From positions 240,082 through 304,081 of the forward strand of contig NZ_JDTH01000002.1 of the NCBI RefSeq assembly GCF_000710615.1: a DNA stretch of 64,000 nucleotides. Reading direction: 5' to 3'. The first letter of the stretch is position 1. Every line of letters starts with the position of its first letter. This document shows, piece after piece, positions 1 to 64,000 of the stretch. The DNA is from Haladaptatus cibarius D43. Its GTDB lineage: Archaea; Halobacteriota; Halobacteria; Halobacteriales; Haladaptataceae. Position numbers and translations under genes: made by a program. Below the pieces are notes generated by a model. It had not been told where the DNA came from. It searched no databases and saw only the letters and a list, made by a program, of their open reading frames with translations.

Positions 1-1
1 G

Positions 2-1351
2 GAGGCGGGCATCGAGGCCGAGCAACTCGCGGCCATCGGCGTCACCAATCAGCGCGAGACGACCCTTCTCTGGGATGCAGACACCGGCAAACCGGTTCAC
101 AACGCAATCGTCTGGCAAGACCGGCGAACCACCGACCGAATCGAGCGGTTGGAAGCGGACGGCAAAACGGACGACGTTCGCGCCAAGACGGGCCTCGAAC
201 CGGACGCCTATTTCTCGGCGACGAAAGCCGAATGGTTGCTCGACAACGCCGACCCCATCAAAACCCAGCGCGCGCGACCCGCGGACTTGCGCGACCGAGC
301 CGAAACCGGCGAAATTCTGTTCGGTACAATCGACTCGTGGCTCATTCACAATTTGACGGGCAACCACATCACGGACGTAACGAACGCCTCGCGGACGATG
401 CTGTTCGACATCCACGAGATGGATTGGGACGAGGAATTGTGTACCGAGTTCGACGTTCCCAAAGAGATGCTTCCGGAGGTTCGACCCTCCAGCGACGACG
501 ACACCTACGGTTCGACCGACGCCGAAGGATTCCTCGGTGCGGAAGTGCCCGTCGCCGGCGCGCTCGGCGACCAGCAGGCCGCCCTGTTCGGGCAGACCTG
601 CTTCGACGCCGGAGACGCGAAAAACACCTATGGGACGGGAAGTTTCTTCCTACTCAACACGGGCGAAGAGGCAGTGACGAGCGAACACGGCCTGCTCACG
701 ACGGTCGGCTTCCAGCGGTCGGGCGAACCGGTGCAGTACGCGCTGGAAGGGTCGATTTTCGTCACGGGCGCGGCAATCGAGTGGCTGGTCGATATGGATT
801 TAATCGAGGACGCAATCGAGACGGAAACCCTCGCGCGAAGCGTCGATTCCACTGACGGCGTTTTCATGGTGCCAGCGTTCACCGGACTGGGCGCACCCCA
901 CTGGAACCAGCGTGCTCGCGGGACGCTCGTGGGGATGACCCGCGGCACCAGAAAAGAACACGTCGTGCGGGCAACCCTCGAATCCATCGCGTTCCAAACC
1001 CGCGACGTAGCCGAAGCGATGGAGGCCGACAGCGGCATCGAAGTCGAATCCCTGCGCGTGGACGGCGGCGCGGTGAAGAACAACTTCCTCTGTCAACTCC
1101 AATCCGACATCCTCGGAACCGACATCGTTCGTCCTGTCGTGGACGAAACGACAGCACTCGGGTCGGCCTACGCCGCCGGACTCGCGGTTGGCTACTGGGA
1201 AACCGTAGACGAACTTCGGAACAACTGGCAGGTTGACCGCGAGTTCGAGACGGAAATGGAACTGAACGGCACCGAAGCCGACGAAAAGTACGGCCGCTGG
1301 CAGGACGCGGTTTCGCGCTCGCTCGACTGGGCGCAGGAAGGAAGTGACTAA
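2..1351 (+). CDS. glpK: Glycerol kinase (5'-truncated by window edge)
   Basis: Phosphorylates glycerol to sn-glycerol 3-phosphate with ATP, the entry step of glycerol catabolism in haloarchaea, where glycerol from Dunaliella is a major carbon source. The reading frame is open from base 2, so the N-terminus lies before the window. Visible FGGY-family signatures are the N-lobe motif TNQRETT (about nt 47-67), GTIDSWL, the ATPase-type GALGDQQAALFGQ stretch, GTGSFFLLN, and the C-terminal VDGGAVKNNFLCQ. About 450 residues are visible of roughly 510 expected. The stop is followed after one base by the start of a membrane-protein gene, so the two are probably co-transcribed. Confidence 0.95.
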   Translation, partial: EAGIEAEQLAAIGVTNQRETTLLWDADTGKPVHNAIVWQDRRTTDRIERLEADGKTDDVRAKTGLEPDAYFSATKAEWLLDNADPIKTQRARPADLRDRAETGEILFGTIDSWLIHNLTGNHITDVTNASRTMLFDIHEMDWDEELCTEFDVPKEMLPEVRPSSDDDTYGSTDAEGFLGAEVPVAGALGDQQAALFGQTCFDAGDAKNTYGTGSFFLLNTGEEAVTSEHGLLTTVGFQRSGEPVQYALEGSIFVTGAAIEWLVDMDLIEDAIETETLARSVDSTDGVFMVPAFTGLGAPHWNQRARGTLVGMTRGTRKEHVVRATLESIAFQTRDVAEAMEADSGIEVESLRVDGGAVKNNFLCQLQSDILGTDIVRPVVDETTALGSAYAAGLAVGYWETVDELRNNWQVDREFETEMELNGTEADEKYGRWQDAVSRSLDWAQEGSD

Positions 1352-1352
1352 G

Positions 1353-2498
1353 ATGGCGGATTTATCAGCACTCTGGGCAGTAGAGATGCTCATCGCGGCG
1401 TTCGCAGGCGGCGCCTTCGGCGCGGCACTCGGTGCGCTCCCGGCGTTCATCTTTACTGGCTTCATGGTCATCGCAGGAGAGTCTGCGAACATCATCGGAA
1501 AAGCCGTTGCCGGAGCGTCCCAGTCGGGACCTGTGGCCGAACTCGCAGCGGTCGGCATCACTGGCTCTATCGCGTTCGGCGCGCCGTTCTCGCCCGCCAT
1601 CAGTTTTGCGGGCGGTGCAGCGGCGGCCGCCTACGCCGCGAAACGCGGCTACATGGAGTCCGGGTTCGACTACCACAACGCGAAGGACATCGCCTTCGCA
1701 CAGGGTACCAAACCCGACGTGCTCGCGGTCGGTGGCTTGTTCGGGATTATCGGCTACTGGCTCGTCGAGTTATCAGCCGCCTTCGCCATGCCCTACGACC
1801 CGATTGCGATGGGCGTCGTGCTCTCAGCAATCATCCACAGGCTCGTCTTCGGCTACGACATCATCGGCGACACTGGCAAAGGAATCCTCAACATGAAACC
1901 GTTCGAGGACGGCAACCGGCGTATCATCGGCGAGGCCGCGACTGAGGGCGAAGAGACGACGCCCGACGAACCAGTTGCCGACGGCGGGGCAACCGTGGAG
2001 GGGCGATTCGTCGTTGAGCCGTGGCTTCCCCACCAGTACAAGTGGGCGAACGTGGCGACTATCGGCCTCGTGGTCGGTATCCTCGCGGCTTACATCGCCT
2101 ACATGACTGGCAGTCCATTCCTCGCGTTCGGTATCAGCGCGGCGAGCCTCGTCTTCCTGAACTGCGGTGTCGAGAAAATTCCGGTCACGCACCACATGAG
2201 CCTGCCAGCGAGTACGGCGGCGCTCGCACTCGCCCCCGCGAGCGCGTCGGTGACGCAAATGGCACCCTCCGAAGTCGCGTCGGTGGTGCCGTTTCTCCCC
2301 GCGTTAGTCGTCGGAGGAGTCTTCGGCGTCGTCTGTGCACTCGCCGGAGAGGTTATCCAGCGAGTGTTCTACGCGCACGCCGACACGCACCTCGACCCGC
2401 CCGCGGCGGCTATCGTGGTCGGTACCCTCCTCGTCGCGATACTCGCCATCCTCGGCGTCTTCCCACAAGCCGTCTGGGTGCCGACGTTCGGCTTGTAA
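1353..2498 (+). CDS. Polytopic membrane protein, GlpX-like of haloarchaeal glycerol operons
   Basis: About 381 residues with multiple hydrophobic Gly/Ala-rich segments (about residues 10-50, 60-90, 125-160, 225-275, 285-380) and a soluble acidic loop around residues 190-215. It directly follows glpK, with ATG at 1353 one base after the glpK stop; a GTG at 1344 would overlap glpK and is less likely. In Haloferax volcanii the gene after glpK is called glpX and has been proposed to help glycerol uptake; the position here matches, but the transport role is an inference. It is not the bacterial GlpX fructose-1,6-bisphosphatase, as it is clearly an integral membrane protein. No aquaporin NPA motif was seen. 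Confidence 0.75.
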   Translation: MADLSALWAVEMLIAAFAGGAFGAALGALPAFIFTGFMVIAGESANIIGKAVAGASQSGPVAELAAVGITGSIAFGAPFSPAISFAGGAAAAAYAAKRGYMESGFDYHNAKDIAFAQGTKPDVLAVGGLFGIIGYWLVELSAAFAMPYDPIAMGVVLSAIIHRLVFGYDIIGDTGKGILNMKPFEDGNRRIIGEAATEGEETTPDEPVADGGATVEGRFVVEPWLPHQYKWANVATIGLVVGILAAYIAYMTGSPFLAFGISAASLVFLNCGVEKIPVTHHMSLPASTAALALAPASASVTQMAPSEVASVVPFLPALVVGGVFGVVCALAGEVIQRVFYAHADTHLDPPAAAIVVGTLLVAILAILGVFPQAVWVPTFGL

Positions 2499-2561
2499 CG
2501 ACCGACTTCTATTTTCCCAATTTTCGGAACGTACATCACGCTCGGAGAGAATCGTCGCTCG

Positions 2562-3002
2562 ATGGACGACGACACGCTCTCTACACCCCGTATCGCCTTC
2601 GTCTGCGTGCAGAACGCCGGGCGAAGCCAGATGGCAACTGCCTTCGCCGAGGAAGAAACCGACGAACGAACGCTCGACGTGGAAATTCTGACGGGCGGCA
2701 CCCACCCCGAAGACGAGGTTCACGATGTCGTCGTCTCCGCGATGGCCGAACTCGGCATCGACATTTCAGGACGAAACCCGCGCAAAATCACGACAGACGA
2801 ACTGATTTCGTGCGATTACGTGGCAACCATGGGCTGTTCGACGCTGGACGTGAGCGAAGCCGAGAGCAAGGTAGAAGTGCGCGACTGGGATTTAGACGAC
2901 CCGCACGGAGAGAGTATTGAGGGAGTCCGCGAGATTCGGGACGAAATCCATGAGCGCGTCAGCGACCTGTTCGACGAAATCGAATCAGAACGGCGGGTCT
3001 AA
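2562..3002 (+). CDS. Low-molecular-weight protein phosphatase / arsenate reductase-like
   Basis: Cytosolic enzyme of the low-molecular-weight tyrosine phosphatase fold, 146 residues. The P-loop CVQNAGRSQM, near residue 15, fits C-x5-R-S with the nucleophilic cysteine and binding arginine. The general-acid loop DWDLDDPHG lies near residue 105. The phrase YVATMGCS, with an extra cysteine, is typical of archaeal members often annotated arsenate reductase. Which substrate it uses (phosphotyrosine, arsenate or a small phosphoester) cannot be told. No arsenic-resistance genes are adjacent. The next gene, a HAD phosphatase, follows in the same direction immediately after the stop, so the two may share a transcript. 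Confidence 0.88.
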   Translation: MDDDTLSTPRIAFVCVQNAGRSQMATAFAEEETDERTLDVEILTGGTHPEDEVHDVVVSAMAELGIDISGRNPRKITTDELISCDYVATMGCSTLDVSEAESKVEVRDWDLDDPHGESIEGVREIRDEIHERVSDLFDEIESERRV

Positions 3003-3026
3003 GTGCGAGACGAGCGAAGTTCCGGT

Positions 3027-3707
3027 ATGGTTCCGCCGCTCGTTCTCGACATCGACGGCACGATGACCCGGCCAGACGACTCCATCGACCCGCGATTTTT
3101 CGACCTGCTTCCCGACTGGGAGGCCCCCATCGTGGTCGCCACCGGCAAAGCATTCCCTTACCCCGTCGCGCTCTGTCACTTCCTTCAGATTCCACAGAAC
3201 GTTATCGCCGAAAACGGCGGTATCGTCCTCGTGGACGACGAAATTACACGAAACGGTGACGGCGAGGCCGCCTTCCACGTCGCCGAGGAGTACGTCGCCG
3301 ACGGCTACGAACTCGGTTGGGGCGAAAGCGACCTGACGAATCGGTGGCGTGAAACAGAAATCGCGGTACAACGCGACCAACCACTCGGCCCATTGTCCGA
3401 ACTCGCCAGCGAACACGGCTTGGAGGTCGTGGACACCGGGTTCGCCTACCACGTCAAACCCTCCGGCGTGAGCAAGGGACAGGGGTTGAAAGCAGTCGCC
3501 CAACTCCTCGACCGCGACCCGGAGGAGTTCGTCGCCATCGGCGATTCGGAAAACGACGTATCCACTTTCGGCGTCGTCCGCGAGAGCTATGCGGTGGCGA
3601 ACGCCGACGAAAAGGCGAAACGGGCCGCCGGAACCGTGGTCAATGAGTCGTATTCGGACGGCACGATTTCTGTTCTGGAGGAGCTTCAGCGCGGGTTTGA
3701 TGAGTGA
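3027..3707 (+). CDS. Phosphoglycolate phosphatase (archaeal HAD type)
   Basis: HAD-superfamily phosphatase, about 226 residues, of the archaeal phosphoglycolate phosphatase group (TA0175 type, C2 cap). Motif I is LDIDGTMT at the very N-terminus; the Lys motif falls in VSKGQGLK, and GDSENDVSTF carries the metal-binding aspartates. It is expected to remove phosphate from 2-phosphoglycolate formed by DNA 3'-end repair or by Rubisco side reactions. ATG at 3027 puts the catalytic Asp near residue 6, as in relatives; an upstream GTG at 3003, directly after the previous stop, would add eight residues and is less likely. Confidence 0.88.
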   Translation: MVPPLVLDIDGTMTRPDDSIDPRFFDLLPDWEAPIVVATGKAFPYPVALCHFLQIPQNVIAENGGIVLVDDEITRNGDGEAAFHVAEEYVADGYELGWGESDLTNRWRETEIAVQRDQPLGPLSELASEHGLEVVDTGFAYHVKPSGVSKGQGLKAVAQLLDRDPEEFVAIGDSENDVSTFGVVRESYAVANADEKAKRAAGTVVNESYSDGTISVLEELQRGFDE

Positions 3708-4103
3708 GTCGGGGAAACAGATGCGGATTCACGAAGCCAGATTTTCCGTGTGGCGTGCGCTGGCGAGACGGTGCGAACAGTGGTCGGTCGCACCGTCTCG
3801 CTGATAGCGCGCGAGGGATGACTGAGTGAACGAAGTGAGCGAAAGAATCGGTTGGGGAGGCCTGTGGTCGGTTGCGGCGCGGTAGCGGTATGATTGGAGT
3901 CGGGAACTGTAAACACCTTCCCGGAACAAATTTCAAAAACTCGTTAACGGTTCTCCTACTGTGGCGGTTTGATGGAGACGTGATTTGCTAACAACGGTGT
4001 CAAACAGTCAACTGTATTCTAACCTGATTCTGCTGGACGAGTTCGAACTCGTCACCATCACGCAAAATTTCTACGAACACCTTTTCAACCGTCCATCCGG
4101 CAA
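3708..4103. other. Gene-free stretch with a dispersed repeat
   Basis: About 400 bp without a supportable gene. The first part contains palindromic, short-repeat-rich sequence (around 3820-3850) and a copy of a dispersed intergenic repeat (3806-3901) that recurs inverted near 41.9 kb. The rest (3920-4100) is AT-richer. A 94-codon frame over 3985-4269 has no family look and runs into the two small reverse-strand genes, so it was not called. Confidence 0.6.
3806..3901 (-). repeat. Dispersed intergenic repeat, copy A
   Basis: Read on the reverse strand, this begins GACTCCAATCATACCG and continues with a GCAACCG block, CCTCCCCAACCGA and a TCGCTC-type tail. The same ordered blocks occur on the forward strand from 41861. 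The match is imperfect, with small gaps, but the block order is kept over about 60-80 bp. Both copies are between genes. Confidence 0.6.
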
Positions 4104-4232
4104 TTACGTTTTATCCCGATTCCGGCGCAGTTCCCGCGCCAGCGCAACCCCACCTATCGCCAAAACACCGAGCGCAAGCACCCACGGGCCGGTCTGTCGG
4201 CTACTCACTGAATCGACACGGTTCAGAGTCAT
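4104..4232 (-). CDS. Small single-span membrane protein
   Basis: A 42-residue peptide with one hydrophobic segment (residues about 17-33, WVLALGVLAIGGVALA) followed by a basic tail RELRRNRDKT, which suggests an N-out/C-in single span. Its ATG overlaps the TGA of the upstream HEWD-type gene (ATGA), so the pair is translationally coupled. No function is known to me. Confidence 0.55.
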   Translation of the reverse strand: MTLNRVDSVSSRQTGPWVLALGVLAIGGVALARELRRNRDKT

Positions 4233-4402
4233 CCTTCCGGTTTCACGATGGGGTTGTGCGTTCCGTTGATGTTCCACTCGTGAAGACAGAAGGGACGCCC
4301 CTCGTCCCCGGCAATCGTCCAGTTGTGGTTCGACTCGTTCCACTCGTCTTTGCGCCCGCACCGCGTGCATCGGCGTCGGTCGGGTCGATTGAGTTCCGCC
4401 AT
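4229..4402 (-). CDS. Small HEWD-family-like zinc-binding protein
   Basis: A 57-residue protein with CTRCGRKDEWNE near the N-terminus and FCLHEWNING near the C-terminus. The CxxC knuckle plus later C and H residues suggest one bound zinc. Haloarchaea carry a family of such tiny proteins annotated HEWD for the conserved His-Glu-Trp-Asp; here the last residue is Asn. It starts next to, and divergently from, the PEBP-like gene, and its stop overlaps the start of a membrane peptide. Role unknown. Confidence 0.7.
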   Translation of the reverse strand: MAELNRPDRRRCTRCGRKDEWNESNHNWTIAGDEGRPFCLHEWNINGTHNPIVKPEG

Positions 4403-4480
4403 CGAAACGAAATGAGGACGCGAGGGGACTTAAGCGAACGGCAACAGGGCATTTTACCGCGCGCGTCGAACTGTATCGGG

Positions 4481-5059
4481 ATGCTCAGGAGACGCGCGCT
4501 TCTCCGGGCGATGGGTGGGGCTGGTGCTGTTGTGTTGGGAATTCGGGAACTACAGAGAGCAAGAGCGCAAACACGGAGAGAAGACACGATGACACATTTC
4601 AGCACACCAGCGTTCGAAGCGGGGAATCGGATTCCACGGGAGTTCACCTGCGAGGGGCAGAACGTCTCGCCGCCGCTCGAAATCGATTCGGTGCCGGACG
4701 GGGCGAACTCGCTCGCGATTATCGTGGACGACCCGGACGCGCCGAGCGGGACGTTCACTCACTGGGTCATCTGGGACATTCCGCCGGACACGACGCGGAT
4801 TCCGCGGGCCGTTCCGGGGATGGAAATCGTCGCCGACCTCGACGGAGCGAAACAGGGCGAAAACGACGCCGGAGAACTCGGCTACCTCGGGCCGTGTCCA
4901 CCGATTGGCGACGGGCCGCACACCTACCGATTTACGCTGTATCTACTCGAACGGGAACCGCGACTCGGGGCGGGCGCGACGAAGGAAGCCCTGTTGGACG
5001 CCATGGGCGGGATTCGACTGGGGCAAACTCGGTTCACGGGGGAGTTCGCGCGAGAATAG
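4481..5059 (+). CDS. YbhB/YbcL (PEBP, Raf-kinase-inhibitor-like) protein, probably Tat-exported
   Basis: 192 residues. The N-terminus MLRRRALLRAMGG followed by a short hydrophobic run looks like a twin-arginine signal. The body is a phosphatidylethanolamine-binding-protein fold of the prokaryotic YbhB/YbcL type, with the ligand-site segments DDPDAPSGTFTHWV and GPCPPIGDGPHTYRF containing the conserved Asp-Pro-Asp-Ala-Pro and Gly-Pro-His. The ligand is unknown. An internal ATG at 4590 (MTHFSTPAF) could give a cytosolic form; the twin-arginine stretch just before it argues for the longer start. Divergent from the HEWD-like gene. Confidence 0.85.
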   Translation: MLRRRALLRAMGGAGAVVLGIRELQRARAQTRREDTMTHFSTPAFEAGNRIPREFTCEGQNVSPPLEIDSVPDGANSLAIIVDDPDAPSGTFTHWVIWDIPPDTTRIPRAVPGMEIVADLDGAKQGENDAGELGYLGPCPPIGDGPHTYRFTLYLLEREPRLGAGATKEALLDAMGGIRLGQTRFTGEFARE

Positions 5060-5114
5060 CTTGGAACGGTTCCGAAATCAGAACGTTCAGTTTTACTGCC
5101 TGCTCAAAAGTAGT

Positions 5115-5282
5115 ATGGACAAAACGAACGTCCAACTGTTCGGTATCGCGCTCATCCTCGCTGGTGGTTTTGTTTTGCTCACCGAGACGATTGGCGGATT
5201 TCTCTGGCTGTACGAATCCGCCGGTACGTGGGGGATTCTTTTCGGCTTGGTGATTTGTTTCCTCGCTCTACTCCGGGGATAA
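5115..5282 (+). CDS. Small two-span membrane protein
   Basis: 55 residues with two hydrophobic segments (about residues 8-22 and 34-53) separated by a short acidic/aromatic turn. ATG at 5115 is preceded by an AT-rich stretch (TTTTACTGCC near 5091), a plausible promoter. It lies between the PEBP-like gene and an EthD-domain gene on the same strand. No recognised family. Confidence 0.6.
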   Translation: MDKTNVQLFGIALILAGGFVLLTETIGGFLWLYESAGTWGILFGLVICFLALLRG

Positions 5283-5370
5283 CTCCGGAAAACCGTGATG
5301 CCGTGGACGACTGAACTTGTCGCCCACAGTCGATACAACAAAGTCGGCCCGGAACGCGGATTCAGGTGCT

Positions 5371-5694
5371 ATGATAAAGATGGTCGATTTGCTGGTTCGC
5401 AAAGAGGGTATGACCCACGAGGAGTTCGAAGACTACTGGCTCAACGAACACTCAGAAATCGCAAAGGAACTCCCCGGCCTGCGTAAATACGTTACCTCCG
5501 TCTCGAAAGACCCGGAAAAAGCGGGCTACGACGGCGTTCTCGAACTGTACTTCGACTCCACCGACGACATGAAAGCCGCCTTCGGTTCCGAGCAGGGCGA
5601 GAAAGTGATGGCTGACGCCGCGGAGTTCATCGATACGGATGCGGGGCCGACACTCATCCTCGACGAGACGGTGCAGGTTGACGACCTCGAATAA
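5371..5694 (+). CDS. EthD-domain (dimeric alpha/beta-barrel) protein
   Basis: 107 residues. The pattern MVDLLVRKEGMTHEEFEDYW, then NEHSEIAKELPGLRKYV and a later LELYFDS, is typical of EthD-family stress-responsive alpha/beta barrels: Phe-x-x-Tyr-Trp followed by His and a Pro-Gly-Leu turn. These form dimers and may act on small hydrophobic or aromatic compounds, but no substrate can be assigned. ATG at 5371 gives the family-typical N-terminus; longer frames upstream lack support. Confidence 0.82.
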   Translation: MIKMVDLLVRKEGMTHEEFEDYWLNEHSEIAKELPGLRKYVTSVSKDPEKAGYDGVLELYFDSTDDMKAAFGSEQGEKVMADAAEFIDTDAGPTLILDETVQVDDLE

Positions 5695-5830
5695 TCAGTT
5701 ACTCAATTTAGATTCCAAACTCGAATCGTTGATTTGACCCGCTGGCTCGAATCGGGGACTCCAGTTGCCGATTCGAGTCACCCAACAGAACAGCCGAAAG
5801 GAAGACGGGTTTTCGCGCCGTAACTGGTCT

Positions 5831-6316
5831 ATGGAAACAGTTCGCCGGTCTTCGTTCTCGTGGCGCAATCTCCCCGCCCTCCTCGTCTGTATCGTCGTGT
5901 GCCAACTCGCGGGGATCATCCCGTCGATTCTCACGGCAAACGACGTCGCAACGTGGTACACGACGCTTCAGAAACCCGCCTTCACGCCGCCGAGTTGGGT
6001 TTTCGGGCCGGTTTGGACGACGCTCTACCTGCTGATGGGCATCGCGCTGTATCTCGTCTGGCGGCAGGGGAACAAAATCGCACTCGCTATCTTCGCCGTC
6101 CAACTCGCCCTCAACGCGGCGTGGACGCTGGTCTTTTTCGGCATGCGTTGGCCTGCAGGTGGACTCGCGGTTATCGTCGCCCTGATGGTCGCCATCGGTG
6201 CGACGATGGTGATCTTTTGGCGTGTAGACCGACGAGCCTCCCTCCTGCTCGTTCCCTACGCGCTCTGGGTCGGGTTCGCAATGGTGCTGAACTACGAACT
6301 GTGGCGATTGAACTGA
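5831..6316 (+). CDS. tspO: TspO/MBR family protein (tryptophan-rich sensory protein)
   Basis: 161 residues and five predicted membrane spans, the TspO/translocator-protein architecture. Signatures are WYTTLQKPAFTPPSWVFGPV at residues about 40-59, followed by WTTLYLLMGIALYLVW, LNAAWTLVFF, and the last helix ending VLNYELWRLN. The family binds porphyrins and cholesterol and has regulatory or photo-oxidative roles in bacteria; its role in haloarchaea is not settled. The gene stands alone, flanked by an EthD gene and an oxidoreductase. Confidence 0.93.
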   Translation: METVRRSSFSWRNLPALLVCIVVCQLAGIIPSILTANDVATWYTTLQKPAFTPPSWVFGPVWTTLYLLMGIALYLVWRQGNKIALAIFAVQLALNAAWTLVFFGMRWPAGGLAVIVALMVAIGATMVIFWRVDRRASLLLVPYALWVGFAMVLNYELWRLN

Positions 6317-6389
6317 GCCGAGCACAGATTCGGTAGAGCCCACCTCACGCACACCCACACTTTTGCACGACCCCGGTGTTACCTGATTC

Positions 6390-7379
6390 ATGAATCTGGG
6401 GGTGCTGGGAACGGCAGGAATCGCACATCATTCGTTTGTTCCCGCAGTCACAAAGACCGACCACGAGGTGACGGCAATCGCGTCCCGAAGCGATGAACGC
6501 GCCGAACAGTTCGCCACAGACCATGGAATAGCGCAGGCGTTCGGGTCATACGAGGAACTGCTCGAATCCGACGTTGACGCCGTTTATCTTCCGCTTCCGA
6601 ACGCGCTCCACGCCGAGTGGACGAAACGGGCCACAGACCACGGCCTGCACGTCCTCTGTGAAAAACCGCTGGCGGTGAACGCCGAGGAAGCGCGCGAGAT
6701 GGGGGATTACTGCGACCAGCAAGGCGTCACGCTGATGGAGGCGATGATGTTCCGGTACTACCCCAGAACCGAGCGAATGGTGGAGGCCGCGAACGAACTC
6801 GGCGTCGTTCGCTCCGTCGATGCCGGATTTCACTCGTCGCTCCGTCGCTGGCCCGCCGGAACGCGATTCGACCCCGACCTCGGCGGGGGATGCCTGCTCG
6901 ACGTGGGCGTCTACGCCATCGAAGTCGCGCGACTGTTTTTGGGCGAACCAGATCGCGTCGTCGCCCGCGTTGCAGACCCCGAGGAAACGGGCGTCGAAAC
7001 GCAGGTGTCGGGTATCCTCGCGTTCCCCGGCGGTCGAACCGCACAGATTGATTGTTCGTTCCGACTGCAAGATGCCCAGTACTGTCGGGTCGAAGGAACC
7101 GATGGACGACTGCACGCAAACCGGGCATTTTCGGTCGGCACCGACCCGAGCGAGTTCGAACTCTATCTACCGGGACGACAGGCTTTGGAGTCCTTCGACT
7201 CGGCAGACCCCTACGCCCTCGAACTGGAGCGATTCGCGGAGTACGTGGAAACCGGCGAGCGTCCGCGAACCGACGCCCGCGAGGCGGCGCGGACGCTCGC
7301 CGTAGTGGACAGCCTTCGAAAAAGTGAGGAAATCGGCGAGTGGGTAGATATTCCGCGGTGGGTAGCGAGTTCGGAATAG
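6390..7379 (+). CDS. Gfo/Idh/MocA family NAD(P)-dependent oxidoreductase
   Basis: 329 residues. N-terminal Rossmann fold starting MNLGVLGTAGIAHHSFVPAV, then YLPLPNALHAEW and the family hallmark CEKPLAVN near residue 95, with the catalytic lysine. The C-terminal domain carries GGGCLLDVGVYAIEVAR with the usual Asp-x-Gly-x-Tyr. The nearest characterised haloarchaeal relative type is NADP-dependent D-xylose 1-dehydrogenase, but substrate cannot be fixed from sequence. A TATA-like CACTTTTG around 6356-6363 sits about 30 nt before ATG, which suits a leaderless transcript. Confidence 0.88.
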   Translation: MNLGVLGTAGIAHHSFVPAVTKTDHEVTAIASRSDERAEQFATDHGIAQAFGSYEELLESDVDAVYLPLPNALHAEWTKRATDHGLHVLCEKPLAVNAEEAREMGDYCDQQGVTLMEAMMFRYYPRTERMVEAANELGVVRSVDAGFHSSLRRWPAGTRFDPDLGGGCLLDVGVYAIEVARLFLGEPDRVVARVADPEETGVETQVSGILAFPGGRTAQIDCSFRLQDAQYCRVEGTDGRLHANRAFSVGTDPSEFELYLPGRQALESFDSADPYALELERFAEYVETGERPRTDAREAARTLAVVDSLRKSEEIGEWVDIPRWVASSE

Positions 7380-7389
7380 AGATTCCGGG

Positions 7390-7791
7390 TTACTCGTCCT
7401 GACAGCAACCGCCAGCCTGCTGGCCGAAATCGACCGCAATCGGGGCGGAAATGGCACGGTTCAGGTCTTCGAGTCGGGCCGAGAGTTCGTCCTGTGCCGC
7501 GAGGTAGTCCGACATCACGGGAAGCGAGTGGAGGTCTTCTTGGGCGTCCTGCACCTTCTCCACGTCCTCTTGGGTCGCCTCGCCGGTCTGGCGCGCGAGC
7601 ATGAACTCCTGCCGGAGACGTTCGAACTTCTTGATTTTCTCCTGTGCCTCCTCGTTCGCTTCGACTTCGGCTTTCGTCTCCTCGAACTGCCGGTATTCGG
7701 GCGTGTCCGCGATTGCCTCGCCGAGTTCGGTCGCCATCTCCTCGACACTGGTTTCCTCGTTGCTCACGTCGGCTTTCGTGTCTACGCTCAT
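7390..7791 (-). CDS. YlbF-family (DUF964) helical protein
   Basis: 133 residues, strongly charged and helical. Features are LGEAIADTPEYRQFEETKAEVEAN-type helices, AQEKIKKFERLRQEF, and a C-terminal cysteine pair in GGCCQDE. Bacterial YlbF/YmcA proteins act with RNase Y in mRNA processing and as regulators of development and competence; archaeal members are uncharacterised. It converges on the oxidoreductase gene with a 10-bp gap. The terminal Gly-Gly-Cys-Cys might bind metal or form disulfides, which is an inference. Confidence 0.78.
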   Translation of the reverse strand: MSVDTKADVSNEETSVEEMATELGEAIADTPEYRQFEETKAEVEANEEAQEKIKKFERLRQEFMLARQTGEATQEDVEKVQDAQEDLHSLPVMSDYLAAQDELSARLEDLNRAISAPIAVDFGQQAGGCCQDE

Positions 7792-8026
7792 GGCTACTGA
7801 TTCGAACTGGAACGGTTTAGGCTTGCCGAATGTGGTAGCCGTTGGTGGTTCTGTTGAACGCTACAGGTGTCCACCGACTCTGATGTCCGTGATAAATAGG
7901 GTGCGTATCTTACAACCCATCTGTTATAAAAATCGGCGTAGGTGACCATCGAACGTAGCGTTACAACAGAATTGCAGAAACATCTCATCCATAGCATTTA
8001 CAGTAACAAATTGGGTTTGTCTCACC

Positions 8027-8440
8027 ATGACCTGTACATTTTGTTCAATCTGTGCTGGTGAGGAAGAGGCCGAGATTGTTAATGAAACTGATGAGACACT
8101 GGCGTTCGCCCCACTGAATCCCATTTCAGAGGGACACATTTTAGTGATTCCCAAAGACCACTACGAGACTATTTTCGATATTCCAGAGTCAACCCTCTGT
8201 ACGGTAGTGAAACACACGAAAATCATCGCAGAACGGCTCCAGGCGAACGGTTTTGATGGTGCAAATCTTCTACACGACAGCAGTCAGCATCAATCGGTTC
8301 CGCACTTTCACCTGCATATCGCCCCACGCCGCAGCGATGATGGGTTAGACCTCTGGCCTGAGAGTGGATATGAGGAATCAAATTTCACCCTGACTTACGA
8401 ACATATCCGGAAAAAGCTCAGCGACGAAGATTCAGAGTAG
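8027..8440 (+). CDS. HIT-family nucleotide-binding hydrolase
   Basis: 137 residues. The N-terminal CTFCSICAGEEEAEIV holds Cys pairs of the zinc-containing HIT subgroup; the catalytic histidine triad is PHFHLHIAPR near residue 105. Members hydrolyse AMP-lysine, AMP-NH2 or Ap4A-like compounds. The gene and the surrounding bases 7830-8580 are visibly AT-richer than neighbours and the codon choice is looser (for example AAT, ATT and GAT), suggesting recent transfer. The C-terminus is divergent from typical haloarchaeal HIT proteins. Confidence 0.88.
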   Translation: MTCTFCSICAGEEEAEIVNETDETLAFAPLNPISEGHILVIPKDHYETIFDIPESTLCTVVKHTKIIAERLQANGFDGANLLHDSSQHQSVPHFHLHIAPRRSDDGLDLWPESGYEESNFTLTYEHIRKKLSDEDSE

Positions 8441-8595
8441 TCACTTCAATAATTACACGCATTGTGTTTGGCAACCTGCTGAACTCTCCCTCTACATTTA
8501 GCGCGTCCTGGCAAATTCTGCAGAGTTCAACAACCCCCATCCACCGAAAACCGGGAACACCGTGCTTAAACGTACTCACCAACAAAGCATCTCCA

Positions 8596-9633
8596 ATGAG
8601 CCAAGAGAGTGAGTACAGCGAGGGGGATTTGCGGAAGACCGGAATGTCCCTCAAACACGACCGGGAGTGGGATTACGAACTCGACCGAATCATCGAAGCG
8701 GTCGAAGAGCGCGACGCCGAAAAAGTCGGCTTGCAGTTCCCCGAGGGACTCAAACGCAGAGGCCCGAGCGTGGCCGACGACCTGCGAGAACTGCTCCCCG
8801 ACGACGTGACGATTCTGCTGTCGGGGCAGCCCTGCTACGGAGCCTGCGATTTGGACACCTATCTGATGAAGCGAACCGACGTGTTCGTCCACTTCGGCCA
8901 CTCGCCGATGAAGAACACGGACAAGGTCATCTACGTCCCGCTGTTTTCCAACGTCGATGTCTTCCCGATCATGGAGGAATCGTTGGACGAACTCGAAGTC
9001 GGCGACGTGGGGCTGGTCACGACCGCCCAGCACATGAACCGCTTCGAGGAAATGAAAGAGTGGCTGGAAGACCGCGGTTTCACGGTTCACACCCGCAAGG
9101 GCGACGACCGACTGACCCACGAAGGGCAGGTACTCGGCTGTAACTACGCCTCCGCCGACATCGACGCAGACCAAGTGCTCTACGTCGGCGGCGGAAAGTT
9201 CCACCCGCTCGGACTGGCGATGGAACACCCCGATAAAAATGTCGTCATCGCCGACCCCGTAAACAACGTCGTCACGGTCGCGAACACCGAAAAGTTCCTG
9301 AAACAGCGCTACGGCGCGGTTCATCGCGCGATGGACGCCGAGAAGTGGGGCGTCATCTTCTGCACCAAAATCGGACAGGGTCGCTGGGAAATCGCACAGG
9401 ACATCATCGACGAGAACGACAACGCCTACCTCATCACGATGGACGAGGTGACACCCGACCGTCTGCGGAACTTCAACATGGACGCCTTCGTCAACACGGG
9501 ATGCCCGCGAATCACGACCGACGACGGCCCGCAGTTCCACAAACCAATGCTCACGCCCGGCGAGTACGAAATCGCGGTCGGCAACGAACCGCTCGATTCG
9601 CTCCAGTTCGACACCTTCCACGGCACGTGGTAG
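8596..9633 (+). CDS. dph2: Diphthamide biosynthesis enzyme Dph2
   Basis: 345 residues, normal length for archaeal Dph2. This non-classical radical-SAM enzyme transfers the 3-amino-3-carboxypropyl group from AdoMet to the target histidine of elongation factor 2. The three cysteines that hold the [4Fe-4S] cluster are visible: GQPCYGACD (about residue 78), VLGCNYAS (about 178) and VNTGCPRI (about 299). ATG at 8596 (MSQESEYSEG) is preferred; a longer frame reaching 8464 has no homologous look. The archaeal enzyme works as a homodimer, so no Dph1 partner is expected. Confidence 0.93.
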   Translation: MSQESEYSEGDLRKTGMSLKHDREWDYELDRIIEAVEERDAEKVGLQFPEGLKRRGPSVADDLRELLPDDVTILLSGQPCYGACDLDTYLMKRTDVFVHFGHSPMKNTDKVIYVPLFSNVDVFPIMEESLDELEVGDVGLVTTAQHMNRFEEMKEWLEDRGFTVHTRKGDDRLTHEGQVLGCNYASADIDADQVLYVGGGKFHPLGLAMEHPDKNVVIADPVNNVVTVANTEKFLKQRYGAVHRAMDAEKWGVIFCTKIGQGRWEIAQDIIDENDNAYLITMDEVTPDRLRNFNMDAFVNTGCPRITTDDGPQFHKPMLTPGEYEIAVGNEPLDSLQFDTFHGTW

Positions 9634-9668
9634 GAAAATTTTTGTAGTCGTCTTATTTTCTTTCTATC

Positions 9669-9782
9669 ATGTATCGCCCTCCGAACAGCCAACGCGACAG
9701 TCTCCTCTCCCGCAGGCAGCTCCTCGGGGTTTCTGGCCTCGGAGCAGCCGCGTTCGCCACCGACAAACTCGCTCGGCGATAA
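9669..9782 (+). CDS. Possible 37-residue peptide consisting almost only of a Tat-type signal
   Basis: The frame encodes MYRPPNSQRDSLLSRRQLLG, then a short Gly/Ala-rich hydrophobic run and DKLARR before the stop. SRRQLLG is a good twin-arginine motif, yet there is no passenger domain. A T-rich stretch (TTATTTTCTTTC at about 9653-9664) sits shortly upstream. It may be a genuine tiny exported or membrane-tethered peptide or the stump of a decayed exported protein. Confidence 0.35.
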   Translation: MYRPPNSQRDSLLSRRQLLGVSGLGAAAFATDKLARR

Positions 9783-9817
9783 CTCGATAACGGAATCCCT
9801 GGTTTTGTCGGCTCTGC

Positions 9818-10726
9818 TTAGAACTGCGAGACCACTTCCGGCATACAGCCATCGCCGGGTTCGTGGTAGGAGAAGTGGTCAGGGACGTAGTCCGCGTTGC
9901 GGTCGGTGTAGTTCGCTGGTGGAGTACCCTCACAGCCTTCCTCGCCGACGGCGGAATCGAACTCGCCGAGCGAGTAAGCCCAGTTCAGCACGTTGTCGTC
10001 GCTCTTCCAGAAGTTGTCCACCGACCCGACGACGTTTGCGAAATCGTCGCCGTACTCGCCATCTACTGCAACGTCGTCGTTGTCCGTCGCCGCGCCGAGG
10101 AGGGTCGCGGATTCGATGTAATCGCGGTAGTCCCACGAGTTGAGTGCTTTGATTGTCGCGGGGACGACTCGACCACCGAGCGAGTGACCGATGAGGCGCA
10201 CGCGTGCGCCGGTTCGGGCGCGGTAGTCGGTGATGAAGTTGGCGAGTTTCGCGCCGTTTCGCTCCGCGATGTCGGTTGCGGGCCACCAGTTATCGACGCT
10301 CGTGTCTGAATCGTAGCTGAATCCGATGACGGGATGGTCGTAGCCGTTGTTCCGGAGCGAGGTTTTCACCGTCTGAAAGTGGTCGGGTGCGGCGTCCTGC
10401 TCGACCAGCCAGCCGTGAACGGAAATCATCACTTCTTCCGGACTCGCGCTCCCGTAGCCGGGGATGTCGCCGACGGTGCTGTAATCCGTCGCGGTGTGGC
10501 CGTTGGTCAACTGGTCGCCGTGCCACCAGTGAATGTCGAAGTGGCCACGCGTCGTCGCGCGGGGGAAGTCCGCCGGGCCGACGATATTCCCGTCGTCACC
10601 CTCGAATCCGGCGGCGGTTCCGGCCACGCCAGTGAGGCCGACCGCGGCGGTTGCCGTGCCGCGCAGGACGGTTCGGCGGTTTACTCGATAGGTCGAAGCT
10701 GCATCACTGGTGGTATCGTCTACCAT
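9818..10726 (-). CDS. Tat-exported alpha/beta hydrolase (lipase/esterase-like)
   Basis: 302 residues. The N-terminal twin-arginine signal contains NRRTVLRGTATAAVG and ends near Ala-Gly-Phe. The fold is an alpha/beta hydrolase: strand VMISVHGWL (oxyanion loop), nucleophile elbow IGHSLGGR with the catalytic Ser, and late Asp/His candidates in PDHFSYHEPG. Export suggests hydrolysis of external esters or lipids. ATG at 10726 (MVDDTTS) is chosen over 10741. AT-rich sequence with TATAATTG lies just upstream. Divergent neighbours are absent; the next gene upstream, a lipoprotein, is on the same strand. Confidence 0.85.
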   Translation of the reverse strand: MVDDTTSDAASTYRVNRRTVLRGTATAAVGLTGVAGTAAGFEGDDGNIVGPADFPRATTRGHFDIHWWHGDQLTNGHTATDYSTVGDIPGYGSASPEEVMISVHGWLVEQDAAPDHFQTVKTSLRNNGYDHPVIGFSYDSDTSVDNWWPATDIAERNGAKLANFITDYRARTGARVRLIGHSLGGRVVPATIKALNSWDYRDYIESATLLGAATDNDDVAVDGEYGDDFANVVGSVDNFWKSDDNVLNWAYSLGEFDSAVGEEGCEGTPPANYTDRNADYVPDHFSYHEPGDGCMPEVVSQF

Positions 10727-10776
10727 GGTTATGATGAACAATTATACAGATATAATTGTATCGGAGAAAAATAGGG

Positions 10777-11739
10777 TCACTCTTCGACGGTTTCGATTCT
10801 GTAGGTCACTCCTTCGTACTCGATATGCTGTGGCGTCTCGCCGAGGTACGTGTTGCGCCCGTCGAGTCGAACGCGCGAAACGCCGTCTTCGAACGACGCG
10901 AGCAGATTCCGAATCGGCGTGATTCGAATCACCTGTTCGGGAAGCTTTCTCATCGGCTCCTCGTCCGGATTTTCGACGCGCGTGGCGCGGTAGGTCACAT
11001 CCGTCTCGCTAGCGCGAACGTGTTTTTCGTCGCCATCCCGATTGACCTCCGTAAGGTCGTTCGTCGGCGTGAGCGACAGCGAATCGCCGACCAGTTCGAA
11101 CCGGGTGGCGACACCGACTGACGCGTCGTAATTCTGTCCCTGGAACCAGCCGGAGATTCCGAAGGCGTAGATGCCGCCGCCGAGTCCGGCGAGGGTAACC
11201 TCTTCAGTTCCTCCCGTAGTGCCGATTGCGTCTTCGAGATTCGTGTTGTCGATGGTGAGAGTCCACGTGTGCGAACCGCCGGATTTGAGCATCATAGCTG
11301 GTTCCGGAACCGCTCGCGGCGCGATGTAGAACCACTCTGAATCGACCTGTTTCCAAACATCCCAGTCGTAGTTGTTGGTCGTGAATGTCGTACCCGTCTC
11401 GTTCGAGAGGGTGAACGAGACGGTATCTTCCGGCAGTTCGGCCTGCGCTTTCGATGGCGTCATCAGCAGGTTCGTTTCCGAATCGGCATTCTCGTAGCAG
11501 ATGACCTGTTTTTCGTCGTCGCCAAACGGCGGACAGTGATTTTCGTCCGGAATTTGGAGGTTAGGTGACCGCGTGGTGGTTGTTCCGTGTGTCGTCGTCT
11601 CCCCCATCTGCGTCGTTTGCGTCGTTCCTGCCGTCAAGGTGTTCGGTTCGTTCGTACTGGAACCTCCCGGCGACGATTCAGTGAGACAGCCAGCAAACAG
11701 AACTGAACTAACCGAGGCGAGGACTGTGCGGCGGTTCAT
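10777..11739 (-). CDS. Predicted Tat lipoprotein, function unknown
   Basis: 320 residues. MNRRTVLASVSSVLFAGC combines a twin-arginine motif with a lipobox (F-A-G-C), so the mature protein would start with lipidated Cys18 on the cell surface. A Thr/Ser/Gly-rich linker (residues about 20-60) follows, as in many haloarchaeal surface proteins. The rest is beta-rich, without a family I recognise. A 16-bp palindrome (11782-11797) sits 43 bp upstream, between this gene and the divergent next gene. Confidence 0.75.
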   Translation of the reverse strand: MNRRTVLASVSSVLFAGCLTESSPGGSSTNEPNTLTAGTTQTTQMGETTTHGTTTTRSPNLQIPDENHCPPFGDDEKQVICYENADSETNLLMTPSKAQAELPEDTVSFTLSNETGTTFTTNNYDWDVWKQVDSEWFYIAPRAVPEPAMMLKSGGSHTWTLTIDNTNLEDAIGTTGGTEEVTLAGLGGGIYAFGISGWFQGQNYDASVGVATRFELVGDSLSLTPTNDLTEVNRDGDEKHVRASETDVTYRATRVENPDEEPMRKLPEQVIRITPIRNLLASFEDGVSRVRLDGRNTYLGETPQHIEYEGVTYRIETVEE

Positions 11740-11781
11740 ACCGTGGTCATCGTAACTGCCCGGTAAATGCTTTCAGATGAC

Positions 11782-11797
11782 TGAAACACCTGTTTCA
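11782..11797. promoter_or_regulatory. Palindrome TGAAACA-CC-TGTTTCA, candidate operator
   Basis: A perfect 7+7 inverted repeat with a 2-bp centre in the 121-bp gap between a reverse-strand lipoprotein gene and a forward gene starting at 11861. Its placement in a divergent promoter region suggests a regulator-binding site. The regulator is unknown. Confidence 0.45.
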
Positions 11798-11860
11798 CCA
11801 ACCAGATTACTACCAAGCATACACAAACCTTTTTGTATTCCTAATGGGTATGGTGTTTGT

Positions 11861-12259
11861 ATGAGCGCGACTCGTCCCACGACCGTCGAAACCGCGATTG
11901 AATGCTGCCGACCGACCGACAAAACGCCCGTGACGCTCGATGCGTCGGCACTTCCGAGCGCCCGAACCGACCTGCGCGAACTCCAGCGCGAACTTGACGC
12001 GAACGATCTCGTCCCCGCTGGCGTGACGGTTGACGCCTGCTTCGACGCGGACTGCTCGTTTGCCACGCAGGACGAAGCGGACAGAATTCGCGAATGCGTC
12101 CGAAGCGCCGCCTTCCTCGGCGCGGGCACCGTCACCGTCGAGTTCGACGCTGTCGAAGACGAATCGAAAGTTAAGCCCTCCCTCGCCGCCCTCAAAGAGC
12201 GTGCGCGCCGTGAAGGCGTCACGCTCGAACTCGACGGCCCGCTGTCGCTCGACTCCTAA
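11861..12259 (+). CDS. Conserved-looking haloarchaeal protein, function unknown
   Basis: 132 residues, acidic, no signal or membrane segment. The middle region VTVDACFDADCSFATQ has a C-x4-C spacing, with another cysteine in RECVRS, so metal or redox chemistry is possible. The second half, with alternating strands and helices (TVTVEFD, SLAALKERARREG, VTLELDG), could be a ferredoxin-like or TIM-barrel-derived fold. T-rich TATA-like sequence (CCTTTTTGTATTC, 11828-11840) is about 25 nt before ATG, fitting leaderless transcription. It precedes, in the same direction by 44 bp, a METTL5-like methyltransferase gene and may share its transcript. Confidence 0.7.
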   Translation: MSATRPTTVETAIECCRPTDKTPVTLDASALPSARTDLRELQRELDANDLVPAGVTVDACFDADCSFATQDEADRIRECVRSAAFLGAGTVTVEFDAVEDESKVKPSLAALKERARREGVTLELDGPLSLDS

Positions 12260-12303
12260 GCGAAACCCTCGTTCTTACGTCATCCCATTTCGTCTACCCA
12301 CGC

Positions 12304-12939
12304 ATGGGGAAACGCGCGCTGGAACGTCGGCTTTCCGCAGTCTCCGACTTCGCCGACCCGCAGGTCGAACTGGAACAGTACCCGACGCCCGCAGACCTCG
12401 CGGCCCATCTCGTTCATCTCGCGGACGTGCACCACGACATCGCCGGGAAGACGGTGTTCGACCTCGGCACCGGAACCGGCATGCTCGCGCTCGGGGCTGC
12501 GACCCGCGGCCCCGAGCGCGTTCTCGGCATCGACAGAGACGCCAGTGCAATCGCGCAAGCCCGAGAAAACGAACATCGCGTCGGGCCGGAAACGCCCGTC
12601 GAGTGGATTGAGGGGGACGTAACGCGTGCACCATTCTGCACCTCTACAAGAATTTCATCAGCACCGTTCGTGACGGTGCTGATGAACCCACCATTCGGTG
12701 CGCAGACGGGCAACGAACACGCAGACCGCGCGTTTCTGGAGACGACGGCGGACATCGCAGACGTCTCTTACTCGATTCACAACGAGGGAAGTATGGCGTT
12801 CGTGGAAGCCTTCGCCGAGGATTCCGGTGGCGAGGTGACACACGCGTTTCGGGCCGAACTGCCGCTTTCGCGGCAGTTCGAGTTTCAGCGTGAGCAGAAA
12901 AAAGTTCTCGACGCCGAAGTGTTCAGAATCGAGTGGTGA
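12304..12939 (+). CDS. METTL5-like N6-adenine RNA methyltransferase
   Basis: 211 residues. Class I AdoMet methyltransferase: substrate-side segment LEQYPTPADLAAHL, AdoMet motif VFDLGTGTGMLALGA (about residues 51-65), acidic loop GIDRD and catalytic NPPFGAQTGNEHAD. NPPF with this context marks the archaeal relatives of eukaryotic METTL5, which methylates rRNA adenine N6. The stretch between the motif WIEGDVTRAPF and NPPF is longer than I expect and contains a 13-bp perfect inverted repeat in the DNA (12654-12686), which suggests a small in-frame insertion. The frame and all motifs remain intact. Confidence 0.85.
   Translation: MGKRALERRLSAVSDFADPQVELEQYPTPADLAAHLVHLADVHHDIAGKTVFDLGTGTGMLALGAATRGPERVLGIDRDASAIAQARENEHRVGPETPVEWIEGDVTRAPFCTSTRISSAPFVTVLMNPPFGAQTGNEHADRAFLETTADIADVSYSIHNEGSMAFVEAFAEDSGGEVTHAFRAELPLSRQFEFQREQKKVLDAEVFRIEW
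12654..12686. repeat. Perfect 13-bp inverted repeat inside the METTL5-like gene
   Basis: Arms TTCATCAGCACCG and CGGTGCTGATGAA are separated by 7 nt (TTCGTGA). The repeat lies within the coding sequence immediately before the codons for the catalytic NPPF. The preceding bases (GCACCATTCTGCAC) partly resemble the loop side (GCACCGTTCGTGAC), so the region may have arisen by a short duplication. Confidence 0.8.
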
Positions 12940-13006
12940 GAGGAACCGAGAAACGATATGAATCGAATGGTGAGAGAAATCGACCGGCGAGACGAATCGA
13001 ACGGTT

Positions 13007-14641
13007 CTAACCGCCGTACTGTTCTTTTTTCGCCACTTGAACGCGAGTGTCGTCCGCGACGGCGACGATTTTGTCGTCTGTTCGCTCGAAAGTCACACCG
13101 GAAAGCGTGACGGAGGAGTTCGGAACTGGAAGCGACCCACTCGCCACCGTCGAATTGTTCTCCGCCAGTTCGAGACTGAACCGGCCGTTCTGCGGAACTA
13201 TCGACACCTCTTTTCCGTCGATGACGGGCGTTGCGGTCACGGAGTCCGAAGCGAACTCGTGTTGCCAGCGGCCAGTTGTGGGACGCAACCAAACCTGATA
13301 GGCGGTCTCGCCGCCAGTCGCGCTCCACCCCTCGCGGTTCACGTGAACCGCTTTTTGCCACCCGATTCCGCCGACCCTGACCGTCGTCTGTCCCGAATGC
13401 GCGAGTTGCCCCTGTGACACCTCACGCGACCAGATTTCCCGGTGTTCGTTGACGACGATGACACCGCTCGTGTTCACCTGCGTCGTCTCACCACCGAGCG
13501 AAACGTCGATGACGGACACCTTCTGATTCGGCACGTTTTCCGCGTACATCACGGTGTAGCCGTCGACTTCGACGCCGGAATCGTCGCTGACGGCATCCGC
13601 ACCCACGGACGTGAGGTTGACCGGGATTGCCACTCCCGCCATGACGAGGAGCGGAATCAGCAGGAGGACGGTTCCGGCCTGTCTGACGTTCGGGCCGAAC
13701 GACTCCCGGTCGGTCGTGCGAACCGCGACAACGACGAGTATCGAAAGTGCGAGGACGAACAGCACGCCGAGGCCGCGAAAGAGGACGTAGGTTTCCAAGC
13801 CGCGATACCACCAGAGCGCCCACAGCGACAGCGACATGAGGAGGACGAAACTCCCGGCCCAGACGCGCAGGGCGCTCAACTGTACGTTTCGTCGTCGGAG
13901 CAAGTAGACGCCCGCGACCGCACCGAAGAAAAATCCGAGCGTGTGTCCCTGTACGGCGATGCCGAACCACCACGGGCGCGAAAACGTGCTCGTCGCCTCG
14001 CCGACTACTTGCGGTTCACGAAGCGCCAGATACAGCGTGTTGATGAGTCCCTGCGCGGACAGCGCCACGATGGTTCCCAGTGGATACCGAACCAGCGCAA
14101 ACCCGATGAACGCATAGAAGACGCCGGAAAAGCCGATGACCGGCCCCCACGCGAAGATACTCGTTCCGAGCGCGATGATGATAACGCCGAGCGGAAACAG
14201 CACGAACGCCCGAATCCACGGGTTCGTCCGCCACGACGAGCCGGATTCTTCTCCCTGCTTTGTCGGATAGTGGCTGAAAAAGTACTCCGCCAGCGGTGCG
14301 ACGGCGAGCGTGCTGGTCATGTTACCGATGAGGTGGCCCGGCCCAGCGTGGGAAAAGGAGCCGAGGAACATTCCTTTCGGGTAGAGGTACGACCACGACG
14401 CGAACGCGACGGTTACGGGATTTCGCCAGTGGTTCCACCCGCCCTGTACGAACAGATAGACAGCAGTTACACCGACGACCGAAATCAGCGTCCCCCACGG
14501 AACGCCGAAGAGGAACCGTTTCCGAAGCGCGCTCCCCCACGCCCCCCGAGGACGGTCTAAGCGCCAGACGATGAGAATCGAAAGCAGGAGGCCGAGCGGG
14601 ATTGCGACCCGAATCGGCCACCCGCCGAACGGCGACACCAT
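13007..14641 (-). CDS. Rhomboid-family intramembrane serine protease with C-terminal extracytoplasmic domain
   Basis: 544 residues. The membrane half shows rhomboid hallmarks: HAGPGHLIGN (His103, Asn107), the nucleophile motif GFSG with Ser172, and QGHTLGFFFGAVAG with catalytic His233. More spans follow to about residue 365. The C-terminal part (about 370-540) is a soluble beta-rich region ending in FERTDDKIVAVADDTRVQV, likely facing outside. Such enzymes cleave membrane-tethered proteins in the lipid plane. TATA-like GATATAAAG (14664-14672) lies 26 nt before ATG 14641, supporting this leaderless start over the upstream frame to 14776. Confidence 0.88.
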   Translation of the reverse strand: MVSPFGGWPIRVAIPLGLLLSILIVWRLDRPRGAWGSALRKRFLFGVPWGTLISVVGVTAVYLFVQGGWNHWRNPVTVAFASWSYLYPKGMFLGSFSHAGPGHLIGNMTSTLAVAPLAEYFFSHYPTKQGEESGSSWRTNPWIRAFVLFPLGVIIIALGTSIFAWGPVIGFSGVFYAFIGFALVRYPLGTIVALSAQGLINTLYLALREPQVVGEATSTFSRPWWFGIAVQGHTLGFFFGAVAGVYLLRRRNVQLSALRVWAGSFVLLMSLSLWALWWYRGLETYVLFRGLGVLFVLALSILVVVAVRTTDRESFGPNVRQAGTVLLLIPLLVMAGVAIPVNLTSVGADAVSDDSGVEVDGYTVMYAENVPNQKVSVIDVSLGGETTQVNTSGVIVVNEHREIWSREVSQGQLAHSGQTTVRVGGIGWQKAVHVNREGWSATGGETAYQVWLRPTTGRWQHEFASDSVTATPVIDGKEVSIVPQNGRFSLELAENNSTVASGSLPVPNSSVTLSGVTFERTDDKIVAVADDTRVQVAKKEQYGG

Positions 14642-14781
14642 ACGCGAAGTGTGTGACCAATACGATATAAAGCAATCCGTCCTGTTCCGTGAGTGAGACG
14701 AGCGACGCGAGGCGAACGAAAACGAGTTGGATGACGACGATTCGGGTAACAGATTAATCCCATCGGCATGAACCACCGCAC

Positions 14782-15156
14782 ATGGCAGAGCTACCGACGG
14801 AAGGTGAGACGAAGTCGTATTCTCGGACGTTCACGAACGAAGACGTTGCGCAGTTTGCAGACCTCTCGGGTGACCGCGGCAGCCACCACGAGGAGGGCGA
14901 CAATCCGATGGTTCACGGACTGCTGACCGCGACGCTACCGACGAAAATCGGCGGCGACATGGATTACATCGCCCGGTCAATGTCGTTCGAATTTCACAGG
15001 CCGGTGTACGTCGGCGAGGAAATCACCTGCGAATCGACGGCGGAATCGTTCGAATCGCGCGAAAATCGTCACGAGATGGTCGCCTCGTTTGTCTGCCGAA
15101 ACGAGGATGGAGAAGTCGTTCTCGATGGGAAAACGGAAGGCGTTATTTTCCGGTAG
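14782..15156 (+). CDS. MaoC-like hot-dog dehydratase
   Basis: 124 residues, single hot-dog domain. Opening TFTNEDVAQFADLSGDRG matches MaoC/R-specific enoyl-CoA hydratases with the catalytic Asp; however the following HHEEGDNPMVHGLL has a less usual catalytic-helix sequence. HGLLTATLPTKIGGDM and SFEFHRPVYVGEEI complete the family pattern. Probable role is reversible hydration of an enoyl-acyl thioester. AGATTAATCCC at 14750-14760 is a TATA-like box about 26 nt before the start. Divergent from the rhomboid gene. Confidence 0.85.
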   Translation: MAELPTEGETKSYSRTFTNEDVAQFADLSGDRGSHHEEGDNPMVHGLLTATLPTKIGGDMDYIARSMSFEFHRPVYVGEEITCESTAESFESRENRHEMVASFVCRNEDGEVVLDGKTEGVIFR

Positions 15157-15621
15157 TTAGTCGCCGAAGTCCGGCAAATCGTCGGGCGCTTCGAACTCGG
15201 CCTCCCAATCGACGTAGTCCGCTTCCAGCACGTCACAGATGACCTGTCCGAGTTCGGTCAGCGAAGCGTTGATGGACGACACTGCGTTCCACGAATCGAT
15301 GTCGGGGTGGATTTCGCGTTCTTTCCAATCCTCCGGAATCCCGGGTGCGTGATAGCCGACACGGTCGGCGAAGTCGTCCCAGAAGAAATCGAACTCGTTG
15401 AAGAGATTCAAATCGAGTGCGGTTTCGAACTCGCGCTCTTCTAACTCGGTGTGTTCTGCCCACTGGTTGAACGACTCCTCCCACGCGCCTTCGTGGAGAA
15501 ACGTCTCCAGTTCCTCCCGTCGGTAGTTCGTCTCACCCTGCACCGACACGTCGTCGTACTCCTGCACGTCCGCCTCGGAGCGCAATGTCGGCGCGTCCGG
15601 GGCTTGCACGTCGAGTCCCAT
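15157..15621 (-). CDS. Acidic conserved-looking haloarchaeal protein, function unknown
   Basis: 154 residues, very acidic and aromatic-rich (NLFNEFDFFWDDFADRV, ADYVDWEAEFE). No signal peptide, membrane span or known motif seen. ATG at 15621 (MGLDVQAPDAP) is preferred over 15660, since the upstream extension is Arg/Pro-rich and unlike the body. It ends exactly where the MaoC-like gene ends (convergent, no gap). Cytosolic by composition. Confidence 0.65.
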   Translation of the reverse strand: MGLDVQAPDAPTLRSEADVQEYDDVSVQGETNYRREELETFLHEGAWEESFNQWAEHTELEEREFETALDLNLFNEFDFFWDDFADRVGYHAPGIPEDWKEREIHPDIDSWNAVSSINASLTELGQVICDVLEADYVDWEAEFEAPDDLPDFGD

Positions 15622-15810
15622 GAACCGGGCTACGGGAGGGGTTCGGATAAGGGTTCTCACGGACGACAGGTCGGCGCGTTACCCGCCGATTTCGACGGGA
15701 AAGCGAGGTGACAATCCGACCGAAACGGGCGTTACCGGGGGTGACGGCGGTCGTTACGCGCTGAACCGTCTGAGCCATTTATAGCGACGGTAGCCGACGA
15801 TACGCGAGGA

Positions 15811-17394
15811 ATGAGAGGTACACAGACAACGCGAACGGTTACAGTTGTACTGATGACGCTGATACTCGCAGTCAGTGTCGCCGTCGCCGGAATGGGGGCG
15901 ATGGCGGGACAGGATACGACCGACGATGAATCGGACGGCGACGCACAGGTTCGCGTCGCCCACATGTCGCCGGATGCACCACCGGTTGACGTACTCATCG
16001 ACGGTGAAACGGCGATTTCGAACCTTTCGTATGGCAATGTCACCGACTACGCCAGCCTTCCTGCTGGCGAACACAACGTTACGGTGACCGCCGCGGGCGA
16101 CCCGAGCACGGTCGTCTTCTCGGAGAACGTGACGTTCGACGCCGACACTAACTACACCGCCGTTGCACTCGGTGAAATTTCGGAACATTCCGAAAATCCG
16201 TTCGACGTTACGGTTCTCGAAGATGACTTCACCGCGCCCGAACCGGGTAACGCCTCGGTGCGACTCGTCCACGCGTCGCCCGATGCACCGCCGGTTGACG
16301 TGACGGTCGCGGAGACAAACACGACGCTCTTCGACGACGTTTCGTTCGGTAACGCCACGGAATACGCGGAAGTTCCGGCGGGTGAGTACGCGCTCGAAGT
16401 TCGGCCAGCCACCGCCGACGATTCGGGCGAAGTCGTGGCTACGTTCAACGTGACGTTGGACGAGAACACGGCCAACTCCGCGTTCGCGGCGGGTTACATC
16501 AACCCCGCGGAGGCACCCGAGGCCGGGCAGGACAACCCGTTCGAACTCATCCTCGTCACGGATTTCGAGTTTGCGGGAGAGACGACGGAAACCGTGACAG
16601 CGACCGAAACCGCGACAGCAACAGAAACCGAAACGGCGACGACCACGGCCAAAACGACGGCCGCTGCGGAACCGACGGCCACGGAGACGCAGACTACAGC
16701 TAAACCGACGAAAACGACAAAGGAGACGACTGCGAAGGCAACCGAAACGACAGTCAAGGAAACCGAAACGACAGTCAAAAAGACGACTGCAAAGGAGACA
16801 GAAACCACGGCGAAAGCGACTGAAACGACGACTACCAAGGCAACACCAACCGAAAAGCAGACGACTGCGAAGAAGACCACTGCAAAGCAGACCACGCCGC
16901 AGGAAACGACCGCCAAAGAAACCACGGCGAAAGTGACGAAAACGACCACGCCGAAACCGACGACAGTCAAAGAGACAACTCCGGCTGAAACGACGGCGAA
17001 GCAAACGACACCGAAAGAAACCACGGCCAAGGAGACGACGGTGGCAAAAACAACTCCAAAGGAGACGACTCCGAAGAAAACGACCCCCAAAGAGACGACG
17101 GTGAAGAAAACGACCCCCAAAGAGACGACGGTGAAGAAAACCACGGTCAAGGAAACGACCGTAAAAAAGACGACAACCAAGGAAACGACTCCGAAGGAAA
17201 CGACGGCGAAAAAGACCACTCCGAAGGAGCCGGAGGAACCGAAAATAACGAGTCCAGCAGAACCGGAAAAACCTGAAATTACCAGCCCAGCAGAGCCGGA
17301 AAAACCGGACGTGACGAGTCCGGCGGAACCAACTCCGGATGAGACGGTGCCGAAGGATGATTCCGACGAGCGCACCGTTTCGAACGACAGCTAA
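15811..17394 (+). CDS. Secreted surface protein: two DUF4397 domains plus long Thr/Lys/Glu repeat stalk
   Basis: 527 residues. Residues 1-33 form a signal peptide (hydrophobic run [18 protein letters not shown]). Two DUF4397 domains follow (about 47-145 and 148-250), each opening [15 protein letters not shown] or [15 protein letters not shown]; they look like an internal duplication. From about residue 255 to 480 the sequence is low-complexity, with short TETAT units and then Lys-Glu-Thr-Thr and Lys-Lys-Thr-Thr units, a probable extended and perhaps glycosylated stalk. The last part repeats Ser-Pro-Ala-Glu-Pro. No PGF-CTERM or C-terminal membrane anchor is visible, so attachment is unclear. 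TTTATAG at 15778-15784 fits a leaderless start. Confidence 0.88.
16585..17330 (+). repeat. Degenerate tandem coding repeats of the Thr/Lys stalk
   Basis: Short units such as AAGGAGACGACG and AAGAAAACGACC recur dozens of times, first as a looser ACNGCNACNGAA class, then as Lys-(Glu/Lys/Gln)-Thr-Thr codons with Pro or Val every few units (16.7-17.2 kb), then three Ser-Pro-Ala-Glu-Pro-Glu-Lys-Pro-like units (about 17.25-17.33 kb). Codons vary between units, so most copies are old rather than freshly amplified; 17090-17140 contains nearly identical copies. Confidence 0.85.
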
Positions 17395-17432
17395 ACCGCA
17401 CATATTTTTGCTTTCCGACACGAACTGCGGGC

Positions 17433-17933
17433 GTGAGCCGACTCGCCGACATTCGACGCCGAGACGACGTTCGGGAGGGAAAACGTTCGTTTTCTCTTCC
17501 CGCGGAGAACTTCGCCACAGTGGTCGAAACCATCGAATCGGGATACGACCAGTGGGTTGGCGCGGTTGTAACCGACGACGACGGTCGCGTGCTGTTGGTC
17601 GAAAACGGATGGAGCGGCGGCTGGATAATTCCGGGTGGGACGGTCGAAACGAACGAGACGCCCGCCGAGGCGGTCGTCAGGGAAATCGAGGAGGAAACCG
17701 GGGTATCGGTCGAACTCGACCGGCCGCTTTTAGTCGAACGTCAGCGATTCAGCCATGCTGACGAGGAAATCGCGGGTAACTTCGTCCTGTTCGGCGCGAC
17801 TGCGAGCGACACGGAAATCGGCGACGACCTCGGAGTGGAAGACGAAACGATTTACGAGGCGCGGTGGTTCACCGACGTTCCGGCGATGAAAATCGACTAC
17901 AGCGCGGAAATCGAGTCGTTTCGAGAGGATTGA
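17433..17933 (+). CDS. NUDIX hydrolase
   Basis: 166 residues, GTG start at 17433. The Nudix box begins [15 protein letters not shown] and continues with REIEEETGV, an exact G-x5-E-x7-REUxEExGU match near residues 67-90. The first 40 residues form an extra N-terminal helical segment common in haloarchaeal members. Substrate (a nucleoside diphosphate linked to another moiety) cannot be predicted. The gene is 38 bp after the DUF4397 gene on the same strand and converges with the thioesterase gene. Confidence 0.88.
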
Positions 17934-17948
17934 CGAGGGCGACTCCGA

Positions 17949-18428
17949 TTAGTCGATTCGCTCGGCGACGGCGCGCAGTTGCTCGATTCGCTCGGTTCGG
18001 GCCGAATCGCGGAGCGCCTCCTGCGTGTCGTCGGGGCAATTCAGTTCGGGGACTGGCGTTGGCGTGCCCGACTCATCCAGCGCGACGAAGGTGAAAAACG
18101 AGGTGGTCGTTTCGCGCTCTTCGCCTTTTTTCGGGTCTTCGGCGCGGACGTTCACCTTCACGTCGATGCTAGTTCGCCCCGTGTCGAAGACGAACGCCTC
18201 CACGACGGCGACTTCGCCGAGGTCGATTGGCGAGATGAAATCGACGTGGTCCATCGACGCCGTCACGCACTGATTGCCGCAGAATCGCATCGCCGCAATC
18301 GCACCGCAGATGTCCATCCAGTGGAGCACTGCACCACCGAGTGCCCGCCCGAGGTTGTTGGTGTCGTTCGGCAGGAGCAGTTCGGTCATCTCGGTGTACG
18401 AGTCCATCAGCGTCGCGGTGTCTGCCAT
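17949..18428 (-). CDS. Hot-dog acyl-CoA thioesterase
   Basis: 159 residues. Opens LMDSYTEMTELLLPNDTNNLGRALGG, where the Asn-x-x-Gly-x-x-Leu-Gly-Gly pattern marks the YciA/BFIT acyl-CoA thioesterase group, and continues with VLHWMDICGAIAA, then VDFISPIDLGEV. It hydrolyses acyl-CoA thioesters in the cytosol, probably to control CoA pools or lipid intermediates. Length fits a single hot-dog domain. It ends 15 bp from the convergent NUDIX gene and is divergent from the Bat-type regulator. Confidence 0.88.
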   Translation of the reverse strand: MADTATLMDSYTEMTELLLPNDTNNLGRALGGAVLHWMDICGAIAAMRFCGNQCVTASMDHVDFISPIDLGEVAVVEAFVFDTGRTSIDVKVNVRAEDPKKGEERETTTSFFTFVALDESGTPTPVPELNCPDDTQEALRDSARTERIEQLRAVAERID

Positions 18429-18514
18429 GTCCGGTGATTGTCGGCAGGCCTATTTAGTTGGTCACGGTTCGGTCGGCGCGTCAGCGTTATCATCTTCGCT
18501 ACCGATTTATCAGC

Positions 18515-20116
18515 ATGAGTCGGGAGGTGGGAAACAGATTACTCTCCGACGACGCCGTCATCTCGGTCGTCGGAGACGGAGTGTATCAACTCGATGTGGA
18601 TGGCAATTTTTTGTCAACCAACGACGCCATGGTTGGGTTGACGGGATACGCCCGCGACGAACTCATCGGTTCGCCGTTTTCGCTGCTGTTCGGCGACGAG
18701 GATACAGCGCGATTCGACGCCGAAATCGAAGCCCCACTGTCGAAGGGCGACGAAATTCGAACCGTAGCTGTCTCCGTTCACACCGCAGATGGAGAGTCCG
18801 TTCCCTGTGAACTCCGATTTTCGGTCGTGCAGTCGGAGGATGGTTCAGTCGCCAAAACCGCTGGTATCGTCGGCGTCGCTCGTGACGTGTCGCAGAACGC
18901 GGAGCTAAAAGCACAACACGTCGAATTGGAACGACTACGCCGTATCAATGCCGTCATCCGAAGCATCGACCGCGCGGTCGTTCGGGCCGAAACCGCCGAC
19001 GAAATCGAGCAGTCGGTGTGTGACCGACTCGCCGATGCGGAACCGTATCTATTCGCCCTCATCGTCCGTTTCGACCCGCAGTTCGAGGAGCTAACGCCGC
19101 AGACGTGGGCAGGAGAACGCGAGGAGTACGTCGGATATCTCCGAGAGGCGAACCTCGACGTTTCCGAAGGGCCGGGTGCGAAGGCAGTCAAAACCCGAAA
19201 CATACAGGCGGTACAGGACATCGACGGGGGCGAATACGATTGGAGTGACCCGGCGTCGAAGTGTGGCTTCAAATCGCTTGCGGCGGTTCCGCTTGCCCAC
19301 GAACAAACCGTTTACGGGGTACTCGCGGTCTACTCGGACAGACCGTACGCATTCGATGAACCGGAGCGCGAACTGCTCTCGGAACTCGCAGAACTGGTCG
19401 GCTACGCGCTGTTCGCGGTGAAAACGCAGCAGGCACTCGTTGGAGAGCGAGTCATCGAACTGGAATTTCGGCTCGCGGACGAGGAGTACGTCTTTACCAC
19501 CCTCTCGGCGAAAGAGGAGTGTACCGTCCAGTTGGAAGATGCGGTACTGCGCCCGGACGATTCGCTGTTGTTGTACGTCTCGGTACAGGGTAGTGACCCA
19601 AAACAGGTAGTCGAGTTCTGTCGGGAGTTCGACGACGTGTCGCATCTCCGCGTGCTGAGCACGCGAGAGGATGAATGCTCGCTCGAAATCCGGTACGGCG
19701 AACCGATGGTTCTTCGGTCGCTCTCACACCACGGCGGCGTCATCAAATCCGCCGTCGCGGAGGATGGCGTTTCCCACGTTCAGATCGACCTGCCGGAAAC
19801 GGGGGACGTTCGCCAAATCGTCGATTTGCTCGGCGAGGTTTTCGACACCGCGGAACTCGTTTCCCGACGAACCGTCGAACGACCGGTCGAAACGCGCGCG
19901 GAGTTTCGGGATACCTTGGACGAGGGATTGACCGACCGCCAACGAACGGTTCTCGTTGCGGCCTATCGCAGCGGCTACTTCGACTGGCCCCGCGAGAGTA
20001 CCGGCGAGGAACTGGCCGAATCGCTCGACATCGCTCCGCCGACTCTGCACAAGCATCTCCGCCTCGCGGAGCAAAAACTGCTCTCGACGATTTTCGACGC
20101 CGACAACCGGGGCTAA
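18515..20116 (+). CDS. Bat-type regulator: PAS + GAF + Bat domain + HTH-10
   Basis: 533 residues. The N-terminal PAS domain (about 10-130) starts VVGDGVYQLDVDGNFLSTND; a GAF domain follows (about 145-300: DPASKCGFKSLAAVPLAHE). Next comes the bacterioopsin-activator-type beta domain (about 310-460), and the C-terminal HTH-10 shows LTDRQRTVLVAAYRSGYFDW and APPTLHKHLRLAEQKLL. Such proteins sense light, oxygen or redox and activate transcription. ATG at 18515 is preferred over an upstream frame at 18458. A winged-helix gene and a HalOD1 gene follow in the same direction, making a likely signalling block. Confidence 0.9.
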   Translation: MSREVGNRLLSDDAVISVVGDGVYQLDVDGNFLSTNDAMVGLTGYARDELIGSPFSLLFGDEDTARFDAEIEAPLSKGDEIRTVAVSVHTADGESVPCELRFSVVQSEDGSVAKTAGIVGVARDVSQNAELKAQHVELERLRRINAVIRSIDRAVVRAETADEIEQSVCDRLADAEPYLFALIVRFDPQFEELTPQTWAGEREEYVGYLREANLDVSEGPGAKAVKTRNIQAVQDIDGGEYDWSDPASKCGFKSLAAVPLAHEQTVYGVLAVYSDRPYAFDEPERELLSELAELVGYALFAVKTQQALVGERVIELEFRLADEEYVFTTLSAKEECTVQLEDAVLRPDDSLLLYVSVQGSDPKQVVEFCREFDDVSHLRVLSTREDECSLEIRYGEPMVLRSLSHHGGVIKSAVAEDGVSHVQIDLPETGDVRQIVDLLGEVFDTAELVSRRTVERPVETRAEFRDTLDEGLTDRQRTVLVAAYRSGYFDWPRESTGEELAESLDIAPPTLHKHLRLAEQKLLSTIFDADNRG

Positions 20117-20150
20117 TCGTTTAGCCCTATCGCTCAATGCCGTCCGGTGG

Positions 20151-20504
20151 ATGGTTTCTACCGTGCCATCCGACACACTCCCTGAAACCGACGCTGACGC
20201 GAATCGGCTCAAAACGACCGCTTCGTCCTCCCTGAACGGGCTTTTTAGAGCTTGTTCCGACCAGATGCGCCGAGAAACGCTGGTCGTCCTGCGGACGAAA
20301 AACGGCCCAATCTCGCTGTCCGAACTCGCACGCACGATAGACGAAGACACCGAGCAGGCACGCATGTCGCTCGTCCACGTTCATCTGCCGATGTTGGATG
20401 CACTCGGACTTGTTCACTGGAATCGAGAACGCGAATCCGTGGAATTCGCTACCGTTCCGCGAGAGTTTCGTGGCCTGCTCGCTACTATCGAACGCGAGCG
20501 ATAG
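20151..20504 (+). CDS. Small winged-helix DNA-binding protein (DUF7344-like)
   Basis: 117 residues. After a Thr/Ser/Asp-rich N-terminus comes LFRACSDQMRRETLVVLR, then SLSELARTIDE (helix-turn-helix), LVHVHLPMLDALGLVHWN and a wing VEFAT, the haloarchaeal winged-helix pattern often annotated DUF7344. It probably regulates neighbours or relays signals; it has no sensor domain itself. It is 34 bp downstream of the Bat-type regulator and is followed by a HalOD1 gene with its own promoter. Confidence 0.78.
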   Translation: MVSTVPSDTLPETDADANRLKTTASSSLNGLFRACSDQMRRETLVVLRTKNGPISLSELARTIDEDTEQARMSLVHVHLPMLDALGLVHWNRERESVEFATVPREFRGLLATIERER

Positions 20505-20531
20505 TGATATTTTTCACACAGAACCCCACTC

Positions 20532-20565
20532 CTACTTAAAGACTCAACTATTGAACGCATAGTTG
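20532..20565 (+). promoter_or_regulatory. TATA box and inverted-repeat operator before the HalOD1 gene
   Basis: CTTAAAGAC (20535-20543) resembles a haloarchaeal TATA box. Immediately after it lies the inverted repeat CAACTAT-7 nt-ATAGTTG (20545-20565), where initiation is expected. An operator in this place would usually repress. Start codon follows at 20591. Confidence 0.5.
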
Positions 20566-20590
20566 GATAGGAACTCCTGTGGTACTCCCG

Positions 20591-20896
20591 ATGAGCGTGA
20601 ACCAAACCGTGCTACGAGAAGAACCAGAACCAGTCGCCTCGGCCCAATATTCGTGGGGCGGCGAAATGACACTCGTCCATACCATCGTCGAAACACTCGC
20701 GTCGGCGACCGGACAATCCCCCGAAGACCTCCCGCCACTCCACAACGCCGTCGATGTCGATGCCCTCGAATCGATTTTCGGCCCCCGCGGAAACGGCCAG
20801 CATCGCGCCGTTACGGGCGAAATATCGTTCCTCATCGAGGAACACGAAGTCGTCGTGAAAAGCCACGGTCGCGTCCTCGTCCGCTCTGCTGAGTAA
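20591..20896 (+). CDS. HalOD1 output-domain protein
   Basis: 101 residues. The C-terminal 75 residues match the halobacterial output domain 1: LPPLHNAVDVDALESIF, then a beta hairpin ISFLIEEHEVVVKSHGRVLV. The domain is found alone or attached to sensors and is thought to act in signalling, with unknown biochemistry. ATG 20591 is taken; a GTG at 20579 is in frame. Same strand and just downstream of the Bat-type and winged-helix genes. Confidence 0.85.
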   Translation: MSVNQTVLREEPEPVASAQYSWGGEMTLVHTIVETLASATGQSPEDLPPLHNAVDVDALESIFGPRGNGQHRAVTGEISFLIEEHEVVVKSHGRVLVRSAE

Positions 20897-20975
20897 CTTG
20901 GAAATTTTGATTGTCGGGGAGTGTTGGGTACGTGTTTAGCCGTGATTGTGGATACGGAATCTGGAAGTGTCGTCT

Positions 20976-21788
20976 ATGATGAATGGAAGAAATCCGGGCA
21001 ATCTCCCGTCTGTCCTGTGTATCGTTCTGGTCAATCTACTGCTAATTCCTTTTGCGACTATCTTTGACTGGGAGAACGGTGAGTTACTGTTCGTCTACCT
21101 GATTCAAAACATACTGGTTATTGTGCTCTACAGCGGATTTATCGCGTTTGCAACGAAAGAACCCAGACTAAATGAGTACAGTCCACGAGCAGTGCTCATT
21201 CCATTCGTTTCTACGCGTTCTGGCTGGACACAGATAGTCAACTGGCTCCCGCCAATCAATTACTGAAACATTCAGTTTATAGCGTGGCCTCTCTTGTTCG
21301 GACTGGCATTTTGGCAAGTTGTTGGAACACTATTTACTGATTTGTCCGACCTTGACCCTCTGATTGAGGGAGGTCCCAATACACCCGTCGAAAGCTACGT
21401 AGATGTTGTCACTGCTGCTGCCTCTTTTGAGGCAATTATAATTGCAGTGTTGATTTTCGGACTGTTATGTGCGCTTATTTGCCGTGATTTCTTTGGACAA
21501 GAACAGTACGAACGCTTTTCAGCACCCGAACTGACAGAGATTCCAATTCGGATTGGATTGTATTGGTTTGTTACAATAATTTTCACACACGTCGTGATCA
21601 TTCTCACAGCACCCTTTTATCGCCTTTTTCGACGTACCAATGTACAGTGGATTCAGAGTCGTCGCGTTATTTTTAACGATGAAAGTTCTGCTCGAATGGG
21701 AACTCATTACGATTCAAAGGGGAGAGAACCCGAGCAAAATTGTTTACTGGTTCACACTCTTTTGGTCTGGCCCGCAAAAACCCGATGA
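20976..21788 (+). pseudogene. Broken multi-span membrane protein (DUF6498-like), in-frame TGA
   Basis: From ATG 20976 the frame runs through membrane helices (LCIVLVNLLLIPFATIFDW, ENGELLFVYLIQNIL) to TGA at 21264-21266, then continues in the same frame without another stop to 21788. Reading through, LPPINY-stop-NIQFIAWPLLFG joins smoothly with further helices (FEAIIIAVLIFGLLCALI, IGLYWFVTIIF). The arrangement resembles DUF6498 membrane proteins. The tail after about 21690 loses this character. Local GC is lower than in neighbours. Most likely a decaying gene broken by a point mutation; sequencing error is possible. Confidence 0.65.
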
Positions 21789-22051
21789 TGCTCAGACCTA
21801 ATCGTGACTCGACCCTCCCTATCGAAACAGCGCAAATTAGTCTTCGTTGTGACCTCCTCTCTCCACTCCTTTGTCACAACTCTCAATAGCGTGGCGACTG
21901 TCGCCTGTGTCACAACCGCATTCACGAATCAACACGAGTATCCCAAAAGCCAAATCCACACGTTTCTATGAAATATCATGTCCAATTGCTCTCGTGAAAA
22001 AATTGCCGCGTCACCGATAACGGTAAAAACGGAGGGTGAGTAGCGTCACTG

Positions 22052-23785
22052 ATGACCGAACAGGACCCACCGCCGTCGCTTGATGGCGAGGGGAGCGTGC
22101 GAGTCGTCGGGACTGCCCACGTTTCTGCGAAAAGCGTCGAACGAGTCGAAGAGGCCGTCGAAGAGGAACAACCGGACACGGTCGCTGTCGAACTCGATGA
22201 GGGGCGCTACCGGCAGATGCAGGGCGAGATGGCCGACGACTTAGACCCGTCTGATTTGCTCCACGGCAACACCGTCTTTCAGTTTCTCGCGTACTGGATG
22301 CTCTCGTATGTGCAGGCCCGAATGGGGGAAGAGTTCGACATTCAACCCGGCGCGGACATGAAAGCCGCCATCGAGGTGGCCGAACGAACCGGGAGCGACG
22401 TTGCGCTGGTAGACCGCGACATTCAGATGACCATCCAGCGGTTCTGGGCGCGGATGACCTTCCGCGAGAAGATGCGGATGGTCGGCAGTCTCGCCCTCGG
22501 TGTCACAGACCCGATTACCCTCGGGATAGTCGGCGGAGCGATGGCTGGCGTCTTCTTCGCCATGATTTTCGGTCTGTTCGTCGCGCCGATTCTCGGCCTC
22601 AGTGAGGCGCTAACACTCGGCGCGGGAGCGGGCGCGTTCCAACTCGTCGGTTCGCTTGCGAGCGGAACGGTTGCGGGACTCGTCCTCGGTTCCCTCGTCC
22701 TCTCGTTCGGCCTGACGAGACGGTACGAAATCGCCCTCGGCGGCGGACTTCTGCTCGGGATTACCGGCGGAATTGCGCTCGGGACAGGACTCATCGCAGC
22801 GAGCTCGGTTCCCGTCCTCGACGTGGGAATCCTCGAAACCATCGGTTCGGTTTCGATTCGCCTGTTCTCGTCCCTCGTCGTCGGCGTCGGAGCAGGACTC
22901 ATCCTCGGACTCGCCGGCGGTGTCGTCGTCGGTAGCGGTACGGTCGCGGAAGACGAGTTGGACGAGGAGTTCGACATCGAAGACCTCACCGATGGGGACG
23001 TCGTAACCGCGATGATGGAGGAGTTCCGTCGTTTCTCGCCCGGCGGGGCGGAAGCCCTCATCGACGAGCGTGACGCCTTCATCGCACACCGACTCGTTGC
23101 GCTTCGAGAGGCAGGCCACCACGTCGTCGCTGTCGTTGGCGCGGGCCACCAAGCCGGAATCGAGGGCTATCTCCGAAATCCGAGCAGCCTGCCGCCGATG
23201 GAGTCGTTGGTGGGCACCGAATCGGGACGCCGGTTTTCTTTCTTCAAAATATTCGGCTACCTCGTCACCGTCGTCTTCCTCGCCTTCTTCATCTTGTTGG
23301 CGATGGCAGGCGTTCGTAACGAGTTCCTCATCAAGGTGTTCGCCGCGTGGTTCCTGTTCAACGGCATCTTCTCGTTCTCGCTGGCGAAACTCGCGGGCGC
23401 TCACTGGGTAAGCGCCCTCGTCGGCGGGGCAATCGCGTGGCTGACGAGCATCAACCCGCTTCTCGCACCGGGGTGGTTCGCGGGTTACATGGAACTCAAA
23501 TACACCACCGTGAACGTCGCGGACATCGCCCAACTGAACGAAATCATGAGCGACGAGGAAAGCCCGCTCGCGGACATCATGTCCCGGATGCTGGACGTGC
23601 CCCTGTTCCGGCTTATCGCCGTCGTCGCCATGACGAACATCGGGAGCATGATTGCGACCTTCCTCTTTCCGTTCGTCGTCCTCCCGATTCTCGGTCCCGA
23701 AATCGGCGGCGTGGAGGAAATCACCCGACTCATGGTACAGGGCGCACAAAATAGCGCGGACATCATCTGGGAGACACTAACATGA
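22052..23785 (+). CDS. TraB/PrgY-family membrane protein
   Basis: 577 residues. The N-terminal TraB domain (about 1-250) starts VRVVGTAHVSAKSVERV, with VAVELDEGRYRQM and ALVDRDIQMTIQRFW carrying the conserved Gly-x-x-His and Glu residues. Several Gly-rich membrane spans (about 150-290) and four C-terminal ones (about 395-500 and 520-570) follow. Homologues shut down pheromone signalling in enterococci, and the fold has been compared with metalloproteases; the archaeal function is unknown. Its stop overlaps the start of an M50-type protease gene by 4 bp (ATGA), so both products probably act together at the membrane. Confidence 0.88.
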   Translation: MTEQDPPPSLDGEGSVRVVGTAHVSAKSVERVEEAVEEEQPDTVAVELDEGRYRQMQGEMADDLDPSDLLHGNTVFQFLAYWMLSYVQARMGEEFDIQPGADMKAAIEVAERTGSDVALVDRDIQMTIQRFWARMTFREKMRMVGSLALGVTDPITLGIVGGAMAGVFFAMIFGLFVAPILGLSEALTLGAGAGAFQLVGSLASGTVAGLVLGSLVLSFGLTRRYEIALGGGLLLGITGGIALGTGLIAASSVPVLDVGILETIGSVSIRLFSSLVVGVGAGLILGLAGGVVVGSGTVAEDELDEEFDIEDLTDGDVVTAMMEEFRRFSPGGAEALIDERDAFIAHRLVALREAGHHVVAVVGAGHQAGIEGYLRNPSSLPPMESLVGTESGRRFSFFKIFGYLVTVVFLAFFILLAMAGVRNEFLIKVFAAWFLFNGIFSFSLAKLAGAHWVSALVGGAIAWLTSINPLLAPGWFAGYMELKYTTVNVADIAQLNEIMSDEESPLADIMSRMLDVPLFRLIAVVAMTNIGSMIATFLFPFVVLPILGPEIGGVEEITRLMVQGAQNSADIIWETLT

Positions 23786-24423
23786 ACGTTCGATTTAGCA
23801 CACACGAAATTCGTGACCTGCTCATCGCGTGGGTCGCACTTGGTATCGCATTCGCCCTGTTTCTCCAGCCGAGTCTGGTGCAATCGTTGCTGCAACCCGG
23901 CGGCGGCGCTTCGCCCGGAACGTTCGTCAGGGCGCTCGGTATTTCGCTTCTCACGGCGGGTGTCGGATTCCTTCTGCACGAACTCGCGCACAAGGTGGTA
24001 GCAATTCGGTTCGGCCAAGTCGCGGAGTTCCGCGCCGATTACGGCATGCTGTTTCTCGCCATCGCCAGCGCGCTCGCTGGGTTCCTGTTCGCCGCGCCCG
24101 GCGCGGTGTACCACCGCGGGATGGCGACGGAGCGGGAGAACGGACTCATCGCGCTGGCTGGCCCGGTGACGAACGTCGTGCTCGGTGCCGTGTTCTTCCC
24201 GATTTACTTTTTGACACAGGATAGTAGCACGTTCATCGCCCTCGTCGGCCACCTCGGCGTGCAGATTAACTTCCTGCTCGCGGGATTCAACATGCTTCCG
24301 TGGGGGCCGCTCGACGGAAAGAAAGTCCAGAGTTGGAGTACAATCGTCTTCGTCGGAACGTTCGTTCCGTTTGCCGTTCTCGCGGTGTTCGCGCTGTTCG
24401 GCATGGGATTCCCGCGGTTCTGA
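23782..24423 (+). CDS. M50-like site-2 membrane metalloprotease
   Basis: 213 residues with about six hydrophobic segments. The zinc motif HELAH is at residues 66-70 within a membrane helix, and the second half-site NMLPWGPLDGKK is at about 170-181, the Asn-x-x-Pro-x-x-x-Leu-Asp-Gly pattern of S2P-type proteases. It would cut within membrane-spanning helices. It is translationally coupled to the TraB gene (ATGA overlap), which suggests a joint role. Smaller than many S2P enzymes and without a PDZ domain. Confidence 0.85.
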   Translation: MNVRFSTHEIRDLLIAWVALGIAFALFLQPSLVQSLLQPGGGASPGTFVRALGISLLTAGVGFLLHELAHKVVAIRFGQVAEFRADYGMLFLAIASALAGFLFAAPGAVYHRGMATERENGLIALAGPVTNVVLGAVFFPIYFLTQDSSTFIALVGHLGVQINFLLAGFNMLPWGPLDGKKVQSWSTIVFVGTFVPFAVLAVFALFGMGFPRF

Positions 24424-24485
24424 CTTTTCGCAGATCGGGATTTCAGAACGGCACACCTTTACTCACCCAGTGCGCGGATTCCACC

Positions 24486-25493
24486 ATGAGCGAGGAGGCG
24501 GAACGCGATGAGGAGAAACGCGAGGAGGAAGCGGAACTGACCTACGCGGATGCGGGTGTCGACATCGATGCCAGCGAAGCGGCGACGGCGGCCCTCGTCG
24601 GCGCAGTCTCGGACATCGACAACACGACCGACTACGCAGGCTTGCTCGACATCGGCGACCAGTATCTCGCGCTGGCGACCGACGGCGTCGGGACGAAACT
24701 GCTCGTCGCGGAAGCGTTGGGAGACTACTCGACCGTCGGCATCGACTGCATCGCCATGAACGCGAACGACCTCGTGGCGAGCGGCGTCGAACCCGTCGCC
24801 TTCGTGGACTATTTGGCAGTAGACGAACCGAGCGAGGAGTTCTCGAAACAGGTCGGCGAAGGACTGTCCGCAGGAGCAAACGAAGCGAACATGGCTCTCG
24901 TCGGCGGAGAAACCGCGGTCATGCCCGACGTGATTTCCGGCCTCGACCTCGCGGGTGCCTGCGCCGGACTCGCACCGAAAGACGCCATCTTCCCCGGGGA
25001 GGCGGAAGTCGGCGACGTGCTGGTCGGCTTCGAATCCAGCGGCGTCCACTCCAATGGCCTGACGCTGGCCCGAAAGGCGGCGACGAAAAATCACGACTAC
25101 ACGGACGACTTCCCGCTTGGCGAGGGGACTGTTGGCGAACGGCTCCTCGAACCGACGCGCCTCTACACCTATCTCCTTCCCGAACTCCGCGCACGTGACG
25201 TTCACGCTGCGGCCCACGTTACCGGCGGCGGATGGACGAACCTCCTTCGAATGGGCGACTATCGCTACGAAATCACCGACCCCTTCCCGGCACAGTCCGT
25301 TTTCGAGTTCATCCAATCGGAGGGCAACGTCTCGGACGAGGAGATGCACCGAACCTTCAACATGGGAACCGGGTTCGTCGTCGCCCTGCCCGAGTCGGAA
25401 GCCGAATCGTTGGCCGAAGAAACTGACGGGGAAATTATCGGGACGGTTTCGCAGGGCGAAACCGTCGAAATCCGTGGCCTGAGTCTGGAATAG
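24486..25493 (+). CDS. purM: Phosphoribosylformylglycinamidine cyclo-ligase (AIR synthetase)
   Basis: 335 residues. Catalyses ATP-dependent ring closure of FGAM to AIR in purine synthesis. Recognisable segments are LTYADAGVDIDA at the N-terminus, LATDGVGTKLLVA, VGIDCIAMNANDLVASG, GGETAVMPDV, GFESSGVHSNGLTLAR, AHVTGGGWTNLLRM and FNMGTGFVV, all typical of PurM. ATG at 24486 gives the standard length; the longer upstream frame overlaps the protease gene. The N-terminal Glu/Arg-rich tag is a halophile-type extension. Confidence 0.95.
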   Translation: MSEEAERDEEKREEEAELTYADAGVDIDASEAATAALVGAVSDIDNTTDYAGLLDIGDQYLALATDGVGTKLLVAEALGDYSTVGIDCIAMNANDLVASGVEPVAFVDYLAVDEPSEEFSKQVGEGLSAGANEANMALVGGETAVMPDVISGLDLAGACAGLAPKDAIFPGEAEVGDVLVGFESSGVHSNGLTLARKAATKNHDYTDDFPLGEGTVGERLLEPTRLYTYLLPELRARDVHAAAHVTGGGWTNLLRMGDYRYEITDPFPAQSVFEFIQSEGNVSDEEMHRTFNMGTGFVVALPESEAESLAEETDGEIIGTVSQGETVEIRGLSLE

Positions 25494-25569
25494 CTGATAC
25501 CGGTTTTTACCGACTTTGATGTGGCCGAACGATTCCGACTCCATCGTCGCCGAGTATATAGAAATTTTA

Positions 25570-25592
25570 TTATTGTTTTAAATCTACAATAA
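25570..25592. promoter_or_regulatory. AT-rich inverted repeat between purM and the next gene
   Basis: TTATTGT and ACAATAA flank 9 nt in a strongly AT-rich 60-bp tract (25553-25612). It could end the purM transcript or act as an operator/promoter element for the small gene at 25624. No decision possible from sequence. Confidence 0.4.
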
Positions 25593-25623
25593 CATTATAC
25601 TATTCCAACTTGTTCCGTCTCAC

Positions 25624-25824
25624 ATGGCCCTCCAAGAAGTGCACATTTCGAGAGGTCGGTGTCCGAAGGCCGACGGAACGGCGAAAAACCACACGCTCCG
25701 GACTGGTTCTGCGGTGCGAGTCGAAGGGGAGGAAGCACGGCAGATAATCTGGGCAAAATGCGAGTGTGGCTGGTGTGACATTCGGCGCGTGCAGACGGAG
25801 TCGGTCGAGTATCTGAACGACTGA
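25624..25824 (+). CDS. Small cysteine-containing haloarchaeal protein
   Basis: 66 residues. The motif WAKCECGWCDIRR gives C-x-C-x2-C, and an earlier RGRCPKAD adds a fourth cysteine, enough to hold a zinc ion. An AT-rich promoter-like tract precedes it. No known function; a small zinc-binding regulator or RNA-associated protein would be possible. Confidence 0.6.
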   Translation: MALQEVHISRGRCPKADGTAKNHTLRTGSAVRVEGEEARQIIWAKCECGWCDIRRVQTESVEYLND

Positions 25825-25865
25825 GACGCAGAAAACTTATTCTCGGTGAGAGGACATTCGGCAGT

Positions 25866-26468
25866 ATGACTGATTGGAATCGTCGTTCGATTCTCGCGGT
25901 GGTTGGCGCTGTTGTTTCGACTGCCGGGTGTGTGAGTGACCTCGGTGGAAAGACAACTACGACACCACCCCAGACTGAACCGACCCAAACCGCAACCACC
26001 ACGAAAGCGACGAGCGAAACAACAACTGAAGAAACGACGCTGGGCGACTGGTGGGTCAAAGCGTCGAAGGAACCGAATCCGGATCACTCCATTTCTCTGT
26101 GGAATCGCGGTGACGAACAGCAGACCGTCCGTGTCCGTGTCGTCAGGAGAGCGACCGACGAAACGGTTTTCGACGAGCGTTATGACATCGGGTGCGGTGG
26201 CGTTCGCCGGACGCTGTACAATCTAAAAGACGCGAATCCGGAGGGTGTCGAAGGTTTCAGTATCTGTGCCGAGTTCGTCGAATCGGCAGGAACGCGAACG
26301 ACGACCGGGAATCAGTCGGAAACGAAACAGACGACAGCCAGCGACTCGGACGCGACCGAATCACAGTCGCGGGGTTGCGTTTCGATTAGTACGAACGAAT
26401 GCTATGGCGACGTGGATCTCATTATCACCGAGGAGGGTTCCATCGACGCGACCTACGCTATCTGTTAA
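25866..26468 (+). CDS. Predicted Tat lipoprotein with Thr-rich linker, function unknown
   Basis: 200 residues. WNRRSILAVVGAVVSTAGC is a twin-arginine signal with lipobox T-A-G-C, so Cys22 would be lipidated. A Thr-rich linker (about residues 30-58) follows. The mature domain has WWVKASKEPNPDHSISLWN, a DIGCGGVRR stretch, a Ser/Thr/Gln-rich insertion (about 145-168), and a final CVSISTNECYGDVD, giving four cysteines that could form disulfides outside the cell. No family recognised. Confidence 0.75.
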   Translation: MTDWNRRSILAVVGAVVSTAGCVSDLGGKTTTTPPQTEPTQTATTTKATSETTTEETTLGDWWVKASKEPNPDHSISLWNRGDEQQTVRVRVVRRATDETVFDERYDIGCGGVRRTLYNLKDANPEGVEGFSICAEFVESAGTRTTTGNQSETKQTTASDSDATESQSRGCVSISTNECYGDVDLIITEEGSIDATYAIC

Positions 26469-27247
26469 ATTCGAAATTCGCGGCGATACTCCGAATACGC
26501 CGTTTCGAATACCGCGAGCGCGACGAACAGCACCGTCAAACTGGCCAGTGCGTAGAGAGCAGGAACAACCACAGCCAGCGGAATCAGCAGACTCGAAGCG
26601 ACCGCCGCAATCGTGCGCGGGACGCTGATACTGCCGTGGTCACGGTATCGATAGGCGTTGTGTCCGGTGAGATAGAGCGTTCCGCCGCCACAGAGCGCGA
26701 CGGCGGGGATAAGGCGAAGCGGGTCGCTCACGTGTGCGAGCGTCTGCTCGATGCCGAGGGCGATGAAAACGATGCCGCCAATCATCAGCAAGTGGATGTA
26801 GCTGTACGAATCCCGCGCCAACACCGCGCGCTCGTGGCCGTGCGTCGAGGCGAGTCGCCGTTCGGCGGCGAGCGTGATGTAGTCGAAATACAGCCACCAC
26901 AGCGTTGCGATGAGGACGAATCCAGAAAAGACGGCGAGGACGCCGTCCGCGTCGAGAGTGAGATTGGTCGCGCCGACGCCAATCGCCACGATTGACTCGC
27001 CCAATGCGATGATGATGATGAGTCAGTGGCGCTCCACGAAGTGGCTGGCTCGGACGTAAAACCCCTCGACGCCGCGGAAGCGCGCGACACCGTAATCCAC
27101 GACGATGGCGAGAATCCACAGAACGCTTTCCAGTGGATTTCCAACGAATCCAGCCAGGACGAGAAGCAGAGGCGCACCCAAAAATCCGGCTGCAAGTCGA
27201 AGCACTGCGTCTCGCGTTTCCGGTGGCGTGATAAGACCGTAGAGCAT
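26465..27247 (-). pseudogene. Truncated and interrupted ltrA (low temperature requirement A) membrane gene
   Basis: On the reverse strand the frame from 27247 reads through membrane helices to SHFVERH and then TGA (27023-27025), continuing in frame as LIIIIALGESIVAIG. Intact LtrA proteins have Gly at the stop position (HGLIIIIALGESIV), so one GGA-to-TGA change explains the break. The first part of the family, roughly 130-150 residues with the early membrane helices, is also missing; an in-frame stop lies 39 nt upstream of the ATG. Two defects make a pseudogene more likely than a sequencing error. The 179-residue second half might still be translated from an internal start. Confidence 0.75.
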
Positions 27248-27349
27248 ATCAATGGATAGGTCACTCGTGATGCGTCGCTGCTGTCATGCTATCAAAACAC
27301 AATCAAAAAAAAGAAACTGTAACCGAAACCGCGACACCCGTGCTTCGAA

Positions 27350-27889
27350 TTACGACAGTCGCGCCGTAATGTCGGCCTCGGTGACGATACCGACGGTTTC
27401 GCCTTCTTGGGTTACCATCACTGCCTTGTAGTGGTCGAGCAGATTGCTGAGTTCGTTCAACGTTGCCGACTTCGAAACGGTCGGGAAACTCTCGCTCATG
27501 AACTCGCGGACATCTTCGTCCCGCGCGTCTTCATCGACGTGAACGAGGTCGCTTTCACTGATGGAGCCGACGGGGACACCGTCTTTGATGACCGCGAGTT
27601 GGGAGTAGCCCGCGTCCTGCATCTTCTTTACCGCCGCGCTGACCGGGTCGGTCGGCGCAACGTGAACCACGTCTTCGTGCATCAGGTCGCTCGCCCGGAC
27701 GATGTCGCCCTCGGACTCCTCCAACGCGTTGACGATTCGCCGGAGCGTCGAGAGTCGAGGGTCAACATCGCCGCCTTCGATTCGGGCGATGAGCGGCTGT
27801 GAGACGCCTGCCCGGTTCGCCAATTCGCTTTGAGTCAGACCGAGGTCGGTTCTGCGTTCCCGGAGGTCTTGGGGTGTCGGGAGTTCCAT
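27350..27889 (-). CDS. HTH-XRE + CBS-pair transcriptional regulator
   Basis: 179 residues. Residues about 8-60 are a Cro/XRE helix-turn-helix ([25 protein letters not shown]). Residues about 65-178 carry two CBS motifs ([20 protein letters not shown] and [16 protein letters not shown]), ending [15 protein letters not shown] pairs bind adenosine nucleotides, so the protein may couple energy state to transcription. This domain order is widespread in archaea. It is 38 bp upstream, on the same strand, of no obvious target; the UPF0212 gene lies upstream of it. Confidence 0.9.
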
Positions 27890-27927
27890 ACGCCGAATTA
27901 CTACCGGTTATGCGATAAATCGTTCGA

Positions 27928-28305
27928 CTATTCGGCGGCACCGAAGTCGATGTCGTCTTCGTCCTCGAACTCGATGGTTTCGACCACCGAAAGCGGGACG
28001 TCGCGGAGCGCGCCGCCGATTTCGCTTTTGGCGATTCGTTGGGCGTGTTCCTCGCTGTCGGCGTTGAACACTTTCATTTCGAGGACGAGGCCGACGAGTG
28101 CGGTGTGGGCCGCGATGAACGCCGAATCGAACGGTTCGCCACAGGCCGGACATCCCGTCGCGCCGACTTCGACTTCGACGTAGTCCATGTTCTTCTGGTT
28201 CAGTCGTTTGCCCGCTTCGCTGACCGCAACGCCGATTGCGTCGTCGATGTCGCCGACGTCGCGTACCAACCATGCCGCTTCCATCGCAACGAGATAATTG
28301 CTCAT
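27928..28305 (-). CDS. UPF0212 (DUF555) family protein
   Basis: 125 residues. MSNYLVAMEAAWLVRDV, AIGVAVSEAGKRLN and VEVGATGCPACGEPFDSAF match the archaeal UPF0212 family, including the CPxCG zinc knuckle near residue 53. Function unknown. It lies 38 bp upstream of the HTH-CBS gene on the same strand and could be in the same transcript. Confidence 0.85.
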   Translation of the reverse strand: MSNYLVAMEAAWLVRDVGDIDDAIGVAVSEAGKRLNQKNMDYVEVEVGATGCPACGEPFDSAFIAAHTALVGLVLEMKVFNADSEEHAQRIAKSEIGGALRDVPLSVVETIEFEDEDDIDFGAAE

Positions 28306-28382
28306 ACGTCATCCGAGACGCCGGAGGGTTTCGTGTCTTTTGGTTTCCCGGTCGAAATCGGCGTCACTGCTGGTTTTCGAAG

Positions 28383-28859
28383 TTACAGATCTTTCGTCAT
28401 CTCGACACAGGCGAGTTCGACGCCACCCGTCGTCTCGTGAGAAATCGTCTCGACCCGCTCGTATCCAGCCTGTTCGTAGAAGGGAACGGCGTTCAGCGAA
28501 GCGCGGAGCGAGAGCGAGTCGATGTTTTTCGCCACCGCCTTCGATTCGAGGTGGGAGAGCAGTGCAGAGCCGACCCCGTCGCGGCCGAAGTCGGGGTGAA
28601 CGTACACGGCATCGACGACGGCGTTTCCGTAGTCGAGACGGCCAAATCCGGCGATTTGGCCGTCTACCTCCGCGACGACGATGTGTTCGAACTCGTTCCG
28701 TACCGATTCCCGGTACGGCGCACTCCCGAGCGGTTTGGTCGCCCACGCTTCGACCTGTTCGTTACGATAGCGTTCGGAGCCGAATTCTCGAATCGAGGCG
28801 ACGTGAAGGTCGAGAATCGATTTCGCGTCGGCTTCGGTGGCGGGACGAATCGACGGCAT
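28383..28859 (-). CDS. GNAT-family N-acetyltransferase
   Basis: 158 residues. Begins IRPATEADAKSILDLHVASI, has VAEVDGQIAGFGRLDY (beta-4), the AcCoA-binding VHPDFGRDGVGSALL (R/Q-x-x-G-x-G/A as GRDGVG) and the closing LNAVPFYEQAGYERVE. Substrate unknown. ATG at 28859 is preferred over 28880. The gene stands alone between the UPF0212 gene and a small zinc-finger gene, all on the reverse strand. Confidence 0.88.
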   Translation of the reverse strand: MPSIRPATEADAKSILDLHVASIREFGSERYRNEQVEAWATKPLGSAPYRESVRNEFEHIVVAEVDGQIAGFGRLDYGNAVVDAVYVHPDFGRDGVGSALLSHLESKAVAKNIDSLSLRASLNAVPFYEQAGYERVETISHETTGGVELACVEMTKDL

Positions 28860-29015
28860 AGCAACAGAAACGGCGGCCATGACCGTAACCCCATCGGGGA
28901 ACTAGTTGGAGGCCATCGGTTTTCGGCGGGTGACAACCGGTTTGCGACCGACTGCTCGCGGCCCGTCGCTCGCCAGTCGATTCGGCTACCGTCGATTCAG
29001 CCACGCCGCATTCGA

Positions 29016-29276
29016 CTACGCTACGATGGAGTAGGTGAACAGAAATCCGAAATACACCAGAACGAGCACTGCGAGCACCTTGAGACGGAACAGTCGCATC
29101 TCTTCGGTTTCCTCCTCGTAGGCCTCGTGGAAGGCACTCACTTCGTCGTCGGTCAGTTCGTTGCCGTGTTCCAGTCCGCGGTGGAGGATGAGGTACTCCT
29201 CGTGGCTAAACGGTTGGCCACAGTACGAACACTCGTGGGTCGATGCTCCCGGTGGAACGGAGGTTTGAGTTGTCAT
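29016..29276 (-). CDS. C2H2 zinc-finger protein with C-terminal membrane span
   Basis: 86 residues. C-x2-C-x12-H-x4-H (Cys16, Cys19, His32, His37; CSYCGQPFSHEEYL then HRGLEH) is a classic C2H2 finger. After an acidic helix (about 40-60) comes a single membrane span (VLAVLVLVYFGFLFTYSIV). This suggests a finger domain held at the inner membrane surface. A longer start at 29357 adds an unlikely 27 residues. Confidence 0.75.
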   Translation of the reverse strand: MTTQTSVPPGASTHECSYCGQPFSHEEYLILHRGLEHGNELTDDEVSAFHEAYEEETEEMRLFRLKVLAVLVLVYFGFLFTYSIVA

Positions 29277-29408
29277 CGGTTCTAACTGCTGTCGTTCGAT
29301 TGCGAGGCTATGCCTGTACTGTTCATACGACCGTCTTCCGATAATAGCTTTTGACATCGGGCGGCAAGCGCGCGAGCGTCGAAATTCGAAGACGAACCGT
29401 GCGGGGAG

Positions 29409-29942
29409 TTAGTGGTCCGACTGTTCGGCGGGCGCTTCCATTCCCGACAGTTTCAGGATGAGGATGTTTCGGGTGTCGTCTTTTCCGTCAACGATGCCTT
29501 TCACGACGAGTTTCGAGAGGGGCGTCGGCCCGACCGTCACTTCGTCGCCCTCGTGGAAATCACGAACCGACCCACGAAGGTGAATCTCGGCGCGACAGAG
29601 TTCGGGGTGGTGAACGCTGTTTAAGTCGATCTCTTCGACGTTACCCTCTTCTACTACCTCGCCGTTCTGCCGGAGCGGAACCTCGGCGGCGCTGTCCAAC
29701 TGCTGGATGTCGAGCGCTTCGAAGGCGGTTGCCGTCGGTTTGTAGCCACCTTTCGGCCCGGGGACACCTTCGACAAGTTGGAGGGCCTTGAGGCTCTGCA
29801 TCTGATTTCGAATCGTACCAGGGTTGCGGTCTACTTCTTCGGCGATGTCCTCGCCTTTGACCGCATCTTCGGCTTCTCTGTGGAGGTTTACGAGTGCCGT
29901 CAGTATCGTCTCCTGACTTGGCGTCAACTCTATACTCGACAT
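29409..29942 (-). CDS. HTH transcriptional regulator with C-terminal ligand-type domain
   Basis: 177 residues. The N-terminal winged helix (about 5-70) shows LTPSQETILTALVNLHREA, GEDIAEEVDRNPGTIRNQM and LKALQLVEGVPGPKGGYKPT, close to Rrf2/Lrp-like archaeal regulators. The C-terminal part has LCRAEIHLRGSVRDFHEGD and VTVGPTPLSKLVVKGIVDG, which looks like a beta-rich sensing domain. No cysteine cluster for Fe-S binding is visible. The gene is divergent from arginase across 150 bp and is therefore a candidate regulator of it. Confidence 0.8.
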   Translation of the reverse strand: MSSIELTPSQETILTALVNLHREAEDAVKGEDIAEEVDRNPGTIRNQMQSLKALQLVEGVPGPKGGYKPTATAFEALDIQQLDSAAEVPLRQNGEVVEEGNVEEIDLNSVHHPELCRAEIHLRGSVRDFHEGDEVTVGPTPLSKLVVKGIVDGKDDTRNILILKLSGMEAPAEQSDH

Positions 29943-30092
29943 TAGATGAATCTTGGTAATAGATTTCCTTAAACCCGACGAATATGCTGGGAGAATCGTG
30001 GTACACGGTACCTCTGTCTGGATAGTTGTAAACGCACCGTCTGTCGAACGAAATGGCGGGTTTTGAAACCCCCTCGAAACGTCGTCTCCTCT

Positions 30093-31013
30093 ATGACGAA
30101 CCCCGTCCAGATTATCGGCGCACCTGTGGACTATGGCGCGAACCGACGTGGCGTGGACATGGGTCCATCCGCGATTCGCTACGCCGGACTCGCAGACCAA
30201 CTCGCAGGCGCTGACGTGACCGCTATCGACTCCGGTGATTTGCCCGTCCCCCGTGCCGAAGAACGCGACCCGGAAACCGAAGAACCGGCGGAGGGCAAAG
30301 CGAAATTCCTCCGCGAAACCGCCGACGTGTGTACCCGCCTCGCGGACGAAGTCGCGGACGCAATCGACGACGATTCGTTCCCACTCGTCCTCGGTGGCGA
30401 CCACTCCATCGCCATGGGTTCCCTCCGCGGGTCGGCCCGCGACGCCGAAATCGGTGCCATCTGGTTCGACGCCCACAGCGACTTCAACACGCCGAAAACC
30501 TCCCCGAGCGGAAACGTTCACGGAATGCCGCTCGCTGGCGCACTCGGTGTCGAGGATTTCGCCGACACCGAATGGGCCAACGCACCCGGCCTCTCCGAGG
30601 AAAACGTCGTCCTCGTCGGCCTCCGAAGCGTCGATGAATCCGAAACCAAGGCAATTCACAACAGCGACGTGACCACCTACACGATGTCCGACATCGACGA
30701 GCGCGGTATCACCGACATCGTGGACGAAGCCCTCGACATCGCCACGGACGGCGTTGACGGCATCCACGTCAGTTTCGATCTGGACTGGCTCGACCCCAAG
30801 GAAGCACCCGGCGTCGGAACGCCGGTTCGCGGCGGCGCAAGCTACCGTGAAGCCCACTCGGCCCTCGAAATCGTCGCCGAGCGCGACGAAAACGAGGGCG
30901 TCCTGCGCTCGCTCGAACTCGTGGAAGTGAACCCGATTCTGGACGAACACAACGAAACCGCCGAATTGGCGACCGAACTCGCGGCGAGTGCGTTGGGGAA
31001 GCGTATTCTCTAG
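30093..31013 (+). CDS. Arginase (ureohydrolase family)
   Basis: 306 residues. Hydrolyses arginine to ornithine and urea. Manganese ligands are visible in GGDHSI (His104), FDAHSDFNTPKTSPSGNVHG (Asp126, His128, Asp130) and SFDLDWLDP (Asp229, Asp231). The Asn-Thr-Pro-x-x-x-x-Ser-Gly-Asn-x-His-Gly signature favours arginase over agmatinase or formiminoglutamase. ATG at 30093 chosen. Two alternative hairpins start 25 nt after the stop. The divergent HTH gene may regulate it. Cytosolic. Confidence 0.93.
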   Translation: MTNPVQIIGAPVDYGANRRGVDMGPSAIRYAGLADQLAGADVTAIDSGDLPVPRAEERDPETEEPAEGKAKFLRETADVCTRLADEVADAIDDDSFPLVLGGDHSIAMGSLRGSARDAEIGAIWFDAHSDFNTPKTSPSGNVHGMPLAGALGVEDFADTEWANAPGLSEENVVLVGLRSVDESETKAIHNSDVTTYTMSDIDERGITDIVDEALDIATDGVDGIHVSFDLDWLDPKEAPGVGTPVRGGASYREAHSALEIVAERDENEGVLRSLELVEVNPILDEHNETAELATELAASALGKRIL

Positions 31014-31037
31014 CCACGACCTTTTACGACGGTCGCG

Positions 31038-31078
31038 GTCGGGCGGGCAAATAACCGTCATCTGCCCGCCTGACGGTT
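31038..31078 (+). terminator. Overlapping alternative stem-loops after arginase
   Basis: Stem 1 pairs GTCGGGCGGGCA (31038-31049) with TGCCCGCCTGAC (31063-31074), 12 bp with one G-U. Stem 2 pairs AACCGTCA (31053-31060) with TGACGGTT (31071-31078). The halves interleave, so both stems cannot form fully at once. Position suggests a 3'-end structure. Confidence 0.55.
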
Positions 31079-31287
31079 CCCTGTGAAAGCTCGACCAAAA
31101 GCACTCCTCTTCCCCTCAGTCGCGTCTTCGACGCTCCTTCGAGGGATTCGTCGGCCCGCTCGCTCGTCGCGTTGCTCCTCGCTCGCGGAGAGTATGCTAA
31201 CCGCTGGCGGTTGTGTAAACTGCCGATTTTTGTGGTTGTGACTATTCGCGTTGTTCGGCAGTTGTGTAGATTCCGTAAAACGACAGA

Positions 31288-31320
31288 TGAGTCGCCTGCC
31301 GAGAATCGGCAGGCGACTCA
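31288..31320. terminator. 15-bp perfect stem-loop downstream of gyrA
   Basis: TGAGTCGCCTGCCGA and its exact complement flank a 3-nt loop (GAA). It lies 39 bp beyond the gyrA stop on the reverse strand and 275 bp past arginase, so it most likely marks the 3' end of the gyrBA transcript. Confidence 0.6.
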
Positions 31321-31358
31321 GTTTCTCGTTCCGCAAAAAATCGGTGTGCGTGTTGCCG

Positions 31359-36191
<4,833 letters not shown>

Positions 36192-38603
36192 ATGCCTTCG
36201 ATGCAGTCTACGCTCGGCGACGAGGGGATCGCCGAAGAGTTGGCCGAAAGCCAGCGACAGATCTCCATTGCCGAGTTCTTCGAAAAGAACAAGCACATGC
36301 TCGGGTTCGACAGCGGTGCCCGGGGGTTAGTCACCGCTGTCAAAGAGGCCGTTGACAACGCACTCGACGCGACCGAAGAGGCCGGGTTCAAACCCAGCAT
36401 CTCGGTCGAAATCAAAGAGAGCGGGGATTACTACCGCCTCGTCATCGAGGACAACGGCCCCGGAATCACGAGAGAACAAATTCCAAAAGTGTTCGGGAAA
36501 CTGCTGTACGGGTCGCGTTTTCACAAACGCGAACAGTCCCGCGGACAGCAGGGAATCGGGATTTCTGCCGCCGTTCTCTACTCGCAGTTGACCAGCGGAA
36601 AACCCGCGAAAATCACGAGCAGTACGCCGGGAAGCGACTCCGCGCAGTACTTCGAACTCGTCATCGACACCGACCAGAACGAACCGGAAATTAGGCACGA
36701 GGAGGAACAAAACCTCGCCAGAAGTAGCCTGCGACCGACGCACGGCACACATATCGAACTGGAGATGGAAGCGAACATGCGGGCGCGCTCGCAACTCCTT
36801 CGCTACATCAAACACACTGCCGTCGTCAATCCGCACGCGGAAATCCGGTTCAAGGAACCGGGAGACGACGAATGGATGGAGTTCGAACGCGACGTGGAGG
36901 CAGACCTCCCCGCCGAAACCGAGGAAATCCGCCCGCACCCACACGGCGTCGAACTCGGAACGCTCCTGAAGATGCTGGCCCAGACGGACTCCCACAGCGT
37001 CTCTGGATTCCTCCAAACCGAGTTCACCCGCGTCGGGAAGAAAACCGCGGAGAACGTCATCGAGAACTTCCGCGACAACCACTTCGGACGCGAGGCCGCG
37101 TGGCGAGCGCCGCAGACACACGAGGACGCCGACGTGAAAACCGCCGTCGAGGATGCGGTGGCGAACAAAGGTGCCGATGCCACCGCCGCGTTTGCCGAGA
37201 CGATTGCGGAGAAAGTCGCGGACGCCGACCGAATCTCGCACCACCAACTCCGCGCAGTCGTCCAACTTGCAAGCGATGAAACCGAATCGGAGTTCGGCAC
37301 GTCGTTCGGCAAAACGGTGCAGGAAAACGCGCTCGATGCTGGGTGGAAAGCCATCACGAACGACCGCGTGACCGACCTGTACGAACTCGTGGACGGAGCG
37401 ACGAGCACCCGGAAGGACGACGAGACGGTTCGCGCCCTCGCCGAGCGAATCGCCGCGAAGTTCGAGAGCGAGGACGGCTACGACCGCGCAACCGCGAAGA
37501 AGCTCCGCGAATACGTCGCCCGCGCGGGGGACATGACCGAGGAGCGCGAGGAAGTGACAATCGGCGAAACCGCCCGCGAAAACGTCTTCGACGCGATTTG
37601 GGATTCGATGGTGACGGTTCCCGACGAAGCGCCGAAAATAAAAGCAATCGCCGATAGTCGCGACACCGCGAGCGAACTCTTAGACGCGATGAAGCAGACG
37701 GACATCATCTCGCCGCCGACCAACTGTCTGTCGCCCATTACGGCGAACCTCGTGGAAGCCGGATTGCGCAAGGAGTACGACGCAGACTTCTACGCCGCGG
37801 CGACCCGTGACGCCGACGTTCACGGCGGCGACCCGTTCATCGTGGAGGCCGGAATCGCCTACGGCGGCGAACTCAAAGCCGAAGGCTCCGCAGAACTGCT
37901 TCGCTTCGCAAACCGCGTTCCGCTCGTCTATCAGCGCGGTGCGTGTGCGACGACCGACGTGGTAAAATCCATCGGCTGGCGGAACTACAATCTCGACCAA
38001 CCCGGCGGACGCGGCGTCCCGAACGGGCCAGTCGTCATCATGGTTCACGTCGCGTCCACGAACGTTCCGTTCACGAGCGAATCGAAGGACGCGGTTGCCA
38101 ACGTTCCGGCAATCGAGGACGAAATCGAGTTGGCGATTCGGGAGGCCGCCCGCGAACTCAAATCCTACCTCAACAAGCGCCAGTCGCTCAAAAAGCGCCA
38201 GAAGAAACAAAGCGTCATCGCAACCATCCTGCCCGAGATGGCCCAAAAGCTCTCGGACGTAACTGGCAACGACGAACTCGACATCGGTGACTCGCTGGCG
38301 CGTATCATGAACAACGTGCTGGTCGAGCGGGAAGTCGAGGACGGAACTGTCTCGCTCATTGTGGAGAACCACTCCGGGACGAACGAGTCGCCGAAGATGA
38401 CCGAAATCGTGGCGACAAAGCCCGAAAACCTCTCGGACGGTGCAACTGCCGTCGCGATGGACGACGAGTGGTTCGTGACGTGGGAGCCGACCGTTAAGAG
38501 CGGTGAGGAAGCCGTCTTGGAATACCAAATCGACGGTGACGTATCGTTCGACCGAGTGACGGTCGAGGGAATCGAAGACGAACGACTGACCAACAACACA
38601 TGA
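36192..38603 (+). CDS. top6B: DNA topoisomerase VI subunit B
   Basis: 803 residues, longer than the roughly 530 of Sulfolobus, as usual in haloarchaea. ATPase subunit of the type IIB topoisomerase that decatenates and relaxes DNA. GHKL motifs are [35 protein letters not shown] and [19 protein letters not shown] transducer domain and an inserted acidic helical region (about 330-500) follow; the C-terminal immunoglobulin-like domain ends [15 protein letters not shown] at 36192 or 36201 are both possible. Stop overlaps the top6A start by 4 bp (ATGA). Confidence 0.95.
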
Positions 38604-39691
38604 GCGCAGACGACAACACCGAAGCCCAACGGAAACTCATCGACCTCGCCGCGGAGTTTTACGACCAGTTCGCGGGGGGACAGATTCCGGAGATGTCCAT
38701 CCCGACCCGGACGAAAAGCAACATCGAATACGACGAAGACGAACGCGTGTGGGTCTATGGCGACCGCAAAAGTACTCGGAGCGCGAACAGCGTCCGCGGG
38801 GCGCGGAAACTGCTGAAGGCGGTCTACACCATCGACTTCCTCTCGAACCAGTTGGAAGAAGACCGTTCTTCGACCCTTCGTGAGTTGTACTACCTCTCCG
38901 AATCGTGGGACGCGAAAGAGGCGCAGTTTTCAGACCAAGACGAGTCGAACCAACTCATCGAGGACTTAGAAATCGTCTCGGACGTAACCCGCGAGGATTT
39001 CCACATGCGCCCGGAGGAGTCGGGTGCGACCCTCATGGGGCCGCTTTTCCTCCGCGAGCAAACTCGCAGGGGCGAGCGCGACATCCACTGTCAGGAGGAC
39101 GTGGGCGAAGGTGGCTACCAGATTCCGAACAATCCGGACACTATCGAGTTTCTCGACCACGACGCGGATTTCATCCTCTGCGTGGAAACCGGTGGTATGC
39201 GCGACCGGTTGGTGGAAAACGGCTTCGACGACGAACATAACGCCCTTATCGTCCACCTGAAAGGACAGCCAGCGCGGGCGACTCGTCGCATTACGCGCCG
39301 ATTGCATCAGGAACTCGACCTGCCGGTCACCGTCTTCACTGACGGTGACCCGTGGAGTTACCGCATTTACGGTTCCGTCGCCTACGGTTCCATCAAAAGC
39401 GCGCACTTAAGCGACTATCTCGCCACGCCCGACGCGAAGTTCATCGGCGTCCAACCGGCGGACATCGTGGAGTACGACCTGCCAACAGACCCTCTGAGCG
39501 ATTCGGACAAAAACGCGCTCGAAAGCGAACTCGACGACCCACGCTACCAGACCGACTACTGGAAAGAACAGATAGAGCTTCAGCTCGAAATCGAGAAAAA
39601 GTCCGAACAGCAGGCGCTCGCCTCGCACGGACTCGATTTCGTGACCGAAACCTATCTTCCCGAGCGACTAAGCGAGATGGGAATCATCTAA
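38600..39691 (+). CDS. top6A: DNA topoisomerase VI subunit A (Spo11-like)
   Basis: 363 residues. DNA-cleaving subunit, homologous to Spo11. The CAP domain contains [11 protein letters not shown] with the active-site tyrosine (Tyr97/98; the second by analogy with Spo11). The Toprim domain shows [13 protein letters not shown] with catalytic Glu, and [21 protein letters not shown] with the Asp-x-Asp. Translationally coupled to top6B. Ends 65 bp before a small membrane-protein gene. Confidence 0.96.
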
Positions 39692-39757
39692 GCGTACCAC
39701 TAGTTGATTTCTACTCACACCACAATATTTTATTGCACTGGACTATCAGAATTTATC

Positions 39758-39970
39758 ATGTCCATAGCGAACGTACTCTCCTCAATGAGTAAATGGCTGA
39801 ACCTGAAGCTGACCGGCATCGGGGCGATGGTGTTCGCGGTGATTTGGGTGCTCACCAACTACTCGATAAACGTCTCGAATCCGCTGTTGTCCGAACTCGC
39901 GGGGTTCGCTGCAATCGGTTTGGCGATACTCGCGGTTGCTGACGCGCTGAACGGCGGTATTTCGGACTGA
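39758..39970 (+). CDS. Small two-span membrane protein
   Basis: 70 residues with two hydrophobic helices (about 18-34, TGIGAMVFAVIWVLTNY, and 46-63, LAGFAAIGLAILAVADAL). The promoter-like AATATTTTATTG (39724-39735) is 25 nt upstream. No known family; unrelated in sequence to topoisomerases, although same strand. Confidence 0.6.
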   Translation: MSIANVLSSMSKWLNLKLTGIGAMVFAVIWVLTNYSINVSNPLLSELAGFAAIGLAILAVADALNGGISD

Positions 39971-40002
39971 GATGTCGAACAGTCATCGGACGACCGAGTT
40001 CG

Positions 40003-40878
40003 CTATGCGAACTCGGATTCGAAATCGAACTCGGAATCAAATTCGGTTTCGGCGGGCTTGACATCGCCGCTGGCACACGACCGACAGTATTTGTTTTCAC
40101 CTTTGTTCACCGTTGTAACGGGCATTCCGGCGAAGTATTCCTTCTCGCTGAACGTTCGTTCGACGCCGGTTCCGACCGGCCCGGAACAGACGGTACACGG
40201 AGCGGTCGGTTTCGAGACGACTTTCTCGTCCGTGGAGCGGACGGTGCCGAACGTAGTAAGCGATTTGAACCCCGGAACGTGCTGTGGCGCGAGCAAGAGC
40301 AAAATCAACCCGAGGATGAAGAAGACGGCCCCGAAGAGCAGGGCTCCCGCCCCGAAATTAGTCAACATGATAATAAGTCCCAGAACCGTAGCGAAAAAGC
40401 CGAGCACTGAACTCACGACGAATGCGGCGGCCGTTTGCAGCGTCCAGTCGGTCGAAAAGCCGGATTCGTCCATGAACTGCTCTCCTCCATCTTCTCGGAG
40501 TTCGATGCGGTCGGCACCCGGTGAGTAGTTGTACCACGCATAGAGGAGATTGCCGACTGGCGTGGTAAACAGGAGGAGGAGAATGTGGACGGGAATCGAA
40601 CCGAACTTTCGGCGTATCATCACGACGCGGTCGCCGTAATCGTGTTTCACCTCCCATCCTTCGACCGTGAGGTCTTGGATACGGCGGCGAAATTCGGGGC
40701 GACGACTCTTCACGTCCGACCCGCGGTCGCGTCGAGAGATGCCATCGAGCGTGGATTGGAAATCGAACCCAGTGGAACCCGTTTCGACTGCGGTTCCGCA
40801 CTGCGAGCAGAAGGATGCCCCGGGGGTGAGCGCCGCACCGCAGTGCGCACAGAAGTTGGAGGAACGTCGGGGACTCAT
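40003..40878 (-). CDS. Zinc-ribbon membrane protein
   Basis: 291 residues. N-terminal zinc ribbon FCAHCGAALTPGASFCSQCG (two CxxC pairs, residues about 9-27); a basic domain (about 50-95, EGWEVKHDYGDRVVMIRR) similar to small membrane-associated adapter domains; four hydrophobic segments (about 97-112, 150-170, 173-190, 195-210); then a second zinc-like site (CTVCSGPVG, YCRSCASG). Family function unknown; haloarchaea have many such double-ribbon membrane proteins. ATG 40878 chosen. Confidence 0.75.
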   Translation of the reverse strand: MSPRRSSNFCAHCGAALTPGASFCSQCGTAVETGSTGFDFQSTLDGISRRDRGSDVKSRRPEFRRRIQDLTVEGWEVKHDYGDRVVMIRRKFGSIPVHILLLLFTTPVGNLLYAWYNYSPGADRIELREDGGEQFMDESGFSTDWTLQTAAAFVVSSVLGFFATVLGLIIMLTNFGAGALLFGAVFFILGLILLLLAPQHVPGFKSLTTFGTVRSTDEKVVSKPTAPCTVCSGPVGTGVERTFSEKEYFAGMPVTTVNKGENKYCRSCASGDVKPAETEFDSEFDFESEFA

Positions 40879-40988
40879 ACGAAAAACGTGTTCACCAGCT
40901 ACCAAATAAATTGCGTTGGGATGACCGATTCGAGCGACTGAATCAATCCCGAACCCTCGTCGCTCGTGGCTTCACTCTTCGTTTGACC

Positions 40989-41738
40989 TCACTCTTCGTC
41001 CAGCACGACGGCAATGCCCCGGCTTTCGGCATCCTCTCTGAACGCCTCGGAATCGGCTTCGAGCGCAGAAAGCGTGTTGTAATGAATCGGCACCACGAGG
41101 TCGGGGGAAAGTGCCGCTGCCAGTTCCGCCGATTCGCGTCTGTCCATCGTGAAACTGCCCCCGATTGGCGGGAGGAACAGAGAGACTTCGAGTTCTCGGT
41201 GTCCCGAAAGCGCGTCGGAGTCGCCGGGCCAGAATACGGTCGTTCCGCCCAGCGAAAGCAGGAATCCGACGCCGAACCCTTTCGGATGGTAGGGTTCCCC
41301 GTTCGCTCGCGTGTGCGGGCCGTCGGATTCGTTGTAGGCCGGAAGCGACCACGCTTCGCAGCCACCGACCGTCAGGTGGTCTTCCTCACCGATTCGCCGA
41401 GTTTCGTATGGTAGGTCGTCCACCGGTTTCACGTCCCGGTCGATTTCCTCGGTGTCCACACCGTCGTACACGACCACGGTGGTATCGTCGCCGGCGACTC
41501 GCTCTACGCCGTCAGAATCGTAATGGTGGTTGTGCGTGACGAAGACGACATCCCCGTCTTCCGCCCGGTAATCGACCGGTTTCGGGTGTCCCACGCCCGG
41601 GGTGTCGGGTTCCCAGTCGCCCGTCAGCACGCCGTATCGTCCGGGGTCGATGTAGGCGACGAAGCCGTCTTCCGTTTCCAATCGTACCGTCGCGTAGCCG
41701 AACCACTCCACCGTCAACTCGTCGTGCTGGACAGTCAT
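40989..41738 (-). CDS. MBL-fold metal-dependent hydrolase (UlaG-like)
   Basis: 249 residues. MBL motifs: VTHNHHYDSDGVERV (H-x-H-x-D with Asn-His-His) near residue 62, FWPGDSDAL (Asp) near residue 170, PIHYNT (final His) near residue 218. The order and compact size match UlaG-like Zn-dependent hydrolases. Note that NHHYDSD replaces the usual HxHxDH; the second histidine is followed by Tyr, which changes the standard spacing only slightly. Substrate unknown. ATG 41738 selected. Confidence 0.82.
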   Translation of the reverse strand: MTVQHDELTVEWFGYATVRLETEDGFVAYIDPGRYGVLTGDWEPDTPGVGHPKPVDYRAEDGDVVFVTHNHHYDSDGVERVAGDDTTVVVYDGVDTEEIDRDVKPVDDLPYETRRIGEEDHLTVGGCEAWSLPAYNESDGPHTRANGEPYHPKGFGVGFLLSLGGTTVFWPGDSDALSGHRELEVSLFLPPIGGSFTMDRRESAELAAALSPDLVVPIHYNTLSALEADSEAFREDAESRGIAVVLDEE

Positions 41739-41860
41739 ACCAGTCGATAGGGGCGTTTTCCGACAAAAGAGTTCGGGCACGAAGGTGAGAGAAGGGTTCT
41801 CGTTGGTTCGTGTGAATCGGTTCTAAACAAATCACTTTCGTCGAGTTGACTACGAATCAC

Positions 41861-41945
41861 GACTCCAATGAAACCGTACCCGCAACCGCCCACACACCTC
41901 CCCAACCGACTCCCTTCGGTCGTCCTTCGCGTGATAGTCGGCAGG
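41861..41945 (+). repeat. Dispersed intergenic repeat, copy B
   Basis: Starts GACTCCAATGAAACCG and continues with GCAACCG, CCTCCCCAACCGA and TCGGTCGTCC-type blocks in the same order as copy A (reverse strand of 3806-3901). It lies between ligA and the MBL hydrolase gene. Confidence 0.6.
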
Positions 41946-41973
41946 CCTTTGGAACGCCCTCTGGCCTGCCGAC
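41937..41973. terminator. 11-bp stem-loop after ligA
   Basis: GTCGGCAGGCC (41937-41947) pairs with GGCCTGCCGAC (41963-41973) around a 15-nt loop, in the gap downstream of ligA on the reverse strand. Likely a 3'-end structure. It abuts dispersed repeat copy B. Confidence 0.5.
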
Positions 41974-42028
41974 GCACGCGCCGTAGGGTTTGTGTGGCTT
42001 CGGAAAGCGACCCAATCCACGATACCTC

Positions 42029-43675
42029 TTACTGCGATTCTGCGAGTCGCTCTACACGCGTTAGCGAATCAGCATCCCTTGGCGATTTATCGTCCCTCAC
42101 TCCCAAAAATCGCGGGAATCGAAGGGCGTAGCCCGCCGAATAAGTCGGCGACGCCTGAATCTCCTCGTAGCCGACCTCGAAAACGACCTGTGGCGAGATA
42201 TTCACTATTTGCCCGTCCTGCGCCGCGATGTGGGGTTCGAGCAGTTCGGTCAGGTCGGCCAGTTCCTCGTCCGTGATTCCGGTGGCGACCTTGCCGAGGG
42301 GTTCGAACCCGCTGCCCTCGGTTCGGGCGGACAGCAGGAAGGTGCCGAGGAAACTCGCCCGGCGTCCTTCGCCCCACTCCGCGCCGGTTACGACGAGGTC
42401 TAAAGTTTCCACGTCGGGCTTTCGTTTGAGCCAATTTTTCCCGCGACGACCCGGCGAGTAGGTCGAAGTCGGATTTTTGAGCATGATACCTTCGTGACCT
42501 GCATCGAGGGCATTTGCCTCGATTTCGACAATCTCGTCCGCGTCGCCGGTGACGGTGAGTGCGGAGACACCACCCGAAAGAATCGACTGCAATCGATCGT
42601 GGCGCTCAGTAAGTGGTGCGGTGAGCAAGTCCTCGCCGTCTGCGTGCAGGCAGTCGAAGGCCCGGAGTTCGACAGCGACTTGTTCGCGGGCGCGGGCCAC
42701 GTCGTGTTTCCGGCGAAACCGACGCAGAATCTCCTGAAACGGGAGCGGTTCGCCGTCCGCCACGGCGACGACTTCGCCGTCCACGATGGCCGGAACGTCG
42801 AGGTTTTCGTGAATGTACTCCACGATTTCGGGGAGTGCGTCCGTCACGTCCTCCATGTTCCGCGAGAAGACGCCGACCTCCTCGCCGTCGTAATGAATTT
42901 GCACCCGCGCGCCGTCGAACTTCCACTCGATTCCTGCCTTCTCCCAATCTTCCAGCGCGTCGGTGACGATGCCCGCCTGTGCAAGCATGGCCTGTACCGG
43001 CCTGCCGACTTCGAGTTGTAGTTCGTCCAGTCCGGATTCGCCCTCGTCGCGGGCGACTCGGCCGACTCTGCCGTAGTCGTTGGACACCTGAAGCGCGCGC
43101 TCGGTCGCCTCGACGGGTACGTCGAAGGCTCCCGCGATGGCGTCCCGAACCGCCCCCTCGCCGACGCCGATTCGCATCTCCGAGAGAACGAGGCGGGCGA
43201 GATACCGCGCTTCCTGTGAATTCGTGCGGTTGAACAGCCCGAACAAGATATCTATTTTCGTGTCCTGACTGCCCGACCCCTCGACGCTGGCCAGCGTTTC
43301 AAGTTCGTCGGCGACTTCCGCGACGGTCAGTTCGTCTTGACCTGCTCCGAAGGCGGCCAATCCCTGTTGACCGCCGAACTCGTAACTGCCTGCAACTGCG
43401 CCGATGTCGCCCATCTCGGCCAGTTTGTTCTCTACGTCGTCCGCCGATACGTTCTGCCCGGCGGCGCGCGCAATCGCGGTGTAACAGAGGTTCGGGCCGA
43501 TATCGAGCGTCGTGGAATCCCACGCCGGAAACACCCGCCCTTGTACGAATCGGGCGAGGACTTCGAGGTCGTCGTTCGCCGATTCGAGGAGGGCGGTGAC
43601 CGCCTCGATGATGTCGGTGTCGGCGCTCAACTCCTCGATGTCTCCGGCCCGTTCCGCGAACTCCGCGAACTCCAT
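42029..43675 (-). CDS. lig: ATP-dependent DNA ligase (archaeal type)
   Basis: 548 residues. Joins nicks in replication and repair. The adenylation motif WKFDGARVQIHY places the AMP-accepting Lys at residue 252. Later nucleotidyltransferase motifs are VDGEVVA, ELRAFDCLHADG, GHEGIMLKNPTS and RGKNWLKRKPD. The N-terminal DNA-binding domain (1-200) and C-terminal OB fold (about 420-548) are both present. Near-normal length for an archaeal LigI-type enzyme. No start doubt. Confidence 0.94.
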   Translation of the reverse strand: MEFAEFAERAGDIEELSADTDIIEAVTALLESANDDLEVLARFVQGRVFPAWDSTTLDIGPNLCYTAIARAAGQNVSADDVENKLAEMGDIGAVAGSYEFGGQQGLAAFGAGQDELTVAEVADELETLASVEGSGSQDTKIDILFGLFNRTNSQEARYLARLVLSEMRIGVGEGAVRDAIAGAFDVPVEATERALQVSNDYGRVGRVARDEGESGLDELQLEVGRPVQAMLAQAGIVTDALEDWEKAGIEWKFDGARVQIHYDGEEVGVFSRNMEDVTDALPEIVEYIHENLDVPAIVDGEVVAVADGEPLPFQEILRRFRRKHDVARAREQVAVELRAFDCLHADGEDLLTAPLTERHDRLQSILSGGVSALTVTGDADEIVEIEANALDAGHEGIMLKNPTSTYSPGRRGKNWLKRKPDVETLDLVVTGAEWGEGRRASFLGTFLLSARTEGSGFEPLGKVATGITDEELADLTELLEPHIAAQDGQIVNISPQVVFEVGYEEIQASPTYSAGYALRFPRFLGVRDDKSPRDADSLTRVERLAESQ

Positions 43676-43795
43676 TACCGACGCTTGCCGGTAGCCGGAG
43701 TTAAAGCCACGGCTTTCGGTTTCTTGGGCATGAAGGAGCTACGTATCGTCACAATTTTCAGATAATTTATCAGTAAAGAGGACAAAACAGTGTGT

Positions 43796-44263
43796 ATGCG
43801 CCGCCGTGAACTGTTGGTTACTGCCGGAGCGGTCGTGAGTGCTGGCTGTGTCGAGGCTCTCGTCGGTGGTAAGTGGGCTGGCGAACACATCAAAACGACG
43901 GCGCTCAGCGTCCGTGATGCAGGCGGTTCGTCGCCGGTAAATGAACCACCGAGTGTCGCGTTTCGACCGGAATCGAAACAGGTCGTCGTCTCTGGTGCGC
44001 TCTTGGTCGGCTCCGAATCGTGTGACGAGGCAAAAATCGAGTCGATTCGCTTCGAGGAGGGGACGCTTCATACCGTCGTCACGTATGGAGAGGCAGGAGG
44101 AATCATCCCCCCACTGGGCTGTACAGGTGCCATGACGGCGGACGAATACGAACTCGTCGTCACGTTCCGCGATTTCGTCCCGGAAACCGTCGTCGCGGAA
44201 GAACGCGATGCGGTTTCCGAATCACGGATGACTACGACAACAAGGACGAAGCCCGTGGATTGA
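43796..44263 (+). CDS. Predicted Tat lipoprotein, function unknown
   Basis: 155 residues. MRRRELLVTAGAVVSAGC joins a twin-arginine motif to a lipobox (S-A-G-C, Cys18). The mature part is a single beta-rich domain (VAFRPESKQVVVSGALLVGS, CDEAKIESIRFEEG) with two further cysteines (SESCDEAK, LGCTGA), possibly disulfide-bonded. No family recognised. It is 26 bp before the GCS2-like gene on the same strand. Confidence 0.72.
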   Translation: MRRRELLVTAGAVVSAGCVEALVGGKWAGEHIKTTALSVRDAGGSSPVNEPPSVAFRPESKQVVVSGALLVGSESCDEAKIESIRFEEGTLHTVVTYGEAGGIIPPLGCTGAMTADEYELVVTFRDFVPETVVAEERDAVSESRMTTTTRTKPVD

Positions 44264-44289
44264 AGCCACTGGCACGCTCATCCCCGCGC

Positions 44290-45813
44290 ATGACAGACGA
44301 CCTTGCGTCGCAGGTAACAGACGTGCTCACGGTTGACCGCGAGGAGTTCCAAACTCGCGTCGAAGAGGACGCAGAGGTCATCAAGGAAGAACTCGCGAAC
44401 GGGACGTTCGACAACCCGCAGGCAATCGTCGGCTTCGAATACGAGTTCTACGCCGTGGATAGGGGGACGAAAGCGCTCTCCCGAGTTCCACGCCGACTGC
44501 TGGAACTCATCGGCTTCGAGAAAGAACTCGGCCTGCACAACGCCGAGATGTCCACCAGTCCGCAACCGCTGAACGCACACGGACTGGCCGCACAGGAGGC
44601 GGAAGTGAAAGCCCGTCTCTCCGCGGCGGAAGACCGAACGACCGCCGAAAAAATGCTGCTCGTGAGCGACGGCCTCTGGACGATTCCGCCAGAGGGCGAG
44701 ACGGCGCGGGAGTATTTGACCAACAGCATCGAGGACGATGGCACCCGTATCGCGTCGAACATGAGCGATTCCGTTCGCTATCACGCGATGGCGAACACCG
44801 ACGCGGAAGTCGGAATGAAACTCGACGCACCGCACGTTTCGCTCGAAGCGGACACGGTGATGCCCGAGAGTCTTATCACCTCCATCCAACCACATTATCA
44901 GGTGCCACACGCCCGCGACCTCCCGGCGTATTTCCGCTACGCCGCTCGAATCGCGGCTCCACTGCTCGCGCTCGGCGTCAACTCGCCTTTCTTCCCGCCC
45001 GACCTCTACGACGACGCGCCACCGGAAGACATCGTGGATAAGGCGTGGATGGAGAACCGAATCGGCGTCTTCGAATCCGTACTGAACGCAGAAGACCCCG
45101 GAAAAGTTTGTTTTCCAAAAGATTTCGAATCCGCGGAAGAAGCCATCGACAACATCGTCAACGACCGCACAATCGTCCCGATGCCGGTGTCTCGTTCGGA
45201 CAGATTCGACGACGGATTCGCCCATTTCAGACTCAAACACGGCACCTACTGGCGGTGGGTTCGCCCGGTGTTCGGGGGGGCGACGCGCTCCGCCGCGAAC
45301 GCCCGAATCGAGTTCAGACCGATTGCCGCACAGCCGACGGTTCGGGACTCCATCGCGTTTCAGGCGGCCTTCGCGGGACTGCTCGAAAGCACGTTCCGCA
45401 GGGAACACCCGGTTACTCATCTCGACTGGGTCGTCGCCAAGGACAACTTCTACGCCGCGATGCGCGACGGACTGGACGCCGACCTCTACTGGATTACGAA
45501 CGACGGCAAGGAGACGACGGATACGGAGGAACTGTTTTCCGACCTGTTTGCACACGCGAAGGATGGATTACAAGCTCGCGGCCTGTCGGACGAGCAGGCC
45601 GCGAAATATCTCTGGCCGCTCCGCCAGCGCGCCCGTCACGACATCACGCCCGCCAAGTGGAAGAAAAACGAGGTTCGTGAACGAATCGAAGACGGTGTGA
45701 GTCTGGAAAAAGCAATCACCGAAATGCAGAGCAGATACATCGAAAAGCAGACCCACACACTCATCGACGGAAGCTTTGCGAACTGGGTCGGTCGCGGGAA
45801 AACGGAGTTCTGA
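44290..45813 (+). CDS. Glutamate-cysteine-ligase-like (GCS2-type) enzyme
   Basis: 507 residues. VGFEYEFYAVD near residue 50, HNAEMSTSPQPLNAHGL with an acidic cluster, the ATP-grasp-like core TRSAANARIEFRPIAAQPTVRDS and a C-terminal helical domain match carboxylate-amine ligases of the glutamate-cysteine ligase 2 type. Haloarchaea use gamma-glutamylcysteine as their main thiol, made by GshA, but GshA is shorter (about 350-360 residues), so this may be a second family with another amine. Function thus uncertain. Follows a lipoprotein gene by 26 bp. Confidence 0.72.
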   Translation: MTDDLASQVTDVLTVDREEFQTRVEEDAEVIKEELANGTFDNPQAIVGFEYEFYAVDRGTKALSRVPRRLLELIGFEKELGLHNAEMSTSPQPLNAHGLAAQEAEVKARLSAAEDRTTAEKMLLVSDGLWTIPPEGETAREYLTNSIEDDGTRIASNMSDSVRYHAMANTDAEVGMKLDAPHVSLEADTVMPESLITSIQPHYQVPHARDLPAYFRYAARIAAPLLALGVNSPFFPPDLYDDAPPEDIVDKAWMENRIGVFESVLNAEDPGKVCFPKDFESAEEAIDNIVNDRTIVPMPVSRSDRFDDGFAHFRLKHGTYWRWVRPVFGGATRSAANARIEFRPIAAQPTVRDSIAFQAAFAGLLESTFRREHPVTHLDWVVAKDNFYAAMRDGLDADLYWITNDGKETTDTEELFSDLFAHAKDGLQARGLSDEQAAKYLWPLRQRARHDITPAKWKKNEVRERIEDGVSLEKAITEMQSRYIEKQTHTLIDGSFANWVGRGKTEF

Positions 45814-45916
45814 ACGAGCGAGAGTATTCTAGACGAGCGAGATTCTTCCGAGCAAGTGAGAGTCGGTTGCTTCGCTGTCTCGACGGCGAAGCGACGAAAG
45901 AAGAAAGGAGACTACG

Positions 45917-46651
45917 CTACAGAACGTCGTCGAAGTTTTTGTGCCCGTTGATGGTGACGCCCTCGTCGGTGATTTCCGCGAGGAAGACGCCGTTTCCGCT
46001 GCCCGTGTCGCGCTCGACGGCGCTTTTGATACCGCGGGCCGCGATGGTTTTCGCTTCTTCGTTCGAGAGGCCTTCCTCGTAATCCTGTTCTAAGACACCG
46101 TAGGCGAGTTGCATGCCGCTTCCCGTGACGGTGTAATCGTCGGACATGACGCCACCTGCGGGGTCGAGGCTGTAGATGTGTGCGCCCTCTTCGTCAAGGC
46201 CGCCAAGAATCGGCGACACCATGAAGAACGGGCCGCCGCGGAGCATGTTGCCCGCGAGCGTGGAGAGCGCCTGCATGCTCATCTGCTCGCCGCGTCGGGA
46301 TTCGTAAAGGTTCGATTCGATGCGCATCGTTCGAATGAACGACTGGGCACCGCCGACCGAACCCGCCATGGTGAGCGCGGCGGTCGGGTGAATCTGTTCA
46401 ACCTTCTGGACGTTCTTGTTGGAGACGAAGCGACCGCCGAGGCTGGCACGCATGTCGGTCGCCATAACGACACCGTCAGCGGTGGTCAAACCGATGGTGG
46501 TCGTGCCGGTTTTGTTGACGTTTTTCATGTCCTCCTTCGAGAAGTTGTTCTCGGGGAGCGAGCCGATTTCCGGCTCGTAGGGATTCGTCTGGCCGCTGCC
46601 GAAGCGCTCCATATTCCGTGAAAATTCGGAGTCGTGCATTGGGCTACGCAT
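45917..46651 (-). CDS. psmB: Proteasome beta subunit
   Basis: 244 residues. Catalytic subunit of the 20S proteasome. A 49-residue propeptide ends NKTG, and cleavage would expose Thr50 in TTTIGLTTADGVVMATD as the N-terminal nucleophile. Lys and Asp residues of the active site lie in DMRASLGGRF and later. The start MRSPMHDSEF (46651) resembles other haloarchaeal PsmB. It is followed on the same strand upstream by a small membrane-protein gene (46742-46921). Confidence 0.94.
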   Translation of the reverse strand: MRSPMHDSEFSRNMERFGSGQTNPYEPEIGSLPENNFSKEDMKNVNKTGTTTIGLTTADGVVMATDMRASLGGRFVSNKNVQKVEQIHPTAALTMAGSVGGAQSFIRTMRIESNLYESRRGEQMSMQALSTLAGNMLRGGPFFMVSPILGGLDEEGAHIYSLDPAGGVMSDDYTVTGSGMQLAYGVLEQDYEEGLSNEEAKTIAARGIKSAVERDTGSGNGVFLAEITDEGVTINGHKNFDDVL

Positions 46652-46741
46652 TAGGCGAACGTAGTCCGCCAGTACTGATAAAACCAACCCTTTCGGTGTG
46701 CGATTCCGTGCCAAAGGGTCGGACAAAAGCGCAGGACGCGG

Positions 46742-46921
46742 TTACGGACGTGGTTTTGCGGACTCCTCGTATGCGTTTCCGATAGACTCCATGAGTCGGT
46801 GCATCGGGAACGGTACTCCGACTCGTCGGGCCATGATGGCAACCGGGAGCAACAGGATTCCGGTCAGGACGCTCATCTGGTACAGGGCGAACAGTGTAAC
46901 GCGTCGTAGCGGTGCGAACAT
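46742..46921 (-). CDS. Small membrane protein upstream of psmB
   Basis: 59 residues. MFAPLRRVTLFALYQMSVLTG leads into one membrane span (to VAIMARRVGV), then an amphipathic PFPMHRLMESIGNAYEES tail. TATA-like TTTTATACTG on the reverse strand (46951-46960) lies about 30 bp before ATG 46921; a GTG at 46948 would be too close to it, which decides the start. Found as a conserved neighbour of psmB in haloarchaea in my experience; function unknown. Confidence 0.65.
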   Translation of the reverse strand: MFAPLRRVTLFALYQMSVLTGILLLPVAIMARRVGVPFPMHRLMESIGNAYEESAKPRP

Positions 46922-47232
46922 CTGAAACCTCGACCGACGCTGAGCCACATCAGTATAAAAGCGTTTATGCCGAGATTAATTCATAATGATTTGATTCTAG
47001 CAACTACCTCGACGCAGTCTTGCGATTCAACTACGGTTGTTTTTCAAACAAATCAATGCGAATTTGCGGGGGATTTCGCGTCAGAACTGGGTTTCCAACG
47101 CTACCGGTATGCGTAAGTTATGAGGATTATCTGCCTCTCGTGCGCATTCGAAGGGCCACCGGAGAATCGAACGAACCAAGAAACCAGCGACGTGGCCGCA
47201 AGGGTTGACGCGCGTCGCCCCCAACCACAGCT

Positions 47233-47895
47233 ATGAACGTCGTCGTCGAATTTCGGCTTCCGGCGGACGGATTCGCCTTGGGTGAACTGTTCTCCCACCG
47301 GCCGGACGTGCGCATCGAGCTGGAACGCATCGTTCCGACGGGAGAAAAAGCGATGCCGTACTTTTGGGTCATCGGCGACGCAACGTTCGTTGCCGACGTG
47401 TCTGTCGAAGGATTGTCGGTCGATTCCATCGACGTGTTAAGCGAAACCGAACACGGCGCGCTCTGTCGGGGAGTCTGGTCTGCCGACGGTGGAATTGACG
47501 AAATACTCACCGCACAGGAGGCGACGGTTCTCCACGCCGAGGGTAACCGTGACGGATGGCTGTTCCGCGTCCGATTTCCCGACCACGAAGCGACCAGCCA
47601 GTTTAGAGAGTCGTGTGACGAGGCGTCGATTTCCTACGAAGTGCGGCGAATCTACCCGGTTTCAGAACTTCCGATGAAGCGATACGACCTCACCGAAGAA
47701 CAGCGAGAAGCCCTCGTTACGGCGTTCGAATCGGGCTACTTTCGCGTCCCTCGGGACATTTCCCTCTCGGAACTGGCGGAGACGCTGGACATTTCGCCGC
47801 AAGCCACATCAGGTCGGCTACGACGGGGATTAGACCGAATGCTCGACTCGGCCCTGTTTCCTCCAAATAAATCGACGAATCAATCCGAGGGGTAA
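47233..47895 (+). CDS. Bat-type HTH-10 transcriptional regulator
   Basis: 220 residues. The N-terminal 150 residues form a bacterioopsin-activator-type beta/alpha domain (VVVEFRLPADGFALGELF). The HTH-10 C-terminus has LTEEQREALVTAFESGYFRVPR, LSELAETLDISPQATSGRLRRGL. No PAS or GAF domain, so it must sense through the first domain or a partner. A HalOD1 gene follows 113 bp downstream, the same pairing as at 18.5-20.9 kb. Confidence 0.9.
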   Translation: MNVVVEFRLPADGFALGELFSHRPDVRIELERIVPTGEKAMPYFWVIGDATFVADVSVEGLSVDSIDVLSETEHGALCRGVWSADGGIDEILTAQEATVLHAEGNRDGWLFRVRFPDHEATSQFRESCDEASISYEVRRIYPVSELPMKRYDLTEEQREALVTAFESGYFRVPRDISLSELAETLDISPQATSGRLRRGLDRMLDSALFPPNKSTNQSEG

Positions 47896-48007
47896 TAAAG
47901 ACGTGAACCAGTAAACCCCAAGGATTCACTATCTCGTTCCCTCATTTCCGAAGGCATGAAATCACGAACTGCCCTTCAACAAATTCAGGTTCCCTGAGGT
48001 GTTTGGA

Positions 48008-48313
48008 ATGTGTAGAGAGTCACACGACGAGCGCCGAACTACTCACGGGACAGATAAATCCGTCCTCCACGAAACGAGATATGACGTCGACGACCCGATT
48101 ACAGAGACAGTCATCGAGGCTATTTCGGAAGTGTCGAACGACCCGCCGACGGAGATGGAACCGCTCTACGAAAGCGTTAGCCCTGACGCATTGATGGATT
48201 TGTTCGACCGCCCGTCTCATGTAGATGTTCCCGCGCGCGTCGAGTTCCGTCATCACGGATACGCAGTCGTTATCGAGGACGACGGTCAGGTCACCATCTG
48301 TGATACCGAGTAA
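48008..48313 (+). CDS. HalOD1 output-domain protein
   Basis: 101 residues. The HalOD1 pattern is seen at residues about 50-98: MEPLYESVSPDALMDLF, then RVEFRHHGYAVVIEDDGQVTI. The N-terminal half (to residue 45) is charged and without known domain. It lies downstream of a Bat-type regulator. Role in signalling inferred; biochemistry unknown. Confidence 0.82.
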   Translation: MCRESHDERRTTHGTDKSVLHETRYDVDDPITETVIEAISEVSNDPPTEMEPLYESVSPDALMDLFDRPSHVDVPARVEFRHHGYAVVIEDDGQVTICDTE

Positions 48314-48354
48314 GGCCAGCACGCTTTTGCGCTTTTCCGACGTAGCACGCGTTT

Positions 48355-48552
48355 ATGCCAGACACACTGTACGACGTGTACCTCGTCCCGTCCGGCACGC
48401 GCGGGGGAGAGCAGAATATCGTTTCGCCAGTCGAAGGGGACAAACTGGAGTTCTACGAGACGGGAGTGTGGCTACGACGAAAAGGCGGGCGCAACTTCTT
48501 CCCCTACGAACAGATTCGAACGATTCGGGAACACGAAGGCGAGCGACCGTAG
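48355..48552 (+). CDS. Small haloarchaeal protein, function unknown
   Basis: 65 residues, beta-rich (LYDVYLVPSGTRGGEQ, KLEFYETGVWLRRK, NFFPYEQIRTIREHE), no membrane segment. The shape suggests a PH-like or small adapter fold, an inference only. 41 bp after the HalOD1 gene; it shares its stop edge with convergent adenine deaminase. Confidence 0.6.
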   Translation: MPDTLYDVYLVPSGTRGGEQNIVSPVEGDKLEFYETGVWLRRKGGRNFFPYEQIRTIREHEGERP

Positions 48553-50262
48553 CTACTCGACCTGTAAGCCGACGATTTCACGGGAGAAGATGTCGGCGTA
48601 ACCCGACGGAGCCATTTTCAGCGACGGAACGCCCGGGAACGTGAGCGTCTGAATGGCGAGCATCGGCCGTTCGACGCTCGCACCAAGCGTTCGAAGGGCG
48701 CTCTCTACGGCGTCGTAGAGTTTCGCCGTTTCCTCCACTTCGAGGTCGGAACAGACGCCTGCGACTCGCATGGGGAGTTCAGTAACGACTTCGCCGTCCC
48801 TGACGACGGCCCAGCCGCCGCCCATTTCGTTGACGTGCGTGACGGCACGTCGCATGTCGTCGCCGCTCCCGACCGCTATCACACCGGGCGTCTCCCAGAC
48901 CACGCTGGTTGCGACTGCACCCTCGAACGACCCGTAACCGGTCAGGAAACCGGTGAACCCGGTTCCGTCGCCTTCCGGATGGCGGTCGAGCAGGGTGACT
49001 TTCAGCAGGTCGTCGTCCGGTGCTGCGACGAGTTCGTCGCCTTCGACTGGCGGGGAAACCGTCGTCTGACCCGACAGCAGTCCTTCCCGGTACTCGATTG
49101 CGCGAACCGGCTTGTCCGTCGCCGAAACGCGGAACTGGTCGGGGTCGGTGCTGACGTTGACGCTGTCGTAGAAATGTTCCGGATACTCGTAGGAGCGCGG
49201 GGCGACGGTCGTCTCGTGCTTGTTGTAGACGACTTCGCCGCCGCTGATGACGGTCGTGACGTTGACGGTTTCCAAGTCGTCGATGAGGACGATGTCGGCG
49301 ATGTTGCCGGGCGCGAGCGACCCGAGATTCTGGAGTCCGAAATGTCGGGCCGGATTGAGCGTCGCCATCCGAATGGCGTCGGCAGGCGGAACTCCTTCCT
49401 CGATTGCCCGCCGAACGACCACGTCCATGTAGCCTTCACGGATGAGTTCGCGGGGCCACATGCCGTCCGTCGAGAGCGAGATTTCGTCGGCACCGATTTC
49501 CTCGTAGGCCTCGCCGACTGCTTTCATGTCGTCCCGAATCGACCCGCACCGACCGACTGCATGAATCCCGTTTTCGACGCGTTCTATGATTCCCTCGCCG
49601 GTAATCGCCTCGTGGTCGTCGTCGATGATGGTCGAAAACGCCTGTAATTTCTCTCCGGAACAGCCCGCAGCGTGGCCCGAGACGGTTTTCCCGACCTGTT
49701 CTGCGCGGTCGTACAGGGCTTCTGCGGGCGTGTCGCGCCCCACGGCGTGAATCCAATCGGTTTCGCCGACGCCGACGATTCTTGCGTCTTCGAGTAGATT
49801 TGCGAGCGCATCAGCGTTTCCGCGCGCCGGGCCGAACGTGTCGAGGAGCGGTTGTGGCGGAATTGTCGCGTACACGCGAATCGGGAGATAAGACGTTGCG
49901 GCGAGCATCTGCTCTACGCCTTCCGGGCCGAATGCCGGGCCGAATCCCGTCACTTCGGTCACGACTGTCGTCGTTCCGCCTTCGAGGGCGTAGTGGTAGG
50001 CATTCTCGAACGTTTGGTGAAGGTCGATATGCGTGTGGGCGTCGATGAATCCCGGCGAAACGACGCGGTCGTTGGCGTTGATGACTTTCGTGTCGTCGCC
50101 GATTGCGTCCGTTGCGTCCTTCGGAAGCGCGGCGACACGATTGTTCGTCACGACCACGTCTCTGGCTTGGAACTCGCCGGGTTCGGGAAGCAGTACGCGC
50201 CCGTTTCGAATCACGAGGTCTGCTGGTTCCTCTCCGAGCGCGACTGGTTGCAAGTCGTTCAT
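48553..50262 (-). CDS. ade: Adenine deaminase
   Basis: 569 residues, normal for the AdeC amidohydrolase type. Converts adenine to hypoxanthine in purine salvage. Metal-binding SPGFIDAHTHID (H-x-H) near residue 75, then EVTGFGPAFG, SGHAAGCSGEK, and LSTDGMWPRELIREGYMD with the Asp; the C-terminal domain has NEMGGGWAVVRDGEVV typical of bacterial/archaeal Ade. Overlaps the following MBL hydrolase gene by 4 bp (ATGA), so both are in one transcript. Confidence 0.93.
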   Translation of the reverse strand: MNDLQPVALGEEPADLVIRNGRVLLPEPGEFQARDVVVTNNRVAALPKDATDAIGDDTKVINANDRVVSPGFIDAHTHIDLHQTFENAYHYALEGGTTTVVTEVTGFGPAFGPEGVEQMLAATSYLPIRVYATIPPQPLLDTFGPARGNADALANLLEDARIVGVGETDWIHAVGRDTPAEALYDRAEQVGKTVSGHAAGCSGEKLQAFSTIIDDDHEAITGEGIIERVENGIHAVGRCGSIRDDMKAVGEAYEEIGADEISLSTDGMWPRELIREGYMDVVVRRAIEEGVPPADAIRMATLNPARHFGLQNLGSLAPGNIADIVLIDDLETVNVTTVISGGEVVYNKHETTVAPRSYEYPEHFYDSVNVSTDPDQFRVSATDKPVRAIEYREGLLSGQTTVSPPVEGDELVAAPDDDLLKVTLLDRHPEGDGTGFTGFLTGYGSFEGAVATSVVWETPGVIAVGSGDDMRRAVTHVNEMGGGWAVVRDGEVVTELPMRVAGVCSDLEVEETAKLYDAVESALRTLGASVERPMLAIQTLTFPGVPSLKMAPSGYADIFSREIVGLQVE

Positions 50263-51212
50263 GCAGATACCTCTTCGTACACCACGACACCACCTTGTTC
50301 TTGTCGGCTTACGTCGCCACGCTCTTCGAGCACGTCCAAGTGACCGACTGCCTCGCTCATGCCTGGGAAATACTCCGTCGCGGGCAAGTCGTCGAACAAT
50401 CCTTCCATCACGTCGAGCGCCGTCGTCGGCCCATCGACCAGTTCGCGGACGTTTTCGGTTCGCGTTTCGTGTGCCTCTAGAATCTCTTCGATTCGCTCCG
50501 TGGGGTTCTCGATTTCCTCGCGGTGACCGGGGAACACGTAATCCAGTTCACGCTCTCGAAGACGCGAGAGCGAGCGGTTGAACGCCGGAAGGACGCGGGG
50601 GCGATTGCCACCGTTTTCCATCGGTGGTTGGAGAAGCGGGTTCGGCGTGATGTCGGCGAGGATGTGGTCACCGACGACGGCTTTCGATTCGCCGTTTTCT
50701 TCGAACGTGAAAATCGTCTCGCCGGGTGCGTGGCCTTGCACCGATTCCGCGGTCAAATCGACGCCGTCCACTGCGATGGACTCGCCGTCTGCGAGTTCGA
50801 GGTCGGTCTCGACGCCGGGAGAAACCGACAGATACGCCTCCGGAAGATTGGTGACGGTTTCAGCAGTCGTCCTCGCCATCCCGTTTTTGTCGAAGAAATC
50901 GGCGAAATACGACTGTTCGTACTCCAGTCGAGATGCAAAATCGTGAATAATCGACGCGGTGTCGTGACTTGCAACGACGCGCGCACCGGCCTCTCGGAGT
51001 CGTTTGGCCAACCCGAAATGGTCGGGATGTGGGTGCGTGACGAGAACCTGTTCGATGTCGGTCGGTCCCATCCCGTTCCCTTCTAACCCCTCAAGCAGTG
51101 CGGTCCATGCCTCCTCACTTCCCGGCCCCGGGTCAACCAGCGTCCGTCCGGAAAGATAGGCGTTCACCGGACCGATTTGAAACGGCGTCGGAATCGAAAG
51201 CCGCGTAAACAT
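50259..51212 (-). CDS. MBL-fold hydrolase (glyoxalase II-like)
   Basis: 317 residues. MBL motif THPHPDHFGLA near residue 66 (H-x-H-x-D-H), HAPGETIF (His, near 170) and VVGDHILADI (Asp), with the final His in PGHREEI near 240. A C-terminal winged-helix-like domain ends with DVLEERGDVSRQEQGGVVVY, as in LACTB2/glyoxalase-like hydrolases. Start ATG 51212 is preferred over upstream 51311. It is first in an operon with adenine deaminase; no metabolic link is clear. Confidence 0.86.
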   Translation of the reverse strand: MFTRLSIPTPFQIGPVNAYLSGRTLVDPGPGSEEAWTALLEGLEGNGMGPTDIEQVLVTHPHPDHFGLAKRLREAGARVVASHDTASIIHDFASRLEYEQSYFADFFDKNGMARTTAETVTNLPEAYLSVSPGVETDLELADGESIAVDGVDLTAESVQGHAPGETIFTFEENGESKAVVGDHILADITPNPLLQPPMENGGNRPRVLPAFNRSLSRLRERELDYVFPGHREEIENPTERIEEILEAHETRTENVRELVDGPTTALDVMEGLFDDLPATEYFPGMSEAVGHLDVLEERGDVSRQEQGGVVVYEEVSA

Positions 51213-51325
51213 ACACTCGTGTTTTTCTCGGCCGGCATAATACCGTTTTTGAACGACCGTTCGGTCTGAACTTCGACGGAACGATTTTATCTGTTGCTCA
51301 CCTAAGGACATGATTAGGTGGCACG

Positions 51326-51640
51326 ATGAACAAACATTTCAAAGATGCGTGGTACTATCTCCGACGGTCGGGAAATCACCTCCGTCGCGGTGTCCGGGCG
51401 GAGTTAGACACCGGGGAACAAAAACTCAGAACGTGGACGGGGAGAGAGTGGGAATCCGAACCGGAACCGACGCGCCGGGAGAAGGTGCGCAGGAATTTCC
51501 GAGACGCGGAGCAAACGGTCAAACGACGCTCGCGGACGGTCAAAGAGCGGTCGCGGAAAGTCAAACGCCGGTCACGAGAAGCAAAACGGCGGTCGCGCGA
51601 TGCGGTCAAAGACGCGCGAAAACGCATCGGAATGAGTTAG
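51326..51640 (+). CDS. Strongly basic protein with 7-residue repeats
   Basis: 104 residues. After MNKHFKDAWYYLRRSGNHL there is an acidic linker (GREWESEPEPTR), then five near-identical heptads (residues 65-99: VKRRSRT, VKERSRK, VKRRSRE, AKRRSRD and AVKDARK). The encoding DNA is a 21-bp tandem repeat. The net charge is strongly positive, unusual in a halophile, so binding to DNA/RNA or to acidic membrane lipids is plausible. N-terminal MNKHFxDAxYYL resembles other short haloarchaeal proteins. Divergent from the MBL gene. Confidence 0.7.
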   Translation: MNKHFKDAWYYLRRSGNHLRRGVRAELDTGEQKLRTWTGREWESEPEPTRREKVRRNFRDAEQTVKRRSRTVKERSRKVKRRSREAKRRSRDAVKDARKRIGMS

Positions 51641-51665
51641 TCGCGGACAATCGGTCGTAACCGAA

Positions 51666-52985
51666 TCAGTAGTCGAATCCGACGCACTCGCAGTCAGTGA
51701 AATCGTCGTTCTCGAACTGCGGCGATTTTGCATTCTTCCGGTCTACATCTACGCGTCCGCGAAACGTGGAGTTCAGCAATTCGACGTGGTCGCCTTTGAC
51801 GAGCACCGTCGTTCTGTCGTCCGCGTCGTGGGTCGCGGTCACATCGTCGAGGACGATTCGGGGTGCAATCAGGTTGATTCCGTTTCGATTCTTCTCGCCG
51901 GAGTGAAACGCGAGTTTGCAGTGTCGAAGCGTCGTTTCCTCGCGCCAGATTTCAGCGCAGTAGCCGTGTTTCGAACCGTCGCCCCAGTCGTCCAGTTCGA
52001 CACTCTCCAGCAGAACCGGCCCCTCCTCGTCGTTAACTTTGATGGCTCGCGCCGACGACTCGCAGTCGATTTGCAGGTCGCGTATTTGGGCAGACTCGCT
52101 CGACACGCGCAGACCGTCGTTGTCGCAGTTCGGGAGGGATATCTCGCCACCCGAAACCGCCACATCGCCTTCCTGTAGCCAGAGGCCGCATCCGGTGTAC
52201 TCGATTTCGTCCACCTCGATTCGAACATCGTGGGCCACGTCGCCCGTTCCCAACCGCAAGTTCGCGTTGCCATTGTTTTTCCAGACGCCGCCCTCCACGA
52301 TACAAGGGCCGTCTCCGCCCGCGAGATAGCCGCCGTTGTTGACCCACCCCTCGACGTGGCAGTCCCGAAACGTCAACTCGCCGCGGTGGTCGTCCGTGAC
52401 GCTGATGCCGATTGGATGGCTGGTTTGGGATTCGACCGCGGACTGGTCGGGATACGTGTCGGGGCGAAAGTCACAGCCGTCGGGGAGCGAGACGGAAACA
52501 GTTCCCGACCCATCCGGGTGTGTCACCGCGGCGTAAATCGCCCCGAGGGCACCTTTGCCCGCAGAAGCGCATTCGCCCTCGATTTCGACGCTTCGGATTT
52601 GCAGATCGTGGCTCGCCCGCGCCGAAACTGCTTGCGACCCGACGCCATCAGCAGTCATGTCGAAGGTCAGATTTCGAATTTCGACCGATTCGGCGGAATT
52701 TTCTGGCGTTGCGCCCCATCCCCCGCCAACATCCAACCCGTACTGCTGTTCTGGGTCGGTCACGACCAGCGTGGCGTGGGGGTCGCCAACGACGGCAATC
52801 GCCTCGCAGTTGTTGTGTTCGAAGCGGCCGTGGAGGTGGTAGCGACCTTCGGCGAGGACGAATTTGGTTCGGGTTTCGGCATGTTCTTCGAGGACACGAT
52901 GAAGGGATTTCTCGCCGGTTTGAGCTTCGGGGGCAACCTCTGCCACGTTCACCACGTTCCAGCCGGTCATGGTCGCTGTCGGCAT
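51666..52985 (-). CDS. Right-handed beta-helix repeat protein
   Basis: 439 residues, acidic. Repeated coil-like segments (for example IRNLTFDMTADGVGSQAVSA, ELTFRDCHVEGWVNNGGY, IRDLQIDCESSARAIKV, LDDVTATHDADDRTTVLVKG) point to a parallel beta-helix of the pectate-lyase/polysaccharide-modifying kind. No export signal is obvious at the chosen ATG (52985; MPTATMTGWN). Substrate unknown. Ends 25 bp before the basic-repeat gene's stop, convergent. Located next to tRNA-Val on its upstream side. Confidence 0.72.
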   Translation of the reverse strand: MPTATMTGWNVVNVAEVAPEAQTGEKSLHRVLEEHAETRTKFVLAEGRYHLHGRFEHNNCEAIAVVGDPHATLVVTDPEQQYGLDVGGGWGATPENSAESVEIRNLTFDMTADGVGSQAVSARASHDLQIRSVEIEGECASAGKGALGAIYAAVTHPDGSGTVSVSLPDGCDFRPDTYPDQSAVESQTSHPIGISVTDDHRGELTFRDCHVEGWVNNGGYLAGGDGPCIVEGGVWKNNGNANLRLGTGDVAHDVRIEVDEIEYTGCGLWLQEGDVAVSGGEISLPNCDNDGLRVSSESAQIRDLQIDCESSARAIKVNDEEGPVLLESVELDDWGDGSKHGYCAEIWREETTLRHCKLAFHSGEKNRNGINLIAPRIVLDDVTATHDADDRTTVLVKGDHVELLNSTFRGRVDVDRKNAKSPQFENDDFTDCECVGFDY

Positions 52986-53063
52986 CGACAGGTCTTGGTC
53001 ATGGTGGCCGCCCGTTGCCGAAAGCAAGTCTTAAGTCTTGGGCAGGAAAACGTCAAACTGCGC

Positions 53064-53138
53064 GGGTCGGTAGTCTAGTCCGGTTATGACAGCTCCTTCA
53101 CACGGAGCAGATCGGCAGTTCGAATCTGCCCCGACCCA
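53064..53138 (+). tRNA. tRNA-Val (CAC)
   Basis: 75-nt cloverleaf: acceptor GGGTCGG pairs with CCGACCC, discriminator A; anticodon stem GCTCC / GGAGC encloses TTCACAC with anticodon CAC; T-arm GGCAG-TTCGAAT-CTGCC. CCA is not encoded. No intron. It reads GTG codons. The gene is the left border of an AT-richer island. Confidence 0.95.
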
Positions 53139-53693
53139 TTTCTGACGGTGTTACGTGACGAGTGGAGCGAGGAGCCTACACCGTCGAAATGGCGGGCAGT
53201 TCGAAGTAGACAAGCCGCATGCCCGGAAGCGCAACGCAGTGAGCATCCCGGAACGTCTCCACAAAGTTCGAATCCACCTCGATCTTTCTCCGAAAGCACC
53301 GTCAAAAGCCGAGTTTCGACCGCTATGGCTCGCCGACGGAGATGCTCTGCACCGGCAAGCCCTGCTCGTCCGCGAGGTTGTGAATGGCGGTGAGGAACTC
53401 CTCAGTTACGTCGTTTCGGGATATTCTTTCGAGAATCAGGCGCGTTTACTGAACGGTACTCTTTTCTTCCGAAGAATCGTTTGGTGACATGCTTTAGGTA
53501 GGTCCTGAAGCAATCGGGGTCAGTGCTCTAACACTGGCCTTTCAGCGAAACCCCGGTTTGCTTCGCTTGGGAATTTAGACTATAGGGAGTTGATTCTATT
53601 GATTTGAAGGGTTTGAGGGTGTGTGCGGATGGGTAGATTCGGATTGTTAATTAAAAGGACACATTCATGTGCTGAGGATAGTTGCTTTGAGTC
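53139..53693. other. Debris field behind tRNA-Val
   Basis: 555 bp without an intact gene. It holds a decayed small reverse-strand frame (53323-53490), a 5-bp hairpin CAGTG-ctctaa-CACTG (53521-53536), and falling GC towards the restriction gene. AT-rich TTAATTAAAAGG (53647-53658) is a likely promoter for the gene at 53694. No clear copy of the tRNA 3' end was found. Confidence 0.5.
53323..53490 (-). pseudogene. Decayed small gene with in-frame TAA
   Basis: On the reverse strand ATG 53490 starts MSPNDSSEEKSTVQ, then TAA, and the same frame continues TRLILERISRNDVTEEFLTA to IHNLADEQGLPVQSISVGEP before a stop at 53323-53325. Joined, it would be a 55-residue helical acidic protein. Either a broken gene of the integrated element or chance. 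No family recognised. Confidence 0.35.
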
Positions 53694-54521
53694 ATGCAAC
53701 CGGAAATCGGAAAGCATCCTGTTGAGTTCTACGGTCATTTTCATCAGAATAAATCTGCTGTGGAGAACGGGAAAGAAACAGATCACTGTCCATTTATCGA
53801 GACGACATGCAAGAAACGACGAAAAAGTGAGGGCGAGAGTATCGGAACGTGTTCGGTTGGCTATCGAGGACAAGGACAAACGGAGTTTAAACCCCACTGT
53901 ATCTGTCCCCACCGATTCGAGACGCCGGAAGTGCTGAACGAAATCGAATCGCTGTTCGTTGATGACGGTGAATATTTTGTAACGCCGGAGGTTCCGCTAC
54001 AGGGAACCTCAATCGACTATGTGGCGGGCAAACGAGCGGACGACGGATCAGTTATTGACTTTGCAGGCGTCGAAATACAGGCACTCGATACCACCGGTTC
54101 GGTTTGGAACCACCGCGAAGCCTACTTCGATGACGACCTCGATATGGAAGCAGTCAGCAAAAACTACGGTATCAATTGGGCGATGTCGCTCACGAAAACG
54201 ATGATGCAACAGGCGTACAAGAAGGGCCAAACGTTCGGTGAGTGGGGTGAGAACCTCATTTTCCTCGTTCAAGACGTGTCTATCGACTACATCCGGAACA
54301 ACTACGACGCATCTGGACTCCGAAGCATTCGAAAAGACGACCCTGTTCATTTCTATTCGTACCGACTGGATTACAATACTGAAACTGACGACTACGAGTG
54401 GACGATTGACGAGAAACTGTCTGCCGACATCGACGGCGTTACGGATATGATGGTTCCGCCGGATGACGAGGCTCCGCCGACCAGAGGGGAGTTCTGTGAA
54501 GCGGTCGAAAAACGATTTTAA
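53694..54521 (+). CDS. NotI-family type II restriction endonuclease
   Basis: 275 residues. Family pattern: HPVEFYGH at the start, then cysteines at about 32, 39, 53, 69 and 71 (CPFIETTC, GTCSVGYRG, CICPHRFE), matching the Cys cluster that binds iron in NotI. The PD-(D/E)xK core is visible as SIDYV with Asp108 and GVEIQALDTTGSVW with Glu127-x-Gln129. Such enzymes cut long GC-rich sites, which would be frequent in a GC-rich genome. Its stop overlaps the stop of the methyltransferase gene by 4 bp, tail to tail. AT-rich promoter just upstream. Lower GC than neighbours implies transfer. Confidence 0.88.
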   Translation: MQPEIGKHPVEFYGHFHQNKSAVENGKETDHCPFIETTCKKRRKSEGESIGTCSVGYRGQGQTEFKPHCICPHRFETPEVLNEIESLFVDDGEYFVTPEVPLQGTSIDYVAGKRADDGSVIDFAGVEIQALDTTGSVWNHREAYFDDDLDMEAVSKNYGINWAMSLTKTMMQQAYKKGQTFGEWGENLIFLVQDVSIDYIRNNYDASGLRSIRKDDPVHFYSYRLDYNTETDDYEWTIDEKLSADIDGVTDMMVPPDDEAPPTRGEFCEAVEKRF

Positions 54522-55591
54522 ATAGTCTCGAACGTCATTTGGACGCCGCTATCGATGCGTGATTCGGCAGTTTCGAGATATTCTTCGCTGGCGTCGATTC
54601 CGATGCCACGTCGCTGGTGTTTGTTGGCCGCGACAACCGTCGTTCCTGTCCCGACAAACGGGTCAAGTACGATTCCATCCTCGGGACATGTGGCTTTAAT
54701 CGGCAGGTCACACAAATCAACTGGATACACAGCGCAGTGTGAATCATCGCGGTGGTCGTCCTCTGGAACGATGTCCCAGATGTTCTCCGGCATTGGGCCG
54801 TCAGCGTTGTATCGAAGAAAGTAAAATCCGTTTTCAGCAAGTTCTCGGGCGCGTCCGGAGAGGTTTTCAGAGTTGCCGTGTGTCGTCCGCTGTTCATCGC
54901 GGATGACCATCCGGAAATCCTTGATTTCGCGGTTTTTCATTCGCTCTAAATGCTCTTCGAGAGCATTGTGGGCATCTTGTTTTTCTTCCTCGGTCAGTGC
55001 ATCGTTGCCAGCAATCTGGCGACGATAGCGCGTGCCGGAGACACCAGTCGGGGAGACGACATCACCATTGTCCTTGTAAGTAAGTTCAAAATCCTCTGTT
55101 CCTCGAATCGCGGCGTCGTCGTAAACATACTCCTTCTGCTGAACGAAATGGAACACGTACTCGTGCATCACCCGGAGTCGGTCGTTGGCCGCACTTGGAT
55201 TTCCTTTCACCTTGTTCCAAACGATGTCGTTACGCAGAATCCAATCCTGTTGGTCTTGGAGGGCAAGTGCGGTTCGCCACGGGACGCCCACCAAATTTTT
55301 ATTTTCGTATGTGTCTCCGATATTCAGCCAAAACGAACCTTTGGGCTTCAGCACTCGCTTGAGTTCATCAGTAATTTCCAGTAGCCTTTCAACGAACTGC
55401 TTCGGAGATACCTCGTTTCCAAGCGTACTCTCCCCGCTGTACTCTCGCACGCCCCAGTACGGTGGGGAGGTCATGATACAGTCAACTGATGAGTCGGGAA
55501 AGTTCTGCAACACATCGCAACTATCGCCATGAATCAGTCCATTTGCTGAATCGGATTCTATCCAGTGCTGTGCTTCGCCCGGCTCAATCAT
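54518..55591 (-). CDS. Type II DNA methyltransferase, SPPY class (beta-type)
   Basis: 357 residues. The catalytic motif TSPPYWGVREY (about residues 41-51) precedes the AdoMet motif VLDPFVGTGTTVVAANK (about 308), the order of beta-class amino-methyltransferases; SPPY with Trp often means N4-cytosine, though N6-adenine is possible. An inserted charged region (about 165-245) is probably the target-recognition part. Expected to protect the host from the neighbouring NotI-type enzyme, with which it converges. Start ATG at 55591 lies 150 bp from the divergent winged-helix gene. Confidence 0.9.
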   Translation of the reverse strand: MIEPGEAQHWIESDSANGLIHGDSCDVLQNFPDSSVDCIMTSPPYWGVREYSGESTLGNEVSPKQFVERLLEITDELKRVLKPKGSFWLNIGDTYENKNLVGVPWRTALALQDQQDWILRNDIVWNKVKGNPSAANDRLRVMHEYVFHFVQQKEYVYDDAAIRGTEDFELTYKDNGDVVSPTGVSGTRYRRQIAGNDALTEEEKQDAHNALEEHLERMKNREIKDFRMVIRDEQRTTHGNSENLSGRARELAENGFYFLRYNADGPMPENIWDIVPEDDHRDDSHCAVYPVDLCDLPIKATCPEDGIVLDPFVGTGTTVVAANKHQRRGIGIDASEEYLETAESRIDSGVQMTFETI

Positions 55592-55678
55592 TGGTGAAAA
55601 GTGGTTCCCTCTCAGTAATAAGTCTCATCATGGCTCTTGTTCAGATATGAGGACACAACCATCTTATTTCTTATGATC

Positions 55679-55694
55679 GTATGCATACGTATGC
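55679..55694. promoter_or_regulatory. Overlapping palindromes between methyltransferase and winged-helix genes
   Basis: The 16 bp GTATGCATACGTATGC contain a 10-bp palindrome (GTATGCATAC) and a 12-bp one (GCATACGTATGC) and a GTATGC direct repeat. They sit in the 150-bp divergent gap, 88 bp from the methyltransferase start and 48 bp from the winged-helix start, as expected of an operator for a controller protein. Confidence 0.55.
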
Positions 55695-55741
55695 TACCAT
55701 CCATTTAAAACTATTTGTGGTCGGGAAATCAAACTGCAAGC

Positions 55742-55945
55742 ATGCCCGAAATCCATCTCAGTCCAACCGATCGCGCGATTGTAGAAATGCTACAAGAAGG
55801 GCGGTGTACTCCTGCCTATATCGCTTCTAAAAATGATTATAGTCGGGCACACGTTCGTAATAGACTCCACCGACTAGTGGAACTGGGATATGTCGCACGC
55901 ATTCACAAGGGATTGTACGAAATTGAAACGAATCCAATTAAATAA
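55742..55945 (+). CDS. Winged-helix protein, possible RM controller
   Basis: 67 residues. LSPTDRAIVEMLQEGRCTPAYIASKNDYSRAHVRNRLHRL is a helix-turn-helix with wing VARIHKGLYEI, like haloarchaeal MarR/ArsR-type minimal domains found in proviruses and defence loci. Neighbouring palindromes suggest it controls itself and the divergent methyltransferase, much as C proteins do, though the sequence is not a classical XRE-type C protein. GC is low, as in the rest of the island. Confidence 0.75.
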   Translation: MPEIHLSPTDRAIVEMLQEGRCTPAYIASKNDYSRAHVRNRLHRLVELGYVARIHKGLYEIETNPIK

Positions 55946-56048
55946 CGGAGAGTGCGGTGGCAGGGTTTCTTCTATCAAAGTTTCCAAATGCTTGCTACAA
56001 GGCGAAAATCGTATTCTGTTCGAACTAGCGAAAAATTAAACCGTAATC

Positions 56049-56918
56049 TTACAGGAAGTCTTCGATGTTGTCCGCGACTTCCTCGGGCGTGTCGCCGACC
56101 GGGACGCCCGCGTCGTTCAGAGCGTTGATTTTGCTCTCCGCAGTTCCCGTTCCGCTACCAGAGACGATCGCACCGGCGTGACCCATGCGCTTTCCTGGCG
56201 GGGCGGTTCGACCCGCGATGAAGCCAGCCACGGGGGTGTCCATGTTCTCCGCGATGAACGCCGCGGCGTCTTCTTCGTCCTCGCCGCCGATTTCGCCACA
56301 CATGACGACTGCGTCGGTGTCCGGGTCGTCCTCGAACAGCGAGAGAGCGTCGATGAAGTCCGTGCCGATAATCGGGTCGCCGCCGATGCCGATGGCGGTG
56401 GTCTGGCCGATGCCGCGCTGGGTGAGGTTATCGACCACTTGGTAGGTCAGCGTCCCCGAACGGGAGACGAGGCCGACGTTTCCGGCCTCGAAGATGTTGC
56501 CGGGGAGGATACCGAGTTTGGCCTCGCCGGGCGTGATGATGCCGGGGCAGTTCGGGCCAAGGAGTCGCGTGTCAGTTTCCGAGAGTCGTTTGTACACTTT
56601 CGACATGTCCTGCGTCGGGACGCCCTCGGTGATGGCGACCACGAAGTCGAGGTCGGTGTCGAGTGCTTCGAAGACAGCGTCACCAGCGAACGCCGGTGGA
56701 ACGAAGACGACCGATGCGTCGGCGTCTTCTTCATCGACTGCTTCGTGAACGGTGTCGTAGACGGGCACGCCTTTGACTTCCTGCCCGCCTTTGCCGGGCA
56801 CCGCACCGGCCACGACGTTCGTTCCGTACTCCATCATCTGTTCGGTGTGGAAACTGCCCTCACCGCCAGTGATACCTTGGACGACTACTCGGGTGTCGTC
56901 GTCTACGAGAATGCTCAT
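56049..56918 (-). CDS. sucD: Succinyl-CoA synthetase alpha subunit
   Basis: 289 residues. With SucC interconverts succinyl-CoA and succinate, making ATP or GTP in the citric acid cycle. CoA-binding Rossmann part: [30 protein letters not shown], and the phospho-histidine loop [17 protein letters not shown] with the catalytic His. Overlaps sucC by 4 bp (ATGA), so translation is coupled. Full length. Confidence 0.96.
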
Positions 56919-58057
56919 TGTTCTTCCTCCGCGTTTTCGACGGCACGCTGAACCGCGTCTTCGAGCGTTGCTTCGACCTGAACGAGGTCGGTGTTCAGGA
57001 TTTCCATCCCTTCTTCGGCGTTCGTTCCGGCGAGTCGGACGACGACCGGTTTCGGAATCTCGTCCAACGATTCGAGTGCCTCGTTGATACCTTTGGCAAC
57101 CTCGTCACCGCGGGTGATGCCGCCGAAGATGTTGAAGACGACCGAATCGACGTTCTCGTCCGAGAACACCATGTCCAGCGCGTTCGTCACGCGCTCTGCT
57201 TTCGCGCCGCCACCGATGTCGAGGAAGTTGGCGGGTGTGCCGCCGTAGTAATCCACGAGGTCGAGCGTCGTCATGACCAGTCCGGCACCGTTGCCGATGA
57301 TGCCGACGTTGCCGTCGAGTCGGACGTAGTCGAAGCCGTATTCGCCTGCCATCTGTTCGAGGTCGTCCTCGTAGGAGTCCTCTTCCATCTCGGCGAGGTC
57401 GGGGTGGCGGAACAGCGCGTCACCGTCGATGTTGAGCACTGCGTCCGCGGCGACGATTTCGTCGTCGCTCGTGACCATCAGCGGGTTGATCTCCGCGTCG
57501 CTCGCGTCCTTGTTCTCCCATAGGTCATACAGCGTCGTGAGGACGCTCGCAACGTCCATTGCAATGTCGCTGTCAACGCCCGCGTCGTACACGGCCTTTC
57601 GGGCCTGATACGGGTGCATTCCGAACGCCGGGTCGATGTGTTCCCGAGCGATTGCGTCGGGCGTTTCCTCGGCGACTGCTTCGATGTCAACGCCACCTTT
57701 CGTGGACACCATGGCGACGGGTTTGCCCTCGCCGCGATCCATCGTCACGCCAACGTACAGTTCGTTGACAAAATCGACGGCCCCTTCGACCAACACCTTC
57801 TCGACAGTGTAGCCTTTCAAATCCATCCCGATGATGGATTCTGCGGCCTCTTCCGCCTCGTCGCGGTCTTCTGCGAGTTTAATGCCCCCGGCCTTTCCGC
57901 GGCCGCCGACATGTACCTGCGCTTTCACCGCGACGGGGTAGCCGATGCCCTCCGCCGCTTCGACGACCTCGTCAACACTCTCTGCAAGTGCCGAATCGGG
58001 CGTCGGAATCCCCGCGTCGGAGAACACCTCCTTCGCCTGGTACTCGTGTAGCCTCAT
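56915..58057 (-). CDS. sucC: Succinyl-CoA synthetase beta subunit
   Basis: 380 residues. ATP-grasp subunit. Begins [20 protein letters not shown], the family opening; nucleotide and substrate contacts lie in [26 protein letters not shown] and [15 protein letters not shown]-type sequence ([13 protein letters not shown]). A TATA-like element on the reverse strand (CTTAAA at 58084-58089) is 27 nt before ATG, so the transcript is nearly leaderless. An inverted repeat covers the bases just upstream of it (58090-58114). Confidence 0.96.
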
Positions 58058-58083
58058 GCACTCGAAAGGGGGTCGTCGCGCCG

Positions 58084-58114
58084 CTTAAATCCCGCCGGTT
58101 CACTTCCGGCGGGA
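58084..58114 (-). promoter_or_regulatory. sucCD promoter with inverted repeat on its BRE side
   Basis: TTTAAG (58084-58089, reverse strand) acts as TATA box. Directly upstream, TCCCGCCGG and its complement (58090-58098, 58106-58114) form a perfect 9-bp inverted repeat with a 7-bp centre, over the TFB-recognition region, so a bound regulator could compete with or recruit TFB. It could also serve the divergent gene at 58167. Confidence 0.5.
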
Positions 58115-58166
58115 CGCCCCCTCGCGGGCAGGTAATTTTTGCCATCGGCGGTCGTTCAGTTCATTC

Positions 58167-59462
58167 GTGAAAATCGGCCAATGGGTTCCCGTCTCGCTGA
58201 AGCGGTCACTGGTTCGGCCATTCGCCGAACGAATCGAAAAATGGTCGCTCGCACTCCTCTTTCAGTGGGTGCTGTACGTTCTGCTGAAACGGTTGTGGAG
58301 ATTCGGAACTGCAACCGGACTGTGGACGCGCGACGACACCCGCTGGGTGTTTGGCGCGCGCGGCGGTGGGGCGTTCGTGGACAACGCAAAGTATCTGTAT
58401 CTACACGTCGCAAACGAGCAGCCCGAGATTCGACCCGTTTGGCTCTCGAAAAACCGGAACGTTGTGCGCGAACTCCAAGAGTCCGGTTACGAGGCGTACT
58501 ACACCTACTCGTTCCGTGGACTGCTGGCGAACCTTCGCGCAGGTATCGTCCTCCTCACGCAGGGGCACCGCGATGTCGCCATGCCTTGCTGTGCGGGCGC
58601 GAAGACGGTGCTGCTGTGGCACGGAATCCCGCTGAAAACGATTTCGTGGGACGCCGAATTCCCGACCCGCCCGGCACCAATGCAGGCAGTTCATGAATAC
58701 ATGGCCGACGAGTTCGACCGACTCCTCGTTCCGAGCGAGAACCTCGCCGACGTGTTCGTATCCGGACTGCACATCGACCGCAACCGGATGATGTTCGCGG
58801 ATTATCCGCGTCTCGATGCGCTCTTTTCGGACGTTCGGGGGAGCGAAATCGGAGGGGACGAGAAATTGCAGAAACGCATTCGGCATCTCTCGCGGAACCA
58901 CCACGTTTTCTTCTACCTGCCGACGTTCCGAAACGGCCCGGAACGACGGTTTTCGGAACAGTTCGATTTCAACGAACTCGACGATTTTCTGGGACGAACG
59001 GACACCTACTTCGTCGTCAAAACGCATCCGAGAGAGCAGTTCGACCTGCCGTCGAACTGCGAACGAATCGTGAAATTGCCGGAAAAATGCGACGTGTACC
59101 CGCTGCTCCGACACGCCGATACGCTCGTGACGGATTATTCGTCCATCTATTTCGATTATCTCGCCCTTGACCGACCGGTGGTTTTCTTCCCATACGACCG
59201 CACCGAGTACGAGAACTCACGAGGGTTCTACTTCGACTACGACGAAATCACGGCGGGGCCGGTCGCTTCGAACTTCGACGAACTGCTCACTGCCCTTTCG
59301 TGGACGCTCGAAACCGACTTGGAGAAAGCTGCACGACGCGAACTCTCCCGAAAGCTGTTGACCGACGTGAATCGAACTGGCGAGCAGTCTGCCCTCGTAT
59401 ACAGTGCGATTCGTCGGGAACTGTTCGGGGTTCGTACCGACGGACTATATAGAATACTGTGA
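58167..59462 (+). CDS. CDP-glycerol glycerophosphotransferase family protein (TagF-like)
   Basis: 431 residues, GTG start at 58167 with TAATTTTT (58131-58138) about 30 nt before it. It lacks a transmembrane domain beyond a hydrophobic helix near residues 25-43, so it is membrane-associated. Motifs: WVFGARGGGAFVDNAKYLYL, VLLWHGIPLKTISW, the GT-B-type YLPTFRN, KTHPREQF, and the highly conserved VTDYSSIYFDYLALDRPVVFFPYD. TagF-type enzymes build poly(glycerol phosphate) from CDP-glycerol in bacterial teichoic acids; the acceptor and donor here are unknown. First gene of a co-directional surface-polymer-like cluster. Confidence 0.9.
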   Translation: MKIGQWVPVSLKRSLVRPFAERIEKWSLALLFQWVLYVLLKRLWRFGTATGLWTRDDTRWVFGARGGGAFVDNAKYLYLHVANEQPEIRPVWLSKNRNVVRELQESGYEAYYTYSFRGLLANLRAGIVLLTQGHRDVAMPCCAGAKTVLLWHGIPLKTISWDAEFPTRPAPMQAVHEYMADEFDRLLVPSENLADVFVSGLHIDRNRMMFADYPRLDALFSDVRGSEIGGDEKLQKRIRHLSRNHHVFFYLPTFRNGPERRFSEQFDFNELDDFLGRTDTYFVVKTHPREQFDLPSNCERIVKLPEKCDVYPLLRHADTLVTDYSSIYFDYLALDRPVVFFPYDRTEYENSRGFYFDYDEITAGPVASNFDELLTALSWTLETDLEKAARRELSRKLLTDVNRTGEQSALVYSAIRRELFGVRTDGLYRIL

Positions 59463-59600
59463 AATGGTTTGTCACACTAGAGTTCAAGACGAGTCAATAT
59501 ATTAAAAGAGAAACCTTCAAGTCTGACTAGCCGTATTCGAATCCAAGGGTGGCAGAACACGCACAACACCCAAAATGTGCGGGTCTGCCCGAATTTGCCT

Positions 59601-60629
59601 ATGGCACGCACGAGCGGAACGACGGAACGACAGTCGGACGTCGAACAGCACTCGAACGCCGGACAACAACCTGCGAATCCCAAACAACAACCATCGAACA
59701 TCGAACAGCAATCTGCGACTCTCGAATCGCCTGTAAACGCCGAACTGGCGACGACGGAGTTCGAACAGACCGTGGATGCAGACGGACAGTCTGCATCCAC
59801 GAACGACCTCTCGATTATCGCCCACCGCGGTTTCGCGGGCGTGTATCCTGAAAACACGATTGGAGCGGTAAAACAGGCCACGGCCGCGCCGACGGGCGCA
59901 CCGGAGATGATAGAAATAGACGTGCACCCGACCGCGGACGGCGAAATCATCGTCTTTCACGACACTCGTCTTGACCGGTTGACGAACGCGCCGGAAACCC
60001 TCGCAAGTCAGCGCGTCTGGAATTTACCATACGGCGACCTGCGCGACGTATCGATTCTCGGAACTGACGAAACGATTCCGCGGCTGGAAGCCTTCCTCGA
60101 CGCAGTTCCGTCTGAAATCGGCGTCAACATCGAGTTCAAAAATCCCGGGACGCTCGACATTCGGCCACGCGAAAACCTCCCGCCTGAAGACCGAGAAAAA
60201 CAGACGGAGTTGTGGCGTCCGTTCGCAGAGCGCGTCCTTTCGACGCTCGCCGACTACGACCACGAATTTCTCATCTCCTCGTTCGGCGAAGGTGCGCTCG
60301 CGGCGGTTCGTGAACTCGATTCGAACATCCCAATCGCCGCGGTGTTCGCCAGATCAATCGTGGACGGGTTCGAAATCGCACGCCGATACGACTGCGATGC
60401 GATTCATCCCCCATGGAACATGATTGCCGGAACCGAACTGTTCAACGACGAGTACGGTTCGCTCGGCCCTTACGACGAAATCGACATCGTCGACCTCGCA
60501 CACGAGGAAGGCTACGACGTGAACGTCTGGACTGTCGAGAGTTGGTATCAGGCGAGCCAACTACACGAGGCGGGCGTGGACGGCATCATCGCGGACTATC
60601 CGAACGTTCTGCGCTTTTCCGGCCGCTGA
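59601..60629 (+). CDS. Glycerophosphodiester phosphodiesterase (GDPD)
   Basis: 342 residues. After a 70-residue Gln/Ser/Glu-rich N-terminal segment comes IIAHRGFAGVYPENTIGAVK (HRG...ENT with metal-binding Glu), then EIDVHPTADGEIIVFHD (catalytic His) and DEHEFLISS-type strands through NVWTVES. Hydrolyses glycerophosphodiesters to an alcohol and glycerol phosphate. The odd N-terminus has no signal peptide, so cytosolic. ATG at 59601 is taken; the upstream frame from 59577 adds eight residues. Sits directly behind the TagF-like gene. Confidence 0.88.
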   Translation: MARTSGTTERQSDVEQHSNAGQQPANPKQQPSNIEQQSATLESPVNAELATTEFEQTVDADGQSASTNDLSIIAHRGFAGVYPENTIGAVKQATAAPTGAPEMIEIDVHPTADGEIIVFHDTRLDRLTNAPETLASQRVWNLPYGDLRDVSILGTDETIPRLEAFLDAVPSEIGVNIEFKNPGTLDIRPRENLPPEDREKQTELWRPFAERVLSTLADYDHEFLISSFGEGALAAVRELDSNIPIAAVFARSIVDGFEIARRYDCDAIHPPWNMIAGTELFNDEYGSLGPYDEIDIVDLAHEEGYDVNVWTVESWYQASQLHEAGVDGIIADYPNVLRFSGR

Positions 60630-60725
60630 CACCTCCGAAAAATCAACGACGGAACCATCGACATCCTGACCGCTAGCCCGTAACCTTATCACAAACTACG
60701 TCGCGGTATTGGGTCGGTGACTTTC

Positions 60726-62285
60726 ATGAGGGGGGTAATTCTGTCAGCGGGGATTGGGTCTCGACTTCGACCGCTCACGCTTCACAAGCCGAAATGTTGC
60801 GTGACCGTGGATGGCGAACCGATCCTCGCCCGACAGTTACGAGCGTACGACGATGCAGGGGTAACGAACGTTACGGTCATCGCGGGTTATCTCGCGGACG
60901 ACGTAAAAACGGTCTGCGAGCGAGTCGCTCGTCAACGACCGAATCTCGACGTGACCGTCAGAACGAGCGAGGTGTTTGCCAACACGGACAACATGTTTTC
61001 CTTATCGCTCGCGGCGGAGGACGTTGCCGGAGAGGAGTTCGTTCTCAGCAACGGCGATGTCGTTTTCGACCCCGGCTTACTCGAAACGGTGGTCGAATCC
61101 GACGCCGACAGCGCGGTGGCCTGCGATACGGGACAGTTCAGCGAGGAGGCGATGAAAGTCTCGATTGACGAAACCGATCGACTCACACACATCGACAAAG
61201 GAATTCCCGAGGAGGCCGCACACGGCTGTTCGACCGACGTGTACCGATTTTCGGCCGACTTCTCGGCGATGCTGTTCGAGGAAATCACGAGAACAATCGA
61301 GCGCGAAAACGAGTACTGTGAGTGGACTGAGCTGGCAATCGACGAAATCGTCCGCAATCGAACTCACGACTTGTCGGTCGCGGACGTGAGCCAGTATCGG
61401 TGGGTCGAGATAGACGACTTCACCGATTTGGAATCCGCGGACTTGCTCTTTAGTTCGCTCTCTTCGCTCGAATCGAAGGAGGCGGTGTTTTTCGACCTCG
61501 ACGGAACGGTCTATCTGGACGACGAACTCGTGGACGACGCGAAGGCGCGAATCGAAACGCTGCGCGAATCCGGCGTTGACGTGTACTTTCTCACCAACAA
61601 CTCCTCACGGTGGAAAGACGACTACGTGCAAAAGCTGAACTCGCTCGGCGTAGAGTGCGATACGGAGAATTTGCTTCTTTCGACTGACGGGGTCATTCAA
61701 CACCTTCAAGACACGGACGACGAGGTGTTCGTGCTGGGCACGACGGCGATGCGAGACGCCCTTTCCGACCACGGAATCGCTGTCGATTCCGACGACCCCA
61801 ACCACGTCGTCGTCGGCTTCGATACGGAACTCACCTACGAGAAAGCCCGCGAAGCGACCCTCGGAATCCGAAACGGGGCGACGTTCCTCCTCGCACATCC
61901 CGATACAGTGTGCCCGACTGCGGAGGGAATGGTTCCCGACTGCGGTTCCATCGGCGCGTTGGTCGAACGCGCGACGGACAGAAACCCCGACCAAATCTTC
62001 GGCAAGCCTAACGCCGAGATGATTCGGCACGTCCTCGATTCGAACGGCTACGCGCCCGAGGACGTTGTCGTCGTCGGCGACCGACTGGAAACCGACGTGC
62101 AGTTGGCCGAAAACGTCGGCTGTGAATCCGTCTGCGTGCTGACCGGGGATGCCACTCGTGCAGATGTCGAAGCAAGCGACATCAATCCGACGCTCGTCGC
62201 GCCGAGCGTCGAGGTGCTCGACCAGTTCGTCTCCGTCTCGTCCGAAGCGAGCGCACAGCGAGTCCTCGACGAGGGTGCGTCGTGA
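60726..62285 (+). CDS. Fusion: sugar/polyol-phosphate nucleotidyltransferase + NagD-type HAD phosphatase
   Basis: 519 residues with two domains. Residues 1-240 form an NTP transferase: MRGVILSAGIGSRLRPLT (G-x-G-x-R), KPKCCVTVDGEPIL, LSNGDVVFD (Asp-metal), ending VEIDDFTDL, closest in look to LicC/CTP-type enzymes. Residues 255-505 form a HAD-IIA phosphatase: VFFDLDGTVYLDDEL, VYFLTNNSSR, FGKPNAEM and VVVGDRLETDVQLA. Such HAD proteins include glycerol-phosphate and pyridoxal-phosphate phosphatases. The fusion suggests channelled activation and dephosphorylation of one polyol phosphate. GTG at 60717 is an alternative start. Overlaps the next gene (GTGA). Confidence 0.85.
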   Translation: MRGVILSAGIGSRLRPLTLHKPKCCVTVDGEPILARQLRAYDDAGVTNVTVIAGYLADDVKTVCERVARQRPNLDVTVRTSEVFANTDNMFSLSLAAEDVAGEEFVLSNGDVVFDPGLLETVVESDADSAVACDTGQFSEEAMKVSIDETDRLTHIDKGIPEEAAHGCSTDVYRFSADFSAMLFEEITRTIERENEYCEWTELAIDEIVRNRTHDLSVADVSQYRWVEIDDFTDLESADLLFSSLSSLESKEAVFFDLDGTVYLDDELVDDAKARIETLRESGVDVYFLTNNSSRWKDDYVQKLNSLGVECDTENLLLSTDGVIQHLQDTDDEVFVLGTTAMRDALSDHGIAVDSDDPNHVVVGFDTELTYEKAREATLGIRNGATFLLAHPDTVCPTAEGMVPDCGSIGALVERATDRNPDQIFGKPNAEMIRHVLDSNGYAPEDVVVVGDRLETDVQLAENVGCESVCVLTGDATRADVEASDINPTLVAPSVEVLDQFVSVSSEASAQRVLDEGAS

Positions 62286-63178
62286 GCGGTGTTGGTAGTG
62301 GTGATGTCGGTGATAGTAGCGGCGGTGATGTCGGTGATAGTAGCGGCGGTGATGTCGGTGGTCGGGGTGTTCGGACGGGGTTCGTAACTCAGACCCACAC
62401 CGGCGAGGTGACGTGGCAGAAAGCAATCGAAGAAGGTGCGAACCTTGGATTCGATTTCGCCGAACTGTATCTGGACGGCGCGACGGAGCGGACGAAACTC
62501 GACCCAGCGGCAGTCCGGTCGCTGGCGGACGAGCAGGGTATCGACCTGCTCGTCCACCTCCCGTTCGTGGACGTAGAAATCGGGTCGCCCCGGGAAGGTA
62601 TCCGCGAAGCTTCGCGCGAAGAGCAGAAAGCCTGTGTCGAAACCGCGGAAGCGATGGGCGCGGAAAAAGCGGTTCTGCACGCGAGTTCCCACGCAACTCC
62701 GCCCGAGTGGACGCGGGAGGACGTGGAACCGTACCTCCTGTCCGCGATACGCGAACTGGATACGTTCGGCGAAGAACACGGCGTGGAAATCTGTGTCGAG
62801 AACCTGCCCGGAATCCTGTTTACGGTACACGATTTCGACCGGATTTTCGCGGAGACGGACGCCGCGATGACGTTCGACACGGGCCACGCGCGCGTGGACG
62901 GGATGGACGCGGAGGATATGGAATCGTTTCTGACGGCGCACGGCGACCGGATTTCCCACATCCACGTCAACGACGCCCGGGGGCCTGCTGACGAACACGT
63001 CCCGACAGGTTCCGGGACGCTGGATTTGGCGACGGCGCTCGCACCGGTTCGTGATGGTTGGTCGGGAACCGTCTCCGTCGAGGTGTACTCCTTCGACTTC
63101 GACTACCTCGAACTGAGCAAGCGAAAGTTGGACGAAGCCATCCGAGAGAATGGAAGCGAGTCGAATCAGTCGTCGTAA
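62282..63178 (+). CDS. TIM-barrel sugar phosphate isomerase/epimerase-like protein
   Basis: 298 residues, GTG start overlapping the previous stop. Residues about 6-27 are tandem Gly-Asp-Val-Gly-Asp-Ser-Ser-Gly repeats encoded by a 24-bp DNA repeat, and are absent from typical relatives. The xylose-isomerase-like/AP endonuclease 2 barrel follows: GFDFAELYLDG, DLLVHLPFVDVEIG, AVLHASSHATPP, ICVENLPGILFT, MTFDTGHARVDG, ISHIHVNDARG and SVEVYSFDF, with the Glu-Asp-His-Glu metal ligands. Substrate unknown; isomerisation of a sugar or polyol phosphate for the cluster is an inference. Confidence 0.82.
   Translation: MSGVGSGDVGDSSGGDVGDSSGGDVGGRGVRTGFVTQTHTGEVTWQKAIEEGANLGFDFAELYLDGATERTKLDPAAVRSLADEQGIDLLVHLPFVDVEIGSPREGIREASREEQKACVETAEAMGAEKAVLHASSHATPPEWTREDVEPYLLSAIRELDTFGEEHGVEICVENLPGILFTVHDFDRIFAETDAAMTFDTGHARVDGMDAEDMESFLTAHGDRISHIHVNDARGPADEHVPTGSGTLDLATALAPVRDGWSGTVSVEVYSFDFDYLELSKRKLDEAIRENGSESNQSS
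62301..62360 (+). repeat. 24-bp tandem repeat, about 2.5 copies, in coding start
   Basis: Unit begins GTGATGTCGGTGATAGTAGC (24 bp); identical copies at 62301-62324 and 62325-62348 and a partial third to 62360. The repeat length is a multiple of 3, so changes in copy number keep the frame. Confidence 0.9.
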
Positions 63179-63345
63179 AACCGAACCAGTCGGCACTCGG
63201 GACAGCGATAGCTGTTCAGGTACGCGACGCTGAGGCCGAGCGAACTCAAAACGCCGCCCGACGGCTTGATTTGAATCCGCTCCTCGCCGAACGTCTGATG
63301 TTCTACGGCTTCCATCGAAACGTCACAGTCAGGACACGTTGGCAT
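63166..63345 (-). CDS. Small zinc-binding protein
   Basis: 59 residues. MPTCPDCDVSMEAVE (C-x2-C) at the start and YRCPECRLVRFYDD (C-x2-C) at the end form a four-cysteine zinc ribbon around a short beta-region (ERIQIKPSGGVLSSLGLSV). Its 3' end overlaps the end of the TIM-barrel gene by 13 bp, convergent. No known function. Divergent from the quinone oxidoreductase gene. Confidence 0.72.
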   Translation of the reverse strand: MPTCPDCDVSMEAVEHQTFGEERIQIKPSGGVLSSLGLSVAYLNSYRCPECRLVRFYDD

Positions 63346-63399
63346 ACTATCGACTCCACGTCCCACGGACTTATTTTCCCGCCCTCCGTCGATTCGCCC

Positions 63400-64000
63400 A
63401 TGCGCACAGTCCGATACCACGAACACGGCGGGCCGGAGGTACTTCGAGTGGACGACATCGACCGACCGGAACCCGACGACGACGAACTGCTGGTGGCCGT
63501 TCGCGCCGCCGGAATCAATCCGGTTGACACCTACTTCCGCGAAGGATCGTACCCGCCGGGCGACCTCCCGTGGATTCCGGGGTCTGACTTCGCTGGCGTG
63601 GTCGAAGCAGTTGGGTCGGAAGTCGATGACTTTTCGGCGGGCGACAGGGTGTTCGGCACCGGCCTCGGCAACAACCGACAGGGAACCTGTGCGGAGTTCC
63701 TGACGACCGCGACCGATACCGTGGCGCACCTGCCAGACGGCGTCGGATTCGACGAAGGCGCGGCGGTTGCCCTCGTCGGCGTGACGGCGTGGCGCGCGCT
63801 CATCGACCACGCTGGACTGGAACCCGGCGAAACCTGTCTCATCCACGGCGGAAGTGGCGGCGTCGGCCACGTCGCCGTGCAGTTGGCCAGCGCAACCGGT
63901 GTGCGGGTGACGACCACCGCGAGCGAGGAGTACCACAACCGCCTCGAAGCCCTCGGCGCGGACACCGTCCTCGACTACACTCGGGACGACCTCGCGGATG
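63400..64000 (+). CDS. Quinone oxidoreductase / zinc-type alcohol dehydrogenase-like protein (3'-truncated)
   Basis: Medium-chain dehydrogenase/reductase, 200 residues visible, running past the window end. MRTVRYHEHGGPEVLRVDD, AAGINPVDTYFREG (no structural Cys, so the zinc-less quinone oxidoreductase type), PWIPGSDFAGVVEAVG and the NADPH site IHGGSGGVGHVAVQLA are seen. Probably an NADPH:quinone oxidoreductase. TATTTTC (63371-63378) is a TATA-like element about 25 nt before ATG 63400. Confidence 0.9.
   Translation, partial: MRTVRYHEHGGPEVLRVDDIDRPEPDDDELLVAVRAAGINPVDTYFREGSYPPGDLPWIPGSDFAGVVEAVGSEVDDFSAGDRVFGTGLGNNRQGTCAEFLTTATDTVAHLPDGVGFDEGAAVALVGVTAWRALIDHAGLEPGETCLIHGGSGGVGHVAVQLASATGVRVTTTASEEYHNRLEALGADTVLDYTRDDLAD

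Follow-up and report, generated by a model that had tools for sequence, protein, structure and literature searches.

The window, a stretch of 64,000 nucleotides from Haladaptatus cibarius D43, carries four genes at positions 58167 to 63178, all on the + strand. The first (58167..59462) codes for a predicted TagB/TarF-like CDP-alcohol phosphotransferase of 431 aa, the second (59577..60629) for a GDPD-family phosphodiesterase, the third (60717..62285) for a fusion of a LicC-like nucleotidyltransferase to a HAD-IIA phosphatase (NT-HAD), and the fourth, here called gene 4 (62282..63178), for a TIM barrel of the AP_endonuc_2 superfamily. Coordinates, order and common direction were confirmed as given in a preliminary description of the locus, which also reported that two of the genes are coupled by overlap. 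This holds for one pair only: the stop codon of NT-HAD and the GTG start codon of gene 4 share the sequence GTGA, a junction also found in three other Haladaptatus, and the remaining intergenic gaps measure 87-114 bp. Judged by conservation, the true start of the GDPD gene is likely near 59601 (Met9), and that of NT-HAD is likely 60726 (Met4). Tandem Repeats Finder detected a perfect 24-bp tandem repeat of 2.5 copies on the + strand (62300..62360), in frame within the first ~29 codons of gene 4, where the encoded N-terminus is variable. The repeat is not conserved, being shorter in genome G003 and missing from G004 and G001. Scans for sigma-70-type promoters and terminators gave no matches above chance, as expected for archaea.

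Comparison of gene neighborhoods across the Halobacteriales revealed the NT-HAD fusion in 38 of 392 genomes, belonging to nine genera. All 38 carry a strong PF04464 transferase gene, as against 72 of the 392 genomes overall (Fisher p = 4e-33 over genomes, which are not phylogenetically independent; p about 2e-6 over genera). The stretch that contains the fusion also contains the PF04464 gene in 33 of the 38 genomes, a GDPD gene in 34 and a close ortholog of gene 4 in 29; such close orthologs (E below 1e-90, with a split gene as one further case) turned up in fusion-bearing genomes alone. The order transferase-GDPD-NT-HAD-gene 4 was observed in 16 of 37 examined loci, or 17 loci counting the window, and a rotated order with gene 4 in front of the transferase gene in 7 further loci of the 37. 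The cassette is split in three Halorussus-group genomes, yet all four genes are retained. Genome G014 has them in two places (NT-HAD with gene 4, GDPD with the transferase), and in G010 and G018 the transferase gene alone is relocated. Because the same arrangement recurs in 17 loci and fusion and PF04464 co-occur in 38/38 genomes, the grouping is a conserved unit and not a product of chance. The genes thus belong together across haloarchaea, as had been supposed, and independent occurrence in most genomes was not seen.

The flanking genes look like local synteny: their association with the cassette is largely limited to Haladaptatus and Halorussus relatives, and in the other genera they are generally missing. 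We therefore rejected upstream sucCD as a member, and likewise the downstream quinone oxidoreductase, SDR, two SNF-type transporters and acyl-CoA carboxylase. No plasmid relative spans the fusion.

The product of the first gene belongs to PF04464 (Glyphos_transf), with 191.3 bits over residues 56-400 against a curated cut-off of 22.1. Hydropathy analysis placed an N-terminal hydrophobic/amphipathic helix at about residues 25-46, ahead of a C-terminal transferase domain with the WHG and K-x-HP histidines. Aligned to Staphylococcus epidermidis TagF (3l7i), the protein shows the WHG..P and TDYSS motifs, and a 36-sequence transferase alignment keeps WHG, K.HP, TDYSS and RGFY. The protein nevertheless scored below the cut-offs of the TarF (94.6 against 550 bits), TarL (61.1 against 1000) and TarB (48.9 against 500) equivalogs. 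It is closest to TarF/TagB-type single-addition enzymes. The polymer-making TagF envisaged in the preliminary description was thus not borne out, as this short protein is far below the TarF and TarL cut-offs and the genome encodes no other member of PF04464.

NT-HAD comprises a nucleotidyltransferase domain (NT, about residues 4-248) and a HAD-IIA domain (about 253-505), with Pfam matches to NTP_transf_3/NTP_transferase and Hydrolase_6. The latter domain belongs to HAD-IIA (TIGR01460; 128.8 bits, cut-off 100.15), and the catalytic Asp, the Lys and acidic motif IV are present in the alignment. In an AF2 model (pLDDT 92), the NT domain matched LicC (1jyl) with a Z of 27.8 and 2.1 A over 228/228 residues, and the HAD domain matched 1vjr with a Z of 32.5. 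Z hardly separates LicC from UDP-glucose pyrophosphorylases as the closer match of NT, the values lying within 1 of each other, although rmsd and coverage favor LicC. Its catalytic residues are conserved, and the nearly invariant R16, K26 and D114 match R16, K26 and D112 named in the active site of IPCT (PMC12275187). With a LicC-like cytidylyltransferase fold and the catalytic motif set, NT is predicted to be of the LicC/PntC cytidylyltransferase type, not of the standard sugar-1-phosphate type, in line with the LicC/CTP-type transferase first suggested.

The GDPD protein, encoded by the sole GDPD gene of the genome, belongs to PF03009 (105.8 bits, cut-off 23.6) and has conserved active-site motifs HRG..PENT, E.DV and FHD. 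Its N-terminal 75 aa are of low complexity and not conserved, and no signal peptide was found. In hydropathy analysis, neither GDPD nor NT-HAD nor the gene 4 product has a hydrophobic stretch of transmembrane grade, so these proteins look cytoplasmic. Trimming on the cell surface, as first proposed, is therefore unsupported.

Gene 4 has the AP_endonuc_2 fold (PF01261, 120.7 bits). Its metal site comprises the nine endonuclease IV ligands, H92, H133, E173, D199, H202, H228, D237, H239 and E267, which are invariant in an 18-sequence alignment and fall in aligned columns in a profile match to endonuclease IV (5zhz). It does not have a single-metal ligand set devoid of the extra endonuclease IV ligands; in the UlaE alignment, in contrast, the H, H and DxH positions are missing. 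The score against CbiR (NF041277) was 80.1 bits, under the cut-off of 105. Structures resembling the AF2 model (pLDDT 82) were headed by sugar 3-epimerases, with a Z of about 28. Because all nine endonuclease IV metal ligands are present, gene 4 probably codes for a phosphoesterase. Its earlier label, sugar-phosphate isomerase/epimerase, is apt as a name for the fold, but the trinuclear endonuclease IV ligand set argues against it as the likely activity; we rejected sugar isomerase as the leading activity on this ground, with the overall fold equally near sugar epimerases.

Relatives of the cassette proteins were examined in their own contexts. Among haloarchaeal PF04464 loci devoid of the fusion, 13 of 20 have in their neighborhood, mostly adjacent, an NT whose clade lies near that of the fusion; these NTs are stand-alone and LicC-type and share with it the W-x-E-I-D motif. 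Bacterial fusions are sister to the haloarchaeal ones in the tree. Those of Paenibacillus (L038) and Cohnella (L039) sit in cell-surface clusters, the former adjoining an ABC-2/Wzt-type exporter and a large glycosyltransferase, the latter three PF04464 proteins. CDP-alcohol activation feeding the PF04464 transferase is well supported, because fusion-less PF04464 genes usually adjoin a LicC-type NT and the bacterial fusions lie in cell-surface clusters. HAD relatives have a CDP-alcohol phosphatidyltransferase as neighbor at locus L040, and a GDPD together with an MFS transporter at L041, contexts that point at glycerophosphate chemistry. Distant phylum-level fusions (L147-L149) were rejected as a guide to function, as their NT motifs are altered and no PF04464 gene lies in the examined stretch.

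On balance, we lean towards reading the cassette as a dedicated module for phospho-alcohol transfer and turnover. Our best guess for the activated unit is glycerol phosphate, with CDP-glycerol, we infer, as substrate. As its fold, motifs and genetic linkage suggest, the NT domain would form a CDP-alcohol from CTP and a small phospho-alcohol, for which glycerol phosphate is the likeliest candidate. Going by its family, the membrane-associated TagB/TarF-like enzyme would then move one or a few phospho-alcohol units from the CDP donor to an acceptor bound to the membrane, either a glycolipid or a lipid-linked glycan. The fused HAD domain may take the terminal phosphate off a substrate or by-product, and GDPD and the endonuclease IV-like phosphoesterase may cleave phosphodiesters on the cytoplasmic side, whereby the building block could return. 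Three hydrolytic functions beside one synthetic route are an odd balance for a biosynthetic operon and count against such a module, as does the near-tie in Z between LicC and UDP-glucose pyrophosphorylases. No glycosyltransferase, flippase or exporter is conserved alongside the haloarchaeal cassette in the neighborhood comparison, which leaves the route of the product to the outside unexplained and also counts against the module.

The same machinery could handle another unit, be it phosphoglycerate, ribitol or another polyol phosphate, phosphocholine-like groups or a phosphonate, and we consider this unlikely. LicC-type relatives use CTP with phosphocholine, AEP, inositol phosphate or phosphoglycerate (PMC6697681, PMC12275187). 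This speaks for the preferred module, but the diversity of these substrates counts against glycerol phosphate specifically, and CpgD accepts phosphoglycerate and rejects glycerol-1-phosphate (PMC12275187). The Cohnella relative also adjoins phosphonate-pathway genes for PepM, TPP-decarboxylase and Fe-ADH, and the best score of the HAD-IIA domain, below cut-off, is with the 2-phosphoglycolate phosphatase model TK1734_fam. However, no PepM, polyol reductase, choline kinase or transporter gene is conserved near the haloarchaeal cassette, and glycerophosphate is favored by GDPD itself and by the contexts of the HAD relatives.

Less probable still is the earlier reading, in which a polymerase builds a genuine poly(polyol phosphate) chain of the teichoic-acid type that is trimmed and recycled on the cell surface. 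GDPD could take units off such chains, as GlpQ does (PMC7086022), and the transferase has PF04464 homology with TagF catalytic residues and a predicted CDP-activating partner. It is, however, TarF/TagB-sized, single copy and far below the polymerase equivalog cut-offs, the hydrolases look cytoplasmic, and the gene 4 metal site is not isomerase-like. In addition, none of eight carrier genomes yielded a TagD match (TIGR01518) above cut-off (highest score 36.4 against 165.4 bits) and a TagA-family glycosyltransferase (PF03808) was found in 0/8, with a positive Bacillus subtilis control, so that a teichoic-acid pathway is not borne out.

Haloarchaea balance salt mainly through KCl, the transferase is a PF04464 protein with a hydrophobic N-terminal helix and not a CDP-alcohol phosphatidyltransferase, and the bacterial relatives lie in surface-glycan clusters, all of which makes it very doubtful that the cassette runs a cycle of a soluble phosphodiester solute, comparable to the synthesis of di-myo-inositol phosphate or diglycerol phosphate. 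Such a cycle, in which CDP-glycerol and glycerol phosphate would give a phosphorylated diester, HAD would strip off its terminal phosphate, and the solute would be degraded by GDPD and the endonuclease IV-like enzyme, is consistent with the cytoplasmic look of the hydrolases, with the logic of NT, transferase and phosphatase in inositol phosphate cytidylyltransferase pathways (4JD0/2XME family; PMC12275187), and with the glycerol-phosphate cytidylyltransferase activity measured in Archaeoglobus lysates, whose enzyme was described as unidentified (PMC8262930).

The preferred module can be set beside known systems. With wall teichoic acid synthesis (TagD, TagB, TagF/TarF and TarL of B. subtilis and S. 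aureus) the cassette shares a PF04464 enzyme with two active-site histidines and TDYSS, and presumably the use of a CDP-alcohol donor. In contrast to that pathway, no TagD above cut-off and no TagA was found in the eight carrier genomes searched, the cassette has no TagGH and a single short transferase, its donor enzyme is LicC-like and phosphatase-fused, and haloarchaea lack peptidoglycan. The cassette is probably related to bacterial teichoic acid synthesis but clearly different from it. With LicC, PntC, IPCT and CpgD, the NT domain shares the fold, G-x-G-S-R-L-R-P..K, the NGD metal Asp and the C-terminal W-x-E-I-D, but it is only about 18% identical to LicC over the domain and is fused to HAD-IIA. 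The HAD domain has the capped fold (Z 29-32) and the DxD, NN-S, K and GDRLxT[D/E] motifs of HAD-IIA phosphatases (NagD, the 4-nitrophenylphosphatase TM1742, the glycerol-phosphate phosphatase Rv1692, mammalian PGP/PDXP), and differs from them in being covalently joined to a nucleotidyltransferase. GDPD shares the catalytic His-Arg-Gly, Glu-x-Asp and His motifs of GlpQ/GDPD phosphodiesterases, but has no secretion signal and lies inside a synthesis cassette. Gene 4 shares the TIM barrel and nine metal ligands of the endonuclease IV/CbiR branch of AP_endonuc_2, and CbiR, which splits a phosphodiester, is its closest curated model; it differs in its score below the CbiR cut-off and in a context that is not one of DNA repair.

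This four-gene cassette is apparently undescribed so far, and in the open-access literature searched, no phospho-alcohol conjugates of the teichoic acid kind have been described in haloarchaeal envelopes. We tentatively raise the possibility that it makes a novel archaeal phosphodiester conjugate or solute in a cytoplasmic synthesis-and-degradation cycle, that its bifunctional cytidylyltransferase-phosphatase is the missing archaeal glycerol-phosphate cytidylyltransferase, and that gene 4 represents a phosphoesterase activity new to the endonuclease IV superfamily. The persistence of the module across nine genera, even when split, leads us to predict a conjugate or solute of this kind and provides four candidate enzymes. 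The cassette would supply a candidate for the archaeal glycerol-phosphate cytidylyltransferase (compare the Archaeoglobus activity, PMC8262930), an NT-HAD fusion common to haloarchaea and Gram-positive bacteria, and a candidate non-DNA phosphoesterase of the endonuclease IV superfamily.

The four open reading frames of the cassette lie on the + strand of the window at 58167-63178, as the preliminary description had it. Judged from their sequences, with assignments upheld by Pfam and NCBIfam, the proteins belong to PF04464 (the TagF-type transferase), PF03009 (GDPD), a fusion of a LicC-like nucleotidyltransferase with a HAD-IIA phosphatase (NT-HAD), and PF01261 (a TIM barrel, gene 4). The upstream neighbor, sucCD (56049-58057, - strand), is transcribed divergently. 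The stop codon of NT-HAD overlaps the GTG start of gene 4 (GTGA), a junction also present in three further Haladaptatus genomes; gaps of 87 to 114 bp separate the remaining genes, so that the proposed coupling by overlap holds for one pair only. In a fusion search, the nearest named relatives were H. litoreus and H. pallidirubidus.

Behind its GTG start, the coding part of gene 4 contains a perfect 24-bp tandem repeat (62300-62360) that extends the N terminus in frame; it is shorter in genome G003 and not present in G001 and G004. A short Cys-rich, zinc-ribbon-like frame (CPDC...CPEC; 63166-63345, - strand) converges on gene 4 and shows 86% conservation in locus L043. Next to a tRNA-Val (53064-53138), within a dip to ~50% G+C, a gene for a restriction endonuclease resembling NotI (53694-54521, PF12183) stands tail-to-tail with one for a DNA methylase (54518-55591, PF01555); the counterpart gap in locus L045 is only about 1 kb, and 53064-55591 is probably a small restriction-modification island.

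Co-occurrence of the families across haloarchaea, put forward as a check of the cluster, exceeded chance. Among 392 Halobacteriales genomes, the fusion was found in 38, from 9 genera, and a strong PF04464 match (E < 1e-15) in 72; all 38 fusion carriers had such a match (Fisher p = 4e-33, genomes), including 17/17 outside the window's own family (p = 1.5e-16). As genomes are not independent, the genus-level figure is fairer (9/9 fusion genera versus about 25 of 95 genera; p = 2e-6). Counting the window, the 20-kb stretch around the fusion contained PF04464 at 33, GDPD at 34, and a tight TIM ortholog (E < 1e-90, plus one split gene in G026) at 29 of the 38 loci. This ortholog group, which has a widespread paralog, was detected only in fusion-bearing genomes; the ortholog was not found in 9 of the 38 carriers, two of which (G168 and G311) also yielded no GDPD within the 20-kb stretch. 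The order TagF-GDPD-NTHAD-TIM occurs at 16 of the 37 fetched loci as well as in the window, the rotated order TIM-TagF-GDPD-NTHAD at seven, and truncated or partly inverted versions at the others. In three Halorussus-group carriers, all four genes were kept after physical separation, on two contigs in G014 (NTHAD+TIM and GDPD+TagF) and with the PF04464 gene alone relocated in G010 and G018, which favors a functional link over neighborhood inertia.

In an AlphaFold model (pLDDT 92), the NT domain superposed on the whole LicC chain with a Z score of 27.8 (2.1 A, 228 residues); UDP-glucose pyrophosphorylases tied in Z but with a worse rmsd. Sequence searches also placed LicC on top, with PntC and inositol-phosphate cytidylyltransferases among the matches, and the domain is LicC-like by fold and motifs. 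The HAD-IIA domain retains its DxD, Lys, and acidic motif IV. In an NT tree with long deep branches and arbitrary root placement, the haloarchaeal fusions had those of Paenibacillus and Cohnella as their sister group. A separate clade comprised 13 haloarchaeal NTs that stand alone, are encoded beside or near PF04464 genes, and share the W-x-E-I-D motif. NT and PF04464 are thus a recurring haloarchaeal pair, once with HAD and two other hydrolases and once without. PF04464 genes outside the fusion group (L123, L125, L128, L129, L132-L139, L141) usually adjoin a stand-alone LicC-type NT, and some of these pairs, a second and simpler form of the module, sit in glycan clusters. The Paenibacillus fusion (L038) has an ABC-2/Wzt exporter on one side and, on the other, a large glycosyltransferase. 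That of Cohnella fermenti lies near a phosphonate pathway in what is likely a phosphonoglycan cluster (L039, 359-16275), with a PEP mutase-NT fusion, TPP-dependent decarboxylase, Fe-ADH, PntC-like NT, sulfatase, and three PF04464 proteins. Distant full-length NT-HAD homologues from another lineage of the same phylum (L147, L148, L149) have an altered nucleotide-binding motif (AANDNxQLRP) and no PF04464 neighbor.

The PF04464 domain (residues 56-400) aligns with S. epidermidis TagF, and the WHG and K-x-HP histidines and the TDYSS motif are kept in 36 homologues. The first 50 residues are variable, yet a hydrophobic helix recurs, with transmembrane-like hydrophobicity in some relatives, as expected of a putative membrane-associated enzyme. 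The protein belongs to PF04464. It has 431 residues, scores far below the cut-off of its top equivalog, TarF, and is the sole PF04464 protein of the genome, which suggests addition of a single or few units rather than polymerization. In its mode of action the cassette would partly resemble teichoic acid synthesis, but it departs from that pathway on two defining points: eight carrier genomes yielded neither a TagD-type cytidylyltransferase above cut-off (0/8) nor TagA. The PF04464 protein also fails the polymerase equivalog tests. The LicC-like domain is thus the only candidate donor enzyme identified. We found no description of the four-gene combination in the open-access literature; subscription literature may hold one.

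That the NT feeds the transferase is well supported by co-occurrence. In the favored reading, CTP would activate a small phospho-alcohol, which would then be passed to a membrane acceptor, while phosphomono- and diesters would be hydrolyzed in the cytoplasm for processing or recycling. Family names and the contexts of HAD relatives, one beside a CDP-alcohol phosphatidyltransferase (L040) and one beside GDPD and an MFS transporter (L041), suggest glycerol phosphate as the transferred unit; CpgD, a functional cousin, uses phosphoglycerate and rejects glycerol-1-phosphate (PMC12275187).

The GDPD, the only one of the genome, has its catalytic motifs, and no hydrophobic signal was found in its sequence. 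Gene 4 had been described as a sugar-phosphate isomerase/epimerase, and its fold is indeed common to sugar 3-epimerases, but the nine known metal ligands of endonuclease IV are all invariant across 18 orthologs (H92, H133, E173, D199, H202, H228, D237, H239, and E267); the ligand positions were compared with an alignment to 5zhz, which stops before the last Glu. The extra endonuclease IV ligands are missing from the aligned epimerase UlaE. The nearest curated family, although gene 4 scores under its cut-off, is the phosphodiester-hydrolyzing CbiR (PMC7733943). We therefore read the gene 4 product as a putative metal-dependent phosphoesterase. The endonuclease IV ligands are likewise all present in the widespread haloarchaeal paralog of gene 4 (L151, 7689-8468; L152; L153), so that a whole clade annotated as sugar-phosphate isomerases may be phosphoesterases.
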